This document shows, piece by piece, positions 1 through 64,000 of a stretch of 64,000 nucleotides of DNA. The DNA is taken from assembly GCF_001578775.1 (NCBI RefSeq), contig NZ_KQ969062.1:198954-262953 (forward strand). Reading direction: 5' to 3'. This DNA comes from Streptococcus cristatus. GTDB lineage: Bacteria; Bacillota; Bacilli; Lactobacillales; Streptococcaceae. Under the pieces are notes generated by a model. The model searched no databases. It was not told the DNA's origin and was given only the letters and a program-made list of their open reading frames with translations. The position numbers and the translations under genes were made by a program. How positions within the stretch are numbered: the first letter of the stretch is position 1; each line of letters begins with the position of its first letter.

Positions 1-1605
1 CTGGATCATTTCTTTGAGCGGAGTGATTTGACAGAGAGCCTCAAGGGAGTCTATGATATCGAGCGGCTGGCTAGTCGGGTGTCTTTTGGCAAGACTAATC
101 CTAAAGATTTACTGCAGCTGGCAGCAACATTGGGCAATGTGCCTCAGATTAAAGCTATCCTGCAAGGAATTGGCAGTCCGCATCTAGCTCGTTTGATTGG
201 GGGCTTGGATCCTATTCCAGAGTTGGCGGGCTTGATTAGCTCGGCCATTTCGCCAGATGCACCTCATATCATCACCGAGGGCAATATCATTCGGACAGGC
301 TTTGATGAGACCTTGGATCAGTATCGGCTTGTGCTGAGGGAGGGGACCGGATGGATTGCGGAGCTGGAAGCCAAAGAACGTGCCAACAGCGGCATCAGCA
401 ATCTAAAGATTGATTACAACAAAAAAGATGGTTACTATTTCCACGTGACCAATTCCCAGCTGGCTCATGTGCCTGGTCATTTCTTCCGCAAGGCGACCCT
501 GAAAAATTCTGAGCGTTTCGGAACGGAGGAGCTGGCCCGGATTGAGGGAGAGATGCTGGAGGCGCGTGAAAAATCTGCCAATTTGGAATACGAAATTTTC
601 ATGCGGATTCGCGAGGAAGCTGGCAAATATATCCAGCGCTTGCAGGCCTTGGCACAAACGCTAGCAGCTGTAGATGTACTGCAGAGCTTTGCTGCGGTGG
701 CTGAACAGCAGCACTTGGTGCGCCCTGTCTTTACTGGGGAGCGCTGTCTGCAGATTGAAAAAGGCCGCCATCCTGTTGTCGAAAAGGTCATGGGAGCTCA
801 AAGCTACATTCCAAATAGTATTCTGCTGGACCAGGAAACGGACATCCAGCTGATTACTGGGCCGAATATGAGCGGGAAATCGACTTATATGCGCCAGCTG
901 GCTATCATCGTCATTATGGCACAGATGGGATCTTATGTGCCCGCTCAGTCTGCCAGTCTGCCGCTATTCGATGCGATTTTCACTCGCATCGGTGCAGCGG
1001 ATGACCTGGTGTCTGGCCAGTCCACCTTTATGGTGGAGATGATGGAGGCCAATCGGGCCATTCGGCAGGCCAGCGAGCGTTCGCTCATTCTCTTTGATGA
1101 GCTGGGCCGTGGGACGGCGACTTATGATGGGATGGCGCTGGCTCAGGCTATTATCGAGCACATTCATCACTATACTGGAGCCAAGACCCTCTTTGCCACC
1201 CACTATCATGAGCTGACAGCCTTAGAGGATAGCTTGGAGCATTTGGAAAATGTTCATGTGGCAACCTTGGAGAAGGACGGACAGGTGACTTTCCTGCATA
1301 AGATTGAGCCAGGTCCGGCTGACAAGTCCTACGGAATCCATGTGGCGAAAATTGCCGGACTTCCTGAGAAATTACTGGAGCGGGCGGACAGCATTTTGAG
1401 TCATTTGGAAAGTCAGGATACAGGACTAGGCTCAGAACTCCCTGATAGAAGCCTACAAAAGCAGCCACAAGTCGCAGAGCAGATGTCTCTTTTCGCAGAA
1501 GGATCGGAAAATCCAGTCCTGAATGAACTACGAGACTTGGACATCTACAATATGACTCCCCTGGAAGTCATGGCAGCGGTGGCTGAAATCAAGAAGAAGT
1601 TGTAA
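1..1605 (+). CDS. mutS: DNA mismatch recognition protein MutS (3' part; start lies before the window)
   Basis: The frame is open from base 1 and codes for 534 residues of the C-terminal part; full-length MutS is roughly 840-850 residues, so about 300 N-terminal residues are outside the window. Visible are the lever/clamp region and the ABC-type ATPase: Walker [10 protein letters not shown] at visible residues 287-295, Walker [12 protein letters not shown] at about 362-372, and the conserved ATHYHEL segment after it. MutS binds mismatches and, with MutL, starts post-replicative repair. mutL follows at 2744 on the same strand, separated by a convergent regulator pair on the other strand, so the two are probably not one transcript here. 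Confidence 0.97.
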
Positions 1606-1606
1606 A

Positions 1607-1652
1607 AACAAAGAACAGACTTGTGAAATTAACAAGTCTACTCTTTTTGTTT
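1607..1652. terminator. Probable bidirectional terminator between mutS and the DUF3021 gene
   Basis: AGACTTGT (1617-1624) pairs with ACAAGTCT (1632-1639). Outside it lie an A-rich left arm and a CTTTTTGTTT right arm, so it can act in both directions for two convergent genes. Confidence 0.75.
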
Positions 1653-1653
1653 C

Positions 1654-2124
1654 TCAAGATTCGCTAGACAAACCGCTATTGATTTTTTGAATGTTGCGGT
1701 AAGTGCGGTAGTAGATGGCACCTGAAATGATTAGATAGATGAGAGTGAATTCCCCGACGGCAGTCAGTGTCAGGCTGAGTATTTTTTCTCTTGGGAAGAA
1801 TCCGGCTAGGTTGGCCAAAAGTGCAAAGGTCAGAATCATCACGCCATAGTGGCTGATGATGGAGCGCAGGATGCTCCAGTCTTTTTGGAAGAAGCTTCCA
1901 CTCCATCTGAAAACAGCTCCCATGATAAACCAGATAAGCATGCAGTAGAGCATGATGAGGGAAACATGGACATGCTGGCTTAAGAAGAAGTGGCCGATAG
2001 GCGAGCGAGGATGAAGCGGTAGATAAGCTGGATTGTAAAAATAAGAAACAATCATGGAGAAGAAGAGACCGATGAAAATCCCTCCAATCCCTCCGAAAAA
2101 GAGTTCTTTAAGACGACTTTTCAT
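1654..2124 (-). CDS. DUF3021 family membrane protein (partner of LytTR regulator)
   Basis: 156 residues with about four hydrophobic segments (near residues 12-32, 52-72, 90-112 and 118-140) and little else: a polytopic membrane protein of the DUF3021 type. Its ATG overlaps the stop of the upstream LytTR gene by four bases (ATGA), so the two are translationally coupled. In S. mutans the HdrR/HdrM and BrsR/BrsM pairs have the same architecture, with the membrane protein restraining the LytTR activator. By analogy this protein probably inhibits its partner, which is inference. The signal sensed is unknown. Confidence 0.8.
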   Translation of the reverse strand: MKSRLKELFFGGIGGIFIGLFFSMIVSYFYNPAYLPLHPRSPIGHFFLSQHVHVSLIMLYCMLIWFIMGAVFRWSGSFFQKDWSILRSIISHYGVMILTFALLANLAGFFPREKILSLTLTAVGEFTLIYLIISGAIYYRTYRNIQKINSGLSSES

Positions 2125-2561
2125 AATTGCAACCTTTCTTTAATGGATTTGAGATAACGGCGGGACGAGTAAGTCTGGTCGCCGTTTTTCAGAAATATTT
2201 GAATCAGACCATTTGGAGTCAGCTTGAGGTGGCTGATTTGCCGGCTGTTGATAATCTCCGACTGAGAAATCTGCAGGAAATATTCCGGTAGGACCTGCAG
2301 CAATTGATAAAGAGCTTGTTGAGCTCGATAGCTGTCTTTTGCCGTTCGGACCCGAACCTGACGATTTTCTGTATAGAGTCGGTGAATTTCCTTAGCATCC
2401 AGCAGATAGATTTCGTCCTCTTTCTTGACATGAATCTTGTCCTCTTTGCCTAGATGTTGAGCAAAGTGGACCAATTCCTGAATGCTTTCTGTCATGAGGC
2501 GAGCCTCAATGCTGACGGAGTCTTCGGTGACTTGAGAATCGATTTTTAGCTTAACTTTCAT
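2121..2561 (-). CDS. LytTR-family DNA-binding transcriptional regulator
   Basis: 146 residues. A LytTR DNA-binding domain fills about residues 45-145, ending in the typical SRRYLKSIKERL segment. There is no receiver domain, so it is not a phosphorelay response regulator of the AgrA/ComE kind. The start is supported by an AAAGGAGGAAG ribosome site. It forms a two-gene operon with the DUF3021 membrane protein. Two 11-bp direct repeats one 21-bp step apart lie upstream of a plausible promoter (TTGTTT-17-TTTAAT on this strand), which fits autoactivation. Membership in the LytTR regulatory systems (HdrRM/BrsRM type) is inferred from size and pairing. Confidence 0.88.
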   Translation of the reverse strand: MKVKLKIDSQVTEDSVSIEARLMTESIQELVHFAQHLGKEDKIHVKKEDEIYLLDAKEIHRLYTENRQVRVRTAKDSYRAQQALYQLLQVLPEYFLQISQSEIINSRQISHLKLTPNGLIQIFLKNGDQTYSSRRYLKSIKERLQL

Positions 2562-2617
2562 AACTTCCTCCTTTCACCTTTATTAAACCGCAACTTAGCA
2601 GCGAAAACAAGCCCTTT

Positions 2618-2649
2618 TGTCTATGTGGCAGCTATTTGTGTCTATCTGG
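2618..2649 (-). promoter_or_regulatory. Candidate LytTR operator: 21-bp-phased direct repeats
   Basis: On the + strand TGTCTATGTGG (2618-2628) and TGTCTATCTGG (2639-2649) match at 10 of 11 positions and start 21 bp apart, two helical turns. They lie just upstream of the likely -35 of the LytTR operon. LytTR proteins are known to bind paired direct repeats with this phasing. Confidence 0.6.
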
Positions 2650-2706
2650 TTTGCCTTGCGGGCAGAATGGTCAAGACAAGGCTGCCCTCTGCTAGAGGGC
2701 CCAATG

Positions 2707-2715
2707 TGTTATAAT
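2707..2715 (+). promoter_or_regulatory. Extended -10 promoter of mutL
   Basis: TGTTATAAT is an extended -10 (TGn-TATAAT). No good -35 is seen 17 bp upstream. It lies 28 bp before the mutL ATG. Confidence 0.6.
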
Positions 2716-2743
2716 AGATAGCAGAACAAATACGGAGAAAAAG

Positions 2744-4687
2744 ATGTCAAAAATTATCGAACTTCCAGAAATTCTAGCCAATCAGATTGCGGCTGGTGAG
2801 GTCATTGAGCGGCCTAGCAGCGTGGTCAAGGAGCTAGTGGAAAATTCAATTGATGCGGGTGCCAGCCAGATTACTATCGAAATCGAGGAGGCCGGACTCA
2901 AGAGCATACAGGTGACGGATAATGGCGAGGGCATAGACCACGAAGATGTCCCTCTGGCTCTTCGTCGCCATGCTACCAGTAAAATCAAGAAACAGGCGGA
3001 TCTCTTTCGGATTCGGACGCTGGGTTTCCGTGGCGAGGCCATTCCTTCCATTGCTTCTGTCTCGCGTTTTACCATTGAAACAGCGACCGAATCTGGTCAG
3101 CACGGGACTTTGCTGGTTGCCCAAGGCGGTGAGATAGAAGAGCATGAGCCTACCAGCAGTCCGGTAGGAACGAAAATCAAGATAGAAGATCTCTTCTTTA
3201 ATACTCCAGCCCGGCTCAAGTATATGAAGAGCCAGCAGGCTGAGCTGTCCCATATCGTTGATGTGATTAATCGGCTTAGTCTGGCCCATCCGGAAGTGGC
3301 TTTCACCCTTATCAGTGACGGCCGCGAAATGACACGGACTGCCGGCAGTGGTAATCTGCGTCAGGCTATTGCGGGCATCTATGGTTTGGCAACAGCCAAG
3401 AAAATGGTAGAAATCTCTGCATCGGATTTGGATTTTGAAGTGAGTGGCTATGTCAGCCTGCCTGAGTTGACTCGTGCGAACCGCAATTATATTACGATTC
3501 TCATCAATGGCCGCTACATTAAGAATTTCCTACTCAATCGTGCTATTTTGGACGGCTACGGCAGCAAGCTGATGGTAGGCCGCTTTCCACTCGCGGTCAT
3601 CAATATTCAGATTGATCCCTATCTGGCCGATGTCAATGTCCATCCGACCAAGCAAGAGGTGCGTATTTCTAAAGAGCGCGAACTCATGGCCTTGATTTCG
3701 CAAGCCATTGCGACCAGTCTCAAGGAGCAGGACCTTATCCCAGATGCTTTGGAAAATCTAGCCAAATCAACTGTTAAGCGTGCGACTAAGCCCGAACAGA
3801 CTAGTCTTCCGCTGAAAGAAAATCGCCTCTACTACGATAAAGAGCAGAATGACTTCTTCCTCAAGCCACAGGTGGCAGAGCAGCAGTTATCTTTCGAAGA
3901 AACAGCGGAGCCTGTTCATGAAGCGACAGATGAAAAAGCAGAACCGCAACCGACTTCGGTCAAATTTGCAGAGAGAAAGCCAGTTAGCTATGACCGGCTA
4001 GACCATCCAGAGCTAGACCAGGCCAGTCTGGAGCGGGCTGTGGATAAGTTGGAACAGGAAGAGAAATCAAGCTTCCCAGAGTTAGAATATTTCGGCCAGA
4101 TGCATGGTACCTATCTCTTCGCTCAGGGCAAGGGCGGTCTTTACATTATTGACCAGCATGCTGCCCAAGAGCGAGTCAAGTATGAGTATTATCGGGAGAA
4201 GATTGGAGATGTGGACAATAGCCAGCAGCAGCTCTTGGTGCCCTATATCTTTGAATTTCCAGCGGACGATATGCTGCGAATCAAGCAGCGGATGGAGCTG
4301 CTAGAAGATGCTGGCATCTTTTTAGAAGAGTACGGAGCCAATCAGTTTATCCTCCGCGAGCATCCCATTTGGTTTAAGGAAGAGGAGATTGAGGCTGGCA
4401 TCTATGAGATGTGTGATATGCTTCTCTTGACCAAGGAAGTTTCTATCAAGAAATATCGAGCAGAGTTGGCCATTATGATGAGCTGCAAACGCTCCATCAA
4501 GGCCAATCACAGTCTGGATGACTACTCTGCGCGTGACTTGCTCTTTCAGTTGTCCCAGTGTGATAATCCTTACAACTGCCCACACGGCCGACCGGTCTTG
4601 GTCAATTTTACCAAGTCGGATATGGAAAAAATGTTCCGCCGCATTCAGGAAAATCATACTAGCCTACGGGAGTTGGGGAAATACTAA
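2744..4687 (+). CDS. mutL: DNA mismatch repair protein MutL
   Basis: 647 residues, usual length for Gram-positive MutL. N-terminal GHKL ATPase motifs are clear: [13 protein letters not shown] (residues 10-22), VENSIDAGA (32-40) with the catalytic Glu/Asn, DNGEG near 59 and GFRGEA near 94. The transducer domain runs to about 330, then a charged low-complexity linker (about 345-440), then the C-terminal dimerisation domain (from about 450). MutL couples MutS mismatch recognition to strand removal. The C-terminal region has the CPHGRP segment but no DQHA(x)2E(x)4E metal site of the usual endonuclease form: it reads [13 protein letters not shown], so the nuclease site should be judged by alignment. 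The start has GGAGAAAAAG upstream. Confidence 0.97.
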
Positions 4688-4701
4688 ACTTTATAGAAGA
4701 T

Positions 4702-4736
4702 AAAACAGCCCTAGTCATGGAACTAGAGCTGTTTTT
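4702..4736. terminator. Bidirectional terminator between mutL and the RDD gene
   Basis: AAAACAGC...GCTGTTTTT with inner CTAG pairing forms a hairpin with A and T tracts on both sides. The stop codon of the convergent RDD gene (4723) lies inside it. Confidence 0.8.
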
Positions 4737-5277
4737 GATATTTGAGCTGAACTTGTGTCCCAGCAAGTAAATCAGCTGGATGGCGTTTGTCCTTGCGAAG
4801 CAGTCCCATCAGCAGAAAGGTCAAGAAGAGAATACCTGCTGAAGTTGACAAGAAAATTGACAGAGCATCTGCTTGATAAGCACTACGGATAGCTCCCATA
4901 TGCCCCAGCTGCCAAGGGAAAAACTTGATAGCAGAGCGCAAAAGGCTGTAGGAAAGGCTCTTATGTTTGTAAACCAACTGTAAACCTGCCCAATGCTTGC
5001 CAAAACTTCCTTTTCTATAGTCTAACCAAGCAAAGATGATAGTTAGAGGCAGGACGGAGTTAGAAAAAGCCAGAAGCTGGCTCTGGGCTTCAGTGAATGC
5101 AGGAATGTTTCCTAGAACCAGATTGTAAAAGCCCATAGCTAGTAAAAAAAGAGCAATGAGGTAGCCCGAGATGAAGAGCCAGTCTCCAATCAGCTCTTTC
5201 AGACGAGTTTGGATAGGTATGGGATTGTCAGTTTTTAGTTTCACCTTTAGCGTCTTCTTTCTCAGAATCCTCATCAA
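4723..5277 (-). CDS. RDD family membrane protein
   Basis: Up to 184 residues with about four transmembrane segments. The RDD-like signature is in the central part ([20 protein letters not shown]) and the C-terminal part ([16 protein letters not shown]). It overlaps the end of the upstream XRE regulator gene by 50 bp if the first ATG is used. An in-frame GTG near 5244 would shorten the overlap, so the start is uncertain. The function of RDD proteins is poorly defined; some act in ion or solute transport. The tight coupling to an XRE regulator with its own membrane segments suggests the two work together. Confidence 0.75.
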
Positions 5278-5734
5278 GTCCGATAACCTTGTCCAGATAT
5301 TTTTTCTTAATCTTTAACGCCTTGTTAATAGCTACTGCTGATGCGATCAAGAGGAAAAAGCTCAACCAGACCAGAGCAGTAAATTTTGCTGGAAAGATAG
5401 AACCTGCGGAAAAGAGATAAATAGCCAAGGCTGATACAAGAATATACAAAATATGCCAGAAGCCATAAGATTTTACTTGCTTATAGTAGCGGTCTTTTTC
5501 GTCTTCTGAGAGGATGGGTTTTATTTCCGGCTTGTCACTTTCTTCTAAAAGTAGATAATCTGTCGTCACCTGAAAAATCTTGCTCAGCTCTACAATTTTT
5601 TCCAGCTCTGGCAGCGCTTGGCCAGACTCCCACTTGGAAATGCTCTGACGAGAGACATTGATTTGTTCAGCTAGCTTTTCTTGTGACCAGCCTTTTTCTT
5701 TTCTTAGTTCAAATAATTTATCAGCTAGTTTCAT
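5228..5734 (-). CDS. XRE-family regulator with C-terminal membrane segments
   Basis: 168 residues. Residues 1-60 form a classical helix-turn-helix ([32 protein letters not shown]). Two hydrophobic segments follow at about 91-111 and 115-135, and the tail is charged. Such membrane-tethered XRE proteins usually control a neighbouring membrane or transport gene. Here the overlapping downstream RDD gene is the natural partner. The target and signal are unknown. Confidence 0.85.
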
Positions 5735-5860
5735 CGTGACAGCCCCCTTTTCTTTGCTAACTCTATCCTAACAGCTTTTCCTTATCTTGAGAATACAGCT
5801 TCCTGTACATTTTGTCAACCAATCGTTGCACTTCTGTTTGCAGTTTCCAGACAGAAAATA

Positions 5861-5869
5861 TGATATACT
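5861..5869 (+). promoter_or_regulatory. Extended -10 promoter of ruvA
   Basis: TGATATACT: TGn plus TATACT, 34 bp before the ruvA ATG. The -35 is weak. Confidence 0.55.
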
Positions 5870-5903
5870 AGATAGGCAAAATGATACAAAAGGAAGGAAG
5901 ATT

Positions 5904-6494
5904 ATGTACGAATATTTTAAAGGAATCATCAGTAAAATTACAGCCAAGTACATTGTATTGGAAGTCAACTCTATTGGCTATATTCTTCATGTGGCTAATC
6001 CTTATGCTTACTCAGGTCTGGTCAATCAAGAAACTCGAATTTATGTGCATCAGGTTGTCCGTGAGGATGCGCAGCTGCTTTATGGCTTTCGCTCAGAGGA
6101 GGAGAAGCAACTCTTTCTCAGCTTGATTTCAGTCTCAGGTATTGGCCCAGTGTCTGCCTTGGCTATTATTGCGGCAGATGATAATGCTGGCTTGGTGCAA
6201 GCCATTGAGCAAAAAAACATCACCTACCTAACCAAATTTCCTAAGATTGGTAAGAAAACGGCCCAGCAGATGGTGCTGGACTTGGAAGGCAAGGTGGTGG
6301 CGGCGGATGGTCCGGCAGAAAGTAAGGCGCCCGTCCAGACTGTGGATAATCAGGAGCTAGAAGAAGCCATGGAAGCCATGTTGGCTCTGGGCTACAAAGC
6401 TGCTGAGCTCAAGAAAATCAAGAAATTCTTTGAAGGAACGACGGATACAGCTGAAAACTATATCAAGTCTGCTCTCAAGATGTTAGTGAAATAG
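5904..6494 (+). CDS. ruvA: Holliday junction branch migration complex subunit RuvA
   Basis: 196 residues from the ATG at 5904, chosen because AAGGAAGGAAG precedes it and the product then starts [12 protein letters not shown], as RuvA proteins do. An in-frame open stretch reaches back to 5787 but overlaps the promoter. Domain I (OB fold) is residues 1-62, domain II with two helix-hairpin-helix motifs ([28 protein letters not shown]) about 64-140, and domain III, which contacts RuvB, about 150-196. RuvA holds the four-way junction while RuvB drives branch migration. ruvB is not adjacent. tag follows after 9 bp. Confidence 0.96.
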
Positions 6495-6503
6495 GAGAAA
6501 GTT

Positions 6504-7058
6504 ATGACTAAACGCTGCGGCTGGGTAAAAATGAACAACCCCCTGTATGTAGCCTATCATGATGATGAGTGGGGTACGCCCCTCCATGATGATCAAAAAT
6601 TATTTGAATTGCTTTGCATGGAGACCTATCAGGCTGGACTTTCTTGGGAGACCATTCTCAATAAACGCCAAGCTTTTCGAGAAGCTTTTCATTTCTATGA
6701 TGCCCAGAAAATTGCTCAGATGACGGATACAGACTTGGATGCTCTTTTGGATAATCCTGATATCGTCCGCAATAAGATGAAGATCTATGCGACCAGAGCG
6801 AATGCCCAAGCTTTTTTGGCTGTTCAAAAGCAGTTTGGCTCTTTTAATGACTATATCTGGTCCTTTGTCGAGTTCAAAACGATTGACAATCAAATTACGA
6901 ACTACAAGGAAGCGCCGACAAAGACAGAGCTTTCAGAAACCATGTCCAAGGCACTGAAAAAGCAAGGCTTCAAATTTGTTGGTCCTGTTTGTATATATTC
7001 ATTTCTAGAAGCCGCTGGTCTTATCAATGACCATGAAAATGATTGTGATTGGAAGTAG
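6504..7058 (+). CDS. tag: DNA-3-methyladenine glycosylase I
   Basis: 184 residues, normal for TagA. It begins TKRCGWVKMNNPLYVAYHD, the family N-terminus, with DDEWG and the active-site region LSWETILNKR (about 46-55). The zinc-binding pairs are Cys5/His18 region and the C-terminal NDHENDCDWK (His and Cys). It excises 3-methyladenine from alkylated DNA. It lies 9 bp after ruvA with GGAGAAAG as ribosome site, so it is cotranscribed with a second repair gene. Confidence 0.95.
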   Translation: MTKRCGWVKMNNPLYVAYHDDEWGTPLHDDQKLFELLCMETYQAGLSWETILNKRQAFREAFHFYDAQKIAQMTDTDLDALLDNPDIVRNKMKIYATRANAQAFLAVQKQFGSFNDYIWSFVEFKTIDNQITNYKEAPTKTELSETMSKALKKQGFKFVGPVCIYSFLEAAGLINDHENDCDWK

Positions 7059-7062
7059 AACA

Positions 7063-7716
7063 ATGAAAACAAGAAAATTTCTCCTCATTTTTATCACCCT
7101 CTATACTATTTTATTTCTAGGTAGAGGCTTGCAGCTGATTAGAATAAATTGGCTAATTTATCCAGTTTATTTCCTTTTATTTATCTTAGGAATCTTAGCT
7201 TATCGTGAAGAATTAAAGGGGCAGTTGGCCTTGATTCTGACTAAGAAGAAGGAATTTCTAAAAACGATCTCTTTATATATGGTCTTCGTTTTCTTCTTGT
7301 CCATGGCCTGCAACCTGCTTTCAGCTTTGATTAAACAGAGTCTGGGCTTGCCGCTACAGGGGCAGAATGATGCCAGTATTCAAGATGCCTTGTTGAAAAA
7401 TCCATTTTTAATCTTGGTTATCGGTTGCTTTATCGGGCCAATCGTTGAAGAGTTTTTCTTCCGCCGCTTTTTCCTAGGCAGTTTCTTGGCAAAATTCTCT
7501 AACTGGCTAGGTATTGTCTTAACAACCATTCTATTTGCCACTCTTCATATGCACAGCTGGGACTTATCAGAATGGGTGACAGCTATTTCCTACATTGCCG
7601 GAGGTCTTCTTCTCTCGCTCCTGTATCTGAGAAAGGACAAGAATATCTGGTATCCAATTGCCCTTCATTGTTGCAACAATATCATTGCTTTTATGATAAC
7701 AATTCTTTTAATGTAG
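7063..7716 (+). CDS. CPBP family intramembrane glutamic endopeptidase
   Basis: 217 residues from the ATG at 7063, preceded by GGAAG. An upstream in-frame ATG at 7027 overlaps tag and has no good ribosome site. Six to seven transmembrane segments. All three family motifs are present: EEFFFR (EExxxR), FATLH (FxxxH) and HCCNN (HxxxN). Relatives (Abi/CaaX/PncO group) cleave substrates in the membrane and in lactic acid bacteria are sometimes bacteriocin self-immunity proteins. No bacteriocin gene is visible nearby, so the substrate is unknown. Confidence 0.88.
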   Translation: MKTRKFLLIFITLYTILFLGRGLQLIRINWLIYPVYFLLFILGILAYREELKGQLALILTKKKEFLKTISLYMVFVFFLSMACNLLSALIKQSLGLPLQGQNDASIQDALLKNPFLILVIGCFIGPIVEEFFFRRFFLGSFLAKFSNWLGIVLTTILFATLHMHSWDLSEWVTAISYIAGGLLLSLLYLRKDKNIWYPIALHCCNNIIAFMITILLM

Positions 7717-7798
7717 TAGTAGAGCGATAAGTAAATAAAGCGAAGTCTAGCGGTTACTTTTTAACTATTTTGAAGATTTATAATAAAGGAAATGAAGG

Positions 7799-8365
7799 AT
7801 GGATAATAGAGCCTTAGTATATTTAGCGGAGAATCGTATCTTGGAGACGGAGCGCCTTCTCCTACGTCCCATGACCATGGATGATTTGTTGGATTATCAT
7901 GAGTATACTTCAGATGGAGAATTATTAAAATATGATTATCCAGAGCACCAAAGCATAGAAGAAAGCCGAGAGAGCCTTGTCTTATATAATTTAAGTGCTC
8001 CTTTGGGCCGCTACGGTATCGAGTTGAAATCTGAAGGCAAATTAATTGGCAATATCTCTCTTCGAATAGATACAGAACAAGAAACGGCGGAAATAGGCTA
8101 TACGGTCAATGCTAACTATCACAGAAAAGGTTACGCAACTGAAGCAGCCTTAGCCTTAAAAGAATTGGCTCAGAACATGCCGAGGGTAAAGATATTTCTT
8201 GCCCACACGACTAAGCCCAATCTTGCTAGTCAAGGAGTTTTAGAAAAAGTTGGGATGACCCTGATGTGGGAAAAGGAGGGATTGAGCCTTCGCGGAGAGC
8301 CAACCATCCGTCTCCGCTATGAAAGTAAGTTAAAGAATGACGAAAAAAAGGCCTATACAAGATAG
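7799..8365 (+). CDS. GNAT family N-acetyltransferase (RimJ/RimL-like)
   Basis: 188 residues. Starts ILETERLLLRPMTMDDLLDY, the usual opening of Acetyltransf_3/RimJ-type enzymes. The acetyl-CoA loop is YHRKGYATEAALAL (about 107-120), followed by AHTTKPNLASQGVLEKVGM. The substrate could be a ribosomal protein N-terminus or a small amine and cannot be read from sequence. It stands alone, with a terminator-like hairpin at its 3' end. Confidence 0.88.
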   Translation: MDNRALVYLAENRILETERLLLRPMTMDDLLDYHEYTSDGELLKYDYPEHQSIEESRESLVLYNLSAPLGRYGIELKSEGKLIGNISLRIDTEQETAEIGYTVNANYHRKGYATEAALALKELAQNMPRVKIFLAHTTKPNLASQGVLEKVGMTLMWEKEGLSLRGEPTIRLRYESKLKNDEKKAYTR

Positions 8366-8382
8366 TTGTCTAAGCCTTTTCT
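8345..8382. terminator. Terminator between the GNAT gene and the convergent XRE gene
   Basis: AAAAAGGC (8346-8353) pairs with GCCTTTT downstream (8374-8380). It overlaps the GNAT stop region. Confidence 0.6.
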
Positions 8383-8399
8383 GTACAGAGTGAATATTA

Positions 8400-8810
8400 T
8401 TACTCTTCCTTTTGCATCCAAATCTTTTCCTTGATAAAGATGCGCAGCTCGTAGAAAAGCATAAAGAGAGTAGAGACGAGGAAGCCTGCCATAAAGATAT
8501 GGTGCAAGTAAGCAAAGACACCAATGTAAACCAAGATGGAAAAAAGGTAGAGGATAACTAAATAATGCCATTTTTTAGCCTTACTGTCTTCGATGACCTT
8601 TTTCTCCAAATGCTCATCCTCCTTAATGAGCTGGTCCAGACTGAGGTCAAACTCCCGACTGATAGCGATGAGATTGCCAATATCAGGGATTCCTTTTCCG
8701 CTTTCCCAGCGGGCAATGGCAGAGCGGGAAACCTTGAGTCTTTCTGCTAAGGCTTCCTGAGTGAGTTGATGATGTTGACGAATGTCTTTGAGAACTTGAG
8801 AGATTTTCAT
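8400..8810 (-). CDS. XRE-family regulator with C-terminal membrane segments
   Basis: 136 residues. N-terminal helix-turn-helix (QEALAERLKVSRSAIARWESGKGIPDIGNLIAIS, about 17-50), a short linker, then two hydrophobic segments (about 83-102 and 104-122) and a charged tail. Same architecture as the regulator at 5228 but shorter and monocistronic. It has a good promoter (TTGGCA-17-TATAAT) and is transcribed away from cinA-recA. Its target is not evident. A TTGACAA/TTGTCAA palindrome in the shared intergenic region is a candidate operator. Confidence 0.85.
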   Translation of the reverse strand: MKISQVLKDIRQHHQLTQEALAERLKVSRSAIARWESGKGIPDIGNLIAISREFDLSLDQLIKEDEHLEKKVIEDSKAKKWHYLVILYLFSILVYIGVFAYLHHIFMAGFLVSTLFMLFYELRIFIKEKIWMQKEE

Positions 8811-8866
8811 GATGATTCCCTTTCTAACGAAATGAATAAATTACTTTTTACGCCCTTTTCATTTTT

Positions 8867-8895
8867 ATTATAAAAAGAAAAGTCTCCTTTGCCAA
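8867..8895 (-). promoter_or_regulatory. Promoter of the XRE gene
   Basis: On the minus strand TTGGCA (8895-8890), 17-bp spacer, TATAAT (8872-8867). Confidence 0.7.
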
Positions 8896-8948
8896 TAGCA
8901 TCTGCCTAACAATCCAGTTATTCTCCATAACAAACAGATTTTCAAAAG

Positions 8949-8989
8949 TTATCCACAGCATGTTGACAACTTTGTCAATCAAGTTGACA
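8949..8989. promoter_or_regulatory. DnaA-box match and TTGACA palindrome between xre and cinA
   Basis: TTATCCACA (8949-8957) is a perfect DnaA box. TTGACAA-CT-TTGTCAA (8963-8978) is a perfect 7-bp dyad, and a further TTGACA half-site starts at 8984. No promoter or gene explains them; their function is unknown. Confidence 0.45.
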
Positions 8990-9055
8990 GCTCTTTTTAT
9001 TTCCTGAAAAGAAAATCACCTTTTTTAAGATTTTTTGTGATAAAATAAAGCCAAT

Positions 9056-9063
9056 TCCGAATA
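9056..9063 (+). promoter_or_regulatory. ComX/SigX box (cin-box) of cinA-recA
   Basis: TCCGAATA preceded by an A/T-rich stretch, 17 bp before the cinA ATG. It matches the streptococcal late-competence consensus TACGAATA at 7 of 8 positions and shares the following GTAAGGT with the comGA box at 43876. Confidence 0.85.
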
Positions 9064-9080
9064 GTAAGGTAGGAGGTTCT

Positions 9081-10337
9081 ATGAAAGCAGAAATTATTGC
9101 TGTGGGCACCGAGATTCTGACAGGTCAGATTGTCAATACCAATGCCCAATTTTTATCTGAAAAGCTAGCTAGTCTAGGAATTGATGTCTATTTTCAGACA
9201 GCAGTGGGGGACAATGAAAATCGTCTTCTCTCCGTCCTAGAAATTGCCAAAGAGCGCAGTGATTTAGTTATCCTGACAGGAGGCTTGGGGCCAACGGAGG
9301 ATGATTTGACTAAGCAGACCTTGGCTAAGTTTATCGGTCGAGATTTGAGCTTCGACCTAGCGGCTGTGGAAAAGTTGGATCGTTTTTTTGCTAGCCGACC
9401 AGACTATGCCCGAACGCCCAACAATGAACGTCAGGCCCAGCTGGTGACAGGCTCGACTCCGCTACCAAATGCGACAGGTCTGGCCGTTGGTGGTTTACTA
9501 GAGGTTGATGGAGTGACCTATGTGGTCCTGCCAGGTCCGCCTAGCGAGCTCAAGCCTATGGTCAATAACGAGTTGGTTCCCCTCTTATCCACAGGCCAGA
9601 AATTGTATTCACGGGTGCTCCGATTCTTCGGTATTGGCGAGAGTCAGTTAGTGACTATTTTGGCTGAAATGATTGATCAACAAAGCGATCCGACCATTGC
9701 ACCTTATGCAAAGACGGGCGAAGTGACCTTGCGACTTTCCACCAAGGCTTTGAGTCAGGCAGAAGCGGATGATAAGTTTGAGGTTGTGGAAAAGGAAATT
9801 TTGGCACATCAGACTTTTGAGGGACAGTCACTGTCAGAGATTTTCTATGGTTATGGGGATGACAATTCGCTTGCTCAAGTTGCCTTTGATTTGCTAAAGA
9901 GTCAAGGGAAGACGATTTCAGCGGCAGAGAGTCTGACAGCAGGGCTCTTTCAGGCGACCTTGGCGGATTTTGCTGGTGCATCCTCTATTTTTTCAGGTGG
10001 CTTTGTCACCTACAGCATAGAAGAAAAGAGTCGAATGTTAAATATTCCGCTGGAAGAGCTGAAGAAGCACGGCGTTGTTTCGGCTTTTACGGCTGGGAAA
10101 ATGGCAGAGCAGGCTAGAAAGCTGACTCAGAGTGACTTGGCTATCAGTCTGACAGGTGTGGCTGGACCAGATTCGTTGGAAGGTCATCCAGCTGGGACAG
10201 TTTTTATCGGCTTAGCAAGTGAATCAGGAACGGAAATTATTGAGGTCAATATTGCTGGTCGCAGCCGAGGTGATGTGCGGAAGATTGCCGTTATGCATGC
10301 CTTCAACCTTATACGAAAAACTTTATTAAAGAACTGA
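9081..10337 (+). CDS. cinA: Competence-damage inducible protein CinA
   Basis: 418 residues, standard length. N-terminal MoCF-like domain (about 1-170; [33 protein letters not shown]) and C-terminal CinA domain (about 255-415; [30 protein letters not shown]), which in relatives has nicotinamide-nucleotide amidase activity. In pneumococcus CinA is a late competence protein that brings RecA to the membrane. Here it is behind a SigX box and 57 bp upstream of recA, the classical arrangement. GTAGGAGG is the ribosome site. Confidence 0.96.
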
Positions 10338-10341
10338 TTTT

Positions 10342-10350
10342 TGGTATAAT
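10342..10350 (+). promoter_or_regulatory. Internal promoter of recA
   Basis: TGGTATAAT, an extended -10, lies just after the cinA stop and 45 bp before recA, so recA can be expressed without competence. Confidence 0.6.
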
Positions 10351-10394
10351 AAACAGATGGCCAAAAGACATTTTAGAAAAAATAGGAGAAATAA

Positions 10395-11543
10395 ATGGCA
10401 AAAAAACAGAAAAATTTGGATGAAATCACAAAGAAATTTGGAGATGAACGCCAAAAAGCTTTGGATAATGCCCTAAAAAACATTGAAAAAGACTTCGGTA
10501 AGGGAGCGATTATGCGTCTGGGCGAGCGGGCGGAGCAAAAGGTTCAAGTCATGAGTTCAGGCTCTCTGGCTTTGGATATCGCCCTTGGTGCGGGTGGTTA
10601 TCCTAAGGGGCGGATTATTGAGATTTACGGTCCAGAGTCTTCCGGTAAGACAACCGTTGCTCTTCATGCAGTTGCTCAAGCACAAAAAGAAGGCGGCATC
10701 GCAGCCTTTATTGATGCAGAGCACGCTTTGGATCCGTCATACGCTGCAGCTTTGGGCGTAAACATTGATGAATTGCTGCTGTCACAACCAGACTCAGGGG
10801 AGCAAGGTCTTGAAATTGCAGGAAAATTGATTGACTCTGGTGCAGTTGATTTGGTCGTCATTGACTCAGTTGCGGCACTCGTCCCTCGTGCAGAAATCGA
10901 TGGCGATATCGGTGATAGCCACGTCGGTTTGCAGGCTCGGATGATGAGCCAGGCCATGCGCAAATTGTCTGCTTCTATCAACAAAACCAAGACGATTGCT
11001 ATCTTTATCAACCAGTTACGTGAAAAAGTTGGTGTTATGTTTGGAAATCCTGAAACAACACCGGGTGGACGTGCTCTCAAGTTCTACGCATCTGTTCGTC
11101 TGGATGTCCGTGGCAATACCCAAATCAAGGGTACGGGTGATGCGAAGGATACCAATGTCGGTAAGGAAACTAAAATCAAGGTTGTGAAAAACAAGGTGGC
11201 TCCACCATTCAAGGAAGCTTTCGTGGAAATCATGTACGGAGAAGGTATTTCTAAGACAGGCGAGCTGATTAAGATTGCGACTGACTTGGATATCATTAAA
11301 AAAGCTGGTGCTTGGTATTCTTACAATGATGAAAAAATCGGTCAAGGTTCTGAAAATGCGAAGAAATACTTGGCTGATCATCCAGAAGTCTTTGAAGAAA
11401 TCGACCGTCAAGTCCGTGTACGTTACGGCTTGATTGAAGATGATGAGCCAGCAGAAGCAGTGGAGGGTAAGGCTGAGGCTCCTCTTGAAAAATTAGAAGA
11501 AGTGACTCTTGATCTAGACGATGCCTTTGACATTGAGGAATAA
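10395..11543 (+). CDS. recA: Recombinase RecA
   Basis: 382 residues. Walker [10 protein letters not shown] near residue 75, Walker [11 protein letters not shown] near 150, DNA-binding loops L1 and L2 ([20 protein letters not shown] and [22 protein letters not shown]), and a typical acidic C-terminal tail. It forms filaments on single-stranded DNA for repair and for recombination of transforming DNA. It is read both from its own extended -10 promoter and from the cinA competence promoter. No dinF or lytA follows, unlike pneumococcus; spxA follows instead. Confidence 0.98.
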
Positions 11544-11578
11544 TTTTTCAAAATAGGTCGCAAGACCGATGGTTTTTG

Positions 11579-11605
11579 TGGTATAATATACTACGATAGT
11601 AGTAT
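11579..11605 (+). promoter_or_regulatory. spxA promoter with overlapping inverted repeats at the start site
   Basis: TGGTATAAT (11579-11587) is an extended -10. Directly after it ATACTAC-GATA-GTAGTAT (11588-11605) is a perfect 7-bp dyad, and ACGATA-GTAG-TATCGT (11593-11608) is a second, overlapping one. Position at the transcription start suggests an operator; the regulator is not identified. Confidence 0.6.
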
Positions 11606-11628
11606 CGTGTAGCGAAAGGAGTACTTGC

Positions 11629-12027
11629 ATGATCACAATTTATACGGTTTCAAGTTGTACTAGCTGCAAAAAAGCAAAGACCTGGCTAAACGCCCATCAA
11701 TTGACTTACAAGGAGCAAAACCTTGGTAAGGAAGGAATTACCAAAGAAGAAATTCTTGATATTTTAGCAAAAACTGAAAATGGCATTGCCAGCATTGTAT
11801 CTTCAAAAAACCGTTATGCAAAAGGACTCGGTGTTGATATTGAAGATTTGAGTGTGAACGAAGTTATTGACATTATCATGGAAACACCGCGGATTCTGAA
11901 AAGTCCGATTTTGGTGGATGACAAGCGTCTCCAAGTTGGTTACAAGGAAGATGATATCCGTGCCTTCTTACCTCGTGCAGTGCGCAATGTTGAGAATACA
12001 GAAGCTCGCTTACGAGCAGCTCTATAA
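11629..12027 (+). CDS. spxA: Spx/ArsC-family regulator (SpxA)
   Basis: 132 residues, the length of Spx. Thioredoxin-like ArsC fold with the redox switch CTSC at residues 9-12, preceded by YTVSS, and the RPIL-like segment ILKSPILVDDKRLQVGY (about 89-105), which binds the RNA polymerase alpha C-terminal domain in Spx. Spx redirects polymerase under oxidative and thiol stress. Streptococci usually carry two paralogues (SpxA1 and SpxA2); which one this is cannot be decided here. Own promoter, strong ribosome site GAAAGGAG, own terminator. Confidence 0.9.
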   Translation: MITIYTVSSCTSCKKAKTWLNAHQLTYKEQNLGKEGITKEEILDILAKTENGIASIVSSKNRYAKGLGVDIEDLSVNEVIDIIMETPRILKSPILVDDKRLQVGYKEDDIRAFLPRAVRNVENTEARLRAAL

Positions 12028-12037
12028 TTAGATAAGG

Positions 12038-12064
12038 AAAGGCGCCTTTTAGGCTGCCTTTTTT
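12038..12064 (+). terminator. Terminator of spxA
   Basis: AAAGGCGCC-TTTTA-GGCTGCCTTTTTT: G/C stem followed by a T run. Confidence 0.75.
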
Positions 12065-12086
12065 CTGTCTCATTACCTAAAAATGA

Positions 12087-12114
12087 TTGACAAGCGGTTA
12101 AACTATGATACAAT
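12087..12114 (+). promoter_or_regulatory. Promoter of the lipoprotein pair
   Basis: TTGACA (12087-12092), 16-bp spacer, TACAAT (12109-12114). Confidence 0.75.
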
Positions 12115-12134
12115 ATCTCTGAGGAGGACGGAAC

Positions 12135-12701
12135 GTGAAGAAATTTTTACTAATTTTTGGCTTAGCAGCTGTGATATTGACTGGCTGCGCTCATAAGAAA
12201 GCAGACAAGCCAAAGGGAAAAAAAGAGGAAATTACAACTAATCTTCCCATTATCAGTCAGGCTGAAAAGCAGGAAGTCATCACCAAAAAACTAGTTTTCC
12301 CCAAAGATGAGCAAGGAATTCAATCTAGTCAAATTATCACTTATCAAGGGAAACGTTTTATCAAGGTGATTATGGAGAGAATTACTCCAACGGATGATAG
12401 TATCAAAAATGCTATTAAAGAAGTGGGGCTGGAGGAGACTCAGCGGCTCTTGGATGAATCAATGCAAAAGGATACGGACTATACTCAGGCAAAAACTGTT
12501 GCGGGTTTCACCGGAACTGTTCAGATTCTTAATGAAAATGAAATGAAAATCACGTCAACTTACGATTTTGACAATTTGGATATTGAAAAGGCACTCACTT
12601 TAAATTATTTTAAAAATAGCAATCTAAAAGAAATGACAAAGATGCCACCTGAAGAATATATCAATAATTTATTGATGAACGGGGCTGAGGAGCAACAGTA
12701 A
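12135..12701 (+). CDS. Putative lipoprotein, DUF1307/YehR-like
   Basis: 188 residues starting with GTG, placed by GAGGAGG 7 bp upstream. Lipoprotein signal peptide with the lipobox LTGC (Cys19), so it should be anchored to the outer face of the membrane. The mature part is charged and shows a repeated pattern also found in the next gene: QIITYQGKRFIKVIMERI and LEETQRLLDESMQK here, LTVTYAGKKYEKVNIAIS and LQEEVSKSFKQ there. The family is of unknown function. It is the first gene of a two-gene unit with its paralogue 43 bp downstream. Confidence 0.8.
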   Translation: MKKFLLIFGLAAVILTGCAHKKADKPKGKKEEITTNLPIISQAEKQEVITKKLVFPKDEQGIQSSQIITYQGKRFIKVIMERITPTDDSIKNAIKEVGLEETQRLLDESMQKDTDYTQAKTVAGFTGTVQILNENEMKITSTYDFDNLDIEKALTLNYFKNSNLKEMTKMPPEEYINNLLMNGAEEQQ

Positions 12702-12744
12702 GGAAGCTTCTTGTCAATCATAGAAAACCAAAAAGGAGAAAGAA

Positions 12745-13302
12745 ATGAAAAAATCAGTAGTACTTTTAATGGCTAGTTTGGCGGTGTTGACGGCTTGTGG
12801 ACAACAATCACATAGTGGAAAAGCTGGTAGCAACCAGTCTGTCCAAAGCAAGGCAAAAGATAAATCGGTTACCAAGTCTTATCAGTTAAATCAAAAGGTA
12901 CAAGGCCTTGATCAAACGATGACCTTGACAGTTACCTATGCGGGCAAGAAGTATGAAAAAGTTAATATTGCTATTTCACAAAATTTGCCAGAAGAAGCTA
13001 AGTCTGCCTTAGCTGGTCAAGACTTGTCCTCTCTGCAAGAAGAGGTGAGCAAGAGCTTCAAGCAAAGTTCAGGAGTGGATAAACTTGAACAAGTAAAAGG
13101 TATTCAAGTGAATGTTAAAGTAACCGAAAAAGGCACTGTTGATATTGATTTCGTTATTGATCCTACAAATCTTGATTATGATGCGGCTTCTAAAGTACCG
13201 ACCTATGGGCCAATCTTTAGCCAAATGAAGTCTCAGACTCCAGAAGAATTTATCAAGTCCTTCCAAGATGAAGGGGGCAAGGAAATTAGCAATCCGTCCT
13301 AA
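12745..13302 (+). CDS. Putative lipoprotein, DUF1307/YehR-like (paralogue of preceding gene)
   Basis: 185 residues. Lipoprotein signal peptide ending LTAC (Cys18), then a Ser/Lys-rich linker (about 19-45) and a folded domain like that of the neighbour. Ribosome site AAAGGAGAAAG. The pair most likely arose by tandem duplication; the two have drifted, the second having a longer polar linker. No function can be assigned. A clear terminator follows. Confidence 0.8.
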   Translation: MKKSVVLLMASLAVLTACGQQSHSGKAGSNQSVQSKAKDKSVTKSYQLNQKVQGLDQTMTLTVTYAGKKYEKVNIAISQNLPEEAKSALAGQDLSSLQEEVSKSFKQSSGVDKLEQVKGIQVNVKVTEKGTVDIDFVIDPTNLDYDAASKVPTYGPIFSQMKSQTPEEFIKSFQDEGGKEISNPS

Positions 13303-13313
13303 TATTTTTGATG

Positions 13314-13345
13314 AAAACTAGTCTTTGAAAAAGGGCTAGTTTTTT
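13314..13345 (+). terminator. Terminator after the lipoprotein pair
   Basis: AAAACTAG (13314-13321) pairs with CTAGTTTT (13336-13343), followed by TT. Confidence 0.8.
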
Positions 13346-13410
13346 GATGGGAAGGAACGGTAAATAGTTGAAAAAATGTCGAAAAAGTAGAAAATTTACA
13401 TGGATTAAGT

Positions 13411-13439
13411 TTGTGAAACTGCTGTAATTATGCTATAAT
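13411..13439 (+). promoter_or_regulatory. Promoter of ireB-ruvX-DUF1292
   Basis: TTGTGA (13411-13416), 17-bp spacer, TATAAT (13434-13439) with TGC before it. The upstream ATG at 13438 lies inside the -10, which rules it out as the ireB start. Confidence 0.8.
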
Positions 13440-13470
13440 GATGGTATTCTTAAAGAAAGAGGGTGTAATT

Positions 13471-13737
13471 GTGGGATTTACAGACGAAACTGTACGTTTT
13501 AATCTTGATGATTCAAACAAAAAAGAAATTAGCGAGACTTTGACCGATGTCTACAAGTCACTCAATGATAAGGGCTATAATCCAATCAATCAAATCGTAG
13601 GTTACGTGCTGAGTGGAGATCCTGCTTATGTGCCTCGTTATAATAATGCTCGAAATCAGATTCGTAAATACGAACGCGATGAAATCGTAGAGGAACTGGT
13701 GCGTTATTATCTGAAAGGGCAAGGCATTGACCTCTGA
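13471..13737 (+). CDS. ireB: IreB family regulatory phosphoprotein (UPF0297/DUF965)
   Basis: 88 residues from the GTG at 13471, giving [11 protein letters not shown] as in the family; the longer open frame from 13438 overlaps the -10 box. In Enterococcus faecalis IreB is a small dimeric phosphoprotein, substrate of the PASTA kinase IreK, that lowers cephalosporin resistance. A similar link to the streptococcal PASTA kinase is inferred. First gene of the conserved ireB-ruvX-DUF1292 operon; its stop overlaps the ruvX start by one base (TGATG). Confidence 0.93.
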
Positions 13738-14156
13738 TGAGAATTATGGGACTAGATGTTGGCTCGAAAACAGTGGGCGTCGCAATTAGCGATCCACTTG
13801 GCTTCACCGCTCAGGGGCTTGAAATCATTCAGATTGATGAAGAGAAAGAGCAGTTCGGTTTTGAGCGTTTGACGGAGCTTGTCGAGCAATATAAGGTGGA
13901 CAAGTTTGTGCTTGGCCTCCCTAAAAATATGAACAATACCAGCGGTCCACGAGTAGAAGCGAGTAAGGCTTATGGCGAGAAGATTGCCCAGCTTTTCCAA
14001 ATTCCAGTCGAGTATCAGGACGAACGTCTGACGACAGTGGCTGCTGAGCGCATGCTGATTGAACAGGCGGATGTCAGCCGCAGCAAGCGCAAAAAAGTGA
14101 TTGATAAATTGGCGGCTCAGCTAATTTTACAAAATTATTTAGATAGAAACTTTTAG
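13737..14156 (+). CDS. ruvX: Putative pre-16S rRNA nuclease / Holliday junction resolvase YqgF (RuvX)
   Basis: 139 residues, the family length. RNase H-like fold with [16 protein letters not shown] at the N-terminus (catalytic Asp6), LGLPKNMN near residue 60, and DERLTT near 99 with the second acidic residue. YqgF proteins mature the 5' end of 16S rRNA in E. coli; a resolvase role has also been proposed. Translation is coupled to ireB by a one-base overlap. Confidence 0.94.
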
Positions 14157-14175
14157 AAAGAATTGAGGAAACATT

Positions 14176-14487
14176 ATGGCACACGATCATAATCATGACC
14201 ACGAACAGGCACAGCCTGAATTGATTACCTTGGTAGATGAGCAAGGGAACGAGAATTTATTTGAAATTCTTCTGACGATTGATGGTAAGGAAGAGTTTGG
14301 AAAAAATTACGTACTTTTAGTACCAGTAAATGCTGAAGAAGATGAGAACGGCGAAGTTGAAATCCAAGCTTACTCATTTACAGAAAATGAAGACGGCACA
14401 GAAGGCGAGTTGGAGCCAATCCCAGAAGACTCTGATGCAGAGTGGGATATGATTGAAGAAGTCTTCAACAGCTTTATGGAGGAGTAA
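14176..14487 (+). CDS. DUF1292 (UPF0473) family acidic protein
   Basis: 103 residues, strongly acidic, with a His-rich N-terminus ([10 protein letters not shown]) that may bind metal. Conserved third gene after ireB and ruvX in Firmicutes. No biochemical function is established. The ribosome site is TTGAGGAAAC. The operon ends at a duplicated terminator directly after its stop. Confidence 0.88.
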
Positions 14488-14557
14488 AAAGGTCCGGGGG
14501 ACCTTTTTAGCCCGAGCTTGAAAACTAGAAAGCAAGGAAGGTCCGGGGGACCTTTTT
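14488..14557 (+). terminator. Tandemly duplicated terminator after the ireB operon
   Basis: AAAGGTCC-GGG-GGACCTTT (14488-14506) plus T run, repeated 51 bp on as AAGGTCC-GGG-GGACCTT (14538-14554) plus T run. The flanking bases (TTTTTAGCC and ACTAGAAA) are also repeated, so the whole unit of about 51 bp was duplicated. Confidence 0.85.
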
Positions 14558-14654
14558 AGCCTGAGTATAGCAACTAGAAACTAGAAAATCAGCCGGCTTG
14601 AAAACTTATCATGGCTTGGACACAGCTAGTTTCTTTACGAAGAATAGAAAAGAG

Positions 14655-14704
14655 AGAGAAGCGAGTGGCGATTCACATTTGAAGTCCGCTTCGCTTCTCT
14701 TTTT
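14655..14704 (+). terminator. Hairpin terminator just upstream of folC
   Basis: AGAGAAGCGA (14655-14664) pairs with TCGCTTCTCT (14691-14700), followed by TTTT. It is the third terminator in 220 bp and ends 13 bp before folC, so it may instead be an attenuator for folC. Confidence 0.7.
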
Positions 14705-14717
14705 ATGTAGGAAAATG

Positions 14718-15950
14718 ATGAATGAGATTGAAAAATGGTTGAACGATCGTATTGGCCTGAACTTTCGTTCAGGTCTGGAACGGATGCAGAGAGCGGTAGA
14801 TTTGCTGGGGAATCCTGAACGGGCTTACCCCGTCATTCATGTGACGGGAACGAATGGCAAGGGCTCTACTATTGCTTTTATGCGAAATCTATTTGCCGAT
14901 CAGGGGAAAAAGGTAGCTAGCTTTACATCTCCGCATATGATCAGCGTTCATGACCGTATTTGTATCAATGGTCTGCCGATTTCGGATGCTGATTTTGTTC
15001 GCTTGGGGCGGCAGATTCAGGAGATGGAGAGAGAATTGGTCAAGACTCACGACCAGCTATCCTATTTTGAAATCTTGACCTTGCTGGCCTTTCTTTATTT
15101 TAGAGAGGAGCAGGTTGATCTGGCTCTCATCGAAGTGGGGATTGGCGGACTTCTGGATACGACCAATGTCTTGGATGGGCAAGTTGCAGTGGTCACATCG
15201 GTGGGCTTGGATCATCAGGAGACGTTGGGGCAGACCATTACAGCGATTGCGGAACAGAAGGCTGGCATTTTCAAAAACGGTCGTTCTGCGGTCATTGGCC
15301 CCTTGCCGGAGGAGGCTCGTCAGGTCTGTGAGCAGCGGGCAGCAAGCTTGAATTTGGATTTGTTTGAATACGGACGAGATTTTTTGTTTTCTGATGGTTC
15401 TTTTAAGAATCAAGATCTTCTTTTATCGCATCTGGTCTTGGGATTACAAGGTGCTTACCAAGAAGAAAATGCAGCGCTGGCTTTGCAGGCTTTTCTGCTT
15501 TTTATGAAGCAAATGGGCTGGGAAATTGATTTTTCTTTGCTTCCTTCATCTTTGCGGAAGACCCATTGGGCGGGGCGGCTAGAGGAAATTAGCCCGAATA
15601 TCTATCTGGACGGTGCCCATAATTTGCCAGCTCTGGCGCGTTTGGTCGAGTTTATCAAGGGACAGAAGGGCAAGACATGCAGCCTGTTGTTTGGAGCTTT
15701 AAAGCGCAAGGATTATAGCGGTATGCTGGCCTATTTGCAGGAGACTCTGCCAGAGGTTCAGGTGACGGTGACCAGCTTTGACTACGGGGAATCTGTGGGG
15801 CAGGCAGAAGCTGCGGACTTTGATTATGTAGCGGATTACAGAGCCTTTATCGAGAATTTCAAACAAGAGCAGACGGCTGACCAAGTTCTTTTTGTAACGG
15901 GCTCACTCTATTTCATTGCAGAGGTTCGAGCTTACCTCCAGAGTGTATAA
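14718..15950 (+). CDS. folC: Bifunctional dihydrofolate synthase/folylpolyglutamate synthase
   Basis: 410 residues from the ATG at 14718 (or 14715, both after AGGAAA). An open frame reaches back to 14598 but runs through a terminator hairpin and is not expected to be translated. Mur-ligase fold: P-loop VTGTNGKGST near residue 47, the SFTSPHM motif near 72, IEVGIGGLLDTTNV near 140, and C-terminal YLDGAHN near 294. It adds glutamate to dihydropteroate and to folates. No other folate gene is adjacent. Confidence 0.94.
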   Translation: MNEIEKWLNDRIGLNFRSGLERMQRAVDLLGNPERAYPVIHVTGTNGKGSTIAFMRNLFADQGKKVASFTSPHMISVHDRICINGLPISDADFVRLGRQIQEMERELVKTHDQLSYFEILTLLAFLYFREEQVDLALIEVGIGGLLDTTNVLDGQVAVVTSVGLDHQETLGQTITAIAEQKAGIFKNGRSAVIGPLPEEARQVCEQRAASLNLDLFEYGRDFLFSDGSFKNQDLLLSHLVLGLQGAYQEENAALALQAFLLFMKQMGWEIDFSLLPSSLRKTHWAGRLEEISPNIYLDGAHNLPALARLVEFIKGQKGKTCSLLFGALKRKDYSGMLAYLQETLPEVQVTVTSFDYGESVGQAEAADFDYVADYRAFIENFKQEQTADQVLFVTGSLYFIAEVRAYLQSV

Positions 15951-16010
15951 GTTGACCATAGAAAGCCCTGTTTGGTAAAATAGAAGTGGAACAAAGAAAG
16001 GAGAAACGAT

Positions 16011-16508
16011 ATGAAGGTTTCAAAAAAATTAGTTCTTTCAGCCCTTACGGCTATGACCGCTTTTGTATTGGTAGCTTGTGGCAATTCTGGTCAAAATCCA
16101 TCTAATCAGGCAGCTCAATCTCAAGCGAGTTCCTCTGCTTCTCAGTCATCTGAGACAGTGTCATCAAATAGCAAGGCAAGTAGCAATACAAACAATAGCA
16201 CAAGTACTAGTAGTTCAGAGGCTTCTACCTCCAGTCAAACAGCTGCTAGTGACTTAGATGGGACCTATAAGGCCACTCATGAAGGCGATGCCTTAACCCT
16301 AGAAGTTTCTGGAAATAAAGGGACCTTGACTAAAGTCGAACGCGATGGTGAACAGGAAATTGAACAGGTGCAGATTGATCCAACCAATCAAACTATGATC
16401 GTTGGAGATGACGTTAAGCGTTATCGCGTAGAGGGGAAACAACTGACTCTGGAAGATTTATCGCAGGAAAACGATGATGACGACACAATCGTCTTCACCA
16501 AGCAATAA
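16011..16508 (+). CDS. Putative lipoprotein with Ser-rich linker
   Basis: 165 residues. Signal peptide ending LVAC (Cys23), then a very Ser/Thr/Gln/Asn-rich stretch (about 24-80) typical of a wall-spanning spacer, and a compact C-terminal domain (about 83-165) that looks like a small beta-rich domain (LDGTYKATHEGDALTLEVSG, FTKQ end). Many streptococcal lipoproteins have this layout. No function is recognised. Ribosome site AAAGGAGAAA; own terminator. Confidence 0.8.
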   Translation: MKVSKKLVLSALTAMTAFVLVACGNSGQNPSNQAAQSQASSSASQSSETVSSNSKASSNTNNSTSTSSSEASTSSQTAASDLDGTYKATHEGDALTLEVSGNKGTLTKVERDGEQEIEQVQIDPTNQTMIVGDDVKRYRVEGKQLTLEDLSQENDDDDTIVFTKQ

Positions 16509-16532
16509 TTTTCAAAGAAGGAATATCCTATA

Positions 16533-16561
16533 AAAGGCTGGGCAGCTGCTCCAGCTTTTTG
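16533..16561 (+). terminator. Terminator of the Ser-rich lipoprotein gene
   Basis: AAAGGCTGG-GCAGCTGCT-CCAGCTTTTT, a near-perfect stem and a T run. Confidence 0.75.
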
Positions 16562-16690
16562 TGTTTGTGAATAACGGAGTGCTAGGGCTTTCTTTAATCT
16601 TGGACTAGAGACTATTTTCTTTGAAAAAGTTTTGAAATTGCTGCTAATTATTGTTATACTAGATGAAATATGAGACGAGGGAGGATTGAG

Positions 16691-18226
16691 ATGGATCTAG
16701 GCAAGTTTCGTTTGCTGATGTCCAAGTATGGTTTCAGCATCATTATCATGTTATTGGAATTGCTTCTTGTTTTTGCGGCCTTTTTCTATTTTAATCAGTT
16801 GGTGCCTAATTGGTTGTCAGCCCTTGTCATTGTTTCTTTATATATTGGGACTATCTTGGCGATTGTCAATCGGAACATGCCTCCAGAAAGCAAGGTGACT
16901 TGGCTCTTGTTTGCAGTTGTGCCCGTTTTTGGCTTCTTGCTCTATCTGATGATTGGTGAGCGGCGCCTTTCCAAAAAAGAAATTCAGCAGCTGGAAAAAA
17001 TGGACTCAATGAAGTTTCGAGAGGACAACAGCTATGACCTGCGAGTCGAACTCAAGCAGGAAAATAAATCAGCCTTTGGAATTGTCAAGTCTTTGCTGAG
17101 CATGGATCACAATGCCGATGTCTACGATGGCACGGCTTCGCAGTATTTCTCCCTTGGTGAAGAGATGTTTGAGGCCATGCTGGATGATTTGCGCTCAGCC
17201 AAGAAATTCATTTTTCTTGAATTTTATATCATTGATCCAGGTTTGATGTGGAATCGTGTCCTTGAGATTTTGGTAGATAAGGTCCAGCAGGGAGTTGAAG
17301 TCAAGCTGCTCTACGATGACATTGGCTGTATGGCGACCCTTTCAGGAGATTATACAAAAAGGCTGCGCAAGATGGGAATTGATGCCCATAAGTTTAATAA
17401 GGTGATTCCGCGGATGACGGTGGCCTATAATAATCGTGATCACCGCAAGATTTTGGTGGTGGATGGGCAAGTCGGCTATACAGGCGGGATTAATCTGGCT
17501 GACGAGTATATCAACCATATCGTGCGCTTCGGGCATTGGAAAGATGGTGGTGTCCGTCTGGAAGGTCGAGCAGTGAAGGCTTTGACACGTCTTTTCTTGA
17601 TGAATTGGTACATCAATCGCGGGGAAATTACGGATTTTGACCGTTATCATTTTGATAGCCAGCGAGTGGAAGGTAAGGGGCTCTATATTCCTTACGGGAG
17701 CGGGCCCAAGCCGATTTATAAGGAACAGGTGGGCAAGGCTGTCTACCAGAATATCATCAACCAAGCCATCGATTATGTCTATATCACGACTCCTTATTTG
17801 ATTATTGACTATGATTTGACAGAGGATATAAAAAATGCAGCCATGAGAGGGGTGGATGTTCGCATTGTGACGCCGTTTATTCCTGATAAAAAGCTGATTC
17901 AGATAGTCACTCGTGGTGCTTATCCAGACTTGCTGGAGGCTGGTGTTAAGATTTACGAGTACACTCCTGGTTTTATCCACAGTAAGAACGTTATTTCGGA
18001 TGATGAGTTAGCCGTGGTCGGAACCATTAATTTTGACTATCGTAGTCTGGTGCATCATTATGAAAATGCTGTTCTTATGTATCAAACAGAATCAATTGCG
18101 GATATTAAGCAGGATTTTGAAGATTTGTTTGATGTTTCCAAAGAAATTTCTCTTGAAACCCTCCAAAACAGCTGGTACCAGCGTTTACTGAAAGAAATCA
18201 TGCAATTATTTGCTCCGCTACTTTAA
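16691..18226 (+). CDS. cls: Cardiolipin synthase
   Basis: 511 residues from the ATG at 16691, chosen because GGGAGG lies 6 bp upstream; an in-frame ATG at 16670 would include that site. Two N-terminal transmembrane segments (about 11-35 and 40-60), a further hydrophobic stretch near 70-90, and two phospholipase D catalytic motifs: HRKILVVDGQVGYTGG at residue 251 and HSKNVISDDELAVVGT at residue 430. It condenses two phosphatidylglycerols to cardiolipin. The gene ends two bases before a 175-bp repeat that probably also terminates it. Confidence 0.95.
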   Translation: MDLGKFRLLMSKYGFSIIIMLLELLLVFAAFFYFNQLVPNWLSALVIVSLYIGTILAIVNRNMPPESKVTWLLFAVVPVFGFLLYLMIGERRLSKKEIQQLEKMDSMKFREDNSYDLRVELKQENKSAFGIVKSLLSMDHNADVYDGTASQYFSLGEEMFEAMLDDLRSAKKFIFLEFYIIDPGLMWNRVLEILVDKVQQGVEVKLLYDDIGCMATLSGDYTKRLRKMGIDAHKFNKVIPRMTVAYNNRDHRKILVVDGQVGYTGGINLADEYINHIVRFGHWKDGGVRLEGRAVKALTRLFLMNWYINRGEITDFDRYHFDSQRVEGKGLYIPYGSGPKPIYKEQVGKAVYQNIINQAIDYVYITTPYLIIDYDLTEDIKNAAMRGVDVRIVTPFIPDKKLIQIVTRGAYPDLLEAGVKIYEYTPGFIHSKNVISDDELAVVGTINFDYRSLVHHYENAVLMYQTESIADIKQDFEDLFDVSKEISLETLQNSWYQRLLKEIMQLFAPLL

Positions 18227-18227
18227 A

Positions 18228-18402
18228 GAGAGTGGGACAGAAATCGGTAATTCGTTAGAATTCGATTTCGTCGTCCCACCTCCGCACAGTTGAGTAGGGC
18301 TGTAAAAGCTGATGAAATCAGCGTAGTAGAGCCCACTCAACCCCTGCGTCTTGCTTGACAATCCAAAGACAATTGAGAGGCTAGGATTTTTGTCCCAGCC
18401 CC
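18228..18402 (+). repeat. 175-bp three-hairpin repeat, copy 1
   Basis: First of four near-identical 175-bp copies (others at 41805, 53866 reversed and 54835). The ends are imperfect inverted repeats (GAGAGTGGGACA / TGTCCCAGCCTC type). Inside, GTGGGAC...GTCCCAC encloses a hairpin and GTTGAGTAGGGCT...AGCCCACTCAAC a second. It starts two bases after the cls stop and ends in CCCCTTTTT, so it can serve as a terminator. Confidence 0.93.
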
Positions 18403-18477
18403 TTTTTCTGTTTTTTGCTGAGAGGATTTGCTTGAGAAGCTATAAATGACACTTTCTTGCGATGCTCGCCTTTATTT

Positions 18478-18485
18478 TACGAATA
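18478..18485 (+). promoter_or_regulatory. Perfect ComX/SigX box upstream of a small ORF
   Basis: TACGAATA, an exact match to the late-competence consensus, preceded by T-rich sequence (TTTATTT) and followed by GTAAATAGGGG. It lies in an intergenic region, 36 bp before the ATG at 18522. Confidence 0.75.
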
Positions 18486-18521
18486 GTAAATAGGGGACAG
18501 AGAATCAAAGGAGGATTACAG

Positions 18522-18668
18522 ATGGAAATAGCAAAAATAATTTATCGGCTTCCTTGTCCAGAAGAGCGGCTAGTTTACCTAAGATTCCGCGATTTGGAGC
18601 GCTTGGCAAAGAAGAGACAGGAGGAGAAAGGAGGCCAAGATAAGGCTGACAGAAAGAGTGCTTTTTGA
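18522..18668 (+). CDS. Small hypothetical protein, putatively competence-controlled
   Basis: 48 residues from the ATG at 18522, which has a strong AAAGGAGGA ribosome site 5 bp upstream; an open frame from 18462 has no such site and spans the SigX box. The product is highly charged and basic, starting MEIAKIIYRLPCPEERLVYL, with a likely amphipathic helix over about residues 12-35 and a hydrophilic tail. No signal peptide, no membrane segment, no family recognised. The perfect SigX box upstream suggests expression in competence. Its TGA stop forms part of the extended -10 of the next gene. The ORF is short, so coding status rests mainly on the ribosome site and the promoter. Confidence 0.6.
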   Translation: MEIAKIIYRLPCPEERLVYLRFRDLERLAKKRQEEKGGQDKADRKSAF

Positions 18669-18674
18669 TATACT
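18666..18674 (+). promoter_or_regulatory. Extended -10 promoter of the membrane protein gene
   Basis: TGATATACT: TGn plus TATACT, overlapping the stop codon of the small ORF, 30 bp before the ATG at 18704. Confidence 0.55.
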
Positions 18675-18703
18675 ATAGAGTATGGAAATCAAGGAGAACT
18701 TTT

Positions 18704-20260
18704 ATGAATGATAGAAACCAACAGGAAAACGTGGAAATTTTAGTATCTATGTCCGCAGAAACCTGGCAAAATACGAGTGAGAGACGGCGGTTAGAGAAAA
18801 TAATTGAGCCAGTTCCTTCCTTACAACTATTTTTTTGGAGTATCTTGGTCAGTTTGACCAGTGTGGTCAATCCTCTACTAACCAACTTAGCCACCAATTT
18901 GCAATCGCAAAATCTGTATGCTGGCTGGGCCTTGACTCAGGGAGAAGTCGCCTATGCAAATATTTATGGAACCAGCGGTCTTCTCTACTATTTGGTAAGC
19001 TGGTTGGGGAATTTATTTTTGGGTCAGCTATTGTTTTTACTTTTCCAAGTAGTGGCTTTGACCTTGGCAGGAATATATCTCTTCCAGACAATTTCACAAA
19101 TAACGGTTAGAAGTGGTCTAGCTCGCCAGATTACAATCCTGTTCTATTTGTTTGTACTGACACTGGGATTTGGCGGAACTTATTCTATTATTTTTGCTTT
19201 CCCATTTATCTTTCGGAGTTTGTACCATCTCGTGAAGTACTTACAAGGGCGTGTCCGCGATGAGTCTTTTATTCGTTTTGGGATGGTTGGAGCCTTGGCT
19301 TTTCTAATCGAGCCAGCTTTTAGTCTTCTCTTTTACTCATTGACGACGCTGTTTTTGCTTCTGTACAATATCGCTGACAAGCGAAAAGCGCGTGGTTTTT
19401 ATCAGTTGTTAGCAGGTTTATTAGGTTTTTCTTTAGTCTTTTATCCACTGGGCTACTATACAGTTTTGAATGGTTCTTTTGGTGTAGCGATTAGCCAAGC
19501 TACTTATGTTCTAGAGGCTTTTCGTCTCAATGGCAACTATATATTAGATCATTCGCTCTATTATGGTTTGCTTTTCCTAGGATTAGGTTTTGCGACAGCG
19601 TTGATGACGGCTTTTGCTTTCAAAGAAGAACCAACTGCTGCACGTGGTATGCGCTTTATTGGGCTACTAGGTCTTCCTATCAGCTTTATTGGAGTTCTAG
19701 GCTTGCCAGAGAAGGGCGCTTATCAATTGTTGACAACTCTGCCTTTTGCCTTGCTGTTACTGGCCTTGTGGCTGGATACAAGTGGAGACAGGGATGGTCA
19801 TGAAAGACGCCACCGTAAGCCTACCAAGACTTCTAGCTGGAATCGTTATTTGGGCAGGCAACTTTTTTTGCCTTTGCTTGCGATGTTTTATCTCGTAGCT
19901 TATCCGTTAGTAAATGAGTATATTCTATCCAATGGAGTTTCAGCAGAGAGAAATCTGGCTGCCCAACATATTCGTGAAAACAGCACTAGCAAGGATAGCA
20001 TTTATGCTTGGGACAATACAGCTAGCCTCTATAAAAAAGCGCAGCGTTTATCAGCCGTTTCTCTACTGAGTCCGTCGCTTTATACAGGAACGGAGGAAAA
20101 TCGCATTTTCTTGCGTAATGCTTTAAATGAGGCAAGTCCAAAGTTTATCTTAGTCAATAAAGATGTGAAACTCTTTTCGGATGTGAAAAAGAAAATTTCT
20201 CAAGATTATGAAGAAGTGAACCTAAAACTCAATCACTTCAAGCTTTATCAAATCAAGTAA
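18704..20260 (+). CDS. Polytopic membrane protein of unknown function
   Basis: 518 residues from the ATG at 18704 (AAGGAGAAC upstream). A polar N-terminus of about 45 residues is followed by some 10-11 transmembrane segments, with an extracytoplasmic-looking C-terminal domain (about 430-518). The loop NLYAGWALTQGEVAYANIYGTSGLLYY after the first transmembrane segment resembles the first external loop of GT-C glycosyltransferase or mannosyltransferase-type proteins (PMT/ArnT-like). That assignment is tentative because no catalytic DE/DD motif stands out. It is monocistronic, between the small ORF and nrdD. Confidence 0.75.
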   Translation: MNDRNQQENVEILVSMSAETWQNTSERRRLEKIIEPVPSLQLFFWSILVSLTSVVNPLLTNLATNLQSQNLYAGWALTQGEVAYANIYGTSGLLYYLVSWLGNLFLGQLLFLLFQVVALTLAGIYLFQTISQITVRSGLARQITILFYLFVLTLGFGGTYSIIFAFPFIFRSLYHLVKYLQGRVRDESFIRFGMVGALAFLIEPAFSLLFYSLTTLFLLLYNIADKRKARGFYQLLAGLLGFSLVFYPLGYYTVLNGSFGVAISQATYVLEAFRLNGNYILDHSLYYGLLFLGLGFATALMTAFAFKEEPTAARGMRFIGLLGLPISFIGVLGLPEKGAYQLLTTLPFALLLLALWLDTSGDRDGHERRHRKPTKTSSWNRYLGRQLFLPLLAMFYLVAYPLVNEYILSNGVSAERNLAAQHIRENSTSKDSIYAWDNTASLYKKAQRLSAVSLLSPSLYTGTEENRIFLRNALNEASPKFILVNKDVKLFSDVKKKISQDYEEVNLKLNHFKLYQIK

Positions 20261-20263
20261 TCT

Positions 20264-20342
20264 AATCAATATGTTGTGTGTAAAATAAAAAAATAACAAT
20301 TTAACCACAACATATTGATTTTTTATTTTGGAGTGATATAAT
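20264..20342 (+). promoter_or_regulatory. Paired NrdR boxes and promoter of the nrdD operon
   Basis: Box 1 AATCAATATGTTGTGT (20264-20279) and box 2 CCACAACATATTGATT (20305-20320) match the NrdR consensus acaCwATATaTwGtgt at about 13 and 12 of 16 positions. Their starts are 41 bp apart, about four helical turns. Box 2 overlaps the -35 (TTGATT, 20315-20320) of a promoter with TATAAT at 20337-20342 (16-bp spacer). The two boxes are also inverted copies of each other and, with the T-rich stretch after them, may terminate the upstream gene. Confidence 0.8.
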
Positions 20343-20381
20343 GTTTGGTAGATGATTAATTGAGAAGAGGAAGTGTTTGTG

Positions 20382-22577
20382 ATGATTTTAAGAGAAGCAA
20401 AATTTGATACAGCGCCTACCATCTACGTTGAGAAGCGAGACGGCCGGAGAGTAGCTTTTGATGTTGCGAAGATTTACAAGGCTATGGTGCGGGCTGCGCA
20501 GGAAGTCGGCCCTCTGACGCCGATGCTGGAAGCCAAGCTTGAAACGATTACAGACCGTGTTGTGGCAGAAATCAGCAGTCGCTTCGCTAAGTATGTCAAA
20601 ATCTATGAGATTCAGAACATCGTTGAGCATGAGCTTTTGAATGCCAAGGAGTATGCCATTGCAGAGAGCTACATTACTTACCGCACCCAGCGGGATTTTG
20701 AGCGCTCAAAAGCGACGGACATCAACTTTACCATCGACAAGCTCCTCAACAAGGACCAGACGGTAGTCAATGAAAATGCCAATAAAGACAGCGATGTCTT
20801 TAATACCCAGCGCGATCTGACAGCGGGGATTGTCGGTAAGTCCATTGGACTGAAAATGCTGCCGCCCCATGTGGCCAATGCACATCAAAAAGGCGATATT
20901 CATTACCACGATCTGGACTACAGTCCCTATACACCGATGACCAACTGCTGCCTGATTGACTTTGCGGGGATGCTGAAGAATGGCTTTAAGATCGGCAATG
21001 CTGAAGTGGAAAGTCCCAAGTCTATCCAGACTGCGACAGCTCAGATTTCGCAAATCATCGCTAATGTAGCGTCAAGCCAGTACGGTGGCTGTTCGGCCGA
21101 CCGGATTGATGAGGTTTTGGCGCCTTATGCTGCGCTGAATTATCAAAAACATCTGCGGGATGCGGAGCACTGGGTCCTGGAGGATAAGCGCGAGGACTAT
21201 GCCTGGGAAAAGACCAAAAAGGATATCTATGATGCCATGCAGTCCTTGGAATATGAGATCAATACCCTCTTTACATCCAACGGTCAGACGCCTTTCACAT
21301 CGCTGGGATTTGGCCTGGGGACCAATCGCTTTGAGCGGGAGATTCAAAAGGCCGTTCTCAATATCCGCATCAAGGGGCTGGGATCCGAGCACCGCACAGC
21401 CATTTTCCCCAAGCTGATCTTTACCCTCAAGCGCGGCCTGAACTTAGAGCCCGGCACACCGAACTATGATATTAAAGAGCTGGCTTTGGAATGCGCCACC
21501 AAGCGGATGTATCCGGATGTGCTGTCCTATGACAAGATTATTGACCTGACCGGCTCCTTCAAGGTGCCCATGGGCTGCCGTTCCTTCCTGCAGGGCTGGA
21601 AGGACGAAAATGGGGACGAAGTCAACTCCGGCCGCATGAATCTGGGGGTTGTCACGGTTAATCTGCCGCGGATTGCCTTGGAGTCTGAGGGCGACCTTGC
21701 CAAGTTCTGGGAAATCTTTAATGAGCGCATGAATATCGCCGAAGATGCGCTGGTCTATCGGGTGGAGCGGACTAAGGAAGCCAGTCCGGCCAATGCGCCT
21801 ATTCTCTACCAATATGGGGCCTTCGGCCGGCGCTTGGGCAAGTACGATCAGGTTGACCAGCTCTTTACCCACCGCCGAGCCACCGTTTCTCTGGGCTACA
21901 TCGGTCTCTATGAAGTAGCTGCAGTCTTCTATGGCAGCGACTGGGAAAAAAATCCAGCAGCCAAGGAATTTACCGTTTCGATTGTCAAGGATATGAAGCG
22001 GCGCGTGGAAGAATGGTCTGAACAGTACGACTATCACTTCTCTGTCTATTCAACACCGTCTGAGAGTCTGACAGACCGTTTCTGCCGGCTGGATACGGAG
22101 AAGTTTGGTGTCATTGAGGATATTACTGACAAGGAGTACTATACCAATTCTTTCCACTACGATGTGCGCAAGAATCCGACGCCCTTTGAAAAGCTGGACT
22201 TTGAAAAGGTTTATCCAGAGGCCGGTGCTTCCGGCGGTTTTATCCACTACTGTGAATATCCGGTCCTGCAGCAGAATCCCAAAGCCCTAGAAGCTGTATG
22301 GGACTATGCTTACGACCGGGTCGGCTATCTGGGGACCAATACACCGATTGACCGCTGCTATCAGTGTGATTTTGAAGGAGATTTCACGCCGACTGAGCGG
22401 GGCTTCACCTGCCCTAACTGCGGCAACAGCGACCCCAAGACGGTAGATGTGGTCAAGCGGACCTGCGGCTATCTGGGCAATCCTCAGGCTCGGCCTATGG
22501 TCAAGGGCCGTCACAAGGAAATATCGGCCCGGGTTAAGCATATGAACGGTTCGACCATTAAGTATGAAGGAAATTAA
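20382..22577 (+). CDS. nrdD: Anaerobic ribonucleoside-triphosphate reductase, large subunit
   Basis: 731 residues. N-terminal ATP-cone (about 12-105; VEKRDGRRVAFDVAKIYKAM), a catalytic barrel with the substrate-site cysteines, a C-terminal zinc site (CYQCDFEGDF...CPNCG) and the glycyl-radical loop RTCGYLGNPQARP near the end. It makes dNTPs from NTPs without oxygen once NrdG has put the radical on the glycine. In-frame GTG codons lie at 20373 and 20379; the ATG at 20382 is preferred, with GAGG 11 bp upstream. Heads the operon nrdD, small ORF, two GNATs, nrdG, under NrdR boxes. Confidence 0.97.
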   Translation: MILREAKFDTAPTIYVEKRDGRRVAFDVAKIYKAMVRAAQEVGPLTPMLEAKLETITDRVVAEISSRFAKYVKIYEIQNIVEHELLNAKEYAIAESYITYRTQRDFERSKATDINFTIDKLLNKDQTVVNENANKDSDVFNTQRDLTAGIVGKSIGLKMLPPHVANAHQKGDIHYHDLDYSPYTPMTNCCLIDFAGMLKNGFKIGNAEVESPKSIQTATAQISQIIANVASSQYGGCSADRIDEVLAPYAALNYQKHLRDAEHWVLEDKREDYAWEKTKKDIYDAMQSLEYEINTLFTSNGQTPFTSLGFGLGTNRFEREIQKAVLNIRIKGLGSEHRTAIFPKLIFTLKRGLNLEPGTPNYDIKELALECATKRMYPDVLSYDKIIDLTGSFKVPMGCRSFLQGWKDENGDEVNSGRMNLGVVTVNLPRIALESEGDLAKFWEIFNERMNIAEDALVYRVERTKEASPANAPILYQYGAFGRRLGKYDQVDQLFTHRRATVSLGYIGLYEVAAVFYGSDWEKNPAAKEFTVSIVKDMKRRVEEWSEQYDYHFSVYSTPSESLTDRFCRLDTEKFGVIEDITDKEYYTNSFHYDVRKNPTPFEKLDFEKVYPEAGASGGFIHYCEYPVLQQNPKALEAVWDYAYDRVGYLGTNTPIDRCYQCDFEGDFTPTERGFTCPNCGNSDPKTVDVVKRTCGYLGNPQARPMVKGRHKEISARVKHMNGSTIKYEGN

Positions 22578-22578
22578 G

Positions 22579-22716
22579 ATGGGAAAATACCAACTAGATG
22601 ACAAGGGAAAGGCTCAAGTACGGCGTTTCCATGAAAAGCATTCGCGGGGAGGCAATGGCAAAAAAGAGCGATTAGCCAAACTGCGTCAGCAATTTTTAGA
22701 AAAGAACAAGAAATAA
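22579..22716 (+). CDS. Small basic protein between nrdD and nrdG
   Basis: 45 residues, very basic (MGKYQLDDKGKAQVRRFHEK at the start, ending in KKNKK-type residues). It begins one base after the nrdD stop, with the GAAGGAAA in the end of nrdD as ribosome site. Small lysine-rich ORFs at this position are common in streptococcal nrd operons, so it is likely real. No motif indicates a function. Confidence 0.75.
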   Translation: MGKYQLDDKGKAQVRRFHEKHSRGGNGKKERLAKLRQQFLEKNKK

Positions 22717-22771
22717 TAGAAGTCAGAGTGGGGCGCAAGGCGGTCTCGCTCTCTTCGTATCAGGAGGAACT

Positions 22772-23269
22772 ATGGAGCTGAGACGACCGAAACTAGAAGA
22801 CAAGGAAAGGATTTTAGAGATGCTGGCTGACTTTGAAGCAGCTGGTGGCCGACAGGACGGCTTCTTTGGCGGAGCGGATTTTGTTTATGAGGACTGGCTG
22901 GAAACTATTCAGCTAGCTGAAGCAGGGCTAGGCTTGCCGCAAGGTTTTGTGCCTTACGTCCAACTAGTTTCTTTTGCCGCGGATGGTCAGGCAGTGGGCT
23001 TTCTCAATCTGCGCTTGCGGCTCAATGACCATTTGCTCCAAGAAGGCGGGCATATCGGCTATAGTATCCGTCCGTCTGCGCGTGGGCAGGGATTGGCAAA
23101 GGAGCAGCTGCGACAAGGCTTGCAAGTAGCTAAAGGTAAAAATATCAAACGTGCTTTAGTGACTTGCGATTGTGATAATGCTGCCAGTCGAGCAGTGATT
23201 CTAGCTAATGGCGGAGCTTTAGAGGATATTCGAGCTGGGAAAGAACGTTACTGGATTGACCTAGATTGA
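22772..23269 (+). CDS. GNAT family N-acetyltransferase (first of tandem pair)
   Basis: 165 residues. Starts MELRRPKLEDKERILEMLADFEAAGG; the acetyl-CoA loop is SIRPSARGQGLAKEQL (about 96-111) and the C-terminal part reads TCDCDNAASRAVILANGGALED. Close relative of the next gene. GCAGGAGGAAC-type ribosome site. It lies inside the nrd operon, but a substrate cannot be assigned. Confidence 0.88.
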   Translation: MELRRPKLEDKERILEMLADFEAAGGRQDGFFGGADFVYEDWLETIQLAEAGLGLPQGFVPYVQLVSFAADGQAVGFLNLRLRLNDHLLQEGGHIGYSIRPSARGQGLAKEQLRQGLQVAKGKNIKRALVTCDCDNAASRAVILANGGALEDIRAGKERYWIDLD

Positions 23270-23278
23270 GGATAGTTT

Positions 23279-23824
23279 ATGAAGTTACGACGACCAACTT
23301 TGGAAGATAAAGACGCGATTTTAGAGATGATTGCGGAGTTTGATGCTGCAAAATCCTACATGCACGGCGGCATGGGCTCTACTTGGAAACGAGCAAAGGA
23401 TTATGAGGATTGGCTGAAAATTGTAGAACGGAAGGAAGATGTGGCAAACTTGCCAGCAGGTTGGGTTCCTGCCATCCAATTTTTATCCTTTGATGAGACC
23501 GGCTTGCCTCTGGGCTTTTTAGCTCTGCGCTTGTCCTTGAATGATAAATTATTTGTGGAGGGTGGGCATATAGGCTATTCTATCCGGCCCAGTCAACGCA
23601 GAAAGGGTTTGGCCAAGATGCAGCTGGAGCTCGGGTTAGCAGAAGCTCGAAAGCAAGGATTGGAACGAGTGCTGATTACCTGCGATGAAGATAACGAAGC
23701 CAGTCGTCGCACCATTCTCTCAGCTGGCGGTGTTTACGAAAATACAATCGACAGAAGTCAGCGCTACTGGATTGATTTGGAGGATGAAGATGAACAATCC
23801 CAAACCCCAAGAATGGAAAAGTGA
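23279..23824 (+). CDS. GNAT family N-acetyltransferase (second of tandem pair)
   Basis: 181 residues. Same start (MKLRRPTLEDKDAILEMIAEF) and core (GHIGYSIRPSQRRKGLAKMQL, ITCDEDNEASRRTILSAGG, RYWIDLED) as the gene before it, so the two are duplicates. The C-terminus overlaps the nrdG start by 35 bp, tying it to nrd expression. Such GNAT genes are regularly found between nrdD and nrdG in streptococci; the role is unknown. Confidence 0.88.
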   Translation: MKLRRPTLEDKDAILEMIAEFDAAKSYMHGGMGSTWKRAKDYEDWLKIVERKEDVANLPAGWVPAIQFLSFDETGLPLGFLALRLSLNDKLFVEGGHIGYSIRPSQRRKGLAKMQLELGLAEARKQGLERVLITCDEDNEASRRTILSAGGVYENTIDRSQRYWIDLEDEDEQSQTPRMEK

Positions 23825-24389
23825 GGAGCTGAGTAAGGGGCGCATCATTGACTATAAGGCCTTTAACTTTGTAGATGGCGAAGGTGTCCGCAATTCGCTC
23901 TATGTCAGCGGCTGCATGTTTCACTGCGAGGGCTGCTACAATGCAGCGACCTGGTCATTTAATGCCGGTATTCCCTATACAGAGGAGCTGGAAGAGCAGA
24001 TTATGAAAGATCTGGCGGAACCCTATGTGCAGGGGCTGACCCTCCTGGGCGGCGAGCCCTTTCTCAATACCGGCATCCTCCTGCCCTTGGTCAAGCGGAT
24101 TCGGCGCGAGCTGCCCGATAAGGACATCTGGTCCTGGACCGGCTATACTTGGGAGGAAATGATGCTGGAAACGGATGATAAGCTGGAGCTGCTCAGTCTC
24201 ATTGACATCTTGGTGGACGGCCGTTTTGATATTACCAAGAAGAATCTCATGTTGCAGTTTCGTGGCTCTTCTAATCAGCGCATCATTGATGTGCAGAAGT
24301 CCCTTCAGTCTGGCCAGGTAGTCATCTGGGACAAGCTTAACGATGGTCTCCAGGCCTATGAGCAAGTTGATCGAGATGGCTTACTATAA
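23790..24389 (+). CDS. nrdG: Anaerobic ribonucleotide reductase activating protein
   Basis: 199 residues from the ATG at 23790, which has GGAGG 6 bp upstream; the ATG at 23784 touches that site. Radical-SAM enzyme with CMFHCEGC (CxxxCxxC) near residue 48 for the 4Fe-4S cluster and the glycine-rich LLGGEPFLN near 87. It uses SAM to make the glycyl radical on NrdD. Last gene of the nrd operon, followed by a terminator at 24520. Confidence 0.96.
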   Translation: MNNPKPQEWKSEELSKGRIIDYKAFNFVDGEGVRNSLYVSGCMFHCEGCYNAATWSFNAGIPYTEELEEQIMKDLAEPYVQGLTLLGGEPFLNTGILLPLVKRIRRELPDKDIWSWTGYTWEEMMLETDDKLELLSLIDILVDGRFDITKKNLMLQFRGSSNQRIIDVQKSLQSGQVVIWDKLNDGLQAYEQVDRDGLL

Positions 24390-24519
24390 TCGTCTAGATT
24401 GAAGCAAAATTTTCAGCATAAAAATAGGATGTTTAGTTCAATTTTGTCCATGATTTTTAAATATGCTTACTATGTGCCAGCAGCTCTCTGAATTTCATGA
24501 GCGGAGATCGATCCTACGG

Positions 24520-24558
24520 AATAAGGTGATACCGATGTATTGGTATCGCTTTATTTTT
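24520..24558 (+). terminator. Terminator of the nrd operon
   Basis: AATAAGGTGATACC (24520-24533) pairs with GGTATCGCTTTATT (24542-24555) with one or two mismatches, followed by T residues. The 130 bp between nrdG and it hold nothing recognised. Confidence 0.75.
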
Positions 24559-24597
24559 CTGTGTTTTAGCTTGAATTCGATTTCAAAGTTGAAGTTG

Positions 24598-24678
24598 TTG
24601 ACAAAAGAATAGGATTTTTTTACAATTACGTAATATTCTTAAGAAATTCTTAAAAAAGCCATGTTTTTATGCTATAAT
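24598..24678 (+). promoter_or_regulatory. Dual promoters of the polysaccharide locus with a CiaR-like repeat
   Basis: Promoter 1 is TTGACA (24598-24603), 17 bp, TACAAT (24621-24626). Promoter 2 has an extended -10 TGCTATAAT (24670-24678). Between them CTTAAG-AAATT-CTTAAA (24638-24654) reads on the minus strand TTTAAG-N5-CTTAAG, one base off the CiaR consensus NTTAAG-N5-WTTAAG, and overlaps the -35 region of promoter 2. Confidence 0.6.
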
Positions 24679-24715
24679 AGACTAGAGTAATTTCGAACAG
24701 AAAGTAGTAAGGTGA

Positions 24716-26167
24716 ATGTATCAGAGAGCAAAAAAGTCTAAAAAGAAAAGCAATCGATTAAAAATAGTTAATAGCACCTTCTTGGGTGTTTATACTTTGT
24801 TAGCGGCCTTCTTGATTTTTACAATTTTCCGCTATCATTTTCTAGCTTTTCGCTATGTGAATATCTTAGTGACAGCTCTTATCCTAGCAGTGGCGCTTCT
24901 ATCAGGATTCCTGATTTTCAAGGGTAAGGCAGGCAAGACCACTAGTGCTATCCTAATAGTAGCCCTGCTTGTGGGGTCTGTGTCTATGTATGCTGTAAAG
25001 GGTTTAGTCGACTTGTCGGCTGGCGTCAACTCCACTTCTAACTATTCTGAGTATGAAATGAGTATTGTGGTGCCGGCAGATAGTGATGTTAAGGACCTCA
25101 AGCAGTTGACAAATGTCTTAGCCCCATCAGGAAATGACCAAGACAATGTCCAAGCGCTGATAAAAAATATCAGTCAGACACAAGGGCATGAGCTGACAGT
25201 AGACACAGCATCTTCTTATCTCGCTGCTTATAAGTCACTGACTTCTGGTGAAGCCAAGGCTATGGTTCTGAATAGCGTCTTTGAAGATACGATTCGTGGT
25301 GAAGATCCTGACTATGCTTCAAAAATTAAAAAAATCTATACTTACAAGATAAGCAAGAAGATCGATACAGCCATTGGCAAGCAAGATCCAAATGCAGAAG
25401 TCTTTAATATCTATGTCAGTGGTATTGACACTTATGGACCGATTTCTTCTGTGTCACGCTCAGATGTCAACATTATCATGACAGTCAATCGCAAGACCAA
25501 GAAAGTCTTGCTGACGACTACACCACGAGATGCCTATGTTCCAATTGCGGATGGTGGCCTTAATCAGCCGGATAAGCTGACTCACGCGGGTATTTATGGC
25601 GTGGACGCTTCAGTTCATACCTTGGAAAATCTCTACGGCATTGAATTAAACTACTATGTGCGGTTGAATTTCACTTCCTTCCTCAAGTTGATTGACTTAT
25701 TAGGCGGAATTGATATTGAGAACGACCAAGAGTTTACTGTAGGAAATACTCATTATCCTATTGGTAATATTTCATTAAATTCTGAACAAGCGTTGACTTT
25801 CGTCCGTGAGCGTTATTCTCTAAATGGCGGAGATAATGATCGTGGTAAGAACCAAGAAAAGGTCATTGCAGCAGTCATTAAGAAACTAACTTCGACAGAT
25901 GCACTGAAGAATTACAACGCCATTCTTTCAGGATTGCAGGATTCTGTCCAGACCGATATGAGCTTGGAAACGATGATGAATCTGATCAATACTCAGCTAG
26001 AGTCAGGCGGAAGTTATCATGTGACTTCTCAGGCCTTGACCGGGACTGGAAATACAGGTCTGCCTTCCCACGCGATGCCAGAAGCCAATCTCTACATGAT
26101 GGAAATTGATCAAAATAGTTTGACAGCGGCCAAAGCAGCGATCCAAGAAGTGATGGAAGGGAAGTAA
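24716..26167 (+). CDS. wzg: LytR-CpsA-Psr family protein Wzg/CpsA
   Basis: 483 residues. Three N-terminal transmembrane segments (about 18-38, 44-63, 72-92), an extracellular accessory domain (about 110-240) and the LCP catalytic domain (about 245-410) with conserved arginines in TTPRDAYV and [24 protein letters not shown] proteins transfer undecaprenyl-linked polysaccharide to peptidoglycan. First gene of the conserved capsule module wzg-wzh-wzd-wze. The start is close to its ribosome site (AAGGTGA), so initiation may be modest. Confidence 0.95.
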
Positions 26168-26170
26168 AGC

Positions 26171-26902
26171 ATGATTGATATTCACTCGCATATCATTTTT
26201 GATGTGGATGACGGTCCTAAGACACTGGAGGATAGCCGACGTCTGCTCGAAGAAAGCTATCGTCAGGGCGTTCGCACCATTATTTCTACTTCTCATCGCC
26301 GAAAGGGCATGTTTGAAACGCCTGAAGAAAAGATTGCAGCAAACTTCAAGCAAGTGCAGGAGTTGGCCAAGCAAGTTGCTGACGACTTGACCGTGCTATA
26401 TGGAGCGGAGATTTACTATACTAGTGATGTTTTGAAAAAGTTAGAAGAGGGGATATTTCCCAGTCTAGGTGGCACCAAGTATGTCTTGATCGAGTTTAGT
26501 ATGAATACACCCTACAAGGATATCCACTCCGCCTTGGGCAATGTCATTCGCCTCGGTATGATTCCGGTGGTGGCACATATTGAGCGCTATCACTGTCTGG
26601 AAAATGACGAAGACAGGGTCAGCGAATTGATCAATATGGGCTGCTATATGCAGGTCAATAGTTCAAATGTTTTGAAGCCTAAGCTCTTTGGTGATCGTTA
26701 CAAATTTATGAAAAAGCGTGTTCAGTTCTTTCTAGAACGGGACTTAGTTCATTTCGTTGCTAGCGACATGCACAATCTCGATGACAGACCATCTTATATG
26801 CAAAAGGGCTATCAGATTGTCGCGAAAAAATATGGAGCTGCGCGTGCGGAAGAACTCTTTAAGAAAAACCAAGAAATCTTATTAAGTAACGAGTTTATTT
26901 AA
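26171..26902 (+). CDS. wzh: PHP-type tyrosine-protein phosphatase Wzh/CpsB
   Basis: 243 residues. PHP-fold metal site: [17 protein letters not shown] at the N-terminus, SHRRK near 39, AEIY near 79, PVVAHIERY near 135, and SDMHN near 198. It dephosphorylates the kinase Wze and so sets capsule amount. It begins 3 bp after wzg, so the two are cotranslated. Confidence 0.95.
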
Positions 26903-26930
26903 TCAATCAAACTCTGGAGAAAGTAAATAC

Positions 26931-27626
26931 ATGAATCAAGAAAATCAAATGATCGAAATCGATGTGTTGTCTTTGCTGAAGACAATTTGGAAACGGAAAT
27001 TTTTAATTATCTTAACTGCCTTATTGACGGGAATTTTAGCCCTAGGTTATAGCGTTTTTATTGCTAAGCCTGCTTATAAGAGCACGACGCGTATCTACGT
27101 TGTCAATCGTCAGCAGGGCGAAAATCCTACCTTGACAAACCAAGACTTGCAGGCTGGTTCTTATCTGGTAAAGGACTACAAGGAAATTATCTTGTCTCAG
27201 GATGTCTTGGCATCAGCCATTTCAGAATTGAAACTGTCAGGTTCGCCATCTGACTTGGCATCTAAGGTAACTGTGACCGTACCGACAGATACTCGGATTG
27301 TGTCTATTACGGTTACGCATGCGGATCCGGCAGAAGCTAGCCGTATCGCCAATACCTTACGTGAAGTCGCTGCTGAGAAGATCATCGCTGTCACCAAGGT
27401 ATCTGATGTTACAACGCTGGAAGAAGCAGAAACGCCAAAAACACCGTCTTCTCCAAACATCCGTCGCAATACCATCATTGGAGTGCTTGCGGGTGGTGTC
27501 TTAATGGTCATTGTAGTAGTGATTGTTGAGATCCTTGATGACCGTGTCAAGAAGCCAGAAGATATTGAAGAAGTCTTAGGAATGACCTTGCTTGGTGTCG
27601 TTCCAGATATGAGTAAGGTAGGTTAG
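26931..27626 (+). CDS. wzd: Capsular polysaccharide chain-length/kinase-adaptor protein Wzd/CpsC
   Basis: 231 residues. Wzz domain with a first transmembrane segment at about 20-42, extracellular part to about 170, a proline-rich stretch ([10 protein letters not shown]) and a second transmembrane segment near 177-199; the short cytoplasmic tail activates Wze. Controls chain length and export with the kinase. Confidence 0.95.
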
Positions 27627-27634
27627 GAGATACA

Positions 27635-28333
27635 ATGCCAATACTAGAGTTAGCAAAAAAGAAAAAGATTTCTATTTCACGGGTAGAGGAGTACTATAAT
27701 GCTCTTCGAACCAATATCCAACTTAGCGGCGAGAATATCAGAGTAATTGCTGTAAGTTCTACTTTCCCGGGTGAAGGAAAGACAACAACTTCAACTAATC
27801 TCGCTCTGACCTTTGCTAAAGCGGGTCACAAGACACTTTTGGTTGATGCAGATATCCGTAATTCTAAAATGTTAGGTGGTGTCTTTAAGAGCGATGGAAA
27901 AGTCACTGGTTTGACAGAGTATCTGTCTGGCACTACAGATCTATCTCAAGGATTGTGCGAAACGGATGAGCCAAATCTTTTCGTTGTCACTTCGGGGCAA
28001 ATCTCCCCTAACCCGACTGCACTTCTTCAGAGTGATCGATTTGCAACGATGATGAACGTTTTGCGCCGTCACTATGATTATATTATTGTAGATACACCAC
28101 CGATTGGTATGGTAGTAGACGCGACTCTTATTTCTAGGGTCTGTGATGCTAGCCTTTTGGTTGTAGCACCAAAGGAAGTTAAGCGGAAGATGGTTCAAAG
28201 ATCTAAAATGCAATTGGAACAATCATCTACACCTTTCCTTGGTGTAGTCTTAAATAAATACAATGTTGAAGCGGATAAATATGGTTTCTATGGTTCCTAT
28301 GGACACTATGGGGATAATTTGAGTAAAGAATAG
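27635..28333 (+). CDS. wze: Tyrosine-protein kinase Wze/CpsD
   Basis: 232 residues. BY-kinase with Walker A FPGEGKTTTSTNLA near residue 46, Walker A' LLVDADIRNS near 70, Walker B YIIVDTPP near 149, and a C-terminal tyrosine cluster (YGFYGSYGHYG) that is autophosphorylated. It acts at the membrane with Wzd. Last gene of the conserved regulatory block; the genes after it are AT-richer. Confidence 0.95.
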   Translation: MPILELAKKKKISISRVEEYYNALRTNIQLSGENIRVIAVSSTFPGEGKTTTSTNLALTFAKAGHKTLLVDADIRNSKMLGGVFKSDGKVTGLTEYLSGTTDLSQGLCETDEPNLFVVTSGQISPNPTALLQSDRFATMMNVLRRHYDYIIVDTPPIGMVVDATLISRVCDASLLVVAPKEVKRKMVQRSKMQLEQSSTPFLGVVLNKYNVEADKYGFYGSYGHYGDNLSKE

Positions 28334-28351
28334 TAGAAATAAAGGGATATT

Positions 28352-30160
28352 ATGGAATTAACACGATCACAAAAAAGAATTATTCTGATGATAGCAGATG
28401 CTGTTTTAATATATTTTAGTGGTTTTGTGGCATACTTCTTTTTATCTGAATATGTTTTGCTGTCAGATTTGAGTTTTGTACAAACCTTAACAATGACAGT
28501 AGTGCTCTATTTTTTAATTGGAATCAAAACGAAACTCTTTTCGATTATTAATCGTTATACGGACTATAAAACTCTCAGTACAATCAGTCTAACCTTGGTA
28601 GGTGCTTACTTTATTGTTTTTTTAGTAGAACTTGCGCTATCCTTGCATACAAGCTATCGTTTTTTATTACTTAGTTGCATGTTCTCTATTTTATTTACTA
28701 TGTCCATGCGTCTTTGCTGGAGAATGTGGTTTAGTTTTAAAAACGGAACAACCTATACAGAGGTTGAAGAAAGCAAAGTAAGTAGAACGCTGGTTGTCGG
28801 AGCAGGGGATGGTGGAAGCCTATTTATTAAAACGGCTTTAAAAGAGTCACCTGAATTAAAGATTGTAGCTGTTGTAGATAGTGATACAAGTAAGCAAGGC
28901 TCGTTTTTGCATGGTGTCAAAGTTGTTGGTACGGATAAGCAAATCCCTGAAATTGTAGCAAATTATGAGATAAGTCAGATTGTCCTAGCAATTCCTTCTC
29001 TAAAACCAGATGAGTATGAACGGCTTTTTTCTCTTTGTAAAAAGACAGGTGCTAAAGTTAGCGCTATGCCAAAATATGAAGAAGTGGTTACAGGAAAGCT
29101 AAAAGTACATAAATTACGGGAAATTGATATTGCTGATTTATTGGGAAGAAAAGAAGTTAGACTTGATCAAACGAGTTTGCAATCCAATATTGATGGTAAG
29201 ACAATTTTGGTAACAGGAGCAGGAGGCTCAATTGGTTCAGAGCTTTGTCGTCAGATTGCTCGTTTTTCTCCTGCAAGATTGCTACTTTTAGGTCATGGAG
29301 AAAATTCTATCTATTTAATTCATAAAGAATTACTTGCTCAATATGGAGATAAAGTCGAGATTGTGCCTCTTATCGCGGATATACAAGATCGAGAACGGAT
29401 ATTCCATATTATGCATGAATATCAACCTGATCGTGTTTACCATGCTGCAGCTCATAAGCACGTCCCACTGATGGAATACAATCCAACTGAAGCAGTAAAA
29501 AACAATATTTATGGAACCAAAAATGTGGCTGAAGCTGCGAAAGCAGCTGGAGTTGCTAAATTTGTAATGGTTTCTACAGATAAGGCAGTGAATCCTCCAA
29601 ACGTCATGGGAGCTACAAAACGTGTGGCTGAAATGATCGTTACGAGTTTGAATGAGGAAGGGAAGACCTTGTTTGCAGCGGTTCGCTTTGGGAATGTTTT
29701 AGGCAGTCGAGGTAGTGTAGTGCCTTTGTTCAAGGAGCAAATTGCGAACGGTGGTCCAATTACCGTCACAGATTTCCGAATGACACGGTATTTCATGACT
29801 ATTCCCGAAGCAAGTCGTCTTGTTATTCAAGCGGGTGCGCTAATGCATGGTGGAGAAATTTTCGTGTTAGATATGGGTGAGCCAGTTAAAATTTTAGATT
29901 TAGCTAAAAAAATGATTACCTTGAGCGGTCATACGGAAGAGGAGATCCAAATTGTAGAAGCTGGAATTCGCCCAGGAGAGAAATTATATGAGGAATTGCT
30001 CTCTACTGAAGAGCGAGTTGACGAACAAATCTATGAAAAAATATTTGTAGGAAATGTTCAAGCTTTACCTAATTCAGAAGTAACAGCTTTTATTGACTCT
30101 ATTTCCAAATTAGATGGAGCAGAATTGAAAGCTAAATTAATAAAATTTGCGCAACAGTAG
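28352..30160 (+). CDS. CapD/FlaA1-like UDP-sugar 4,6-dehydratase, membrane-bound
   Basis: 602 residues. Four N-terminal transmembrane segments (about 10-125), a first Rossmann-like domain (about 145-270) and a C-terminal SDR domain with TGAGGSIGSE near residue 288, the STDKAVNPPNVMGATK active-site segment near 407, and a C-terminal part to 600. It resembles PglF/WbpM, which convert UDP-GlcNAc to UDP-4-keto-6-deoxy-GlcNAc. No aminotransferase of the PglE type is in the locus, so the end product may be a 6-deoxy-HexNAc made with a reductase, or an epimer. The 18 bp to wze and 14 bp to the next gene point to one operon. Confidence 0.85.
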   Translation: MELTRSQKRIILMIADAVLIYFSGFVAYFFLSEYVLLSDLSFVQTLTMTVVLYFLIGIKTKLFSIINRYTDYKTLSTISLTLVGAYFIVFLVELALSLHTSYRFLLLSCMFSILFTMSMRLCWRMWFSFKNGTTYTEVEESKVSRTLVVGAGDGGSLFIKTALKESPELKIVAVVDSDTSKQGSFLHGVKVVGTDKQIPEIVANYEISQIVLAIPSLKPDEYERLFSLCKKTGAKVSAMPKYEEVVTGKLKVHKLREIDIADLLGRKEVRLDQTSLQSNIDGKTILVTGAGGSIGSELCRQIARFSPARLLLLGHGENSIYLIHKELLAQYGDKVEIVPLIADIQDRERIFHIMHEYQPDRVYHAAAHKHVPLMEYNPTEAVKNNIYGTKNVAEAAKAAGVAKFVMVSTDKAVNPPNVMGATKRVAEMIVTSLNEEGKTLFAAVRFGNVLGSRGSVVPLFKEQIANGGPITVTDFRMTRYFMTIPEASRLVIQAGALMHGGEIFVLDMGEPVKILDLAKKMITLSGHTEEEIQIVEAGIRPGEKLYEELLSTEERVDEQIYEKIFVGNVQALPNSEVTAFIDSISKLDGAELKAKLIKFAQQ

Positions 30161-30174
30161 GGGGTAGATAAAGT

Positions 30175-30777
30175 ATGTATAAATTTATTAAACGCATTCT
30201 TGATATTGTTTTGTCCTTATGCGGTATGATTGTACTATCACCTCTATTTCTTGTTCTGATCATAGCCATAAAGTTAGATTCAAAGGGACCAGTACTTTTT
30301 AAACAAAAACGTATAGGATTACACAAAAAACACTTTTTTATTTTAAAATTTAGAACGATGCGGATTGACACACCTAAAGACACTCCCACTCATTTATTAG
30401 AAAATCCTGAACAATGGATTACGAAGGTTGGGAAATTCATGCGCAAAACATCTCTTGATGAATTACCGCAAATTTGGAATATCTTTGTTGGAGACATGAG
30501 CATCATTGGTCCTCGGCCTGCCCTTTGGAATCAATATGATTTAATTGAGGAACGTGATAAGTATGGTGCTAATGATGTGTTACCAGGATTGACTGGTTGG
30601 GCACAGATTAATGGTCGTGATGAACTACCAATCAAACAAAAAGCTGAACTTGATGGCTACTATGTAAAAAACGTATCCTTTGCTCTAGATTGTCGCTGTT
30701 TCTTTGGAACGATTCTAAGTGTTTTAAAAAGTGACGGTGTTGTTGAAGGAGGACCAAGACAGAAAGGGAAGAAATGA
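30175..30777 (+). CDS. Initiating sugar-phosphate transferase (PglC-like)
   Basis: 200 residues: the small monotopic type of bacterial sugar transferase. One N-terminal hydrophobic re-entrant helix (about 11-32), then GPVLFKQKRIGLHKKHFFILKFRTM, RKTSLDELPQIWNIFVGDMS and GPRP. It puts the first sugar-phosphate on undecaprenyl phosphate. Pneumococcal loci usually use the larger WchA type instead. The pairing with the dehydratase just upstream suggests the first sugar is the dehydratase product. It ends 4 bp inside the next gene (ATGA overlap). Confidence 0.9.
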   Translation: MYKFIKRILDIVLSLCGMIVLSPLFLVLIIAIKLDSKGPVLFKQKRIGLHKKHFFILKFRTMRIDTPKDTPTHLLENPEQWITKVGKFMRKTSLDELPQIWNIFVGDMSIIGPRPALWNQYDLIEERDKYGANDVLPGLTGWAQINGRDELPIKQKAELDGYYVKNVSFALDCRCFFGTILSVLKSDGVVEGGPRQKGKK

Positions 30778-31589
30778 ATTTTTCAGTACTAATGTCAGTA
30801 TATGAGAAAGAAACACCAGAATATCTTCAGGCTGCTTTAGATAGTATTTTAGTAAATCAAACAATAATGCCAACTGAAGTGGTAGTAGTTGAAGATGGAC
30901 CGCTTAATGATGGGCTTTACGATATTTTGGAAGAGTTCAGAAAAAAGTTTCCTTGTTTAAAGACAGTCCCTCTTAGAAAAAATGTCGGTCTAGGTGATGC
31001 ATTGAATGAAGGTTTGAAACATTGTAGTTATGAGTGGGTGGCTCGTATGGACTCTGATGATATAGCCGTAGATACGCGGTTTGAGTCTCAATTGACCTTT
31101 ATTAAGCATAATCCAGATATAGATTTACTTGGGGGAAACATTACTGAGTTTTTAAACTCTCCGTTAGAGGTTGTTTCAGAAAAAAAGGTTCCTCAATCGC
31201 ATGATGAAATTGTTCATATGGCTAAGAGACGAAATCCTATGTGTCATATGACAGTGATGTTTAGAAAGCCCAGTGTTGAGAAAGCAGGAGGTTATTTACC
31301 GCTTCCATATGTTGAGGATTATTATCTTTGGGTACGTATGATTGCTACAGGAGCTAGACTAGCAAATATTTCTGAGACTCTTGTTTATGCTCGTGTGGGG
31401 AATGGGATGTATAATCGAAGAGGGAATAAAGAACAGATAGCAAGTTGGAATATATTAAATAAGTTTATGCTTACAAATGGTCTGGTTAATAAAAGAGATG
31501 CTTTTTTAAATCAAATTTATATTAGAATTTTTGTATATATGCCATCTGGTGTGAAAAAATTTATTTATGAAAAGATATTAAGGAAATAA
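30774..31589 (+). CDS. Glycosyltransferase family 2
   Basis: 271 residues. GT-A fold: NFSVLMSVYEKETPEYLQAAL at the N-terminus, VVVVEDGPLND near 36, and the metal-binding region WVARMDSDDIAVDTRFE near 88. C-terminal basic helices probably touch the membrane. It adds a sugar to the lipid-linked repeat unit; donor and acceptor are unknown. Low G+C and many AGA/ATA-type codons, as in the rest of this block. Confidence 0.88.
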   Translation: MNFSVLMSVYEKETPEYLQAALDSILVNQTIMPTEVVVVEDGPLNDGLYDILEEFRKKFPCLKTVPLRKNVGLGDALNEGLKHCSYEWVARMDSDDIAVDTRFESQLTFIKHNPDIDLLGGNITEFLNSPLEVVSEKKVPQSHDEIVHMAKRRNPMCHMTVMFRKPSVEKAGGYLPLPYVEDYYLWVRMIATGARLANISETLVYARVGNGMYNRRGNKEQIASWNILNKFMLTNGLVNKRDAFLNQIYIRIFVYMPSGVKKFIYEKILRK

Positions 31590-31590
31590 T

Positions 31591-32538
31591 ATGATTACAG
31601 TATTGATGGCAACTTATAATGGAGAGAAATTTATAGAGCAACAGCTATATTCGATTCGTAGCCAAACACTTCCTGCAGATAGAGTTATTATTTTGGATGA
31701 TTGTTCGACGGATAAAACGTTTGATATTGTTGATAGATTTATTCAAAAATATAATTTAGTTGCATGGGAAATTTACCAAAATGAATCCAATCAGGGGCAC
31801 TATAGAACTTTTATCAATCTAACCAAAATGGTAGATAAGGGCTATACTTTCTTCTCTGATCAGGATGATATTTGGGATGATTGTAAAATTGAGTCAATGA
31901 TGAAGGAATTTTATAATTCACAGATTTCAATGGTATTCTGTAAATCAAGGTATATCAATGAGACTGGTGAGGTTATTAAAGAATTGAATACAACTAGCAA
32001 GTCTAGAATTTATCCAGTAAAAAAAATACTTCAATCATGGCCGTCAGGGTATCAAACAGTATTTCGTTCAGAGGTACTGAAAACTATTATTGAAAATAAA
32101 TATTTTGAATACCCTTGTTTTCAGTTTCATGATGTATTATTTGGTATGCTTTCTTGCTTATTCGGAGAGGTTGTTGAATTGGACACAATTCTAGACAGCC
32201 ATCGCTTACACCTAAGTAATGTCACACTCTCTTCCAAAAGTTCATCTTTTCATAATTCATTAGAGGAACGACTAAACTATTATACAAAAATGTATAAAAG
32301 ATATGAGGTTGTAACAAATCTCTCTACAGAAATTGAGAATTATGAAGTTAAAGAAGTAGCTGAGAACTATGGTAAATTATATAAAGCAAGAGCAGAATTT
32401 ATAGAAAAGCGGACCTTTAAGTCAATTAGAGAGATGTATAAATTAAAACAATTTTATAATGGTTTTCGAGCATTTTTCAGTGATATTATATATTCATTAA
32501 GATTGCAGAGGCTGTTTGCTAAAATAATGAGGAGATAA
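31591..32538 (+). CDS. Glycosyltransferase family 2 (rhamnosyltransferase-like)
   Basis: 315 residues. N-terminal ITVLMATYNGEKFIEQQLYSI and ILDDCSTDKT near 35, then FFSDQDDIWDDCKIE near 90, the acceptor signature seen in WbbL/RfbN-type rhamnosyltransferases (FxDQDDxW). Rhamnose as donor is inferred only from that motif; no rml genes lie in the window. It starts 2 bp after the previous gene. Confidence 0.88.
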   Translation: MITVLMATYNGEKFIEQQLYSIRSQTLPADRVIILDDCSTDKTFDIVDRFIQKYNLVAWEIYQNESNQGHYRTFINLTKMVDKGYTFFSDQDDIWDDCKIESMMKEFYNSQISMVFCKSRYINETGEVIKELNTTSKSRIYPVKKILQSWPSGYQTVFRSEVLKTIIENKYFEYPCFQFHDVLFGMLSCLFGEVVELDTILDSHRLHLSNVTLSSKSSSFHNSLEERLNYYTKMYKRYEVVTNLSTEIENYEVKEVAENYGKLYKARAEFIEKRTFKSIREMYKLKQFYNGFRAFFSDIIYSLRLQRLFAKIMRR

Positions 32539-32539
32539 A

Positions 32540-33460
32540 ATGAGAGGGACATCTAAAATTGAGTGGGAATTAGCGCGTGATGATTGTTTTAAAGGGATGT
32601 ATCAAACTATTTCTGAAACTCAATTAAAAAAATTACAAGAAGCGTATTTGTCCATGCTTGTTGATTTTGAGAAAGAGTGTGAGAACTATGGTTTGACATT
32701 CTATATGGTTGCTGGTACATTAATTGGTTCCCTTCGTCATAAGGGCTACATTCCTTGGGATGATGATATTGATTTGGTTATGTTCCGAGAAGAATATGAA
32801 CGGTTAACATATTTGTTTGCGGAGAGCAAAAATTTTCAATTAATTTCACCTAAAAATGAAAAAAGTAACATTTTTAAATATACTAAAATTCAAAGCAAGT
32901 TTCTAACTTATTTTGATGTTTTGGGAGAAGGATTTAGTAAGAAAAAATATCTATATTTGGATATGTTGCCGATTGATTTTGTACCAGAAAATAACTTGGT
33001 CAGAAAAATTAAAGGGAGTCTTTTTCGTTTAGTGGATCTATCCTATAGTAGTTCTAGATGTTATAAAAAATATACACCACACCTCCATTATTTATCGAAA
33101 TACTCAGATGAGTTAAGGGAAAATTTACTAATTAGAAAAATTGTTGGTTTGCCAGCAATTTTAATAGGACCACGAAATCTATATAAACTAATGGAAAAAT
33201 TTTTGAAGTCTAATAAAAAAACCTCAAAAATTACTATTGCATACGGAGTTAAGGGTTATTTAGGAGAGGTTTTAGATTACGATGTTTTTTATCCTGCACG
33301 AAAGTACCCATTTGAAGGGAAGGAATTTTATGGACCCAATAGAGCTGATGAGTATTTAGCAAATCGATATGGTGACTATATGACGTTGCCACCTAAATCA
33401 GAGCAAGGTGAACGACATGTTCGGTTGAGAGATGATTGGGAAGAGAGTGTAGAGAGATAA
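32540..33460 (+). CDS. licD: LicD family phosphotransferase
   Basis: 306 residues. LicD fold: MVAGTLIGSLRHKGYIPWDDDIDLVMFREEYERL near residues 55-88 with the DDDID metal motif, and YLDMLPIDFVP near 140. LicD enzymes move a phospho-group from a CDP donor (CDP-choline, CDP-ribitol or other) to a glycan. Together with the cytidylyltransferase and SDR genes downstream, it may use a CDP-polyol. Phosphocholine is the alternative, but no licABC genes are seen here. Confidence 0.88.
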   Translation: MRGTSKIEWELARDDCFKGMYQTISETQLKKLQEAYLSMLVDFEKECENYGLTFYMVAGTLIGSLRHKGYIPWDDDIDLVMFREEYERLTYLFAESKNFQLISPKNEKSNIFKYTKIQSKFLTYFDVLGEGFSKKKYLYLDMLPIDFVPENNLVRKIKGSLFRLVDLSYSSSRCYKKYTPHLHYLSKYSDELRENLLIRKIVGLPAILIGPRNLYKLMEKFLKSNKKTSKITIAYGVKGYLGEVLDYDVFYPARKYPFEGKEFYGPNRADEYLANRYGDYMTLPPKSEQGERHVRLRDDWEESVER

Positions 33461-33462
33461 CG

Positions 33463-34794
33463 ATGGCTATTTTATTAAGTCTAATGATATCGCTTATATT
33501 GTATTTTTATTTTTTACTAATACGAAAAGATTTATCTAATCCAGGTATTATCAATTTAGTTATTTGGTTATTTGCTTCATTAGGAACGATACACTTTGTA
33601 AATAAGTGGGGATCTCCTCTTAGCTTTGTAACATTATTAATCTTAGTAGTAGGGTTAATAATGTTTTCCGCAGGTGTGTCCCTCTCAAATTCATTTGTAA
33701 AAACTTCCAGCAAAAAAAGTTTTAGAAGTTTACCTCTAGTACCGATGTTTTTTTTCATTATTGTATTTATATTTTTCATTTTTGCCTATAGAATTTTATC
33801 AGTTGATGCTTTTAGGGTTTCTGTTTATTACTCCCAGATATCTGGTAAGCCTGTAAGTTCTAATTTATTTACTGCAATTGAGCGTGCGAGGTATATGATT
33901 ACCAACTATGATTATTCTTTTTCAAAAGGAACAGCTAATATTCTTAGAGCCAATTACTCTCTAGGTATTTTGACGTTTACTTACTATTGTCAAGAGTATT
34001 TTTATGGGAAGAACCTTATTCAAAAATTTTTATTTTTATTAATTGCTTTAGCCTCGCTGTTTATTTCTCTTCTATCTACAGGTAGGACAGAATTACTAGG
34101 ACTTGTTTCGGGCTATTTTGTAATTTTTATCTTATATTATTCCCGAAAATATATATGGTCAGGGGTCGAATCATCTAGTAAGCTACTCAAAATTATTCTA
34201 TTGTATGGTTTAGGGGCAATTGCATTATTTCTTGTTGTAGGGGATGTTGTTTTAAATAGGCTAGGGAGTAGTCCATTAGATAATTTATCTAAGTATATTG
34301 GATCTCCGATAGCTGGATTAGATTATTTTATTAAGAATCAAAATTACTATCTAGAAAATAGATATTTTGGAGAAAATACTTTTATAGCTATTTATGGGAC
34401 ATTAAAAACTTTAGGAATTTTTCCTGAGCAATTATCACCATTTTTACCTATAATTAATTTTTATGGAACTACTAGTAATGTTTATACAGCTTACTATGTT
34501 TTTATAAAGGATTTTGGTTATAGTGTAGCAATTCTTGTTCAATTCTTTTATGGTATATTCTTTGGAACAATGTACTATATCATTAAAAAAAATCTGTTCT
34601 CTCCATTTTTGATAATGATTTATGGGTTATTATCATATGGGATGGTGATCATGTTTTTTCAAGAAGCATTCATTACCTTGTTGACGACACATATCGTACG
34701 TTTGATGTTTTTGTTAGTGTGGTTAGCCTTGATAAAGATATTATCTATATTTAAACTGGGCGTGCATATCAATATATTACGCAATCGTATCTAA
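33463..34794 (+). CDS. wzy: Repeat-unit polymerase Wzy
   Basis: 443 residues with about 10-12 transmembrane segments and a large extracellular loop (about 240-330), the usual Wzy picture. It starts 2 bp after licD. Wzy proteins share little sequence, so the call rests on topology, position between glycosyltransferases and Wzx, and motifs such as STGRTELLG. It polymerises flipped repeat units on the outer face. Strongly A/T-rich. Confidence 0.82.
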   Translation: MAILLSLMISLILYFYFLLIRKDLSNPGIINLVIWLFASLGTIHFVNKWGSPLSFVTLLILVVGLIMFSAGVSLSNSFVKTSSKKSFRSLPLVPMFFFIIVFIFFIFAYRILSVDAFRVSVYYSQISGKPVSSNLFTAIERARYMITNYDYSFSKGTANILRANYSLGILTFTYYCQEYFYGKNLIQKFLFLLIALASLFISLLSTGRTELLGLVSGYFVIFILYYSRKYIWSGVESSSKLLKIILLYGLGAIALFLVVGDVVLNRLGSSPLDNLSKYIGSPIAGLDYFIKNQNYYLENRYFGENTFIAIYGTLKTLGIFPEQLSPFLPIINFYGTTSNVYTAYYVFIKDFGYSVAILVQFFYGIFFGTMYYIIKKNLFSPFLIMIYGLLSYGMVIMFFQEAFITLLTTHIVRLMFLLVWLALIKILSIFKLGVHINILRNRI

Positions 34795-34815
34795 GTATAT
34801 TAGGAATATAGCAGA

Positions 34816-35748
34816 ATGAATTTAATAAAAAAAATATATAAGAGTGGTAGAATTAGGCAATTACTTCACAATAGACTAGTTTTCTTTACATTTTTTCAGC
34901 TACTTCTTCAGCCTAAAACCGAGAAGTCATTGGAGATTTTACAAGTTTCCATTGATCAAAAGATTATGAGAAAGCTTCGTAAAAAATATAGAGCAGATAT
35001 TGAATACTTCAAGAATAATGTAGAACAATTTAAACAAGAAGGACAAGATAATCGATTTGTATGGGTGTTATGGTATCAAGGGATAGAAAATGCTCCTGTT
35101 TTGGTTAAAAACTGTTTTGAATCTTTAAAGAGTAATCTACCTGAGGATAGAACTTTAGTAGCGTTAGATGAAACTAATTTGTCCAACTATATAGAGTTAC
35201 CGACGTTTATCACTGAGAAATATGCAGAAGGTAAAATTTCTCATGCTCATTTTTCAGATATTGTCCGTATAGAGCTACTCTCGAAATATGGGGGAACTTG
35301 GGTAGATGCGACAGTTTTCATGAGTTCGCCGATTATTCATGACTACTTCTTTGATTCTGATTTATTTCTATTTCAAGAGTTACGTCCCAATACATTTGCT
35401 CATAGTAAAAGAATATCTAGTTGGTTTATGACATCGAACCCAAATAATGAAATTATATTATTAACGAGATATCTGTTGCGTAGGTATTGGGAGAAGAATA
35501 ATAACTTGATGGATTACTTTCTTTTGCATAATTTTTTTGAACTTGCTATCGAAACCTATCCTGAAATTTGGGATGAGGTTGTTCCTTATAGCAATTCACA
35601 CCCACATATTTTACAATTTAAGTTATTTGATGAGTACAATGACAAGCATTGGAAAGAATTATCGAGTCTAATAGAAGTTCATAAATTAACATATAAGTAT
35701 GAACAAAAGGATTACAAGGGAACGTATCTCACTAATGTGGTTCTCTAA
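34816..35748 (+). CDS. Capsular polysaccharide synthesis glycosyltransferase (Caps_synth type)
   Basis: 310 residues. WVLWYQGIENAPVLVKNCFESL near 80 and SHAHFSDIVRIELLSKYGGTWVDATVFMS near 130 are the signature of the GT32-like Caps_synth family, where the YGG.W.D motif binds nucleotide-sugar and metal. Third glycosyltransferase of the locus, suggesting a repeat unit of about four sugars counting the initiating one. Donor unknown. Confidence 0.82.
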   Translation: MNLIKKIYKSGRIRQLLHNRLVFFTFFQLLLQPKTEKSLEILQVSIDQKIMRKLRKKYRADIEYFKNNVEQFKQEGQDNRFVWVLWYQGIENAPVLVKNCFESLKSNLPEDRTLVALDETNLSNYIELPTFITEKYAEGKISHAHFSDIVRIELLSKYGGTWVDATVFMSSPIIHDYFFDSDLFLFQELRPNTFAHSKRISSWFMTSNPNNEIILLTRYLLRRYWEKNNNLMDYFLLHNFFELAIETYPEIWDEVVPYSNSHPHILQFKLFDEYNDKHWKELSSLIEVHKLTYKYEQKDYKGTYLTNVVL

Positions 35749-35765
35749 CAGCACAAGGAGGGTAT

Positions 35766-36485
35766 ATGGTAGTTTCAGCACTTATTTTTGCAGGTGGTTC
35801 TGGCTCACGGATGAAGACAACGACAAAGCCAAAGCAATTTTTAGAGCTATATGGCAAACCTATCATCATTCACACGATTGAACATTTTGAAAATCATCCA
35901 ATGATTGATCAGATTGTAATTGTTTGCATTGAGGGATGGATTGATTATTTAGAAAACCTGTTGTTGAAGTTTCATATTAAAAAAGTTGTAAAAATTGTTT
36001 CTGGAGGTACAACAGGACAGATGTCTATCTTCCATGGATTAGCTGCGATGTCAGATAATATTCAACCAGAAGATATTATCCTTATCCATGATGGTGTTCG
36101 TCCTTTGATTGATGCAGATATTATTACAAATAATATAGACTGTGTGCGTAAACATCGTACTGCAATCACCGTTAAACCTGTAATTGAGACGGTCATTCAG
36201 GTCAATGCAGAAAATGCTATTACAAATGTTGTAGATCGCGATTCTTGTCAAACAGCAGTAGCACCTCAAAGTTTCTTTCTTTCAGATATTTATTCGTTAC
36301 ATTTAAAAGCACAAGAAGATGGGTTGATAGATATGACGGATTCAGCTACCTTGGTACGCTACTATGGCTTGGAGTTATTTACTGTAATGGGAGGTCCAGA
36401 AAATATAAAAATCACGACGCCATCCGACTTTTATATTTTTAAGGCTATTTACGAAGCACGAGAAAATCAACAAATATTTGGATAA
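35766..36485 (+). CDS. IspD/TarI-like cytidylyltransferase
   Basis: 239 residues. Nucleotidyltransferase core: VSALIFAGGSGSRM (3-16) with KPKQFLELYGKP (22-33), VSGGTTGQMSIFHGL near 80, and IHDGVRPLID near 105. It belongs to the IspD group, where TarI and Bcs1 make CDP-ribitol. An SDR directly follows, as in TarI-TarJ or Mnp1-Mnp2-like pairs. A role in activating a polyol phosphate (ribitol, mannitol or similar) with CTP is likely. Housekeeping IspD is unlikely because this is a serotype block and most streptococci use the mevalonate route. Confidence 0.85.
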   Translation: MVVSALIFAGGSGSRMKTTTKPKQFLELYGKPIIIHTIEHFENHPMIDQIVIVCIEGWIDYLENLLLKFHIKKVVKIVSGGTTGQMSIFHGLAAMSDNIQPEDIILIHDGVRPLIDADIITNNIDCVRKHRTAITVKPVIETVIQVNAENAITNVVDRDSCQTAVAPQSFFLSDIYSLHLKAQEDGLIDMTDSATLVRYYGLELFTVMGGPENIKITTPSDFYIFKAIYEARENQQIFG

Positions 36486-37562
36486 ATGATGAATAATAGA
36501 ATAATACAAGCTGATATTGAAGAACTGGTATTGACGAGTCCAATTTTAAAGGAATTTCAAAAAGGAACTATTCTTGTAACAGGTGCAACAGGATTACTAG
36601 GTAATCAAGTAATTCGTACTTTGCTTGAACATAATAAAAGAAATCAAGCAACAGTGACTGTTGTAGCTTTGGTTAGAAATAAAGAAAAAGCAGAGAAATT
36701 ATTTAGTGATGTTCTAAATATGTCCCATTTTAAGTTACATGTTGCGGATATACAAACTCCTATCGAAATCACAGAAACTATTGATTATATTATCCATGGT
36801 GCAAGTGTAACCGACTCATCTTCTTTTGTGACATATCCAGTTGATACCATCAAAACTGCAATCGACGGAACGAAAAATCTCTTAGATTTAGCAGTAGAGA
36901 AAAAGGTAAAGGGTTTCTTATATCTTTCTTCTTTGGAAGTATATGGTTTTCCTGATCCTCATCGGGGAATGGTGTCAGAGGAGGATTATGGCTACTTGGA
37001 TCCTTTAAGTGTTAGAAGCAGCTATTCAGAAGGAAAACGGATGGTTGAGTGTCTATGCGTGGCTTATTTAGAACAGTACGGTGTCCCGATTAAAATAGCC
37101 AGATTGACACAAACCTTTGGCTCAGGAGTTTCTTATAGTGATAATCGTGTCTTTGCTCAATTTGCACGTTCTATTCTTGAAGGAAAGAATATTGTTTTAA
37201 AAACAACTGGAGAGACAGTGCGCAGCTATTGCTATACATCGGATGCTGTTCATGCTTTATTCTATATCTTACTAAAAGGTGATCATGGGCAGGCTTATAA
37301 TGTTGCTAATAAAATGACTGCTATTTCCATTCGAGATATGGCAGAGCTTGTTATTACAAACTTTTCTCAAGGGAAATCAAAATTAGTATTTGATATTGCA
37401 GAAAATCCTGAAAAATTAGGATATAATCCCGTTATGAAAATCGAGTTGGATACAAACAAATTAGAAAGACTAGGATGGAAGCCCAAAGTAGGAATGGAAG
37501 ACATGTACAATCGATTGATTAAAAGTATGCGAATTGATCGTAAAAAAATTGAGGAGAAATAA
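36486..37562 (+). CDS. NAD-dependent epimerase/dehydratase (extended SDR)
   Basis: 358 residues. Rossmann motif ILVTGATGLLGNQVIRT near residue 28, DYIIHGASVTDSS near 100, and the catalytic YSEGKRMVE (YxxxK) near 180. Extended SDRs of this type interconvert or reduce nucleotide sugars. Its start directly follows the stop of the cytidylyltransferase gene (TAAATGATG), so it probably acts on the same CDP-linked product. It could also reduce the keto-sugar from the dehydratase at 28352; sequence cannot decide. Confidence 0.82.
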   Translation: MMNNRIIQADIEELVLTSPILKEFQKGTILVTGATGLLGNQVIRTLLEHNKRNQATVTVVALVRNKEKAEKLFSDVLNMSHFKLHVADIQTPIEITETIDYIIHGASVTDSSSFVTYPVDTIKTAIDGTKNLLDLAVEKKVKGFLYLSSLEVYGFPDPHRGMVSEEDYGYLDPLSVRSSYSEGKRMVECLCVAYLEQYGVPIKIARLTQTFGSGVSYSDNRVFAQFARSILEGKNIVLKTTGETVRSYCYTSDAVHALFYILLKGDHGQAYNVANKMTAISIRDMAELVITNFSQGKSKLVFDIAENPEKLGYNPVMKIELDTNKLERLGWKPKVGMEDMYNRLIKSMRIDRKKIEEK

Positions 37563-38971
37563 TGCCTTCAAAACTAAAAACTATTGTAACCAATTTCTCA
37601 TATGTCATCATTTCCAATCTTTTAACGGTACTTGTCTCTTCTATTGTTGTTTTGATTTTGCCAAAAATCATGGGAGTAGAAGAGTATGGATATTGGCAAC
37701 TTTATATTTTTTATCTAGCTTATGTTGGATTTCTACATTTTGGCTGGGTTGATGGTATCTACTTAAGATACGGTGGCTTGGAGTATGACGAATTAGATAA
37801 AGAAACCTTTTTTTCTCAATTTCTGTTATTGTTAATCTATTTAACAATTATTGCTATCATTTTACTGGTGGGAATTCCTTTATTTGTGAAAGATAGCAAT
37901 TCTCAGTTTGTATACAATCTCTTAGTATTAACTATGTGGGTTACGAATCTTCGATTTTTGTTTATCTATATTTTACAAATGACAAATCGCTTAAAAGAAA
38001 GTTCCTATATTATTAGCAGTGATCGGTTACTATATTTATTGTTGCTGCTGGTATTTATTTTATTAGGGGCGAGAAATTTCCAGATGATGGTCTATGCAGA
38101 CTTCCTAGGAAGATTGTTTTCTTTAGGATATGGGATATATCTATGCAGAGATATTGTTCTCAATTCTTTGTCTAATTTTAAGTGGGCCCTTTCTGAAGTA
38201 TTTTTAAATATTGGCGTTGGAATTAATTTGATGCTTTCGAATATTGCTAGTATGTTAATTATTGGTACGGTTCGGATTGGAATTCAGAGAGTTTGGGATA
38301 TTGCTACTTTCGGGAAAGTATCATTGACACTTAGCATCTCTAACTTGATGATGACGTTTATCAATGCAATTGGCCTTGTAATTTTTCCACTATTGAAACG
38401 TACGAAGAGGGAAAATCTTCCAAAAATTTATGATGGTTTGCGTAACAGTTTGATGTTGCTAATGTTTGGAGTTTTGCTTATTTATTATCCTTTACGACTT
38501 GTTTTGAATAAATGGTTACCTGCTTATCATGATTCATTGATTTTTATGGCTCTAATTTTTCCAATGTCAGTATATGAAGGGAAAATGGCTCTGCTGATTA
38601 ATACTTATCTAAAAGCTTTACGTATGGAAAAGACAATTTTTCGAGTAAATTTATTTGTGATGTGCTGTAGTTTTATTTCAACATTTATTACAGCGTTTTG
38701 GTTGAAAAATTTGACATTAACAGTGCTCTCTATTGTATTTTTATTGGCATTGAGAAGTATTATGGCAGAGTTAATCTTGTCTAAAAAAATTACGATTAGT
38801 GCTAAAAAAGATATTAGTACTGAGTTAATGATGACATTTATCTTTATTACAGTTAGTTGGTTTTTACCTGTTCCCTTAGGCTTTACGGTGTATTTTATCG
38901 TGTATCTTATCTACTTTGTCAAAAAATATACTAACATAAAAGACTTTAAAAAAATTATTATAGATTTGTAG
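37562..38971 (+). CDS. wzx: Repeat-unit flippase Wzx
   Basis: 469 residues with about 12-14 transmembrane segments spread over the full length. Begins KLKTIVTNFSYVIISNLLTVLVSSIVVLILPK, typical of MATE/MOP-fold polysaccharide exporters. It flips the undecaprenyl-linked repeat unit. Start and previous stop overlap by one base (TAATG). Last complete gene of the serotype block, 68 bp before the decayed IS. Confidence 0.85.
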   Translation: MPSKLKTIVTNFSYVIISNLLTVLVSSIVVLILPKIMGVEEYGYWQLYIFYLAYVGFLHFGWVDGIYLRYGGLEYDELDKETFFSQFLLLLIYLTIIAIILLVGIPLFVKDSNSQFVYNLLVLTMWVTNLRFLFIYILQMTNRLKESSYIISSDRLLYLLLLLVFILLGARNFQMMVYADFLGRLFSLGYGIYLCRDIVLNSLSNFKWALSEVFLNIGVGINLMLSNIASMLIIGTVRIGIQRVWDIATFGKVSLTLSISNLMMTFINAIGLVIFPLLKRTKRENLPKIYDGLRNSLMLLMFGVLLIYYPLRLVLNKWLPAYHDSLIFMALIFPMSVYEGKMALLINTYLKALRMEKTIFRVNLFVMCCSFISTFITAFWLKNLTLTVLSIVFLLALRSIMAELILSKKITISAKKDISTELMMTFIFITVSWFLPVPLGFTVYFIVYLIYFVKKYTNIKDFKKIIIDL

Positions 38972-38979
38972 GTGGAATA

Positions 38980-39021
38980 ATGAAGAAACATTTGCTTGCT
39001 AAAAGTTGGATAAATGTTTAA
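38980..39021 (+). other. Possible 5' remnant of a lost gene after wzx
   Basis: GGTGG at 38971 precedes an ATG at 38980 that opens only 13 codons (MKKHLLAKSWINV) before a stop, 18 bp from the IS end. It may be the stump of a gene lost when the IS region rearranged, or chance. Confidence 0.25.
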
Positions 39022-39038
39022 TATTGATTTATTTTAAG

Positions 39039-40000
39039 AACCCGTGGTGCTAGTTAAATTCAAACTACAAGAAAAAGCCCAAAAGGACTATACTGTAAGT
39101 GACGAAACAAACAGGAGGTCGTCCAAATGAGCTACTTACAGTATACCGCTAAATCCCATCATTTGCAATGGAATATGAAGCAATTATCAACTATTTGTCA
39201 TCATTTTTATTGCCATTATTGTCCTGATTCATTGAAACATCGTCGGAATGTCAGCTTGTCAAAAGTTTCGGATGAATCTCTATTAGTCTTATTGGTATTG
39301 CAAGCTGAACTAGGAATCAAATCGCAGCGCCGTTTTCACCGAATCTGTCAATTATTTTTCTGTGGTCAAATGCTGGAAAGAAGTCGCTTCAATCGTAGAT
39401 CAAAGCAATTGATCTGGTTAGTACAACTGATTCGTCAGGCTATGAATGACCAAATCTCCCCCAATGCGATTGCCATCGTTCATAGTTTTCCTTTACCACT
39501 TTGTCAGCCTGTTCGCAATTTCCGAAGTACCATTTTTGAAGAGACGGCAGATATTGGTTATAATGCCTCTAAAAATTTATGGTTCTATGGTTTCAAAGTC
39601 AACATGCTGGTTACTTTTTCTGGCTATATTCTAAACTATGTTGTCACGCCAGCATCTGTTCATGATATCCAAGTCGTGGATGAATTACTGGAAGGATGCC
39701 AACAATCTATGATTTTAGCAGACTTAGACTACCTCAGTAAGGAATTGAAGAACGCTTGGAACAGAAAGGCTATCACTTATGGACACCTTGGCGACAAAAT
39801 ATGGATGGTGCAAGGGAGCACAATGACTGGAGACTACTAGCTTTGAGGCGAACTATTGAAACTCGCTTTTCTGAGTTATGTACCCTATTTGATATTGAAC
39901 ATACTTTAGCAAGAGGCTTGTCTGGCTTACAATTGAGATTAGAGCAAATTATATTGGCCTACAATCTGAGATATTTTGAATTTAACTAGCACCACGGGTT
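39039..40000 (+). mobile_element. IS982-family insertion sequence (decayed)
   Basis: Bounded by perfect 26-bp inverted repeats, left 39039-39064 (starting AACCCGTGGTGCTAGTTAAA) and right 39975-40000 (its reverse complement). ACCCGT-type ends and length just under 1 kb fit IS982. The flanks (TTTTAAG on the left, AATATTA on the right) show no matching target duplication. It separates wzx from galE. Confidence 0.88.
39127..39989 (+). pseudogene. IS982-family transposase, frameshifted
   Basis: Reading from 39127 gives MSYLQYTAKSHHLQW... through the DDE domain (ADIGYNASKNLWFYGFK, MILADLDYLSKELKNA) up to about 39755. The family sequence then continues in another frame (LEQKGYHLWTPWRQNMD, then the C-terminal RRTIETRFSELCTLFDIEHT) to the stop at 39989. 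The break is at GCTTGGAAC (39754-39762) and is explained by loss of one T. The product ends early at 39840 without the last catalytic glutamate region, so the element should be immobile unless helped. Confidence 0.88.
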
Positions 40001-40175
40001 AATATTAAATATTTTTATCATCCCCCATGACAATGAGACTGATGAATTAAATCAATACACTTTATAAATTTTATACCGAAAACTGTTGCCTTTTCAGAAT
40101 AATTCTATCTGATCGCAAGAGGATGAAAGGGAGAAGTGTCATGTTTAAGGAGAGATTATCAATTTTTAATTTCTT

Positions 40176-40205
40176 TTGGTTCTCTTAGCAAAAAAGTAGT
40201 ATAAT
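40176..40205 (+). promoter_or_regulatory. Promoter of galE
   Basis: TTGGTT (40176-40181), 18-bp spacer, TATAAT (40200-40205). galE is therefore expressed separately from the wz genes. The 175 bp between the IS and this promoter show nothing recognised. Confidence 0.6.
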
Positions 40206-40241
40206 AATTTTTAGTAATTTATAGGAGTATAAATAGAACGA

Positions 40242-41264
40242 ATGACACAAATTTTAGTTACAGGTGGTGCAGGTTATATCGGTAGTCACACAGTAGTGGA
40301 GTTACTAGCAAATGGCTATGAAGTTGTAATTGTAGATGATTTTTCAAACAGTTCTCCAGAGGTGCTAGAGAGATTGAAAGCGATTACTGGAGCAGAGATA
40401 CCTTCTTATCAAGGTTCTATTGCAGACAAAAAGTTTATGAGTCAGGTATTTGAGGAAAATCATATTGATGCAGTGATTCATTTTGCGGCATATAAGGCAG
40501 TTGGTGAGTCTGTACAAGAACCGCTAAAGTATTATGACAACAATGTCGGTGGGACTATAGCCCTTCTCAATGTGATGAAGAAATATGATGTAAAGCATAT
40601 TATTTTTAGTTCTAGTGCCACAGTTTATGGAATGAATAATATTTCACCATTGACAGAGGATTTGCCGACTTCAGCGACAAACCCTTATGGATATACGAAG
40701 TTAATGATGGAGCAAATTTTAACAGATGTTGCTGCTGCAAATCCATATTGGTCTGTGACGAATCTTCGTTATTTTAATCCTATTGGAGCTCATGAGTCAG
40801 GTTTAATTGGGGAGTATCCAAATGGAATCCCTAATAATCTTATGCCCTCTATCACTCAGGTTGCAGTTGGTAGATTGCAGGAACTTAGTATTTTTGGTGA
40901 TGATTATGATACACATGATGGTACAGGTGTGCGAGACTATATTCATGTGTTAGATTTAGCAAAGGACCATGTTTTAGCTGTGAAGCATAATTTAGAACAT
41001 AAGGGAACCGCTGTTTTCAACCTTGGAACTGGAACTGGCTATAGCGTTTTGGATATGGTTAAGGCTTTTGAATGTGAAAATAGAGTCAAGATTCCTTATG
41101 TAATCAAGGAACGTCGTCCTGGAGATGTGGCTACTTGTTATGCAGATCCTAATAAGGCATATCTTGTCTTAGGATGGAAAGCCGAAAAAAATCTACAGGA
41201 TATGGTACGGGACTCATGGAGATGGCAAAGATTAAATCCAAATGGCTATGAAGTAAAAAAGTAG
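40242..41264 (+). CDS. galE: UDP-glucose 4-epimerase
   Basis: 340 residues. TQILVTGGAGYIGSHTVVEL at the N-terminus, FAAYKAVGES near 83, SSSATVYG near 122, catalytic YGYTK near 149, and the C-terminal ERRPGDVATCYADP. It interconverts UDP-Glc and UDP-Gal, supplying precursors to the polysaccharide locus, and possibly UDP-GlcNAc/GalNAc. The ribosome site (AGGAG) is unusually far, 14 bp before the ATG. Separated from the locus by the IS but probably functionally part of it. Confidence 0.95.
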   Translation: MTQILVTGGAGYIGSHTVVELLANGYEVVIVDDFSNSSPEVLERLKAITGAEIPSYQGSIADKKFMSQVFEENHIDAVIHFAAYKAVGESVQEPLKYYDNNVGGTIALLNVMKKYDVKHIIFSSSATVYGMNNISPLTEDLPTSATNPYGYTKLMMEQILTDVAAANPYWSVTNLRYFNPIGAHESGLIGEYPNGIPNNLMPSITQVAVGRLQELSIFGDDYDTHDGTGVRDYIHVLDLAKDHVLAVKHNLEHKGTAVFNLGTGTGYSVLDMVKAFECENRVKIPYVIKERRPGDVATCYADPNKAYLVLGWKAEKNLQDMVRDSWRWQRLNPNGYEVKK

Positions 41265-41405
41265 AGTGAGAGGTTAGGTTGTCTAATAAGTCATTCTTAT
41301 TTCAAGTTATGAGTTAGAGCAATTGTATTTCATTATCGCCCTAAAATATTAGCTACTTCTAAATTTCAACATAGTAAAGTATTTAATCGTAAATGATTAT
41401 CAAAA

Positions 41406-41467
41406 AGGTTACTCCCCAACCCCCAAATGTCAAAAATATTCCCTGAAATGTCATTTTCTAGTAACCT
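41406..41467 (-). promoter_or_regulatory. ComE-like direct repeat inside an inverted repeat
   Basis: On the minus strand ACATTTCAG (41451-41443), 12 bp, ACATTTGGG (41430-41422), close to the pneumococcal ComE site aCAnTTcaG-N12-aCAgTTgaG. AGGTTACT (41406-41413) and AGTAACCT (41460-41467) form a perfect 8-bp inverted repeat around it. No ORF lies downstream on the minus strand. The 305-bp region holding it has no gene. Confidence 0.4.
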
Positions 41468-41524
41468 ACCTTACCTTTTGGCTCTGAAATGAGACAGGAT
41501 ACGATTCTTGCCCCTAATCCTCTT

Positions 41525-41557
41525 CTTTTTGCGTTAAACTAGTGTTAAAGCAAAAAG
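41525..41557 (+). promoter_or_regulatory. 13-bp dyad/hairpin just before the small gene at 41570
   Basis: CTTTTTGCGTTAA (41525-41537), loop ACTAGTG, TTAAAGCAAAAAG (41545-41557), one mismatch. It ends 3 bp before the GGAG ribosome site, so it could be an operator or a hairpin in the mRNA leader. Confidence 0.55.
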
Positions 41558-41569
41558 ATTGGAGTTATA

Positions 41570-41797
41570 ATGGAAATTCAAGAAATTTATAATCAATTCA
41601 GAGATTACTATGGGGAGCTTGAGGCTGAGTATGCTCATTGTCAAAAGGCTAGCATGGAGTGGGAAATCCTGCATTTACGCTATCTGATTTACTATTTGAT
41701 GCGCTATGGTATTGGGGAGATGAAGTTTTTTAATGCCTATCATTATCGGGCGGCTTACCGCTGGTATTTGCAGTCCTTGATGTTACATTCGGCCTGA
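41570..41797 (+). CDS. Small hypothetical protein (75 residues)
   Basis: 75 residues, rich in aromatic residues (12 Tyr), predicted largely helical (MEIQEIYNQFRDYYGELEAE, then WEILHLRYLIYYLMRYGIGEMKFF). No signal peptide and no recognised family. GGAG lies 6 bp before the ATG. Monocistronic, between a strong hairpin and a 175-bp repeat copy 8 bp after the stop. Unknown function. Confidence 0.65.
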   Translation: MEIQEIYNQFRDYYGELEAEYAHCQKASMEWEILHLRYLIYYLMRYGIGEMKFFNAYHYRAAYRWYLQSLMLHSA

Positions 41798-41804
41798 TAT
41801 TTAA

Positions 41805-41979
41805 GAGAGTGGGACAGAAATCGGTAATTCGTTAGAATTCGATTTCGTCGTCCCACCTCCGCACAGTTGAGTAGGGCTGTAAAAGCTGATGAAATCAGCG
41901 TAGTAGAGCCCACTCAACCACTGCGTCTTGCTCGACAACCCAAAGACAATTGAGAGGCTAGGACTTTTGTCCCAGACTC
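41805..41979 (+). repeat. 175-bp three-hairpin repeat, copy 2
   Basis: Same length and orientation as copy 1, with a few substitutions (for example CCACTGCG for CCCCTGCG). It begins 8 bp after the stop of the small gene and ends in CTCTTTTTTTT, a terminator-like T run. Confidence 0.93.
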
Positions 41980-42042
41980 TTTTTTTTATTCCCTTGGTAG
42001 GATAATTTATGATAAAATATAAGTAATATGGAGGTTGACAAA

Positions 42043-43311
42043 ATGGAGAAAAGATCTGAAACCAAGCGACAAGTAGCATTAAGTAACCGTGCCTTTATCC
42101 TTGTCCTGCTGGGAATGGTATTTGTATCAGCGACTGCTATTTTATTCTTCCAAAGCATCATGGGGATGCCAAAGGGAAGCAGTGGGAATGTTGCTAAGGA
42201 TGCTCCCAAGTCCTCCTCGGTTGCAGGAAAGAATACCGACTCGAAAACGGTGCGCATCATGGCTAATGGCGATCTTTTGTATCATGATGGGCTTTATATG
42301 AGTGCCCAAAAGGCTGATGGTAGCTATGATTTCTCGGAAAATTTCACTTATGTCAAGGACTGGCTTCATCAAGGTGACTTGGTCTTGGGGGATTTTGAAG
42401 GAACCATTCGCTCGGACTATCCTTTGGGAGGCTATCCGCTTTTCAATGCTCCAGAGGCTGTTGTGCCCGCTATCAAAGATGCTGGCTACCAAGTGGTGGA
42501 TCTAGCCCATAATCACATCCTGGACTCAGGGCTTGAGGGAGTCTTTACGACTGCCAAAGTCTTTGAAAATCACGGGATTAGCCCAGTCGGTGTCTATACT
42601 CACAAGAATAGAGATAAATCGCCTATCCTGATCAAAGAGGTAAAAGGTATCAAGATTGCGATTCTGGCTTATTCCTATGGTTTTAATGGCTTGGAGTCCA
42701 ATCTCAGTCAGAAGGAGATTGATCATCACCTATCAACCTTTGATGAGGACAAGATGAAGGCGGAGATTGAGCAAGCTGAGAAAGAAGCGGACATTACAGT
42801 AGTCATGCCACAGACGGGGATCGAATACCAGCTGGAGCCAAATGAGGAGCAGGTGGCGCTCTATCACAAGATGGTAGACTGGGGAGCGGACATCATTTTT
42901 GGTGGACATCCGCACGTAGTGCAGCCTTCAGAAATCCTTGAAAAAGATGGTCAGAAGAAGTTGATTATCTACTCTATGGGGAATTTTATCTCTAATCAGC
43001 GGATTGAAACCATGGCTGGTGTGGATACGGCTGAGTGGACCGAGCGTGGAGTCTTGATGGATGTGACTATTGAAAAGACGGATAAGGGGACCATTATCAA
43101 AAAAGCTCAGGCACATCCAAGCTGGGTCAGTCGTGTGGAAAAGGGAACTTATTCACCAGAGGGTTATCCGCTTTACACTTATCAAACCCTTATCTTAGAA
43201 GACTTCATCGAGGGTAGAAAATATCGCAATCAGCTGGATCAGGCGACCAAAGATCGGATTGATACGGCCTATAAGGAAATGAAAGAGCATGTGCATCTGA
43301 ATTGGAAATAA
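42043..43311 (+). CDS. CapA family protein (poly-gamma-glutamate/capsule-associated, metallophosphoesterase-like)
   Basis: 422 residues from the ATG at 42043; the in-frame ATG at 42028 contains the GGAGG used as ribosome site. One N-terminal transmembrane anchor (about 15-36) then an extracellular PGA_cap domain: RIMANGDLLYHDGLY near 75, LGDFEGTI near 116, VDLAHNHILDSG near 155, GADIIFGGHPHVVQPSE near 285, with the calcineurin-like metal ligands. In bacilli CapA takes part in poly-gamma-glutamate synthesis; streptococci lack CapB/C here, so the role at the cell surface is open. Confidence 0.88.
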   Translation: MEKRSETKRQVALSNRAFILVLLGMVFVSATAILFFQSIMGMPKGSSGNVAKDAPKSSSVAGKNTDSKTVRIMANGDLLYHDGLYMSAQKADGSYDFSENFTYVKDWLHQGDLVLGDFEGTIRSDYPLGGYPLFNAPEAVVPAIKDAGYQVVDLAHNHILDSGLEGVFTTAKVFENHGISPVGVYTHKNRDKSPILIKEVKGIKIAILAYSYGFNGLESNLSQKEIDHHLSTFDEDKMKAEIEQAEKEADITVVMPQTGIEYQLEPNEEQVALYHKMVDWGADIIFGGHPHVVQPSEILEKDGQKKLIIYSMGNFISNQRIETMAGVDTAEWTERGVLMDVTIEKTDKGTIIKKAQAHPSWVSRVEKGTYSPEGYPLYTYQTLILEDFIEGRKYRNQLDQATKDRIDTAYKEMKEHVHLNWK

Positions 43312-43444
43312 GCACAGAAAAGGACACTCCCTTTTGTTTCTTTACTTTTCTTTGATGAAAAACGAACTATTATAGAGCTACGAGCAAAATAGTTTCATTA
43401 TCAAAGAATTTTATATATAATATAGGATACAAAAGGGGACAGGT

Positions 43445-43816
43445 ATGTACAGCGTAATAGAAATGTATGGCGATTATGAGCCCTGGTGGTTTTTAGACGG
43501 TTGGGAGGACGATATCATTGAAAAAAGGTATTTCGATGATTACTACACCGCACTCAAATACTACAAGAACCGCTGGTTAGAGATGTCTCAAGCATCGCCA
43601 CTTTATAAAAGCCGCAGTGATCTTATGACAATTTTCTGGGATCCGACTGATCAACGTTGGTGTGAGGAGTGCAATGAAGATATTCAGCAATACCACTCCC
43701 TGCTTTTGTTAGAAAATGAAAGCAAGATCCCCAAGAGCAAGTATCGTCCAGGCTACCGCAAGCAAAATGCTACTGAAAAACACCGTATTTGCAAAATTAA
43801 AGTGCGGGCTAGGTAG
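43445..43816 (+). CDS. DUF1033 family protein
   Basis: 123 residues. MYSVIEMYGDYEPWWFLDGWE, FDDYYTALKYYKNRW and the acidic centre are typical of DUF1033. Soluble, aromatic-rich. In streptococci it commonly sits just before the comG operon, as here. No function is established. GGGGACAGGT before the ATG serves as ribosome site. Confidence 0.88.
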   Translation: MYSVIEMYGDYEPWWFLDGWEDDIIEKRYFDDYYTALKYYKNRWLEMSQASPLYKSRSDLMTIFWDPTDQRWCEECNEDIQQYHSLLLLENESKIPKSKYRPGYRKQNATEKHRICKIKVRAR

Positions 43817-43826
43817 GATAAAAGTC

Positions 43827-43860
43827 AAAGAATGGAGAAAATTTCTTCATTCTTTTTTTA
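43827..43860 (+). terminator. Terminator of the DUF1033 gene
   Basis: AAAGAATG (43827-43834) pairs with CATTCTTT (43848-43855), then a T run. It isolates the comG operon from upstream transcription. Confidence 0.8.
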
Positions 43861-43875
43861 TTTTTTCTCATTTTG

Positions 43876-43883
43876 TGCGAATA
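43876..43883 (+). promoter_or_regulatory. ComX/SigX box of the comG operon
   Basis: TGCGAATA, 7 of 8 to TACGAATA, T-rich upstream, 18 bp before the comGA ATG. The bases after it (GTAAGGTGAGGAGG) resemble those of cinA. Confidence 0.9.
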
Positions 43884-43901
43884 GTAAGGTGAGGAGGACT
43901 T

Positions 43902-44843
43902 ATGGTTCAAAAAATTGCAAAGGAAATGATTCAATTGGCCAGGCAGGAAGCAGCTCAAGATGTCTATCTGATTCCCAAGAGCACCTGCTATGAGCTTTAT
44001 ATGCGGGTGGGAGATGAGCGGCGCTTCATTCAGACCTATGATTTTGATTTATTATCGTCAGTCATCAGCCATTTTAAGTTTGTCTCAGGCATGAATGTCG
44101 GGGAGAAGAGGCGCAGCCAGCTAGGCTCCTGCGATTATGACTGTGGAGATGTGACGGTCTCGCTTCGTCTATCAACTGTCGGCGATTACCGTGGCTATGA
44201 GAGCTTGGTGGTTCGGCTCTTACACGATGAGGAGCGTGAGCTGCGTTTCTGGTTTGACAATCTGCCTGATCTTCGTAAAAAAGTCAATTCTCGTGGCCTT
44301 TATTTGTTTTCAGGGCCAGTTGGCAGTGGAAAGACGACGCTGATGCACCAGCTGGCTCAGATGAGATTTGGCCAACAACAGGTCATGTCTATCGAAGACC
44401 CTGTGGAAATCAAGCAGGAAAACATGCTTCAGCTTCAGCTGAATGAAACCATCGGCATGACCTATGACAGCCTCATCAAGCTGTCTCTGCGCCACCGGCC
44501 GGATCTCTTGATTATAGGGGAAATCCGCGACCAAGAAACGGCCCGAGCGGTGGTAAGGGCTAGTTTGACAGGAGCCACGGTCTTTTCAACCATCCATGCT
44601 AAGAGCATTCGCGGAGTATATGAGCGGCTGTTAGAGCTGGGTGTCAGTGAGGACGAGCTGCGTATGGTGTTACAGGGCGTCTGTTACCAGCGCTTAATCG
44701 GGGGAGGAGGTGTGATCGACTTTGTCAACCAAGACTATCAACAGCATGAAGCCAGTCTCTGGAACCAGCAGATTGACCAGCTTTTTGCAGATGGACATAT
44801 CACAGCTGATCAAAGGCAGGCGGAAAAAATTATCTACGCCTAA
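43902..44843 (+). CDS. comGA: Competence pilus assembly ATPase ComGA/ComYA
   Basis: 313 residues, the short streptococcal form of the PilB/GspE family. Walker A FSGPVGSGKTT near 134, Asp box SIEDPVEIKQ near 164, Walker B LLIIGEIRD near 202, His box TIHAKS near 232. It powers assembly of the transformation pilus at the cytoplasmic face. First gene of comGA-GG, behind a SigX box; the 3' end overlaps comGB by 53 bp. Confidence 0.95.
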   Translation: MVQKIAKEMIQLARQEAAQDVYLIPKSTCYELYMRVGDERRFIQTYDFDLLSSVISHFKFVSGMNVGEKRRSQLGSCDYDCGDVTVSLRLSTVGDYRGYESLVVRLLHDEERELRFWFDNLPDLRKKVNSRGLYLFSGPVGSGKTTLMHQLAQMRFGQQQVMSIEDPVEIKQENMLQLQLNETIGMTYDSLIKLSLRHRPDLLIIGEIRDQETARAVVRASLTGATVFSTIHAKSIRGVYERLLELGVSEDELRMVLQGVCYQRLIGGGGVIDFVNQDYQQHEASLWNQQIDQLFADGHITADQRQAEKIIYA

Positions 44844-45807
44844 ACAAAAGAAGATTATCGAGCTGTTTCGTAATCTCTTTACCAGCGGTTTTCATCTGGC
44901 GGAGATTGTTGATTTCCTACGGCGGAGTGCCCTTTTAGAGGAAGCCTATATCGCGGAGATGCGTTCGGGTTTGGCTGCGGGTCAGTCATTTTCCCGGATT
45001 ATGAAGCGTTTGGGCTTTTCAGATAATGTGGTCACCCAGCTATCTTTGTCAGAGTTGCATGGAAACCTAAATCTTAGTTTGGGTAAAATCGAGGATTATC
45101 TGGAAAATCTATCCAAGGTCCGTAAGAAATTGATTGAGGTGGGGACTTATCCCCTGATGCTGCTTGGGTTTTTGGTGCTGATTATGCTGGGCTTGCGTAA
45201 CTATCTCCTGCCTCAGCTGGACAGTCAAAATATGGCTACTCAATTCATTCATTATCTACCGCAAATCTTTTTGGGAGGCGTTCTGGTGATTTGCTTACTG
45301 ATTTGCGGTGGTTGGCTCTATTATCGCAAGAGCTCTAAAATGAGGTTTTTCAGTCGTTTGGCCAAGTTTCCTTTTGTTGGAACGCTCGTTCGAGCCTATC
45401 TGACGGCCTACTATGCGCGTGAATGGGGCAATATGATTGGGCAAGGATTGGAATTGAGCCAGATCTTTCTCATCATGCAGGACCAGCCTTCTCGGCTTTT
45501 TCAGGAGCTGGGGCGAGACTTGGAGACGGCTCTAGGCGCAGGTCAGGGCTATGCCGAGAAGGTCGGCACCTATCCTTTCTTTAAGAAAGAGCTATCCTTA
45601 ATCATCGAATACGGCGAGGTCAAGTCCAAGTTGGGTGACGAATTGGAACTGTATGCCGAAAAGACTTGGGAAGATTTTTTCCTGAGAATCAATCGTGCCA
45701 TGAATTTGATTCAGCCTCTCGTCTTCGTCTTTGTCGCCCTCGTGATCGTTTTACTTTATGCAGCCATGTTGCTGCCAATTTATCAGAATATGGAGATTCA
45801 ATTATGA
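44791..45807 (+). CDS. comGB: Competence pilus platform protein ComGB/ComYB
   Basis: 338 residues from the ATG at 44791, giving MDISQLIKGRRKKLSTPKQK, as in pneumococcal CglB; an open frame to 44722 lies inside comGA. GspF/PilC type: two homologous domains, three transmembrane segments (about 129-149, 175-196 and 308-332). It anchors pilus assembly in the membrane. Overlaps comGC by ATGA. Confidence 0.94.
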   Translation: MDISQLIKGRRKKLSTPKQKKIIELFRNLFTSGFHLAEIVDFLRRSALLEEAYIAEMRSGLAAGQSFSRIMKRLGFSDNVVTQLSLSELHGNLNLSLGKIEDYLENLSKVRKKLIEVGTYPLMLLGFLVLIMLGLRNYLLPQLDSQNMATQFIHYLPQIFLGGVLVICLLICGGWLYYRKSSKMRFFSRLAKFPFVGTLVRAYLTAYYAREWGNMIGQGLELSQIFLIMQDQPSRLFQELGRDLETALGAGQGYAEKVGTYPFFKKELSLIIEYGEVKSKLGDELELYAEKTWEDFFLRINRAMNLIQPLVFVFVALVIVLLYAAMLLPIYQNMEIQL

Positions 45808-46121
45808 AAAAATTAAAAACTTTGAAGGTTAAAGCCTTCACTCTGGTGGAAATGTTAGTCGTCCTTCTTATCATCAGCGTCTTGATGCTCTTGTTTGTCC
45901 CGAATTTGACTAAGCAGAAGGATGCTGTTTCAGATACGGGCAATGCGGCTGTAGTCAAGGTGGTAGAAAGTCAGGCTGAGCTTTATGAATTGAAGAATGT
46001 TAATGAAAAAGCTACTCTAGGGAAATTGGTTGCCGATGGTCGGATTACCGACAAGCAGGTGGCATCCTATAAGGCCTACTATGGAAAAAACAGCAGTGAA
46101 ACTCGCACAGTTGCGGATTAA
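45804..46121 (+). CDS. comGC: Major competence pilin ComGC/ComYC
   Basis: 105 residues from the ATG at 45804, overlapping the comGB stop (ATGA). Class III prepilin leader KVKAFTLVEMLVVLLIISVL with the peptidase cut before Phe (A|FTLVE). This is the main subunit of the transformation pilus. An upstream open frame (from 45666) belongs to another frame of comGB and is not used. Confidence 0.94.
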   Translation: MKKLKTLKVKAFTLVEMLVVLLIISVLMLLFVPNLTKQKDAVSDTGNAAVVKVVESQAELYELKNVNEKATLGKLVADGRITDKQVASYKAYYGKNSSETRTVAD

Positions 46122-46515
46122 GGCTTTTACACTTCTGGAAAGCCTCCTGGCTCTATTTGTGGTCAGTTTCATTTTATTAGGTTTATCTGGCTCTGTTCAG
46201 GCTGGTTTCAATCAAGTGCAGGAGCAGCTGTTTTTCATGGAATTTGAGCATTTTTATCAGGAGAGCCAAAAGCTAAGTGTGGCTGGACATGAAAAGATCA
46301 AATTGACCATTTCGGAGCGCAACATCTCCAATGGCTACCAGCAGGTGGAGTTTCCCAAGACTTTGCAGGAACATGCTCCTCAGACCATTCAGTTTGATCA
46401 GGCTGGCGGGAATTCTTCGCTCAGCAAAATTGTTTTTCAAACGGAGGATAAAAAGGTTGTTTACCAGCTTTATATGGGCAATGGAAAATTTAAAAAGACG
46501 ACGAATGGAGGCTAG
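46081..46515 (+). CDS. comGD: Minor competence pilin ComGD/ComYD
   Basis: 144 residues from the ATG at 46081, 41 bp inside comGC. Prepilin signal [20 protein letters not shown] with A|F cleavage site. Minor pilin of the transformation pilus. Confidence 0.9.
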   Translation: MEKTAVKLAQLRIKAFTLLESLLALFVVSFILLGLSGSVQAGFNQVQEQLFFMEFEHFYQESQKLSVAGHEKIKLTISERNISNGYQQVEFPKTLQEHAPQTIQFDQAGGNSSLSKIVFQTEDKKVVYQLYMGNGKFKKTTNGG

Positions 46516-46774
46516 CATTTTGCTGGAGGCTCTGGTGGCAATAGCAGTTTTTGCGGCTATTGCCAGCCTCCTGCTTGGCCAGATTAGTCAGTCGCGGCAG
46601 GAGCAGACGCGTTTATTGCAGGAGGAAGAAGTCCTACGGGTTGCTCGGATGGCCATGCAGACGGGACAGGAAAATCTGACAGTCAACGGCATTACAGTCC
46701 GCCAGGTTAAAACAGACCAGCAATTAACCGTCTATCACCAAGAGGAGAAGGTGCTCAGTGTTAAAAAACATTAA
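46481..46774 (+). CDS. comGE: Minor competence pilin ComGE/ComYE
   Basis: 97 residues from the ATG at 46481, which gives [20 protein letters not shown], aligning with pneumococcal CglE. A later ATG at 46505 is less likely. Single hydrophobic N-terminal helix without the canonical FTLLE cleavage motif, as is usual for this subunit. Overlaps comGD by 35 bp and comGF by 17 bp. Confidence 0.88.
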
Positions 46775-47195
46775 AATCAAAGCTTTTACACTTTTGGAGA
46801 CTCTAGTCGCCCTGTTGGTCTTGAGCGGCGGTATGTTGGTCTTTCAGTCGATGACTAAGCTTCTGGCTTTTGAACTGCGACATCAACAGGAAAATAAGCA
46901 GCAGGAATGGCTCTTATTTGTCGATCAGTTGGAGACGGAGCTATCGCGCAGCCAATTTGACCGAGTCGAAAACGACAAAATCTATGTCAAACAGGATGGC
47001 AAAAATATAGCTTTGGGCAAATCTCGGAGTGATGATTTTCGCAAGACGGATGCTTCAGGACGTGGCTATCAACCCATGATTTATGGACTCGAAGCTGCTC
47101 TGGTCAGTCAGGAGGGAGACCTTGTTCGCTTTCGCTTCCGGTTTGAAAATAATTTAGAAAGAGAGTACATCTATCGTGTCCAAGATAAAAGTTAA
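46758..47195 (+). CDS. comGF: Minor competence pilin ComGF/ComYF
   Basis: 145 residues with a GTG start, placed by the N-terminus [20 protein letters not shown]. Prepilin signal [10 protein letters not shown]. The C-terminal half ([20 protein letters not shown]) is the conserved ComGF core. Overlaps comGE and comGG. Confidence 0.9.
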
Positions 47196-47574
47196 GGCAG
47201 GCATCTTGCTTTATGCCCTCTTTATGGCAGCAGTCTTTAGCTTGCTCTTGCAATTTTATCTGAACCGGCAGGTAGCCAATCAGCGTCTCTTTCAAGCCAA
47301 TCGGGAGCGGACAGAAGCCTATGCCTTGGCTGTTTTGACCAAGGAGACTGCCACAGAGGAGAGCGGGCAATTAGCCTTCGACCAAGGGAGCACCCATTAT
47401 CGCAGGCAGGGAAATATGCTGGAAGTCAGTAGCCAACTTGCCAATCAGAAGAGCTATTCTTTCTATTTTGAGAGCAAAAAGGAGCCAGAGAAGAAGGCTA
47501 AAGATGGCAAAGACTCCAAAAATGCCAAAGAAAGTAAAGAGTCCTCTCCTTCAACTGACAAGAGAAGCGACTAA
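47176..47574 (+). CDS. comGG: Competence pilus protein ComGG/ComYG
   Basis: 132 residues, GTG start 20 bp inside comGF. One N-terminal hydrophobic helix (about 7-28, [23 protein letters not shown]), and an unusually charged C-terminal tail rich in Lys, Glu and Ser (about 98-132) that looks disordered. Last gene of the comG operon. Confidence 0.88.
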
Positions 47575-47602
47575 TATAAATGTAAAAGATTTGTAATCCG
47601 AT

Positions 47603-47629
47603 AGCCCTTGGAAAGAGGGCTTCTTTTTG
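47603..47629 (+). terminator. Terminator after the comG operon
   Basis: AGCCCT-TGGAAAG-AGGGCT followed by TCTTTTT. The following TGGTATCAT may be the -10 of the methyltransferase gene. Confidence 0.75.
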
Positions 47630-47654
47630 GTATCATAAGACGACGGAGGATGCC

Positions 47655-48620
47655 ATGAAATTTGAAAAAATAGAACGAGCTTTTCACCTGCTTTTAGAAA
47701 ACGTGCAAAATATCCAAAATGTGCTGGGAACTAATTTCTATGATGCCTTGATTGAGCAGAATGGGATTTATCTGGACGGAGATACAGAATTACAAGAGAT
47801 TCTGAAAAATAATGAGAAACTCCGTGCCCTGCATTTGACCAAGGAAGAGTGGCGTCGGGCTTATCAGTTTATTTTTATGAAGGCTTCTCAGACAGAGCCG
47901 CTCCAAGCCAATCATCAGTTCACACCTGATTCGGTCGGCTTTTTGCTGAGTTTTTTGATCGACCAGTTAGCCCAAGACGAGAGAGTCGATTTGCTCGAGA
48001 TCGGCAGTGGAACAGGCAATTTGGCGGAGACTCTGCTCAACCACACACAAAAAAACATGGATTATCTGGGCCTAGAAATTGACGACTTGCTGATTGATTT
48101 GTCTGCCAGCATTGCCGAAGTTATGAATTCTAAGGCACACTTTGCTCAAGGAGATGCGGTGCGGCCTCAGGTTCTGAAAGAAAGCGACTTGATTGTCAGT
48201 GATTTGCCAGTGGGCTATTATCCAGATGATGCCGTGGCGGCTCGTTATGAGGTTGCCCGTCCAGACGAGCATACTTACGCCCATCATCTCTTGATGGAGC
48301 AGTCGTTAAAATATTTGAAACCGGGGGGCTATGCTATCTTTCTCGCTCCAAATAATCTGCTGACAAGCCCTCAAAGCCATCTGCTGAAAAAATGGCTACT
48401 GTCTAGCGCTCAGCTTTTGGCAATGATTTCCCTGCCAGAGAAGATTTTCGCAAGCCAGCAGAATGCTAAGACGATATTTGTTTTGAGAAAACAAGGAGAA
48501 TCAGACATCCAGCCGTTTATCTACCCTTTGCAGGACTTGCAAAGTCAGGATGAAATCTTAAAGTTTCGTGAAAGTTTTCAAAACTGGGTTAAAGTTAGTG
48601 AAATTCAAACAAATTTTTGA
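47655..48620 (+). CDS. Class I SAM-dependent methyltransferase (YtxK-like)
   Basis: 321 residues. N-terminal helical part (1-90), then the SAM-binding motif LLEIGSGTGNLAETLL near 113 and the catalytic-type motif SDLPVGYYPDD near 183, similar to N6-adenine methyltransferases (D/N-P-P-Y position reads DLPVGYY). No target-recognition domain, so it is probably not a restriction methylase. Position between comG and ackA is conserved in streptococci; substrate unknown. Confidence 0.85.
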   Translation: MKFEKIERAFHLLLENVQNIQNVLGTNFYDALIEQNGIYLDGDTELQEILKNNEKLRALHLTKEEWRRAYQFIFMKASQTEPLQANHQFTPDSVGFLLSFLIDQLAQDERVDLLEIGSGTGNLAETLLNHTQKNMDYLGLEIDDLLIDLSASIAEVMNSKAHFAQGDAVRPQVLKESDLIVSDLPVGYYPDDAVAARYEVARPDEHTYAHHLLMEQSLKYLKPGGYAIFLAPNNLLTSPQSHLLKKWLLSSAQLLAMISLPEKIFASQQNAKTIFVLRKQGESDIQPFIYPLQDLQSQDEILKFRESFQNWVKVSEIQTNF

Positions 48621-48645
48621 TATAATAGTTTGAAAACGCTTAAAG
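48619..48645 (+). promoter_or_regulatory. ackA promoter with a CcpA (cre) site at the start site
   Basis: TGATATAAT (48619-48627) is an extended -10, overlapping the end of the methyltransferase gene. TGAAAACGCTTAAA (48632-48645) fits the cre consensus TGWAANCGNTNWCA at 13 of 14 positions and covers the probable transcription start. Confidence 0.7.
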
Positions 48646-48655
48646 AGGTGACGAG

Positions 48656-49849
48656 ATGTCAAAAACTATTTCTATCAATGCTGGAAGTTCGAGTGTAAAA
48701 TGGCAACTTTATTCAATGCCAGAAGAAAAGGTGCTGGCTAAAGGTTTAATTGAGCGGATTGGTCTCAAGGACTCAATCTCTACGGTTAAATTTGATGGTC
48801 GTTCTGAACGCCAAACCTTAGATATTGCTGACCATACACAAGCTGTGAAAATTTTATTGGACGATTTGAAACGATTTGAAATTATTCAATCTTACGATGA
48901 AATCACAGGTGTTGGGCACCGTGTCGTAGCTGGAGGCGAGTATTTCAAAGAATCAGCTCTTGTGACTGACGATGTGTTGGAAAAGATTGAAGAGTTGTCT
49001 CTGCTAGCTCCTCTACACAATCCTGCTAATGCAGAGGGCATCCGTGCTTTCAAGCAACTTCTTCCAGACATTACTAGTGTGGCTGTTTTTGATACATCTT
49101 TCCACACAACTATGCCAGAAAAAGCTTATCGCTACCCATTACCAACTAAGTACTACACTGAAAATAAGGTTCGTAAATACGGGGCACACGGAACCAGCCA
49201 TGAGTATGTGGCTCACGAAGCTGCGAAACTTTTGGGTAAACCGATTGAAGAATTGAAATTGATTACCTGCCATATCGGGAATGGCGCTTCTATTACTGCT
49301 GTGGATAAAGGTCTTTCGGTTGATACTTCCATGGGCTTCACACCTCTGGGTGGTGTCATGATGGGAACACGGACTGGAGATATTGACCCAGCGATTATTC
49401 CATACTTGATGCAGCATACAGATGACTTTAACACGCCAGAAGATATCAGTCGAATTCTGAACCGTGAATCTGGACTGTTGGGCGTTTCAGAGAAATCAAG
49501 CGATATGCGTGATATTCACGAAGCTATGCGTGCAGGTGATGAAAAGGCGCTATTGGCTAATGAAATTTTTGTAGATCGCATTCAAAAATACATTGGTCAG
49601 TATTTAGCTGTTTTAAATGGAGCAGATGCTATTATCTTTACAGCTGGTATCGGTGAAAACTCTGTGACTATCCGTCGCATGGTTATCGAAGGGATCTCTT
49701 GGTTTGGCTGTGATGTTGACCCAGAGAAGAATTTCTTTGGTGCTACAGGAGATATTTCAACAGAAGCTGCTAACGTCAGAGTTCTGGTTATCCCGACAGA
49801 TGAAGAGTTAGTCATTGCGCGTGATGTAGAACGTTTTAAAAATCAATAA
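48656..49849 (+). CDS. ackA: Acetate kinase
   Basis: 397 residues. ASKHA-fold motifs: [17 protein letters not shown] at the N-terminus, [11 protein letters not shown] near 86, [11 protein letters not shown] near 144, [10 protein letters not shown] near 176, [11 protein letters not shown] near 206, FTAGIGENS near 326. It makes ATP from acetyl phosphate. Own promoter with a cre site and own terminator. Confidence 0.97.
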
Positions 49850-49851
49850 TC

Positions 49852-49878
49852 AAAAAGCTCGGCCTAGCTGAGCTTTTT
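49852..49878 (+). terminator. Terminator of ackA
   Basis: AAAAAGCTC-GGCCTAGCT-GAGCTTTTT. Confidence 0.85.
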
Positions 49879-50064
49879 CTTGTGACTTTGTGATTATTCT
49901 TTGGTCAGATAGGATGATTCAAAGCGAGATGGAGCTTGTTCCATTCAGCGCTAATAATTACGCATTGACTGAATATCAATTTGACACAAGGTAGATGACC
50001 TATAAAGAACGGATAGGCGCTTGTTTGTATCTGGCTTGCTAAGTTGCTAACTAGAGGAGAAGAA

Positions 50065-50094
50065 AAAGACGATGTCCGGTAGGGAATCGTCTTT
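50065..50094 (-). terminator. Probable terminator of the pseudouridine synthase gene
   Basis: AAAGACGAT (50065-50073) pairs with ATCGTCTTT (50086-50094). Read on the minus strand it is followed by TTTTTCTTC. The 345-bp region 49850-50194 holds this and the ackA terminator and nothing else recognised. Confidence 0.7.
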
Positions 50095-50194
50095 GAAGCT
50101 ACTTATATTTTTGGGGAAAAATCTGACTCTTCTAGAGGCTGCAGCTGGTTGAGTGTCTGGAGTGCTAGCCTTGAAGACTCGGCAGTCAGGCGAG

Positions 50195-51082
50195 CTATTG
50201 ATTTCTAGCCTTGCTTCTGTGCCGTTTGATTTCTGCTTCAAAACTCTCTGACGGTGCTTCCACGTTGATGGTTTCTAGGGTGAATGGATGAGTCAATGTT
50301 AAGCGGTGGGCATGGAGCATGAGGCGGCCTTGAGGTTGGGGGTGGTAGAGGGGGTCACCAATGATGGGATGACCGTGATGGGCGAGATGGACGCGGATTT
50401 GGTGAGTCCGTCCAGTTTTCAATTGACATTTGACCAGAGTCGTCTTTCCAAAGCCCTTGAGTCGGGTCACATGAGTTTCGGCATAGAGCCCTTTTTTCGG
50501 ATCAACGAGTCGTTTCCTTCGGTCATGGCGGTCGCGTCCAATTTTATCTTTGTAGACGATAGTTTTGCTGGGAAATTTTCCTTGGGCAAGGGCCCAATAT
50601 TCACGAGAGATTTCTTTGTTTTCCAAGAGGCGGTTGAGAATGGGGAGGACAAAGGGATTTTTGGCAAACAGGATGGCGCCGCTTGTTTCTTTGTCCAGAC
50701 GGTGAACGACATAGCAGGTCTGGCCGACATAGCTTGACACATGATTGAGCAGGGCGACTTCTGTCGGCTCATTGCCGTGACTTTTCATGCCGTTTGGCTT
50801 GTTGACGATGATGAGATGCTCGTCCTGATAGAGCTCCTCGACCAGATGAGGCTGGCCAGCGGGGAGTTCTTTTTTTGGATAATCCTCTTTGTCAAAGGTC
50901 AGTTGAATGCTGTCATCAGGCTTGACCAAAGTTTGCCAATGGATGGACTCACCGTTGACCAAAATGTGTTTCTTGGTTCGGAGAAAGTGACGAATCTTTC
51001 GTGGGATGAGCAGCTGCTCTTCTAGCAGTTCTTTGACAGTCATCGGAGGCAGGCTTGCGGGGATGGTAATAGTAAATTTCAT
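50195..51082 (-). CDS. RluA-family pseudouridine synthase
   Basis: 295 residues from the ATG at 51082. The open frame runs back to 51271 but crosses the likely promoter and the divergent pbp2A region. N-terminal S4-like segment (about 13-60), catalytic HRLDKETSGAILFAK near 130 with the essential Asp, and LKTGRTHQIRVHLAHHGHPIIGD near 235. It isomerises uridines in rRNA or tRNA (RluD/YjbO group). No ribosome site is seen before the ATG; TGCTACAAT lies six bases upstream, so the mRNA may be leaderless. Confidence 0.9.
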   Translation of the reverse strand: MKFTITIPASLPPMTVKELLEEQLLIPRKIRHFLRTKKHILVNGESIHWQTLVKPDDSIQLTFDKEDYPKKELPAGQPHLVEELYQDEHLIIVNKPNGMKSHGNEPTEVALLNHVSSYVGQTCYVVHRLDKETSGAILFAKNPFVLPILNRLLENKEISREYWALAQGKFPSKTIVYKDKIGRDRHDRRKRLVDPKKGLYAETHVTRLKGFGKTTLVKCQLKTGRTHQIRVHLAHHGHPIIGDPLYHPQPQGRLMLHAHRLTLTHPFTLETINVEAPSESFEAEIKRHRSKARNQ

Positions 51083-51233
51083 GTTTTCATTGTAGCAAAA
51101 ACTAGTCCATTTGGAAATGCTTCGTTGGAAAGGGGAAAGCTGATCTGCTATTTCCTTAAAGAAAGCTAAAAGGAGTAGCAAGTAGCGGAGTCGTGCCTTG
51201 TGTCTGCATGGATAAGGTGATAAAATATGTTTT

Positions 51234-53456
51234 ATGAAGAAATTAAATGATATATTTGAAAAATTAGTCAATCTGTTTAAAACGGATCATCCTCAGAAGA
51301 AAGTTGCTGAGGAGCTGGAGGGCGAGACGCCTGAGCCTAGCTATAGCCGGTCTGGTAAGAATCGGAAGAAGCCCCTGTCTCAACATCCTTTCCGTCGCTT
51401 TTGGCGCAGGTTTCATCTGACCAAGATATTCTTGATTCTGGGCTTGACCTTTGGTCTGGTGGTCGGTGGCTATCTTTTTTATGTAGCTAAGACGACCAAT
51501 GTCAAAGACTTGCAGAATGCTCTTAAAGCCACGACCTTGATCTATGATAAGGATGGAAATGAAGCGGGCAGCTTGTCTGGGCAAAAGGGAACTTATGTCG
51601 AATTAGACGCGATTAGTCAGGACTTACAGAACGCTGTTATTGCGACAGAAGACCGTTCTTTTTATAAGAATGGCGGGATTAACTACAGTCGCTTCTTTCT
51701 AGCCATTTTAACTGCGGGTCGCTCTGGCGGTGGCTCGACTATCACGCAGCAGTTGGCCAAAAATGCCTATCTTTCTCAGGATCAGACCATTGAGCGGAAG
51801 GCCAAGGAATTTTTCCTAGCTTTGGAAATTAACAAAAAATACAGCAAACAGGAAATCCTGACCATGTACCTCAATAACTCTTATTTTGGAAATGGCGTTT
51901 GGGGCGTGGAAGATGCCAGCAAGAAATATTTTGGTGTATCTGCCAGCCAGCTCAGTTTGGATCAATCAGCGGTTCTAGCTGGTATGCTCAAAGGACCAGA
52001 GCTATATAATCCCCTGTATTCGATTGAGAATGCGACCAACCGTCGTGACACCGTTCTTCAAAATATGGTGGCGGCAGGTTATATTGATCAGGCAACGGCG
52101 GATCAGACTGCGACGGTTGGCATTGGAGGCCAGCTAGTCGATGCCTATGAGGGCAAGTCAGAAGACTACCGCTACCCATCTTATTTTGATGCAGTTATCA
52201 ATGAAGCGGTCAATGATTACGGTCTGACGGAAGAAGAAATCGTCAACAACGGCTATCGGATTTACACCGAATTGGATCAAAATTACCAAGCCAGCATGCA
52301 GGTCATCTATAGCAATGTTGATCTCTTCCCGCAGGCTGAAGACGGAACGAGGGCCGAGTCAGGAAGCGTAGCGCTGGATCCTAAGACGGGTGGTGTTCGG
52401 GCTCTGGTTGGTCGTGTCAACAGTGCTGATGGCTCTGCTTTTCGCACTTTCAACTACGCGACTCAGTCTGCTCGTAGTCCAGGCTCAACCATCAAGCCTT
52501 TGGTGGCCTACAGCCCAGCTATAGCAGCCGGCTGGTCAACGAATAAGGAACTAGATAATAGTCGGACAGTTTTTGGTGACTATAAGGTCAATAACTACGG
52601 CAATATCCAAAGTTCACCGACGGTTCCAATGTATCAAGCCTTGGCTGAATCCCTCAATATTCCCGCGGTTTCAACAGTGGATGAATTAGGCGTGAACAAG
52701 GCCTTTGAATACGGCAAAAAGTTTGGGCTTAATATGGACAAGGTAGAACAGAATCTAGGTGTGGCTCTGGGAAGCGGCGTGACGACCAATCCACTTCAGA
52801 TGGCTCAAGCCTACTCAGTCTTTGCGAATGATGGAGTTATGAATGACGCCCATCTTATCACCAAGATAGAAAATGCTAGTGGTCAGGTTGTCAAAACCCA
52901 CCGGCAGACTTCTACCCGCGTTCTCAATCGCTCAACCACAGAAAAGATGACTAGTATGATGCTGGGAACTTTCTCAAACGGGACGGGAGTCTATGCAGCT
53001 CCGTATGGCTATACAATGGCTGGAAAGACAGGAACGACAGAAACTGACTTTAACCCTGATTTGTCAGGAGACCAGTGGGTCATCGGCTACACACCAGATG
53101 TGGTTATCAGCCAATGGCTGGGCTTCCCTAAGACGGATGAAACTCACTATCTGACTGGTACGAGTGCCAATGAAGCTTCGGCTATTTTCCGCAATGTAGC
53201 CAACACCATCTTGCCTTATACGGAAGGAACGTCCTTCTCGGGTGAGAAAAATGCTTATGCTGAAAATGGAATTTCCCCAGTCGATACCTACGGTACTGGT
53301 CAAACGAATACGACTAGCGAAAATAAAGACTTCCTGAAAGATGTCCAGGAGCGGGCGCAAAACCTGGTAGATGATGCCAAGAAAGCTATCGATGAGTCTG
53401 GGATTACTGAAAAAGCCAAAAATCTATGGGATACCATTACTGGCTGGTTCCATTAA
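51234..53456 (+). CDS. pbp2A: Class A penicillin-binding protein 2A
   Basis: 740 residues. Cytoplasmic basic N-terminus, one transmembrane segment (about 64-86), glycosyltransferase domain (about 100-270; ATEDRSFYKNGGINYSR, GGSTITQQLAKN), and transpeptidase domain with SxxK (SPGSTIKP), SLN and KTGT (GKTGTTE) motifs. The C-terminal tail is disordered-looking. It synthesises peptidoglycan strands and cross-links them. Position before rpmG-secE-nusG is that of pneumococcal pbp2a. Divergent from the pseudouridine synthase gene. Confidence 0.95.
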   Translation: MKKLNDIFEKLVNLFKTDHPQKKVAEELEGETPEPSYSRSGKNRKKPLSQHPFRRFWRRFHLTKIFLILGLTFGLVVGGYLFYVAKTTNVKDLQNALKATTLIYDKDGNEAGSLSGQKGTYVELDAISQDLQNAVIATEDRSFYKNGGINYSRFFLAILTAGRSGGGSTITQQLAKNAYLSQDQTIERKAKEFFLALEINKKYSKQEILTMYLNNSYFGNGVWGVEDASKKYFGVSASQLSLDQSAVLAGMLKGPELYNPLYSIENATNRRDTVLQNMVAAGYIDQATADQTATVGIGGQLVDAYEGKSEDYRYPSYFDAVINEAVNDYGLTEEEIVNNGYRIYTELDQNYQASMQVIYSNVDLFPQAEDGTRAESGSVALDPKTGGVRALVGRVNSADGSAFRTFNYATQSARSPGSTIKPLVAYSPAIAAGWSTNKELDNSRTVFGDYKVNNYGNIQSSPTVPMYQALAESLNIPAVSTVDELGVNKAFEYGKKFGLNMDKVEQNLGVALGSGVTTNPLQMAQAYSVFANDGVMNDAHLITKIENASGQVVKTHRQTSTRVLNRSTTEKMTSMMLGTFSNGTGVYAAPYGYTMAGKTGTTETDFNPDLSGDQWVIGYTPDVVISQWLGFPKTDETHYLTGTSANEASAIFRNVANTILPYTEGTSFSGEKNAYAENGISPVDTYGTGQTNTTSENKDFLKDVQERAQNLVDDAKKAIDESGITEKAKNLWDTITGWFH

Positions 53457-53469
53457 TCGTCCAAACGGC

Positions 53470-53498
53470 TTGTCAAAGAAGTAGAAAACTGCTATAAT
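53470..53498 (+). promoter_or_regulatory. Promoter of rpmG-secE
   Basis: TTGTCA (53470-53475), 17-bp spacer, TATAAT (53493-53498) preceded by TGC. Confidence 0.8.
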
Positions 53499-53516
53499 AA
53501 AGGGAATGGAGGCGTC

Positions 53517-53669
53517 ATGGCATTAAAAAAAGCGAGTCTAGCGTGTACAGTTTGTGGGTCGCGAAACTACTCAATCAAACTTAGTAGTACTCCAAAACCT
53601 ACGCGTCTAGAAGTGAATAAATATTGTAAACACTGCAGTAAATATACGCTGCATAAAGAAACCAGATAG
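53517..53669 (+). CDS. rpmG: 50S ribosomal protein L33
   Basis: 50 residues ([20 protein letters not shown] at the start, ending HKETR). Two CxxC pairs (CTVC, CKHC) make it the zinc-binding C+ form of L33. GGAGG lies before the ATG. Directly followed by secE; this rpmG-secE-nusG order is standard. Confidence 0.93.
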
Positions 53670-53678
53670 GAGATAGTT

Positions 53679-53858
53679 GTGAAATTCATTAAAGATGTTT
53701 TTGTTTTGCTACGAGATACAACTTGGCCTACCCGTAAAGAAAGATGGACTGATTTCCTTTCCGTAATGGAATACACAGCATTCTTTGCTATTGTGATCTA
53801 TATTTTTGATAAGGTAGTTGCCAGCGGTCTCTTCCGCATAATCAACATGTTTTCATAA
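53679..53858 (+). CDS. secE: Preprotein translocase subunit SecE
   Basis: 59 residues with a GTG start after TAGGAG. Short amphipathic cytoplasmic helix (MKFIKDVFVLLRDTTWPTRK) with the conserved TTWPTRKE, then a single transmembrane helix (about 30-52). It clamps SecY in the translocon. Confidence 0.93.
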   Translation: MKFIKDVFVLLRDTTWPTRKERWTDFLSVMEYTAFFAIVIYIFDKVVASGLFRIINMFS

Positions 53859-53865
53859 GAAAGAC

Positions 53866-54040
53866 GAGGCTGGGACAAAAGTCCTAGCCTCTCAATTGTC
53901 TTTGGATTGTCGAGCAAGACGCAGTGGTTGAGTGGGCTCTACTACGCTGATTTCATCAGCTTTTACAGCCCTACTCAACTGTGCGGAGGTGGGACGACGA
54001 AATCGAATTCTAACGAATTACCGATTTCTGTCCCACTCTC
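53866..54040 (-). repeat. 175-bp three-hairpin repeat, copy 3 (reverse)
   Basis: Reverse orientation, 8 bp after secE and ahead of nusG, splitting the usual secE-nusG unit. Its left end (GAGGCTGGGACA) and right end (TGTCCCACTCTC) are the terminal inverted repeats. Confidence 0.93.
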
Positions 54041-54088
54041 ATTTGTCTGTAAAATATTTATCAAAATGCTTTGTAATTTTAGATTTTA

Positions 54089-54097
54089 TGGTATAAT
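54089..54097 (+). promoter_or_regulatory. Separate promoter of nusG
   Basis: TGGTATAAT, an extended -10; TTTGTA 16 bp upstream may be the -35. It gives nusG its own start after the inserted repeat. Confidence 0.6.
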
Positions 54098-54152
54098 AAG
54101 GCTAGATATCAAGCAGAAGCCCTAGGCTTTTTTATTTAGGAAAGGACAAAAC

Positions 54153-54689
54153 ATGGACAGTTTTGATAAAGGCTGGTTTGTACTGCAAACCTACTCAGGC
54201 TATGAAAATAAGGTAAAGGAAAATCTCTTGCAACGTGCCCAGACCTATAATATGCTGGAAAATATCCTGCGCGTGGAAATTCCGACTCAGACCGTACAAG
54301 TCGAGAAAAACGGCAAGAGCAAGGAAGTCGAAGAGAACCGCTTCCCAGGTTATGTCTTGGTTGAGATGGTCATGACGGACGAAGCTTGGTTTGTCGTGCG
54401 GAACACACCAAATGTAACTGGATTTGTGGGTTCACACGGAAACCGTTCGAAACCAACTCCGCTCTTGGAAGAAGAAATCCGCAGCATTCTGATTTCTATG
54501 GGACAAACAGTTCAAGAGTTTGACTTGGATGTCAAAGTGGGCGATACAGTTCGCATCATTGACGGTGCCTTTGCTAACTATACTGGCAAAATCACGGAAA
54601 TTGACAATAATAAGGTCAAGATGATTATCTCTATGTTTGGAAATGACACGGTTGCAGAAGTCAACCTCAGCCAAATTGCTGAATTATAA
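54153..54689 (+). CDS. nusG: Transcription termination/antitermination protein NusG
   Basis: 178 residues. NGN domain (about 5-110; KGWFVLQTYSGYENKVKENL, FPGYVLVEM, VVRNTPNVTGFVG) and KOW domain (about 125-178; VGDTVRIIDGAFANYTGKI). It binds RNA polymerase and couples transcription to translation. Ribosome site AGGAAAGGAC. The gene lies between two inverted copies of the 175-bp repeat. Confidence 0.97.
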   Translation: MDSFDKGWFVLQTYSGYENKVKENLLQRAQTYNMLENILRVEIPTQTVQVEKNGKSKEVEENRFPGYVLVEMVMTDEAWFVVRNTPNVTGFVGSHGNRSKPTPLLEEEIRSILISMGQTVQEFDLDVKVGDTVRIIDGAFANYTGKITEIDNNKVKMIISMFGNDTVAEVNLSQIAEL

Positions 54690-54702
54690 TTTTGGAATGC
54701 GC

Positions 54703-54739
54703 TAAAAGGAGCCGGAAAGCATTTTCCGCTCTTTTTTTG
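54703..54739 (+). terminator. Terminator of nusG
   Basis: AAAAGGAGCCGGAAA-GCA-TTTTCCGCTC plus TTTTTTT. The 95 bp between it and repeat copy 4 show nothing recognised. Confidence 0.85.
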
Positions 54740-54834
54740 TTAGCAGTGATGAGATTTTAGATAAAAGCTGGTCATTCTGGTATCATTACAATTTATTAAA
54801 CTTGAGCAGTGACGTAAAAAAGACAAACAAAAAA

Positions 54835-55009
54835 GAGAGTGGGACAGAAATCGATAATTCGTTAGAATTCGATTTCGTCGTCCCACCTCCGCACAGTTGA
54901 GTAGGGCTGTAAAAGCTGATGAAATCAGCGTAGTAGAGCCCACTCAACCACTGCGTCTTGCTCGACAATCCAAAGACAATTGAGAGGCTAGGACTGTTGT
55001 CCCAGCCTC
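54835..55009 (+). repeat. 175-bp three-hairpin repeat, copy 4
   Basis: Forward orientation, inverted with respect to copy 3, 794 bp from it. It has GATAATTC for GGTAATTC and GTTGTCCC for TTTGTCCC. Ends 36 bp before the tRNA-Cys gene. Confidence 0.93.
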
Positions 55010-55045
55010 TTGGTTAGTATAAAGTCGGATTTAAACCGATAAAAA

Positions 55046-55116
55046 AGGCGGTAGACGGATTTGAACCGACGATCAAGCTTTTGCAGAGCCGTGCCTTACC
55101 ACTTGGCTATACCGCC
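55046..55116 (-). tRNA. tRNA-Cys (GCA)
   Basis: Read on the minus strand: acceptor arms GGCGGTA and TACCGCC pair over 7 bp, D-arm GCCAAGTGGTAAGGC, anticodon loop CTGCAAA with anticodon GCA, T-loop TTTGAAT, discriminator U, as expected for tRNA-Cys. No CCA is encoded. Isolated, not in a tRNA cluster. Confidence 0.9.
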
Positions 55117-55242
55117 GCAACTCTTACTATTCTACCTTAAAACGGCCTGTTCGTCAAGAGCCTAACCTGACTTAAGTGAGAATTTCTTGAAGGAATCCTA
55201 ATAGATGAACTGGATTAAGGAGAGAAAATACTGCCCAAAGAC

Positions 55243-55390
55243 TTGTCAAAAGCTAGAAAATTTGATATGATAGTAGATGCCGTTTAAATGGCAGAAATAC
55301 TCATTTTAGATGAATTGTGGAGCCGTTGCCGATTGGTAGCTCTGCGAGCTGAAATCTAAGAGAGGAAAAAAACAAAAAGGAGAATTTACT
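55243..55390 (+). promoter_or_regulatory. rpsB promoter and structured leader
   Basis: TTGTCA (55243-55248), 17 bp, TATGAT (55266-55271). The leader of about 110 nt contains TTTAGAT (55306-55312) pairing with ATCTAAG (55355-55361) and an inner GAGC/GCTC stem, compatible with an autoregulatory S2 leader. That role is inferred. Confidence 0.6.
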
Positions 55391-55391
55391 C

Positions 55392-56174
55392 ATGGCAGTA
55401 ATTTCAATGAAACAACTTCTTGAGGCTGGTGTTCACTTTGGTCACCAAACTCGTCGCTGGAACCCTAAGATGGCTAAGTACATCTTCACTGAGCGTAACG
55501 GTATCCACGTTATCGACCTTCAACAAACTGTAAAATACGCAGATCAAGCTTACGACTTCATGCGTGATGCAGCTGCAAACGATGCAGTTATCTTGTTTGT
55601 TGGTACTAAAAAGCAAGCTGCTGAAGCTGTAAAAGAAGAAGCAGAACGTGCTGGTCAATACTACATCAACCACCGTTGGTTGGGTGGAACTCTTACAAAC
55701 TGGACAACTATCCAAAAACGTGTTGCTCGTTTGAAAGAAATCAAACGTATGGAAGAAGAAGGAATCTTCGAAGTTCTTCCTAAGAAAGAAGTAGCACTTT
55801 TGAACAAACAACGTGCTCGTCTTGAAAAATTCTTGGGTGGTATCGAAGATATGCCTCGTATCCCAGATGTAATGTACATCGTTGACCCTCATAAAGAGCA
55901 AATCGCTGTTAAGGAAGCTAAGAAACTTGGTATTCCAGTAGTTGCGATGGTTGACACAAACACTGATCCAGACGATATCGATGTGATTATCCCTGCTAAC
56001 GACGACGCTATCCGTGCCGTTAAATTGATCACTGCGAAAATGGCTGATGCTGTTATCGAAGGCCGTCAAGGTGAGGACGCTGTAGCGACTGTTGAAGCAG
56101 AATTTGCTGCAACTGAAACTCAAGCGGACTCAATCGAAGAAATCGTTGAAGTTGTAGAAGGCGACAACGCATAA
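55392..56174 (+). CDS. rpsB: 30S ribosomal protein S2
   Basis: 260 residues. [24 protein letters not shown] at the N-terminus, [20 protein letters not shown] and the C-terminal [25 protein letters not shown] are hallmark S2 segments; the acidic tail is usual in streptococci. Codon use is strongly biased, as in highly expressed genes. AAAAAGGAG ribosome site. Followed by an attenuator and tsf. Confidence 0.98.
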
Positions 56175-56195
56175 TTTTCATAAGTCAATTAACCT

Positions 56196-56224
56196 AAAGG
56201 GGCGGGGCTCAGCCCGGCCCCTTT
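56196..56224 (+). terminator. Attenuator between rpsB and tsf
   Basis: AAAGGGGC and GCCCCTTT arms around GGGCTCAGCCC, then TATTTA. Partial termination would lower tsf relative to rpsB. Confidence 0.75.
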
Positions 56225-56255
56225 ATTTAAAATAAGTAAACATAGGAGAAGAAAA

Positions 56256-57299
56256 ATGGCAGAAATTACAGCTAAGCTTGTAAAAGAATTGCGCGAAAAA
56301 TCTGGTGCTGGTGTCATGGATGCTAAGAAAGCATTGGTTGAAACAGATGGTGATATCGAAAAAGCGATTGAATTGCTTCGCGAAAAAGGTATGGCAAAAG
56401 CAGCTAAGAAGGCTGACCGTGTTGCCGCTGAAGGTTTGACAGGCGTTTACGTGGATGGTAACGTTGCAGCTATCGTTGAAGTCAATGCAGAAACTGACTT
56501 TGTTGCGAAAAACGCTCAATTCGTTGAATTGGTAAATGCTACTGCAAAAGTTATCGCAGAAGGCAAGCCAGCTAATAACGAAGAAGCATTTGCATTGACA
56601 ATGCCTTCAGGTGAAACTCTTGAAGCTGCATACGTATCTGCAACTGCGACTATCGGAGAAAAAATCTCATTCCGTCGTTTTGCTTTGGTTGAAAAGACTG
56701 ATGCTCAACACTTTGGTGCTTACCAACACAACGGTGGCCGTATCGGTGTTGTTTCAGTGATTGACGGTGGCGATGACGCTCTTGCGAAACAAATTTCTAT
56801 GCACATTGCTGCGATGAAACCAACTGTTCTTTCATACAAAGAATTGGATGAGCAATTTGTTAAAGATGAATTGGCACAATTGAACCACGCTATCGATCAA
56901 GACAATGAAAGCCGCGCTATGGTTGACAAGCCAGCACTTCCACACTTGAAGTATGGTTCTAAAGCTCAGTTGACTGACGAAGTGATTGCACAAGCTGAAG
57001 CTGACATCAAAGCTGAGTTGGCTGCAGAAGGTAAACCAGAAAAAATCTGGGACAAAATCATCCCAGGTAAAATGGATCGCTTCTTGCTTGACAACACTAA
57101 AGTTGACCAAGCTTACACACTTCTTGCACAAGTGTACATCATGGATGATAGCAAGACAGTTGAAGCTTACCTTGAATCAGTGAATGCTTCAGTAGTTGAG
57201 TTTGTTCGCTTTGAAGTTGGTGAAGGAATTGAAAAAGCAGCTAACGACTTCGAATCAGAAGTTGCAGCAACAATGGCAGCTGCTCTTGGCCAAAACTAA
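56256..57299 (+). CDS. tsf: Elongation factor Ts
   Basis: 347 residues, the long streptococcal form. N-terminal UBA-like domain ([20 protein letters not shown]), the EF-Tu contact [11 protein letters not shown] near 88, and two core subdomains, plus an insertion in the C-terminal half. It reloads EF-Tu with GTP. Optimal codon use. Ribosome site AGGAGAAG; terminator 13 bp after the stop. Confidence 0.97.
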
Positions 57300-57312
57300 T
57301 CTAAGTTTAAAA

Positions 57313-57354
57313 CAAAAAAGATTGAAGAGAAATTATTTCTTTTCAATCTTTTTT
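57313..57354 (+). terminator. Terminator of tsf
   Basis: AAAAAAGATTGAAGA pairs with a TCTTTTCAATC arm followed by TTTTTT. Confidence 0.85.
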
Positions 57355-57455
57355 GTTATGCTAGGTTGAATAGTTCTTCTTTTAAACTGAGAAGAACTGG
57401 CCTACGAGATAGGTGACAGCCATGGTCAAAAGTCTAATTGAGGAGAATTTATATC

Positions 57456-57489
57456 AAAAAAGGAGCTGTTTTAAACGACTCCTTTCTTT
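57456..57489 (-). terminator. Terminator of leuS
   Basis: On the minus strand AAAGGAG...CTCCTTT with following T residues, 30 bp after the leuS stop. Confidence 0.75.
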
Positions 57490-57518
57490 GTAATCACGAT
57501 AATGTTGTAGCCAACTGA

Positions 57519-60020
57519 TTATTTCACCACAATATTAACCAGTTTATTTGGCACACTAATGACTTTCACGATTTCTTTACCAGCGATTTCAGACTTGATT
57601 TTCTCATCTGCCAGAGCGATTTCTTGCAATTCCTCACGGCTCAAGTCCTTTGCTACGACTAGTTTAGCACGAACTTTACCCTTGATTTGCACTACGATTT
57701 CGACCTCTGCTTCGACCAGTTTACTTTCATCATAAGTTGGCCAAGCTACGTAGGAGATGCTCTCGCCAGTTTGAGCAACTTCTTGCCAGAGTTCTTCAGC
57801 CAAGTGCGGTGCAAAAGGCGCCAGCAATTGGATAAAGCCTTTGGCATATTCGACATAGAGCTTTTCTTCTTTGTTGGCTGCATTGACAAAGATCATGAGC
57901 TGGGCAATGGCTGTGTTAAACTTGAGCTCCTCAATCTGCTCTGTGACAGACTTGACTGTTTCGTGGTAGACCTTGTCGAGTGCTCCGCTATTTTCCGCAA
58001 CGATTTCTTTACTTGTGATCAAACGATAGACACGATCTAGGAACTTGCGGCTGCCTTCCAGACCTTCCTCGCTCCAAGCGATGGATGCATCCAGTGGCCC
58101 CATGAACATTTCATAGACACGAAGAGTGTCGGCACCGTATTGCTCCACTACATCATCTGGATTTACTACATTCTTCAGAGACTTAGACATCTTAGCAGGC
58201 GCCTGCTCTAGTTCTTTTCCAGTTTCGATGTTGAAGAAAGAACCATCGCGTTTTTCCACCTTGTCTGTCGCTACCAGAGCACCGCGGTGGTCACGGTAGC
58301 TTGTTCCCAAGATCATTCCTTGGTTAAAGAGTTTTTGGAAAGGCTCTTTTGTTGGAACGACACCGAGGTCATAAAGGAATTTATGCCAGAAGCGAGCGTA
58401 GAGGAGGTGGAGTACGGCATGTTCTGCACCACCGATGTAAATATCAACAGGAAGCCAAGCCTTGAGCAGGTCTTCGTCTGCTAATTTCTCATTATTGTGC
58501 GGGTCAATGTAACGCAAGTAATACCAGCTAGAACCTGCCCATTGCGGCATGGTGTTGGTTTCACGGCGTCCTTTGACACCGTCTTCGCGAGTCACTTCTA
58601 GCCAGTCAGTCAGATTAGCCAGAGGGCTTTCGCCAGTACCAGAAGGACGGATATCCTTGGTTACAGGCAGGACAAGTGGCAATTCATTTTCAGGGACAGC
58701 TGTTGAAGTCCCATCTTCCCAATGAATGATTGGAATCGGCTCACCCCAGTAGCGCTGACGGCTAAAGAGCCAGTCGCGCAGTCGATAGGTGACTTTTTCA
58801 TTTCCGACACCTTCCGCTTCCAGCCAAGCAACCATTTTCTCAATTGCGGCAGCCTTATCCAAGCCATCTAGGAAGCCAGAGTTAATATGCGGACCATCTT
58901 CTGTGTAAGCAGCTTCAGCAACATTACCACCCTCTAGAACTGGAATAATCTCTAAATCAAACTGCTTAGCAAAGTCCCAGTCGCGCTCATCATGGGCAGG
59001 AACGGCCATGATAGCCCCTGTTCCGTAGCTTGCAAGCACATAGTCGGCAATCCAGATTGGGATTTCCTTGCCATTGACTGGATTAATGGCATAAGCTCCT
59101 GTCCAGACACCGGTTTTCTCCTTAGCCAAATCAGTCCGAGCTAGGTCGGATTTAAGGCTGGCTGCATGTTTGTAGTCTGCAACTGCTTGGGCTTGTTCGG
59201 CACTTGTAATGGCATCAACGAGAGCGTGCTCTGGAGCCAAAACAGCATAGGTCGCACCAAAAAGGGTGTCCGGACGAGTCGTAAAGACGGTGAAGTCCTT
59301 GTCTGTGTCCTTAATCTTGAAGGTTACATTGGCACCGGTTGACTTACCAATCCAGTTGCGCTGCATATCCTTGATAGACTCTGGCCAGTCCAGTTCCTCC
59401 AAGTCATTGAGCAAACGTTCTGCATAAGCTGTGATTTTCAGCATCCACTGACGCATAGGTTTGCGGACAACTGGATAGCCACCGCGCTCAGATGTGCCGT
59501 CTGGCAGAACTTCCTCATTGGCGATAGCCGTTCCCAGCTCTTCAACCCAGTTTACTGGCACTTCAGCTTCATAAGCCAGGCCTTTTTCGTAAAGCTTTGT
59601 GAAAATCCACTGGGTCCACTTATAGTAGTTAGGGTCAGTTGTATTGATTTCTCGGTCCCAGTCATAGGAGAAGCCGAGAGAATTGATTTGACGCTTAAAG
59701 TTGGCGATGTTTTCTGTTGTAAAGTCAGCTGGGTCATTCCCCGTATCCATAGCGTACTGCTCAGCTGGCAGTCCAAAAGCGTCCCAACCCATTGGGTGAA
59801 GGACATTGTAGCCTTGCGCCCGCTTGTAGCGGCTGAGGATATCCGTCGCCGTGTAGCCTTCTGGGTGTCCCACGTGCAAACCAGCTCCTGATGGATAAGG
59901 AAACATATCCAGCGCATAAAAGTTAGGCTTTTCCTTGTCCGTACCTGTCTTGAATGTGTGGTGCTCAGCCCAGTATTTTTGCCACTTGGGCTCGATTTCT
60001 TTGTGATTGTAAGTTGCCAT
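57519..60020 (-). CDS. leuS: Leucyl-tRNA synthetase
   Basis: 833 residues from the ATG at 60020 ([16 protein letters not shown]), 9 bp after GGAGAG; an ATG two codons earlier is too close to it. Class I synthetase: HIGH-like [15 protein letters not shown] near 40, CP1 editing domain (about 220-420) with the [11 protein letters not shown] editing motif, KMSKSLKN near 600, and C-terminal anticodon and LeuRS-specific domains. Charges tRNA-Leu. Convergent with tsf. Confidence 0.98.
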
Positions 60021-60200
60021 AATCATTTACTCTCCAACGATCTTTTCTGTGTTCTAGACACGTTTCTATCTATTATACCATTTTCAAGGGATTTTGAAAG
60101 CAACCGACGAAGGAGAATGAAGAAAATCTTTGCGGCTCGACCTTGACTTATTTTTAAAAACAGATAGAATGAAAGCAAGTTTAAAAAAGTGAGGTTGAGG

Positions 60201-60865
60201 ATGATAAGGAAGACTTTATTTCAGATTATTGAGCCCCATCAAAAGGAAAGTGCGATTGAAAAAGCCCATGATGTCTTTATGTTCCTGACTATTATTGTCA
60301 GCCTTGTCCCCTTGACCACCAAGAGTCACACCAGAATCTTCATGTGGTTGGATTTTGTGTCAACGGTTATTTTTATTGTTGACTACATCCTTCGGCTTCT
60401 AACGGCTGATTATAAATTGGGAAAAGGGAGGCTTTCTTTTTCCTCTATCATTCTACCTTTCTGGGCTTGGCTGATTTGCTCTGCATTTTGCCTTCCCTCT
60501 TTTTGTTGAATAATAGTTTGCGGCTCTTTAAGTTTATTCGCTATTCTAAAAATATCCAAATACTGACCAATGTCCTAAAAAAACAGAAGGACAGTTTGAT
60601 GATCGTGGGCCTTTTGGCTCTCGGCTATATCTTTATCTCTGCCCTTATCATTTTTAATGTCGAACCCAGCACGTTTCCTAATTTTTTTGATGCCCTCTAC
60701 TGGGCAACTATCTCCCTGACGACGGTTGGCTATGGTGATATTTATGCAGTTTCAACGACTGGAAAAATTATTACCATGATTTCTTCCTTTTTAGGAATCG
60801 CCATTGTGGCTCTGCCTGCTGGTATCATCACGGCCGGCTATATGAAAGAAATAAAAGAACTATAA
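60201..60865 (+). pseudogene. Voltage-gated-like potassium channel gene, frameshifted
   Basis: The first part (60201 on: IRKTLFQIIEPHQKESAIEK, then two transmembrane segments) breaks in frame near 60422-60425. The expected continuation (EAFFFLYHSTFLGLADLLCI, then the pore with selectivity filter TTVGYGD near 60725 and the last helix) is in the -1 frame to 60865. Loss of one A from the GGGAAAAGGG run restores the family sequence if added back. The first frame stops at 60509. Start chosen with GAGG 6 bp before the ATG. This could be a real pseudogene, a phase-variable tract or a sequencing error. Confidence 0.8.
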
Positions 60866-60912
60866 AAACCTGTTCGGGAAGGCTCTGATGCCCTTCCTGA
60901 ACAGGTTTTTTG
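60863..60912. terminator. Bidirectional terminator between the channel gene and pepO
   Basis: AAAACCTGTTCGGGAAGG pairs with CCTTCCTGAACAGGTTTT; A and T tracts flank both sides. Confidence 0.9.
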
Positions 60913-60937
60913 ATTGATTAAATGTTATTGAAGTCCT

Positions 60938-62830
60938 TTACCAAATCACCACGCGCTCTTCTGGACTGCGCCACATACCGTCTCCTTCTTGGACATCAAA
61001 GGTCGTAAAGAAGTCGTCAAAGTTTGGTAGCTGGACATTGGTCCGAAGTTTAGCGGGCGCATGGACATCGACGCTGGCTAGAAGCTTCATGTACTCTTCG
61101 CGTCCCTTCATCCGCCAGATGCGGGCAAAGTTGGTGAAGAATTCCTCCGCAGAGAAATCGTCTTCTTTCTTGGCTGCTTCAAGAGCCGCTGCAATACCGC
61201 CCAAGTCCGCTACATTTTCTGAAACAGTCAGCTTGCCATTGACCTTGGCACCGTAAGAATCTAGACTTTCAAACTGGTCGATGACTTTCTGAGTCCGCTC
61301 AGTAAAGGCTTGGTAGTCATGCTCCGTCCACCAGTTGTTGAGGCTGCCGTTTTCATCAAAGGAAGCGCCGTTGGTATCAAAGGCATGGGAAATCTCATGG
61401 GCGATAACCGCTCCGATACCGCCATAATTGGCTGAAGAAGACTGGTGCAGGTCATAGAATGGCGCCTGCAGGATAGCCGCTGGAAAGACAATCAGGTTTT
61501 TCTGAGGATTGTAGTAGGCATTGACCATATGGGCAGGCATTCCCCATTCTTTGTAATCCACTGGCTGGTTCCACTTGCTCCAACCATACTTAATTTCCAC
61601 TTGTCGCAGTTTTTGAGCATTTTCGAAGAGGCTGAGATTTTCATCCACAAGCTTGTCTGCGTAGCGCTCAGGTAGCTCCTCTGGGTAGCCGATATAAGGC
61701 TTGATGACATTGAGTTTGACAATGGCCTTGTCCCGAGTTTCTGGTGTCAGCCAGTCATTGCTTGCGAGGCGTTCCTTGTAGACTTGGATCATGTTGGCTA
61801 CTTTTTGCTCCACATCGGCCTTGGCTTCAGGGGAGAATTTTTGACCAGCATACCAGAGCCCGATGGCTTGATTGAAAGGCGCTTGAGCTAGGTAAAAGGC
61901 GGCTTTTTTCTTGTCTTGCGCCTGAGGTGTTCCAGACAGGGCGCGACGATATGCGCCTGCTAGGACACGGATTTCATCAGTCAAGTAGGCTTCAGCTGAC
62001 GCGATAGCATTAAAGATAAGCACGGCCTTGAGCAGGGGCCAAGTCTCTTCGCAGTAGAATTGGTCGGCAGCTTGCCAGAAACGCTCCTCAGGTACGATAA
62101 TCTGGTCAGGAATTTGCCCGATGAGTTGGGTGAAGATCGCATCTAAAGGTAGATTCGGTGCTAAGGCTTTGAAATCTTCCCACTTGTAAGGGTGGTAAAG
62201 CTTGGCATATTCTGAACTTTCCTCCCGTGACAGAACGACTTTGGCAATTCGAGCATCCAGTTCTAAAACCTTATCCAGCAAATCTTGGATTTCTTCTGCT
62301 GAAAATTCGAATTTTTGCAGCAAAGCTTCGGAAGCTTCGCGCCATTTTTTCAAGAGTTTATCCTTTTGAGGATGCCCATCAGCATAGTAGGTTGTGTCTG
62401 GGAGAATAGTACCTGGTGCATCCGCCCAGAGGACATTGATACGGGCATCCATAAAGTCAGGGGCTACGCCAAAGGGAAAGAAATTGGGCTTGCCAGCCAG
62501 CTCAAACTCGGCAATCTTTGTGGTAAATTCTGTAAAGGAGTTGAGTGCTTGGTATTCCGCAATCAAAGGCAAAACAGGCTTGATACCGAGTTTTTCCCGC
62601 TTGTCATAGTCAGCTGCTAAACGGTGGTACTTGATAAAGTTTTGCAAAATAGCATCGTCAGGAACTTCCTTACCCTGCAACCATTGATCAGTAGTGGAGA
62701 GCATCAGCTTTTCAATCTCATCTGACAGATCTGTGAAGCCGCCGGTTACAGGCTTGTCATCTGGGATAACGGCCGTTTTGGCCCATTCACCATTAATAGC
62801 ATCATAAAAATCATCTTGTAAACGTGTCAT
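60938..62830 (-). CDS. pepO: Neutral endopeptidase O (M13 family)
   Basis: 630 residues from the ATG at 62830 (MTRLQDDFYDAINGEWAKTA), normal PepO length; an open frame to 62869 has no better support. Zinc motif AVIAHEISHAFDTNG (HExxH) near 475, the third ligand in SENVADLGGIAAALEA, and NAYYNP near 430. No signal peptide is seen, though streptococcal PepO is found on the surface, where it binds plasminogen and degrades host peptides. Divergent from the metal ABC transporter operon, an arrangement known from S. gordonii/sanguinis. Confidence 0.95.
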   Translation of the reverse strand: MTRLQDDFYDAINGEWAKTAVIPDDKPVTGGFTDLSDEIEKLMLSTTDQWLQGKEVPDDAILQNFIKYHRLAADYDKREKLGIKPVLPLIAEYQALNSFTEFTTKIAEFELAGKPNFFPFGVAPDFMDARINVLWADAPGTILPDTTYYADGHPQKDKLLKKWREASEALLQKFEFSAEEIQDLLDKVLELDARIAKVVLSREESSEYAKLYHPYKWEDFKALAPNLPLDAIFTQLIGQIPDQIIVPEERFWQAADQFYCEETWPLLKAVLIFNAIASAEAYLTDEIRVLAGAYRRALSGTPQAQDKKKAAFYLAQAPFNQAIGLWYAGQKFSPEAKADVEQKVANMIQVYKERLASNDWLTPETRDKAIVKLNVIKPYIGYPEELPERYADKLVDENLSLFENAQKLRQVEIKYGWSKWNQPVDYKEWGMPAHMVNAYYNPQKNLIVFPAAILQAPFYDLHQSSSANYGGIGAVIAHEISHAFDTNGASFDENGSLNNWWTEHDYQAFTERTQKVIDQFESLDSYGAKVNGKLTVSENVADLGGIAAALEAAKKEDDFSAEEFFTNFARIWRMKGREEYMKLLASVDVHAPAKLRTNVQLPNFDDFFTTFDVQEGDGMWRSPEERVVIW

Positions 62831-62920
62831 GTTTTTCTCGCTTTCCTGCTTTTGATATAACCTTATCAAAATTAGCTCCTTTTTTCAAATATTTCTTATA
62901 TTGATTTTAAGGATTTTTTA

Positions 62921-62967
62921 AAAATTAACTTGACTTAATTTTTGTTTTAATGTATATTAAAACAAAA
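62921..62967 (+). promoter_or_regulatory. ScaR/SloR-type metal operator and promoter of the ABC transporter
   Basis: AAAATTAACTTGACTTAATT (62921-62940, continuing TTT) is the streptococcal ScaR/SloR recognition sequence and covers the -35 (TTGACT, 62930-62935). After 17 bp comes TATATT (62953-62958). A second, perfect 12-bp dyad (62940-62951 and 62956-62967, arms TTTTGTTTTAAT and ATTAAAACAAAA) covers the -10. Confidence 0.85.
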
Positions 62968-62978
62968 GAGGTATAACT

Positions 62979-63698
62979 ATGATTGAAACGAGAAATTTAA
63001 GTGTCAGCTATCAAGGACAGCTGGCTCTAGAACCAACTTCTTTAACAATAAAAGGACCGACTATTACAGGAATTCTTGGACCAAACGGGGCTGGGAAGTC
63101 AACTCTCATAAAAGGGATGTTAGGAATTGTTGAGTGTGAGGGGCAGACTTTTCTAGATAGAAAACCTATGAAGCAAGAGTTAAATAAGATTGCTTATGTG
63201 GAGCAGAAAATTCACATTGATTATAATTTTCCGATCAAGGTCAAGGAGTGTGTGTCTCTGGGTTTATATCCTAAGATCAAGCTCTTTCAACGCCTCAAAG
63301 CCTCTGACTGGGAAAAGGTTGCTCGGGCTTTAAAAATCGTTGGTTTAGAAGATTTTGCTGAGCGGCAGATTAGCCAGTTGTCTGGTGGGCAATTCCAGCG
63401 GGTCTTGATTGCCCGTTGCTTGGTTCAGGAGGCTAAATATATCTTCCTAGATGAGCCTTTTGTTGGGATTGACTCGGTCAGTGAAGAGATTATCATGGAA
63501 ACGCTCCGCCAGCTAAGAAAAGCCGGAAAGACGATTTTGATTGTCCACCATGACTTGAGCAAGGTAGTCGCTTATTTTGACCAAGTCTTGCTGCTTAACA
63601 AGGAGGTCATTGCTTTCGGATCAACTGAGAGCACCTTCACCAAAGAAAATATGCAGAAGACCTACGGCTCTCAGCTCTTTATGAATGGAGGTGACTAG
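62979..63698 (+). CDS. scaC: Manganese/iron ABC transporter, ATP-binding protein
   Basis: 239 residues. Walker [15 protein letters not shown] near 33, signature [15 protein letters not shown] near 133, Walker [13 protein letters not shown] near 153, and the H-loop HHDLS near 187. It energises uptake of Mn/Fe through the permease that follows. The adjacent pepO and the ScaR/SloR-like operator identify it as the ScaC/SsaA/PsaB-type ATPase. Ribosome site AGAGGTAT. Confidence 0.93.
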
Positions 63699-63699
63699 G

Positions 63700-64000
63700 A
63701 TGATCCAGGAATTTATTCAAGGATTGCATGATTTTCATTTCCTGCAAAATGCGTTGATTACGGCCATTGTGATTGGAGTGGTGGCAGGTGCCGTTGGGTG
63801 CTTTATCATCTTGCGGGGCATGTCGCTCATGGGGGATGCCATTTCTCACGCGGTGCTGCCCGGCGTGGCTCTGTCCTACATTTTGGGAATTAATTTCTTC
63901 ATCGGTGCTATCACCTTTGGCTTACTAGCTTCTATTATTATCACCTACATCAAGGGCAATTCCATTATCAAGAGTGACACGGCTATCGGGATTACTTTTT
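63700..64000 (+). CDS. scaB: Manganese/iron ABC transporter permease (3' end outside the window)
   Basis: The first 100 residues are visible: MIQEFIQGLHDFHFLQNALI, then transmembrane segments near 17-37, 55-72 and 70-90, and the ABC-3 family motif GMSLMGDAISHAVLPG (about 40-55). It starts 1 bp after the ATPase stop with AATGGAGGTG upstream, so it is translationally coupled. The substrate-binding lipoprotein should lie just beyond the window. Confidence 0.92.
   Translation, partial: MIQEFIQGLHDFHFLQNALITAIVIGVVAGAVGCFIILRGMSLMGDAISHAVLPGVALSYILGINFFIGAITFGLLASIIITYIKGNSIIKSDTAIGITF

Follow-up and report, generated by a model that had tools for sequence, protein, structure and literature searches.

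A small open reading frame ahead of ccs4 in the Streptococcus cristatus group is very probably a SigX-controlled late-competence gene kept by most of the genus

An unannotated gene of 46 amino acids located 5' of ccs4 has been described as induced in two Streptococcus mitis strains, with a SigX (ComX) box arranged as TTT-TACGAATA-19-ATG in Table 4 of the same work, and induced orthologues of unknown role have been named in S. sanguinis (SSA_2233), S. mutans (SMU.2076) and S. pneumoniae (SPR_0181, orf47) (PMC6001120). In the pneumococcus, SPV_2121 is listed directly before SPV_0186 among the ComX operons (Table 3 of PMC6560143), with log2 fold changes of 4.6, 4.4 and 0.6 at 3, 10 and 20 min for SPV_2121 and of 2.4, 2.3 and 0.1 at the same times for SPV_0186, the latter being marked 'Secondary', a label that according to the authors stands for read-through or an additional start site. 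Judging by its position in this table, SPV_2121 is probably the pneumococcal orthologue of the small open reading frame (ORF) treated here. Equally, SMU.2076c has been reported to be 4.2-fold up, yet has been placed outside the core SigX regulon, which comprises the genes induced in more than four species, and SSA.2233 has been stated not to be homologous to SMU.2076 (PMC5069739). For the ccs4 product, a membrane protein related to meningitis, no known motif has been reported and 8-10 membrane passes are predicted, and a ccs4 deletion is cited as having no effect on transformation (PMC6177246). An SSA_2233 mutant of S. sanguinis is among the longer-chain mutants of another work, SSA_2233 being either the small ORF or ccs4 (PMC3919539). 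The accessible text of articles on S. suis (PMC5167698) and S. dysgalactiae (PMC11288034) does not name the small gene, and that of an article on Lactococcus (PMC11244767) offers no ComX box for comparison; the SMU_2076 in the accessible text of PMC12323655, given as a phage integrase in connection with S. gordonii, is apparently something else and was set aside.

The window, i.e. the whole stretch of 64,000 nucleotides analysed here, comes from a genome (G000) that can be placed in the S. cristatus group, since its ccs4 protein is closest, among named records, to those of Streptococcus sp. Marseille-P6264 and five S. cristatus strains (94-97% identity). The features of the locus are as follows.

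16670-18226, + strand: cardiolipin synthase gene (cls), upstream context (NCBIfam TIGR04265 above cut-off).
18464-18485, + strand: putative SigX (ComX) promoter, a T-rich stretch with the -10 box TACGAATA (box at 18478-18485).
18493, + strand: expected transcription start, positioned according to the spacing in the ComX consensus of the pneumococcus (PMC6560143).
18507-18515, + strand: ribosome binding site AAAGGAGGA, 6 nt 5' of the start codon.
18522-18668, + strand: small ORF of 48 codons, ATG at 18522 and stop codon TGA at 18666-18668, supported by homology, synteny and coding selection in the mitis group.
18646-18674, + strand: candidate housekeeping-type promoter of ccs4, -35 CTGACA, 17-nt spacer and extended -10 TGATATACT.
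18704-20260, + strand: ccs4 orthologue, next gene 3' of the small ORF, a 518-aa membrane protein with a predicted GT-C glycosyltransferase fold.
20373-22577, + strand: gene which we take to be nrdD, downstream context and synteny anchor, its first 309 codons being matched in 283 of 284 genus genomes.

The preliminary description of this DNA had proposed a SigX box with a ribosome site ahead of an ORF of 48 residues without recognised family, and in all of this it was borne out: box and ribosome site lie where they had been placed and with the letters given, and the product, MEIAKIIYRLPCPEERLVYLRFRDLERLAKKRQEEKGGQDKADRKSAF, has no Pfam or NCBIfam match at E<=1. The box is a cin-box of the form T[ACGT]CGAATA in the position of a -10 element 5' of the ORF, with CTTTATTT 5' of it, and the leader from 18493 to 18530 has no notable structure (MFE -0.4 kcal/mol, z 0.14). 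An alternative ATG at 18462 opens a longer frame of 68 aa; the start has been placed at 18522 because that longer frame contains the box and because five of eight close relatives (identity at least 81%) are open for exactly 48 aa only. Between cls and the box lies, in addition, an element of 181 bases (18228-18408) that recurs in at least 39 other places of the genome at 94-98% identity (40 matches scored among 62 candidates).

By itself, the 8-mer TACGAATA is no more than chance, as the window contains two copies where 1.32 are expected, 39 of 100 shuffles reach two, and genome-wide it is rarer than its reversed control (57 versus 114). The likeness to the boxes of cinA and comGA that had been pointed out does not extend to the exact 8-mer, which reads TCCGAATA and TGCGAATA at these genes, but does hold for a longer string, CGAATAGTAA, common to all three sites. 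This string occurs three times in the window against 0.13 expected (none of 100 shuffles reaches three) and is not clearly enriched genome-wide, with seven occurrences versus five of the reversed control; of the four sites outside the window, one is followed by a 172-aa ORF 30 nt on and one by a 121-aa ORF 125 nt on, and the remaining two have no ORF within 200 nt. Equally, the T-rich surroundings 5' and A-rich surroundings 3' of the box were judged on the ComX consensus of the pneumococcus from PMC6560143, which has 24 informative positions; the small-ORF site scores 18, cinA 19 and comGA 22, and unrelated sites score 19-21. Since one genome alone would not settle the site, the case has been built on comparison across species.

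As a single query, the window protein matches 23 of 284 genus genomes and was hence replaced by a profile, A1, derived from an alignment of 57 members including the window ORF (consensus LTxEExxFxxxYxxxxxHRFREIExYAxLxxKLxK). At E<=0.01 this profile matches 215 of the 284 Streptococcus genomes (208 of 276 of good quality), several matches having internal stops, and leaves 69 without a match; the window genome's E value of 2.6e-15 is that of a copy contained in the profile. A profile seeded without the window's clade ranks the ORF first in the 5.5-kb locus of all 15 relatives (L033-L047), at weak scores of 3.7-8.7 bits and E values of 0.55-24. Beyond S. cristatus, S. sinensis, S. sanguinis and the nearest groups, identity of the window ORF to members falls to 5-30%, and what would tie the window's clade to the distant members is the core FR[DE][IL]E together with synteny. 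No Pfam, NCBIfam or PHROG family is found consistently across the 57 members, and the four weak matches of a PDB sequence search, the best to a collagenase pro-peptide at E 0.36, were discarded. In a family-wide sample 188 of 295 genomes match A1, five of them outside Streptococcus; two genomes of one other genus do so at E 7e-10 and 3e-9, and the matches in three further genera (G287, G307 and G329), which are included in the count, were rejected as chance (E 0.002-0.009, internal stops in all three).

With nrdD as anchor, 120 places were taken from the 283 of 284 matching genomes (one, L133, stops at the contig end); ccs4 is matched in 113 of these and the small ORF lies ahead of it in 81, where it is the best-scoring frame of the locus in every case. 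Among named records with ccs4 (best 80 of 105), 51 carry the small ORF, 47 of these together with the box, and S. parasanguinis, S. australis and S. xiaochunlingii are among the 29 records without it, the 80 including none titled S. pneumoniae; named S. pseudopneumoniae and S. oralis records have the small ORF directly ahead of ccs4. By homology and place, the small ORF is orthologous to the uncharacterised gene already known from 5' of ccs4 and hence not a new gene. The 'possible new late-competence gene' of the preliminary description can be kept as to late competence, with the box conserved across the genus, and has to be given up as to novelty, the gene having been described already (PMC6001120).

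A box of the form NNCGAATR within 60 nt is present in 75 of the 81 ORF loci versus 314 of 15,471 control windows (2.0%). As 49 seed loci had been chosen for having the box, 75 of 81 is inflated, and the fair counts are those of profile-found loci not chosen for a box, 26 of 32, 22 of 25 and 24 of 30 (sets that partly share genomes). Most of the six ORF loci without a strict box are one letter off (TTCGAATT, TACGGATA, TACAAATA, TGTGAATA), and a clade with TTCGAATT in its place recurs. A comparison across relatives, of the kind that had been suggested as a check, finds the box kept ahead of the ORF genus-wide. Among 32 loci with ccs4 in which no ORF was found, a box-like string is present in four, and the sole TACGAATA among them, in L138, stands ahead of an ORF copy broken by a stop; one locus counted as ORF-less, L130, has by eye an ORF-like stretch, RTFRELEDLAR. 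Broken copies with an intact SigX box 5' of them have been observed in three genomes (L138/L207 in G177, L194 in G027 and L036 in G025), with internal stops in two and an altered C-terminal frame in the third.

Where the small ORF and ccs4 part, the box stays with the ORF. In G083 the ORF with TTCGAATA is found at C1:745613, without a ccs4 match within 1.5 kb and 83 kb from the ccs4-nrdD pair, where ccs4 lies beside nrdD (C1:661637) without a box. The neighbourhood of the two genes is nevertheless close: ccs4 is next in 81 of 81 nrdD-anchored ORF loci, a result that the anchor favours, and in 24 of 25 profile-chosen genus loci. S. suis has ORF and ccs4 together at another place, with boxes such as TGCGAATA and with the ORF in eight of ten named records, and G223, in which nrdD was not found, equally keeps the ORF-ccs4 pair. 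Across these genomes the SigX box tracks the small ORF rather than ccs4. A side aspect of S. suis-like and related loci (L186, L187, L195, L197-L202, L204 and L205) is a start codon that follows the SigX box at a distance of only 7 nt (see CGAATAAATAGGTATG), and the competence mRNA of the small gene would therefore be leaderless or nearly so.

The second genus keeps the small ORF in two genomes, G305 and G321 (L322 and L331 in the series L306-L335), in neither of which ccs4 was found at E<=1e-3. The small-ORF box reads TTCGTATG or TACGTATA there, within a promoter TTTTTTCGTATG or TTTTTACGTATA, and the comGA box of these genomes is TTCGTATA, within TTTTTTCGTATA. The pattern TTTTTNCGTATR is enriched in both genomes, with 18 versus 5 and 12 versus 4 occurrences of the reversed pattern, against 3 versus 3 in the window's genome. 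Of the 30 TTTTTNCGTATR sites in the two genomes, 27 were viewed as loci, and at 17 of these an ORF of 30 aa or more is found, together with a ribosome-like site, within about 100 nt; the two sites of the small ORF itself do not count among the 17, its ATG being only 7 nt past the box. Ten of the 17 were picked for a family scan, and eight turned out to be comEA, radC, dprA, dut, comGA, recX, ssb and recA; the scan returned no family for the other two, one of which is presumably coiA by its looks. This second genus, which belongs to the same family, appears to use TTTTTNCGTATR in place of TTTTTNCGAATR as SigX box. Because the box of the small ORF matches the changed form of the com genes and ccs4 was not found, it is these two genomes that argue most strongly for a small ORF under SigX control in its own right.

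Codon-level evidence differs between groups. For 21 mitis-type sequences (codons 1-38), summing over all (non-independent) pairs gives a dN/dS of 0.33 in frame versus 2.05 and 1.18 in the shifted frames, and two mitis-type subgroups give 0.28 and 0.24 versus 1.05-1.76 shifted; the final codons, which harbour a promoter, were excluded for that reason. These values argue for codon-level selection on the ORF in the mitis group. In the window's own clade (eight sequences), dN/dS is 0.38 in frame, but 0.24 in frame +1, and with frame +1 lower this clade does not decide the matter. Conservation at codon level, asked of the ORF by the preliminary description, has accordingly been found in the mitis group, and the combination named there as speaking against the gene, loss of the box in close relatives along with an ORF not conserved at codon level, is not what the sequences contain.

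The candidate promoter within the last codons, CTGACA-17-TATACT with TG before the -10 at 18646-18674, is a strong one of the extended -10 type; its -35 falls inside the codons for KADR, and its TG comes from the stop codon TGA. A promoter with at least 9 of 12 letters and TG lies within 60 nt of the ORF stop in 76 of 81 loci versus 4.3% of 1,620 control windows, and a similar promoter is seen by eye before ccs4 in many of the ORF-less loci inspected. The conserved C-terminal AD or KLT residues can therefore be read as a constraint on DNA, so that part of the C-terminal conservation of the small ORF is that of promoter DNA; KADR, QAD and KLT were dropped as a protein motif, as their codons hold the -35 hexamer (CTGACA or TTGACT), and the ORF copies of the other genus are without these residues. 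A promoter of its own for ccs4 fits the 'Secondary' label of SPV_0186 (PMC6560143).

The ccs4 protein was modelled with a pLDDT of 86 and a pTM of 0.87, and the model resembles Pmt1-Pmt2 (6p25; Z 23.6, rmsd 4.2, 357 aligned) and ArnT (5f15; Z 20.4, rmsd 5.0, 430 aligned), with an oligosaccharyltransferase as best Foldseek match (E 6.6e-6); a GT-C glycosyltransferase fold is predicted. An acidic residue in the first outer loop is a usual feature of GT-C proteins. At this position, chosen by eye, the window protein has N and others have D, N, Q, H, S or E, and ccs4 may be inactive in some groups because the acidic position is not conserved. The structure model of the microprotein is weak (pLDDT 72, pTM 0.36), with residues 21-30 best (mean pLDDT 87) and a helix at 22-36; its net charge is +4, within a family mean of +3.1 and a range of -3 to +9. 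Two glycines at residues 37-38 are unconserved even in close relatives, and no transporter or immunity gene is present among the immediate neighbours cls, ccs4 and nrdD, so that the features of a double-glycine bacteriocin precursor, a conserved GG leader and a neighbouring transporter or immunity gene, are absent from this locus. As there is no conserved leader, neighbouring transporter or known motif, a cytosolic helical microprotein that probably binds a partner in competent cells is the favoured reading, partner binding being inferred on account of the weak model.

Box, ORF, family, synteny, the linkage of box and ORF, codon selection in the mitis group and the box variant of the other genus have been computed here; induction of the small gene is taken from papers on its orthologues (PMC6001120, PMC6560143, PMC5069739) and would apply to S. 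cristatus by analogy. Were the SigX site instead to serve ccs4, with the small ORF as a passenger or as a uORF or leader setting ccs4 translation, the constant position of ccs4 behind the ORF in the anchored and profile-chosen loci, at the other place in S. suis and in G223 would find an explanation, as would the induction of ccs4 in S. mitis and the pneumococcus (PMC6001120, PMC6560143). Such a role is unlikely, since ccs4 stays and the box is gone where the ORF is missing (32 loci, four with a box-like string), since ORF and box occur without adjoining ccs4 in G083, G305 and G321 and since selection in the mitis group acts, as far as the substitutions indicate, at the protein level; equally, a leader or attenuator is thought unlikely with so little structure in the transcript. 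That the product might be a secreted signal or bacteriocin-like peptide of competence is suggested by bacteriocin genes such as cibAB among the SigX regulon members (PMC6560143) and by a small, basic protein with two adjacent glycines. This we consider very unlikely, as these glycines are not conserved in close relatives, as transporter and immunity genes are lacking next to it and as the conserved part of the protein is the very segment that a leader cut would remove.

A chance box ahead of a spurious ORF is what the statistics of the single genome would allow for, with the 8-mer at chance level, CGAATAGTAA not clearly enriched genome-wide and an ordinary consensus score; given the conservation of box and ORF throughout the genus, coding selection in the mitis group and a matching box variant in another genus, it is scarcely credible. 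The small ORF is very probably a SigX (ComX) late-competence gene, and we hold it highly likely that the locus represents, in the S. cristatus group, the orf47 orthologue, a microprotein gene controlled by SigX, with ccs4 induced by read-through. The wider proposal that the gene is an ancestral SigX member of the Streptococcaceae, with a link to ccs4 that is not obligatory, that it encodes a trans-acting regulatory adaptor and that the 'ccs4' SigX site is in truth its promoter, ccs4 receiving read-through only, has in our estimation an even chance.

For the SigX-controlled microprotein gene, the following course can be envisaged. In competent cells, SigX-RNA polymerase would use TACGAATA (18478-18485) and start at about 18493, yielding a short mRNA leader with a strong ribosome site from which the 48-aa protein would be translated. 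The transcript might continue into ccs4 in S. cristatus, on top of transcription from the housekeeping promoter of ccs4, so that the small protein would be a SigX-regulated product in its own right and ccs4 induction a matter of read-through. The microprotein may be soluble and cytosolic and consist of a helical segment at its N-terminus and an amphipathic second helix that bears the conserved core xFR[DE][IL]E, the face of which could dock on a partner protein and tune the physiology of competent cells; this picture of a soluble two-helix protein docking on a partner is tentative, and we would put it slightly below even. As the gene is absent from whole clades, the microprotein is unlikely to be a necessary part of DNA uptake.

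A protein of 40-48 aa without assigned role, kept behind a SigX box by most of the genus and behind its own form of the box by a second genus, recommends itself, through this conservation, for direct testing in competent cells. Furthermore, results on ccs4 need to be re-read, as it is the small ORF that the 'ccs4' SigX site tracks. Deletion of the whole ORF could silence ccs4 too, because the last codons of the ORF carry the housekeeping promoter of ccs4, and constructs that disturb the junction of ORF and ccs4 may mix both effects.

Among described systems, orf47 (spr0181), the 46-aa gene of S. mitis and SMU.2076c share with the present ORF the synteny ahead of ccs4 and, at about 46-47 aa versus 48 aa here, its size, and the S. 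mitis gene has the same SigX box (PMC6001120). The distance from box to ATG is 36 nt in the window versus about 19-20 nt in most mitis-type loci, and the N-terminal third of the window ORF has strongly diverged from the mitis-type gene. ccs4 itself (SP_0200; SPV_0186 by its place in the table) has its orthologue in the window, yet its presence does not track the SigX box. The core SigX regulon of Khan et al. 2016 (PMC5069739) shares the type of box and has SMU.2076c in its induced list; the core set excludes the gene, 'possibly SMU.2076' being counted among those not induced in other species. Printed induction covers S. mitis, S. pneumoniae and S. mutans, with S. sanguinis depending on the identity of SSA_2233, and the family described here suggests that a gene so small, divergent and often unannotated may have been missed. 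The accessible print on orf47 describes no genus-wide family, unlike the present analysis; searches of open-licence literature brought up neither such a family nor a box linked to the ORF apart from ccs4, nor the agreement in box form within a second genus. In manner of working only, with no sequence relationship claimed, the small ORF can be compared with the Bacillus microproteins ComS, Sda and MciZ, which at about 40-50 aa each bind a partner.
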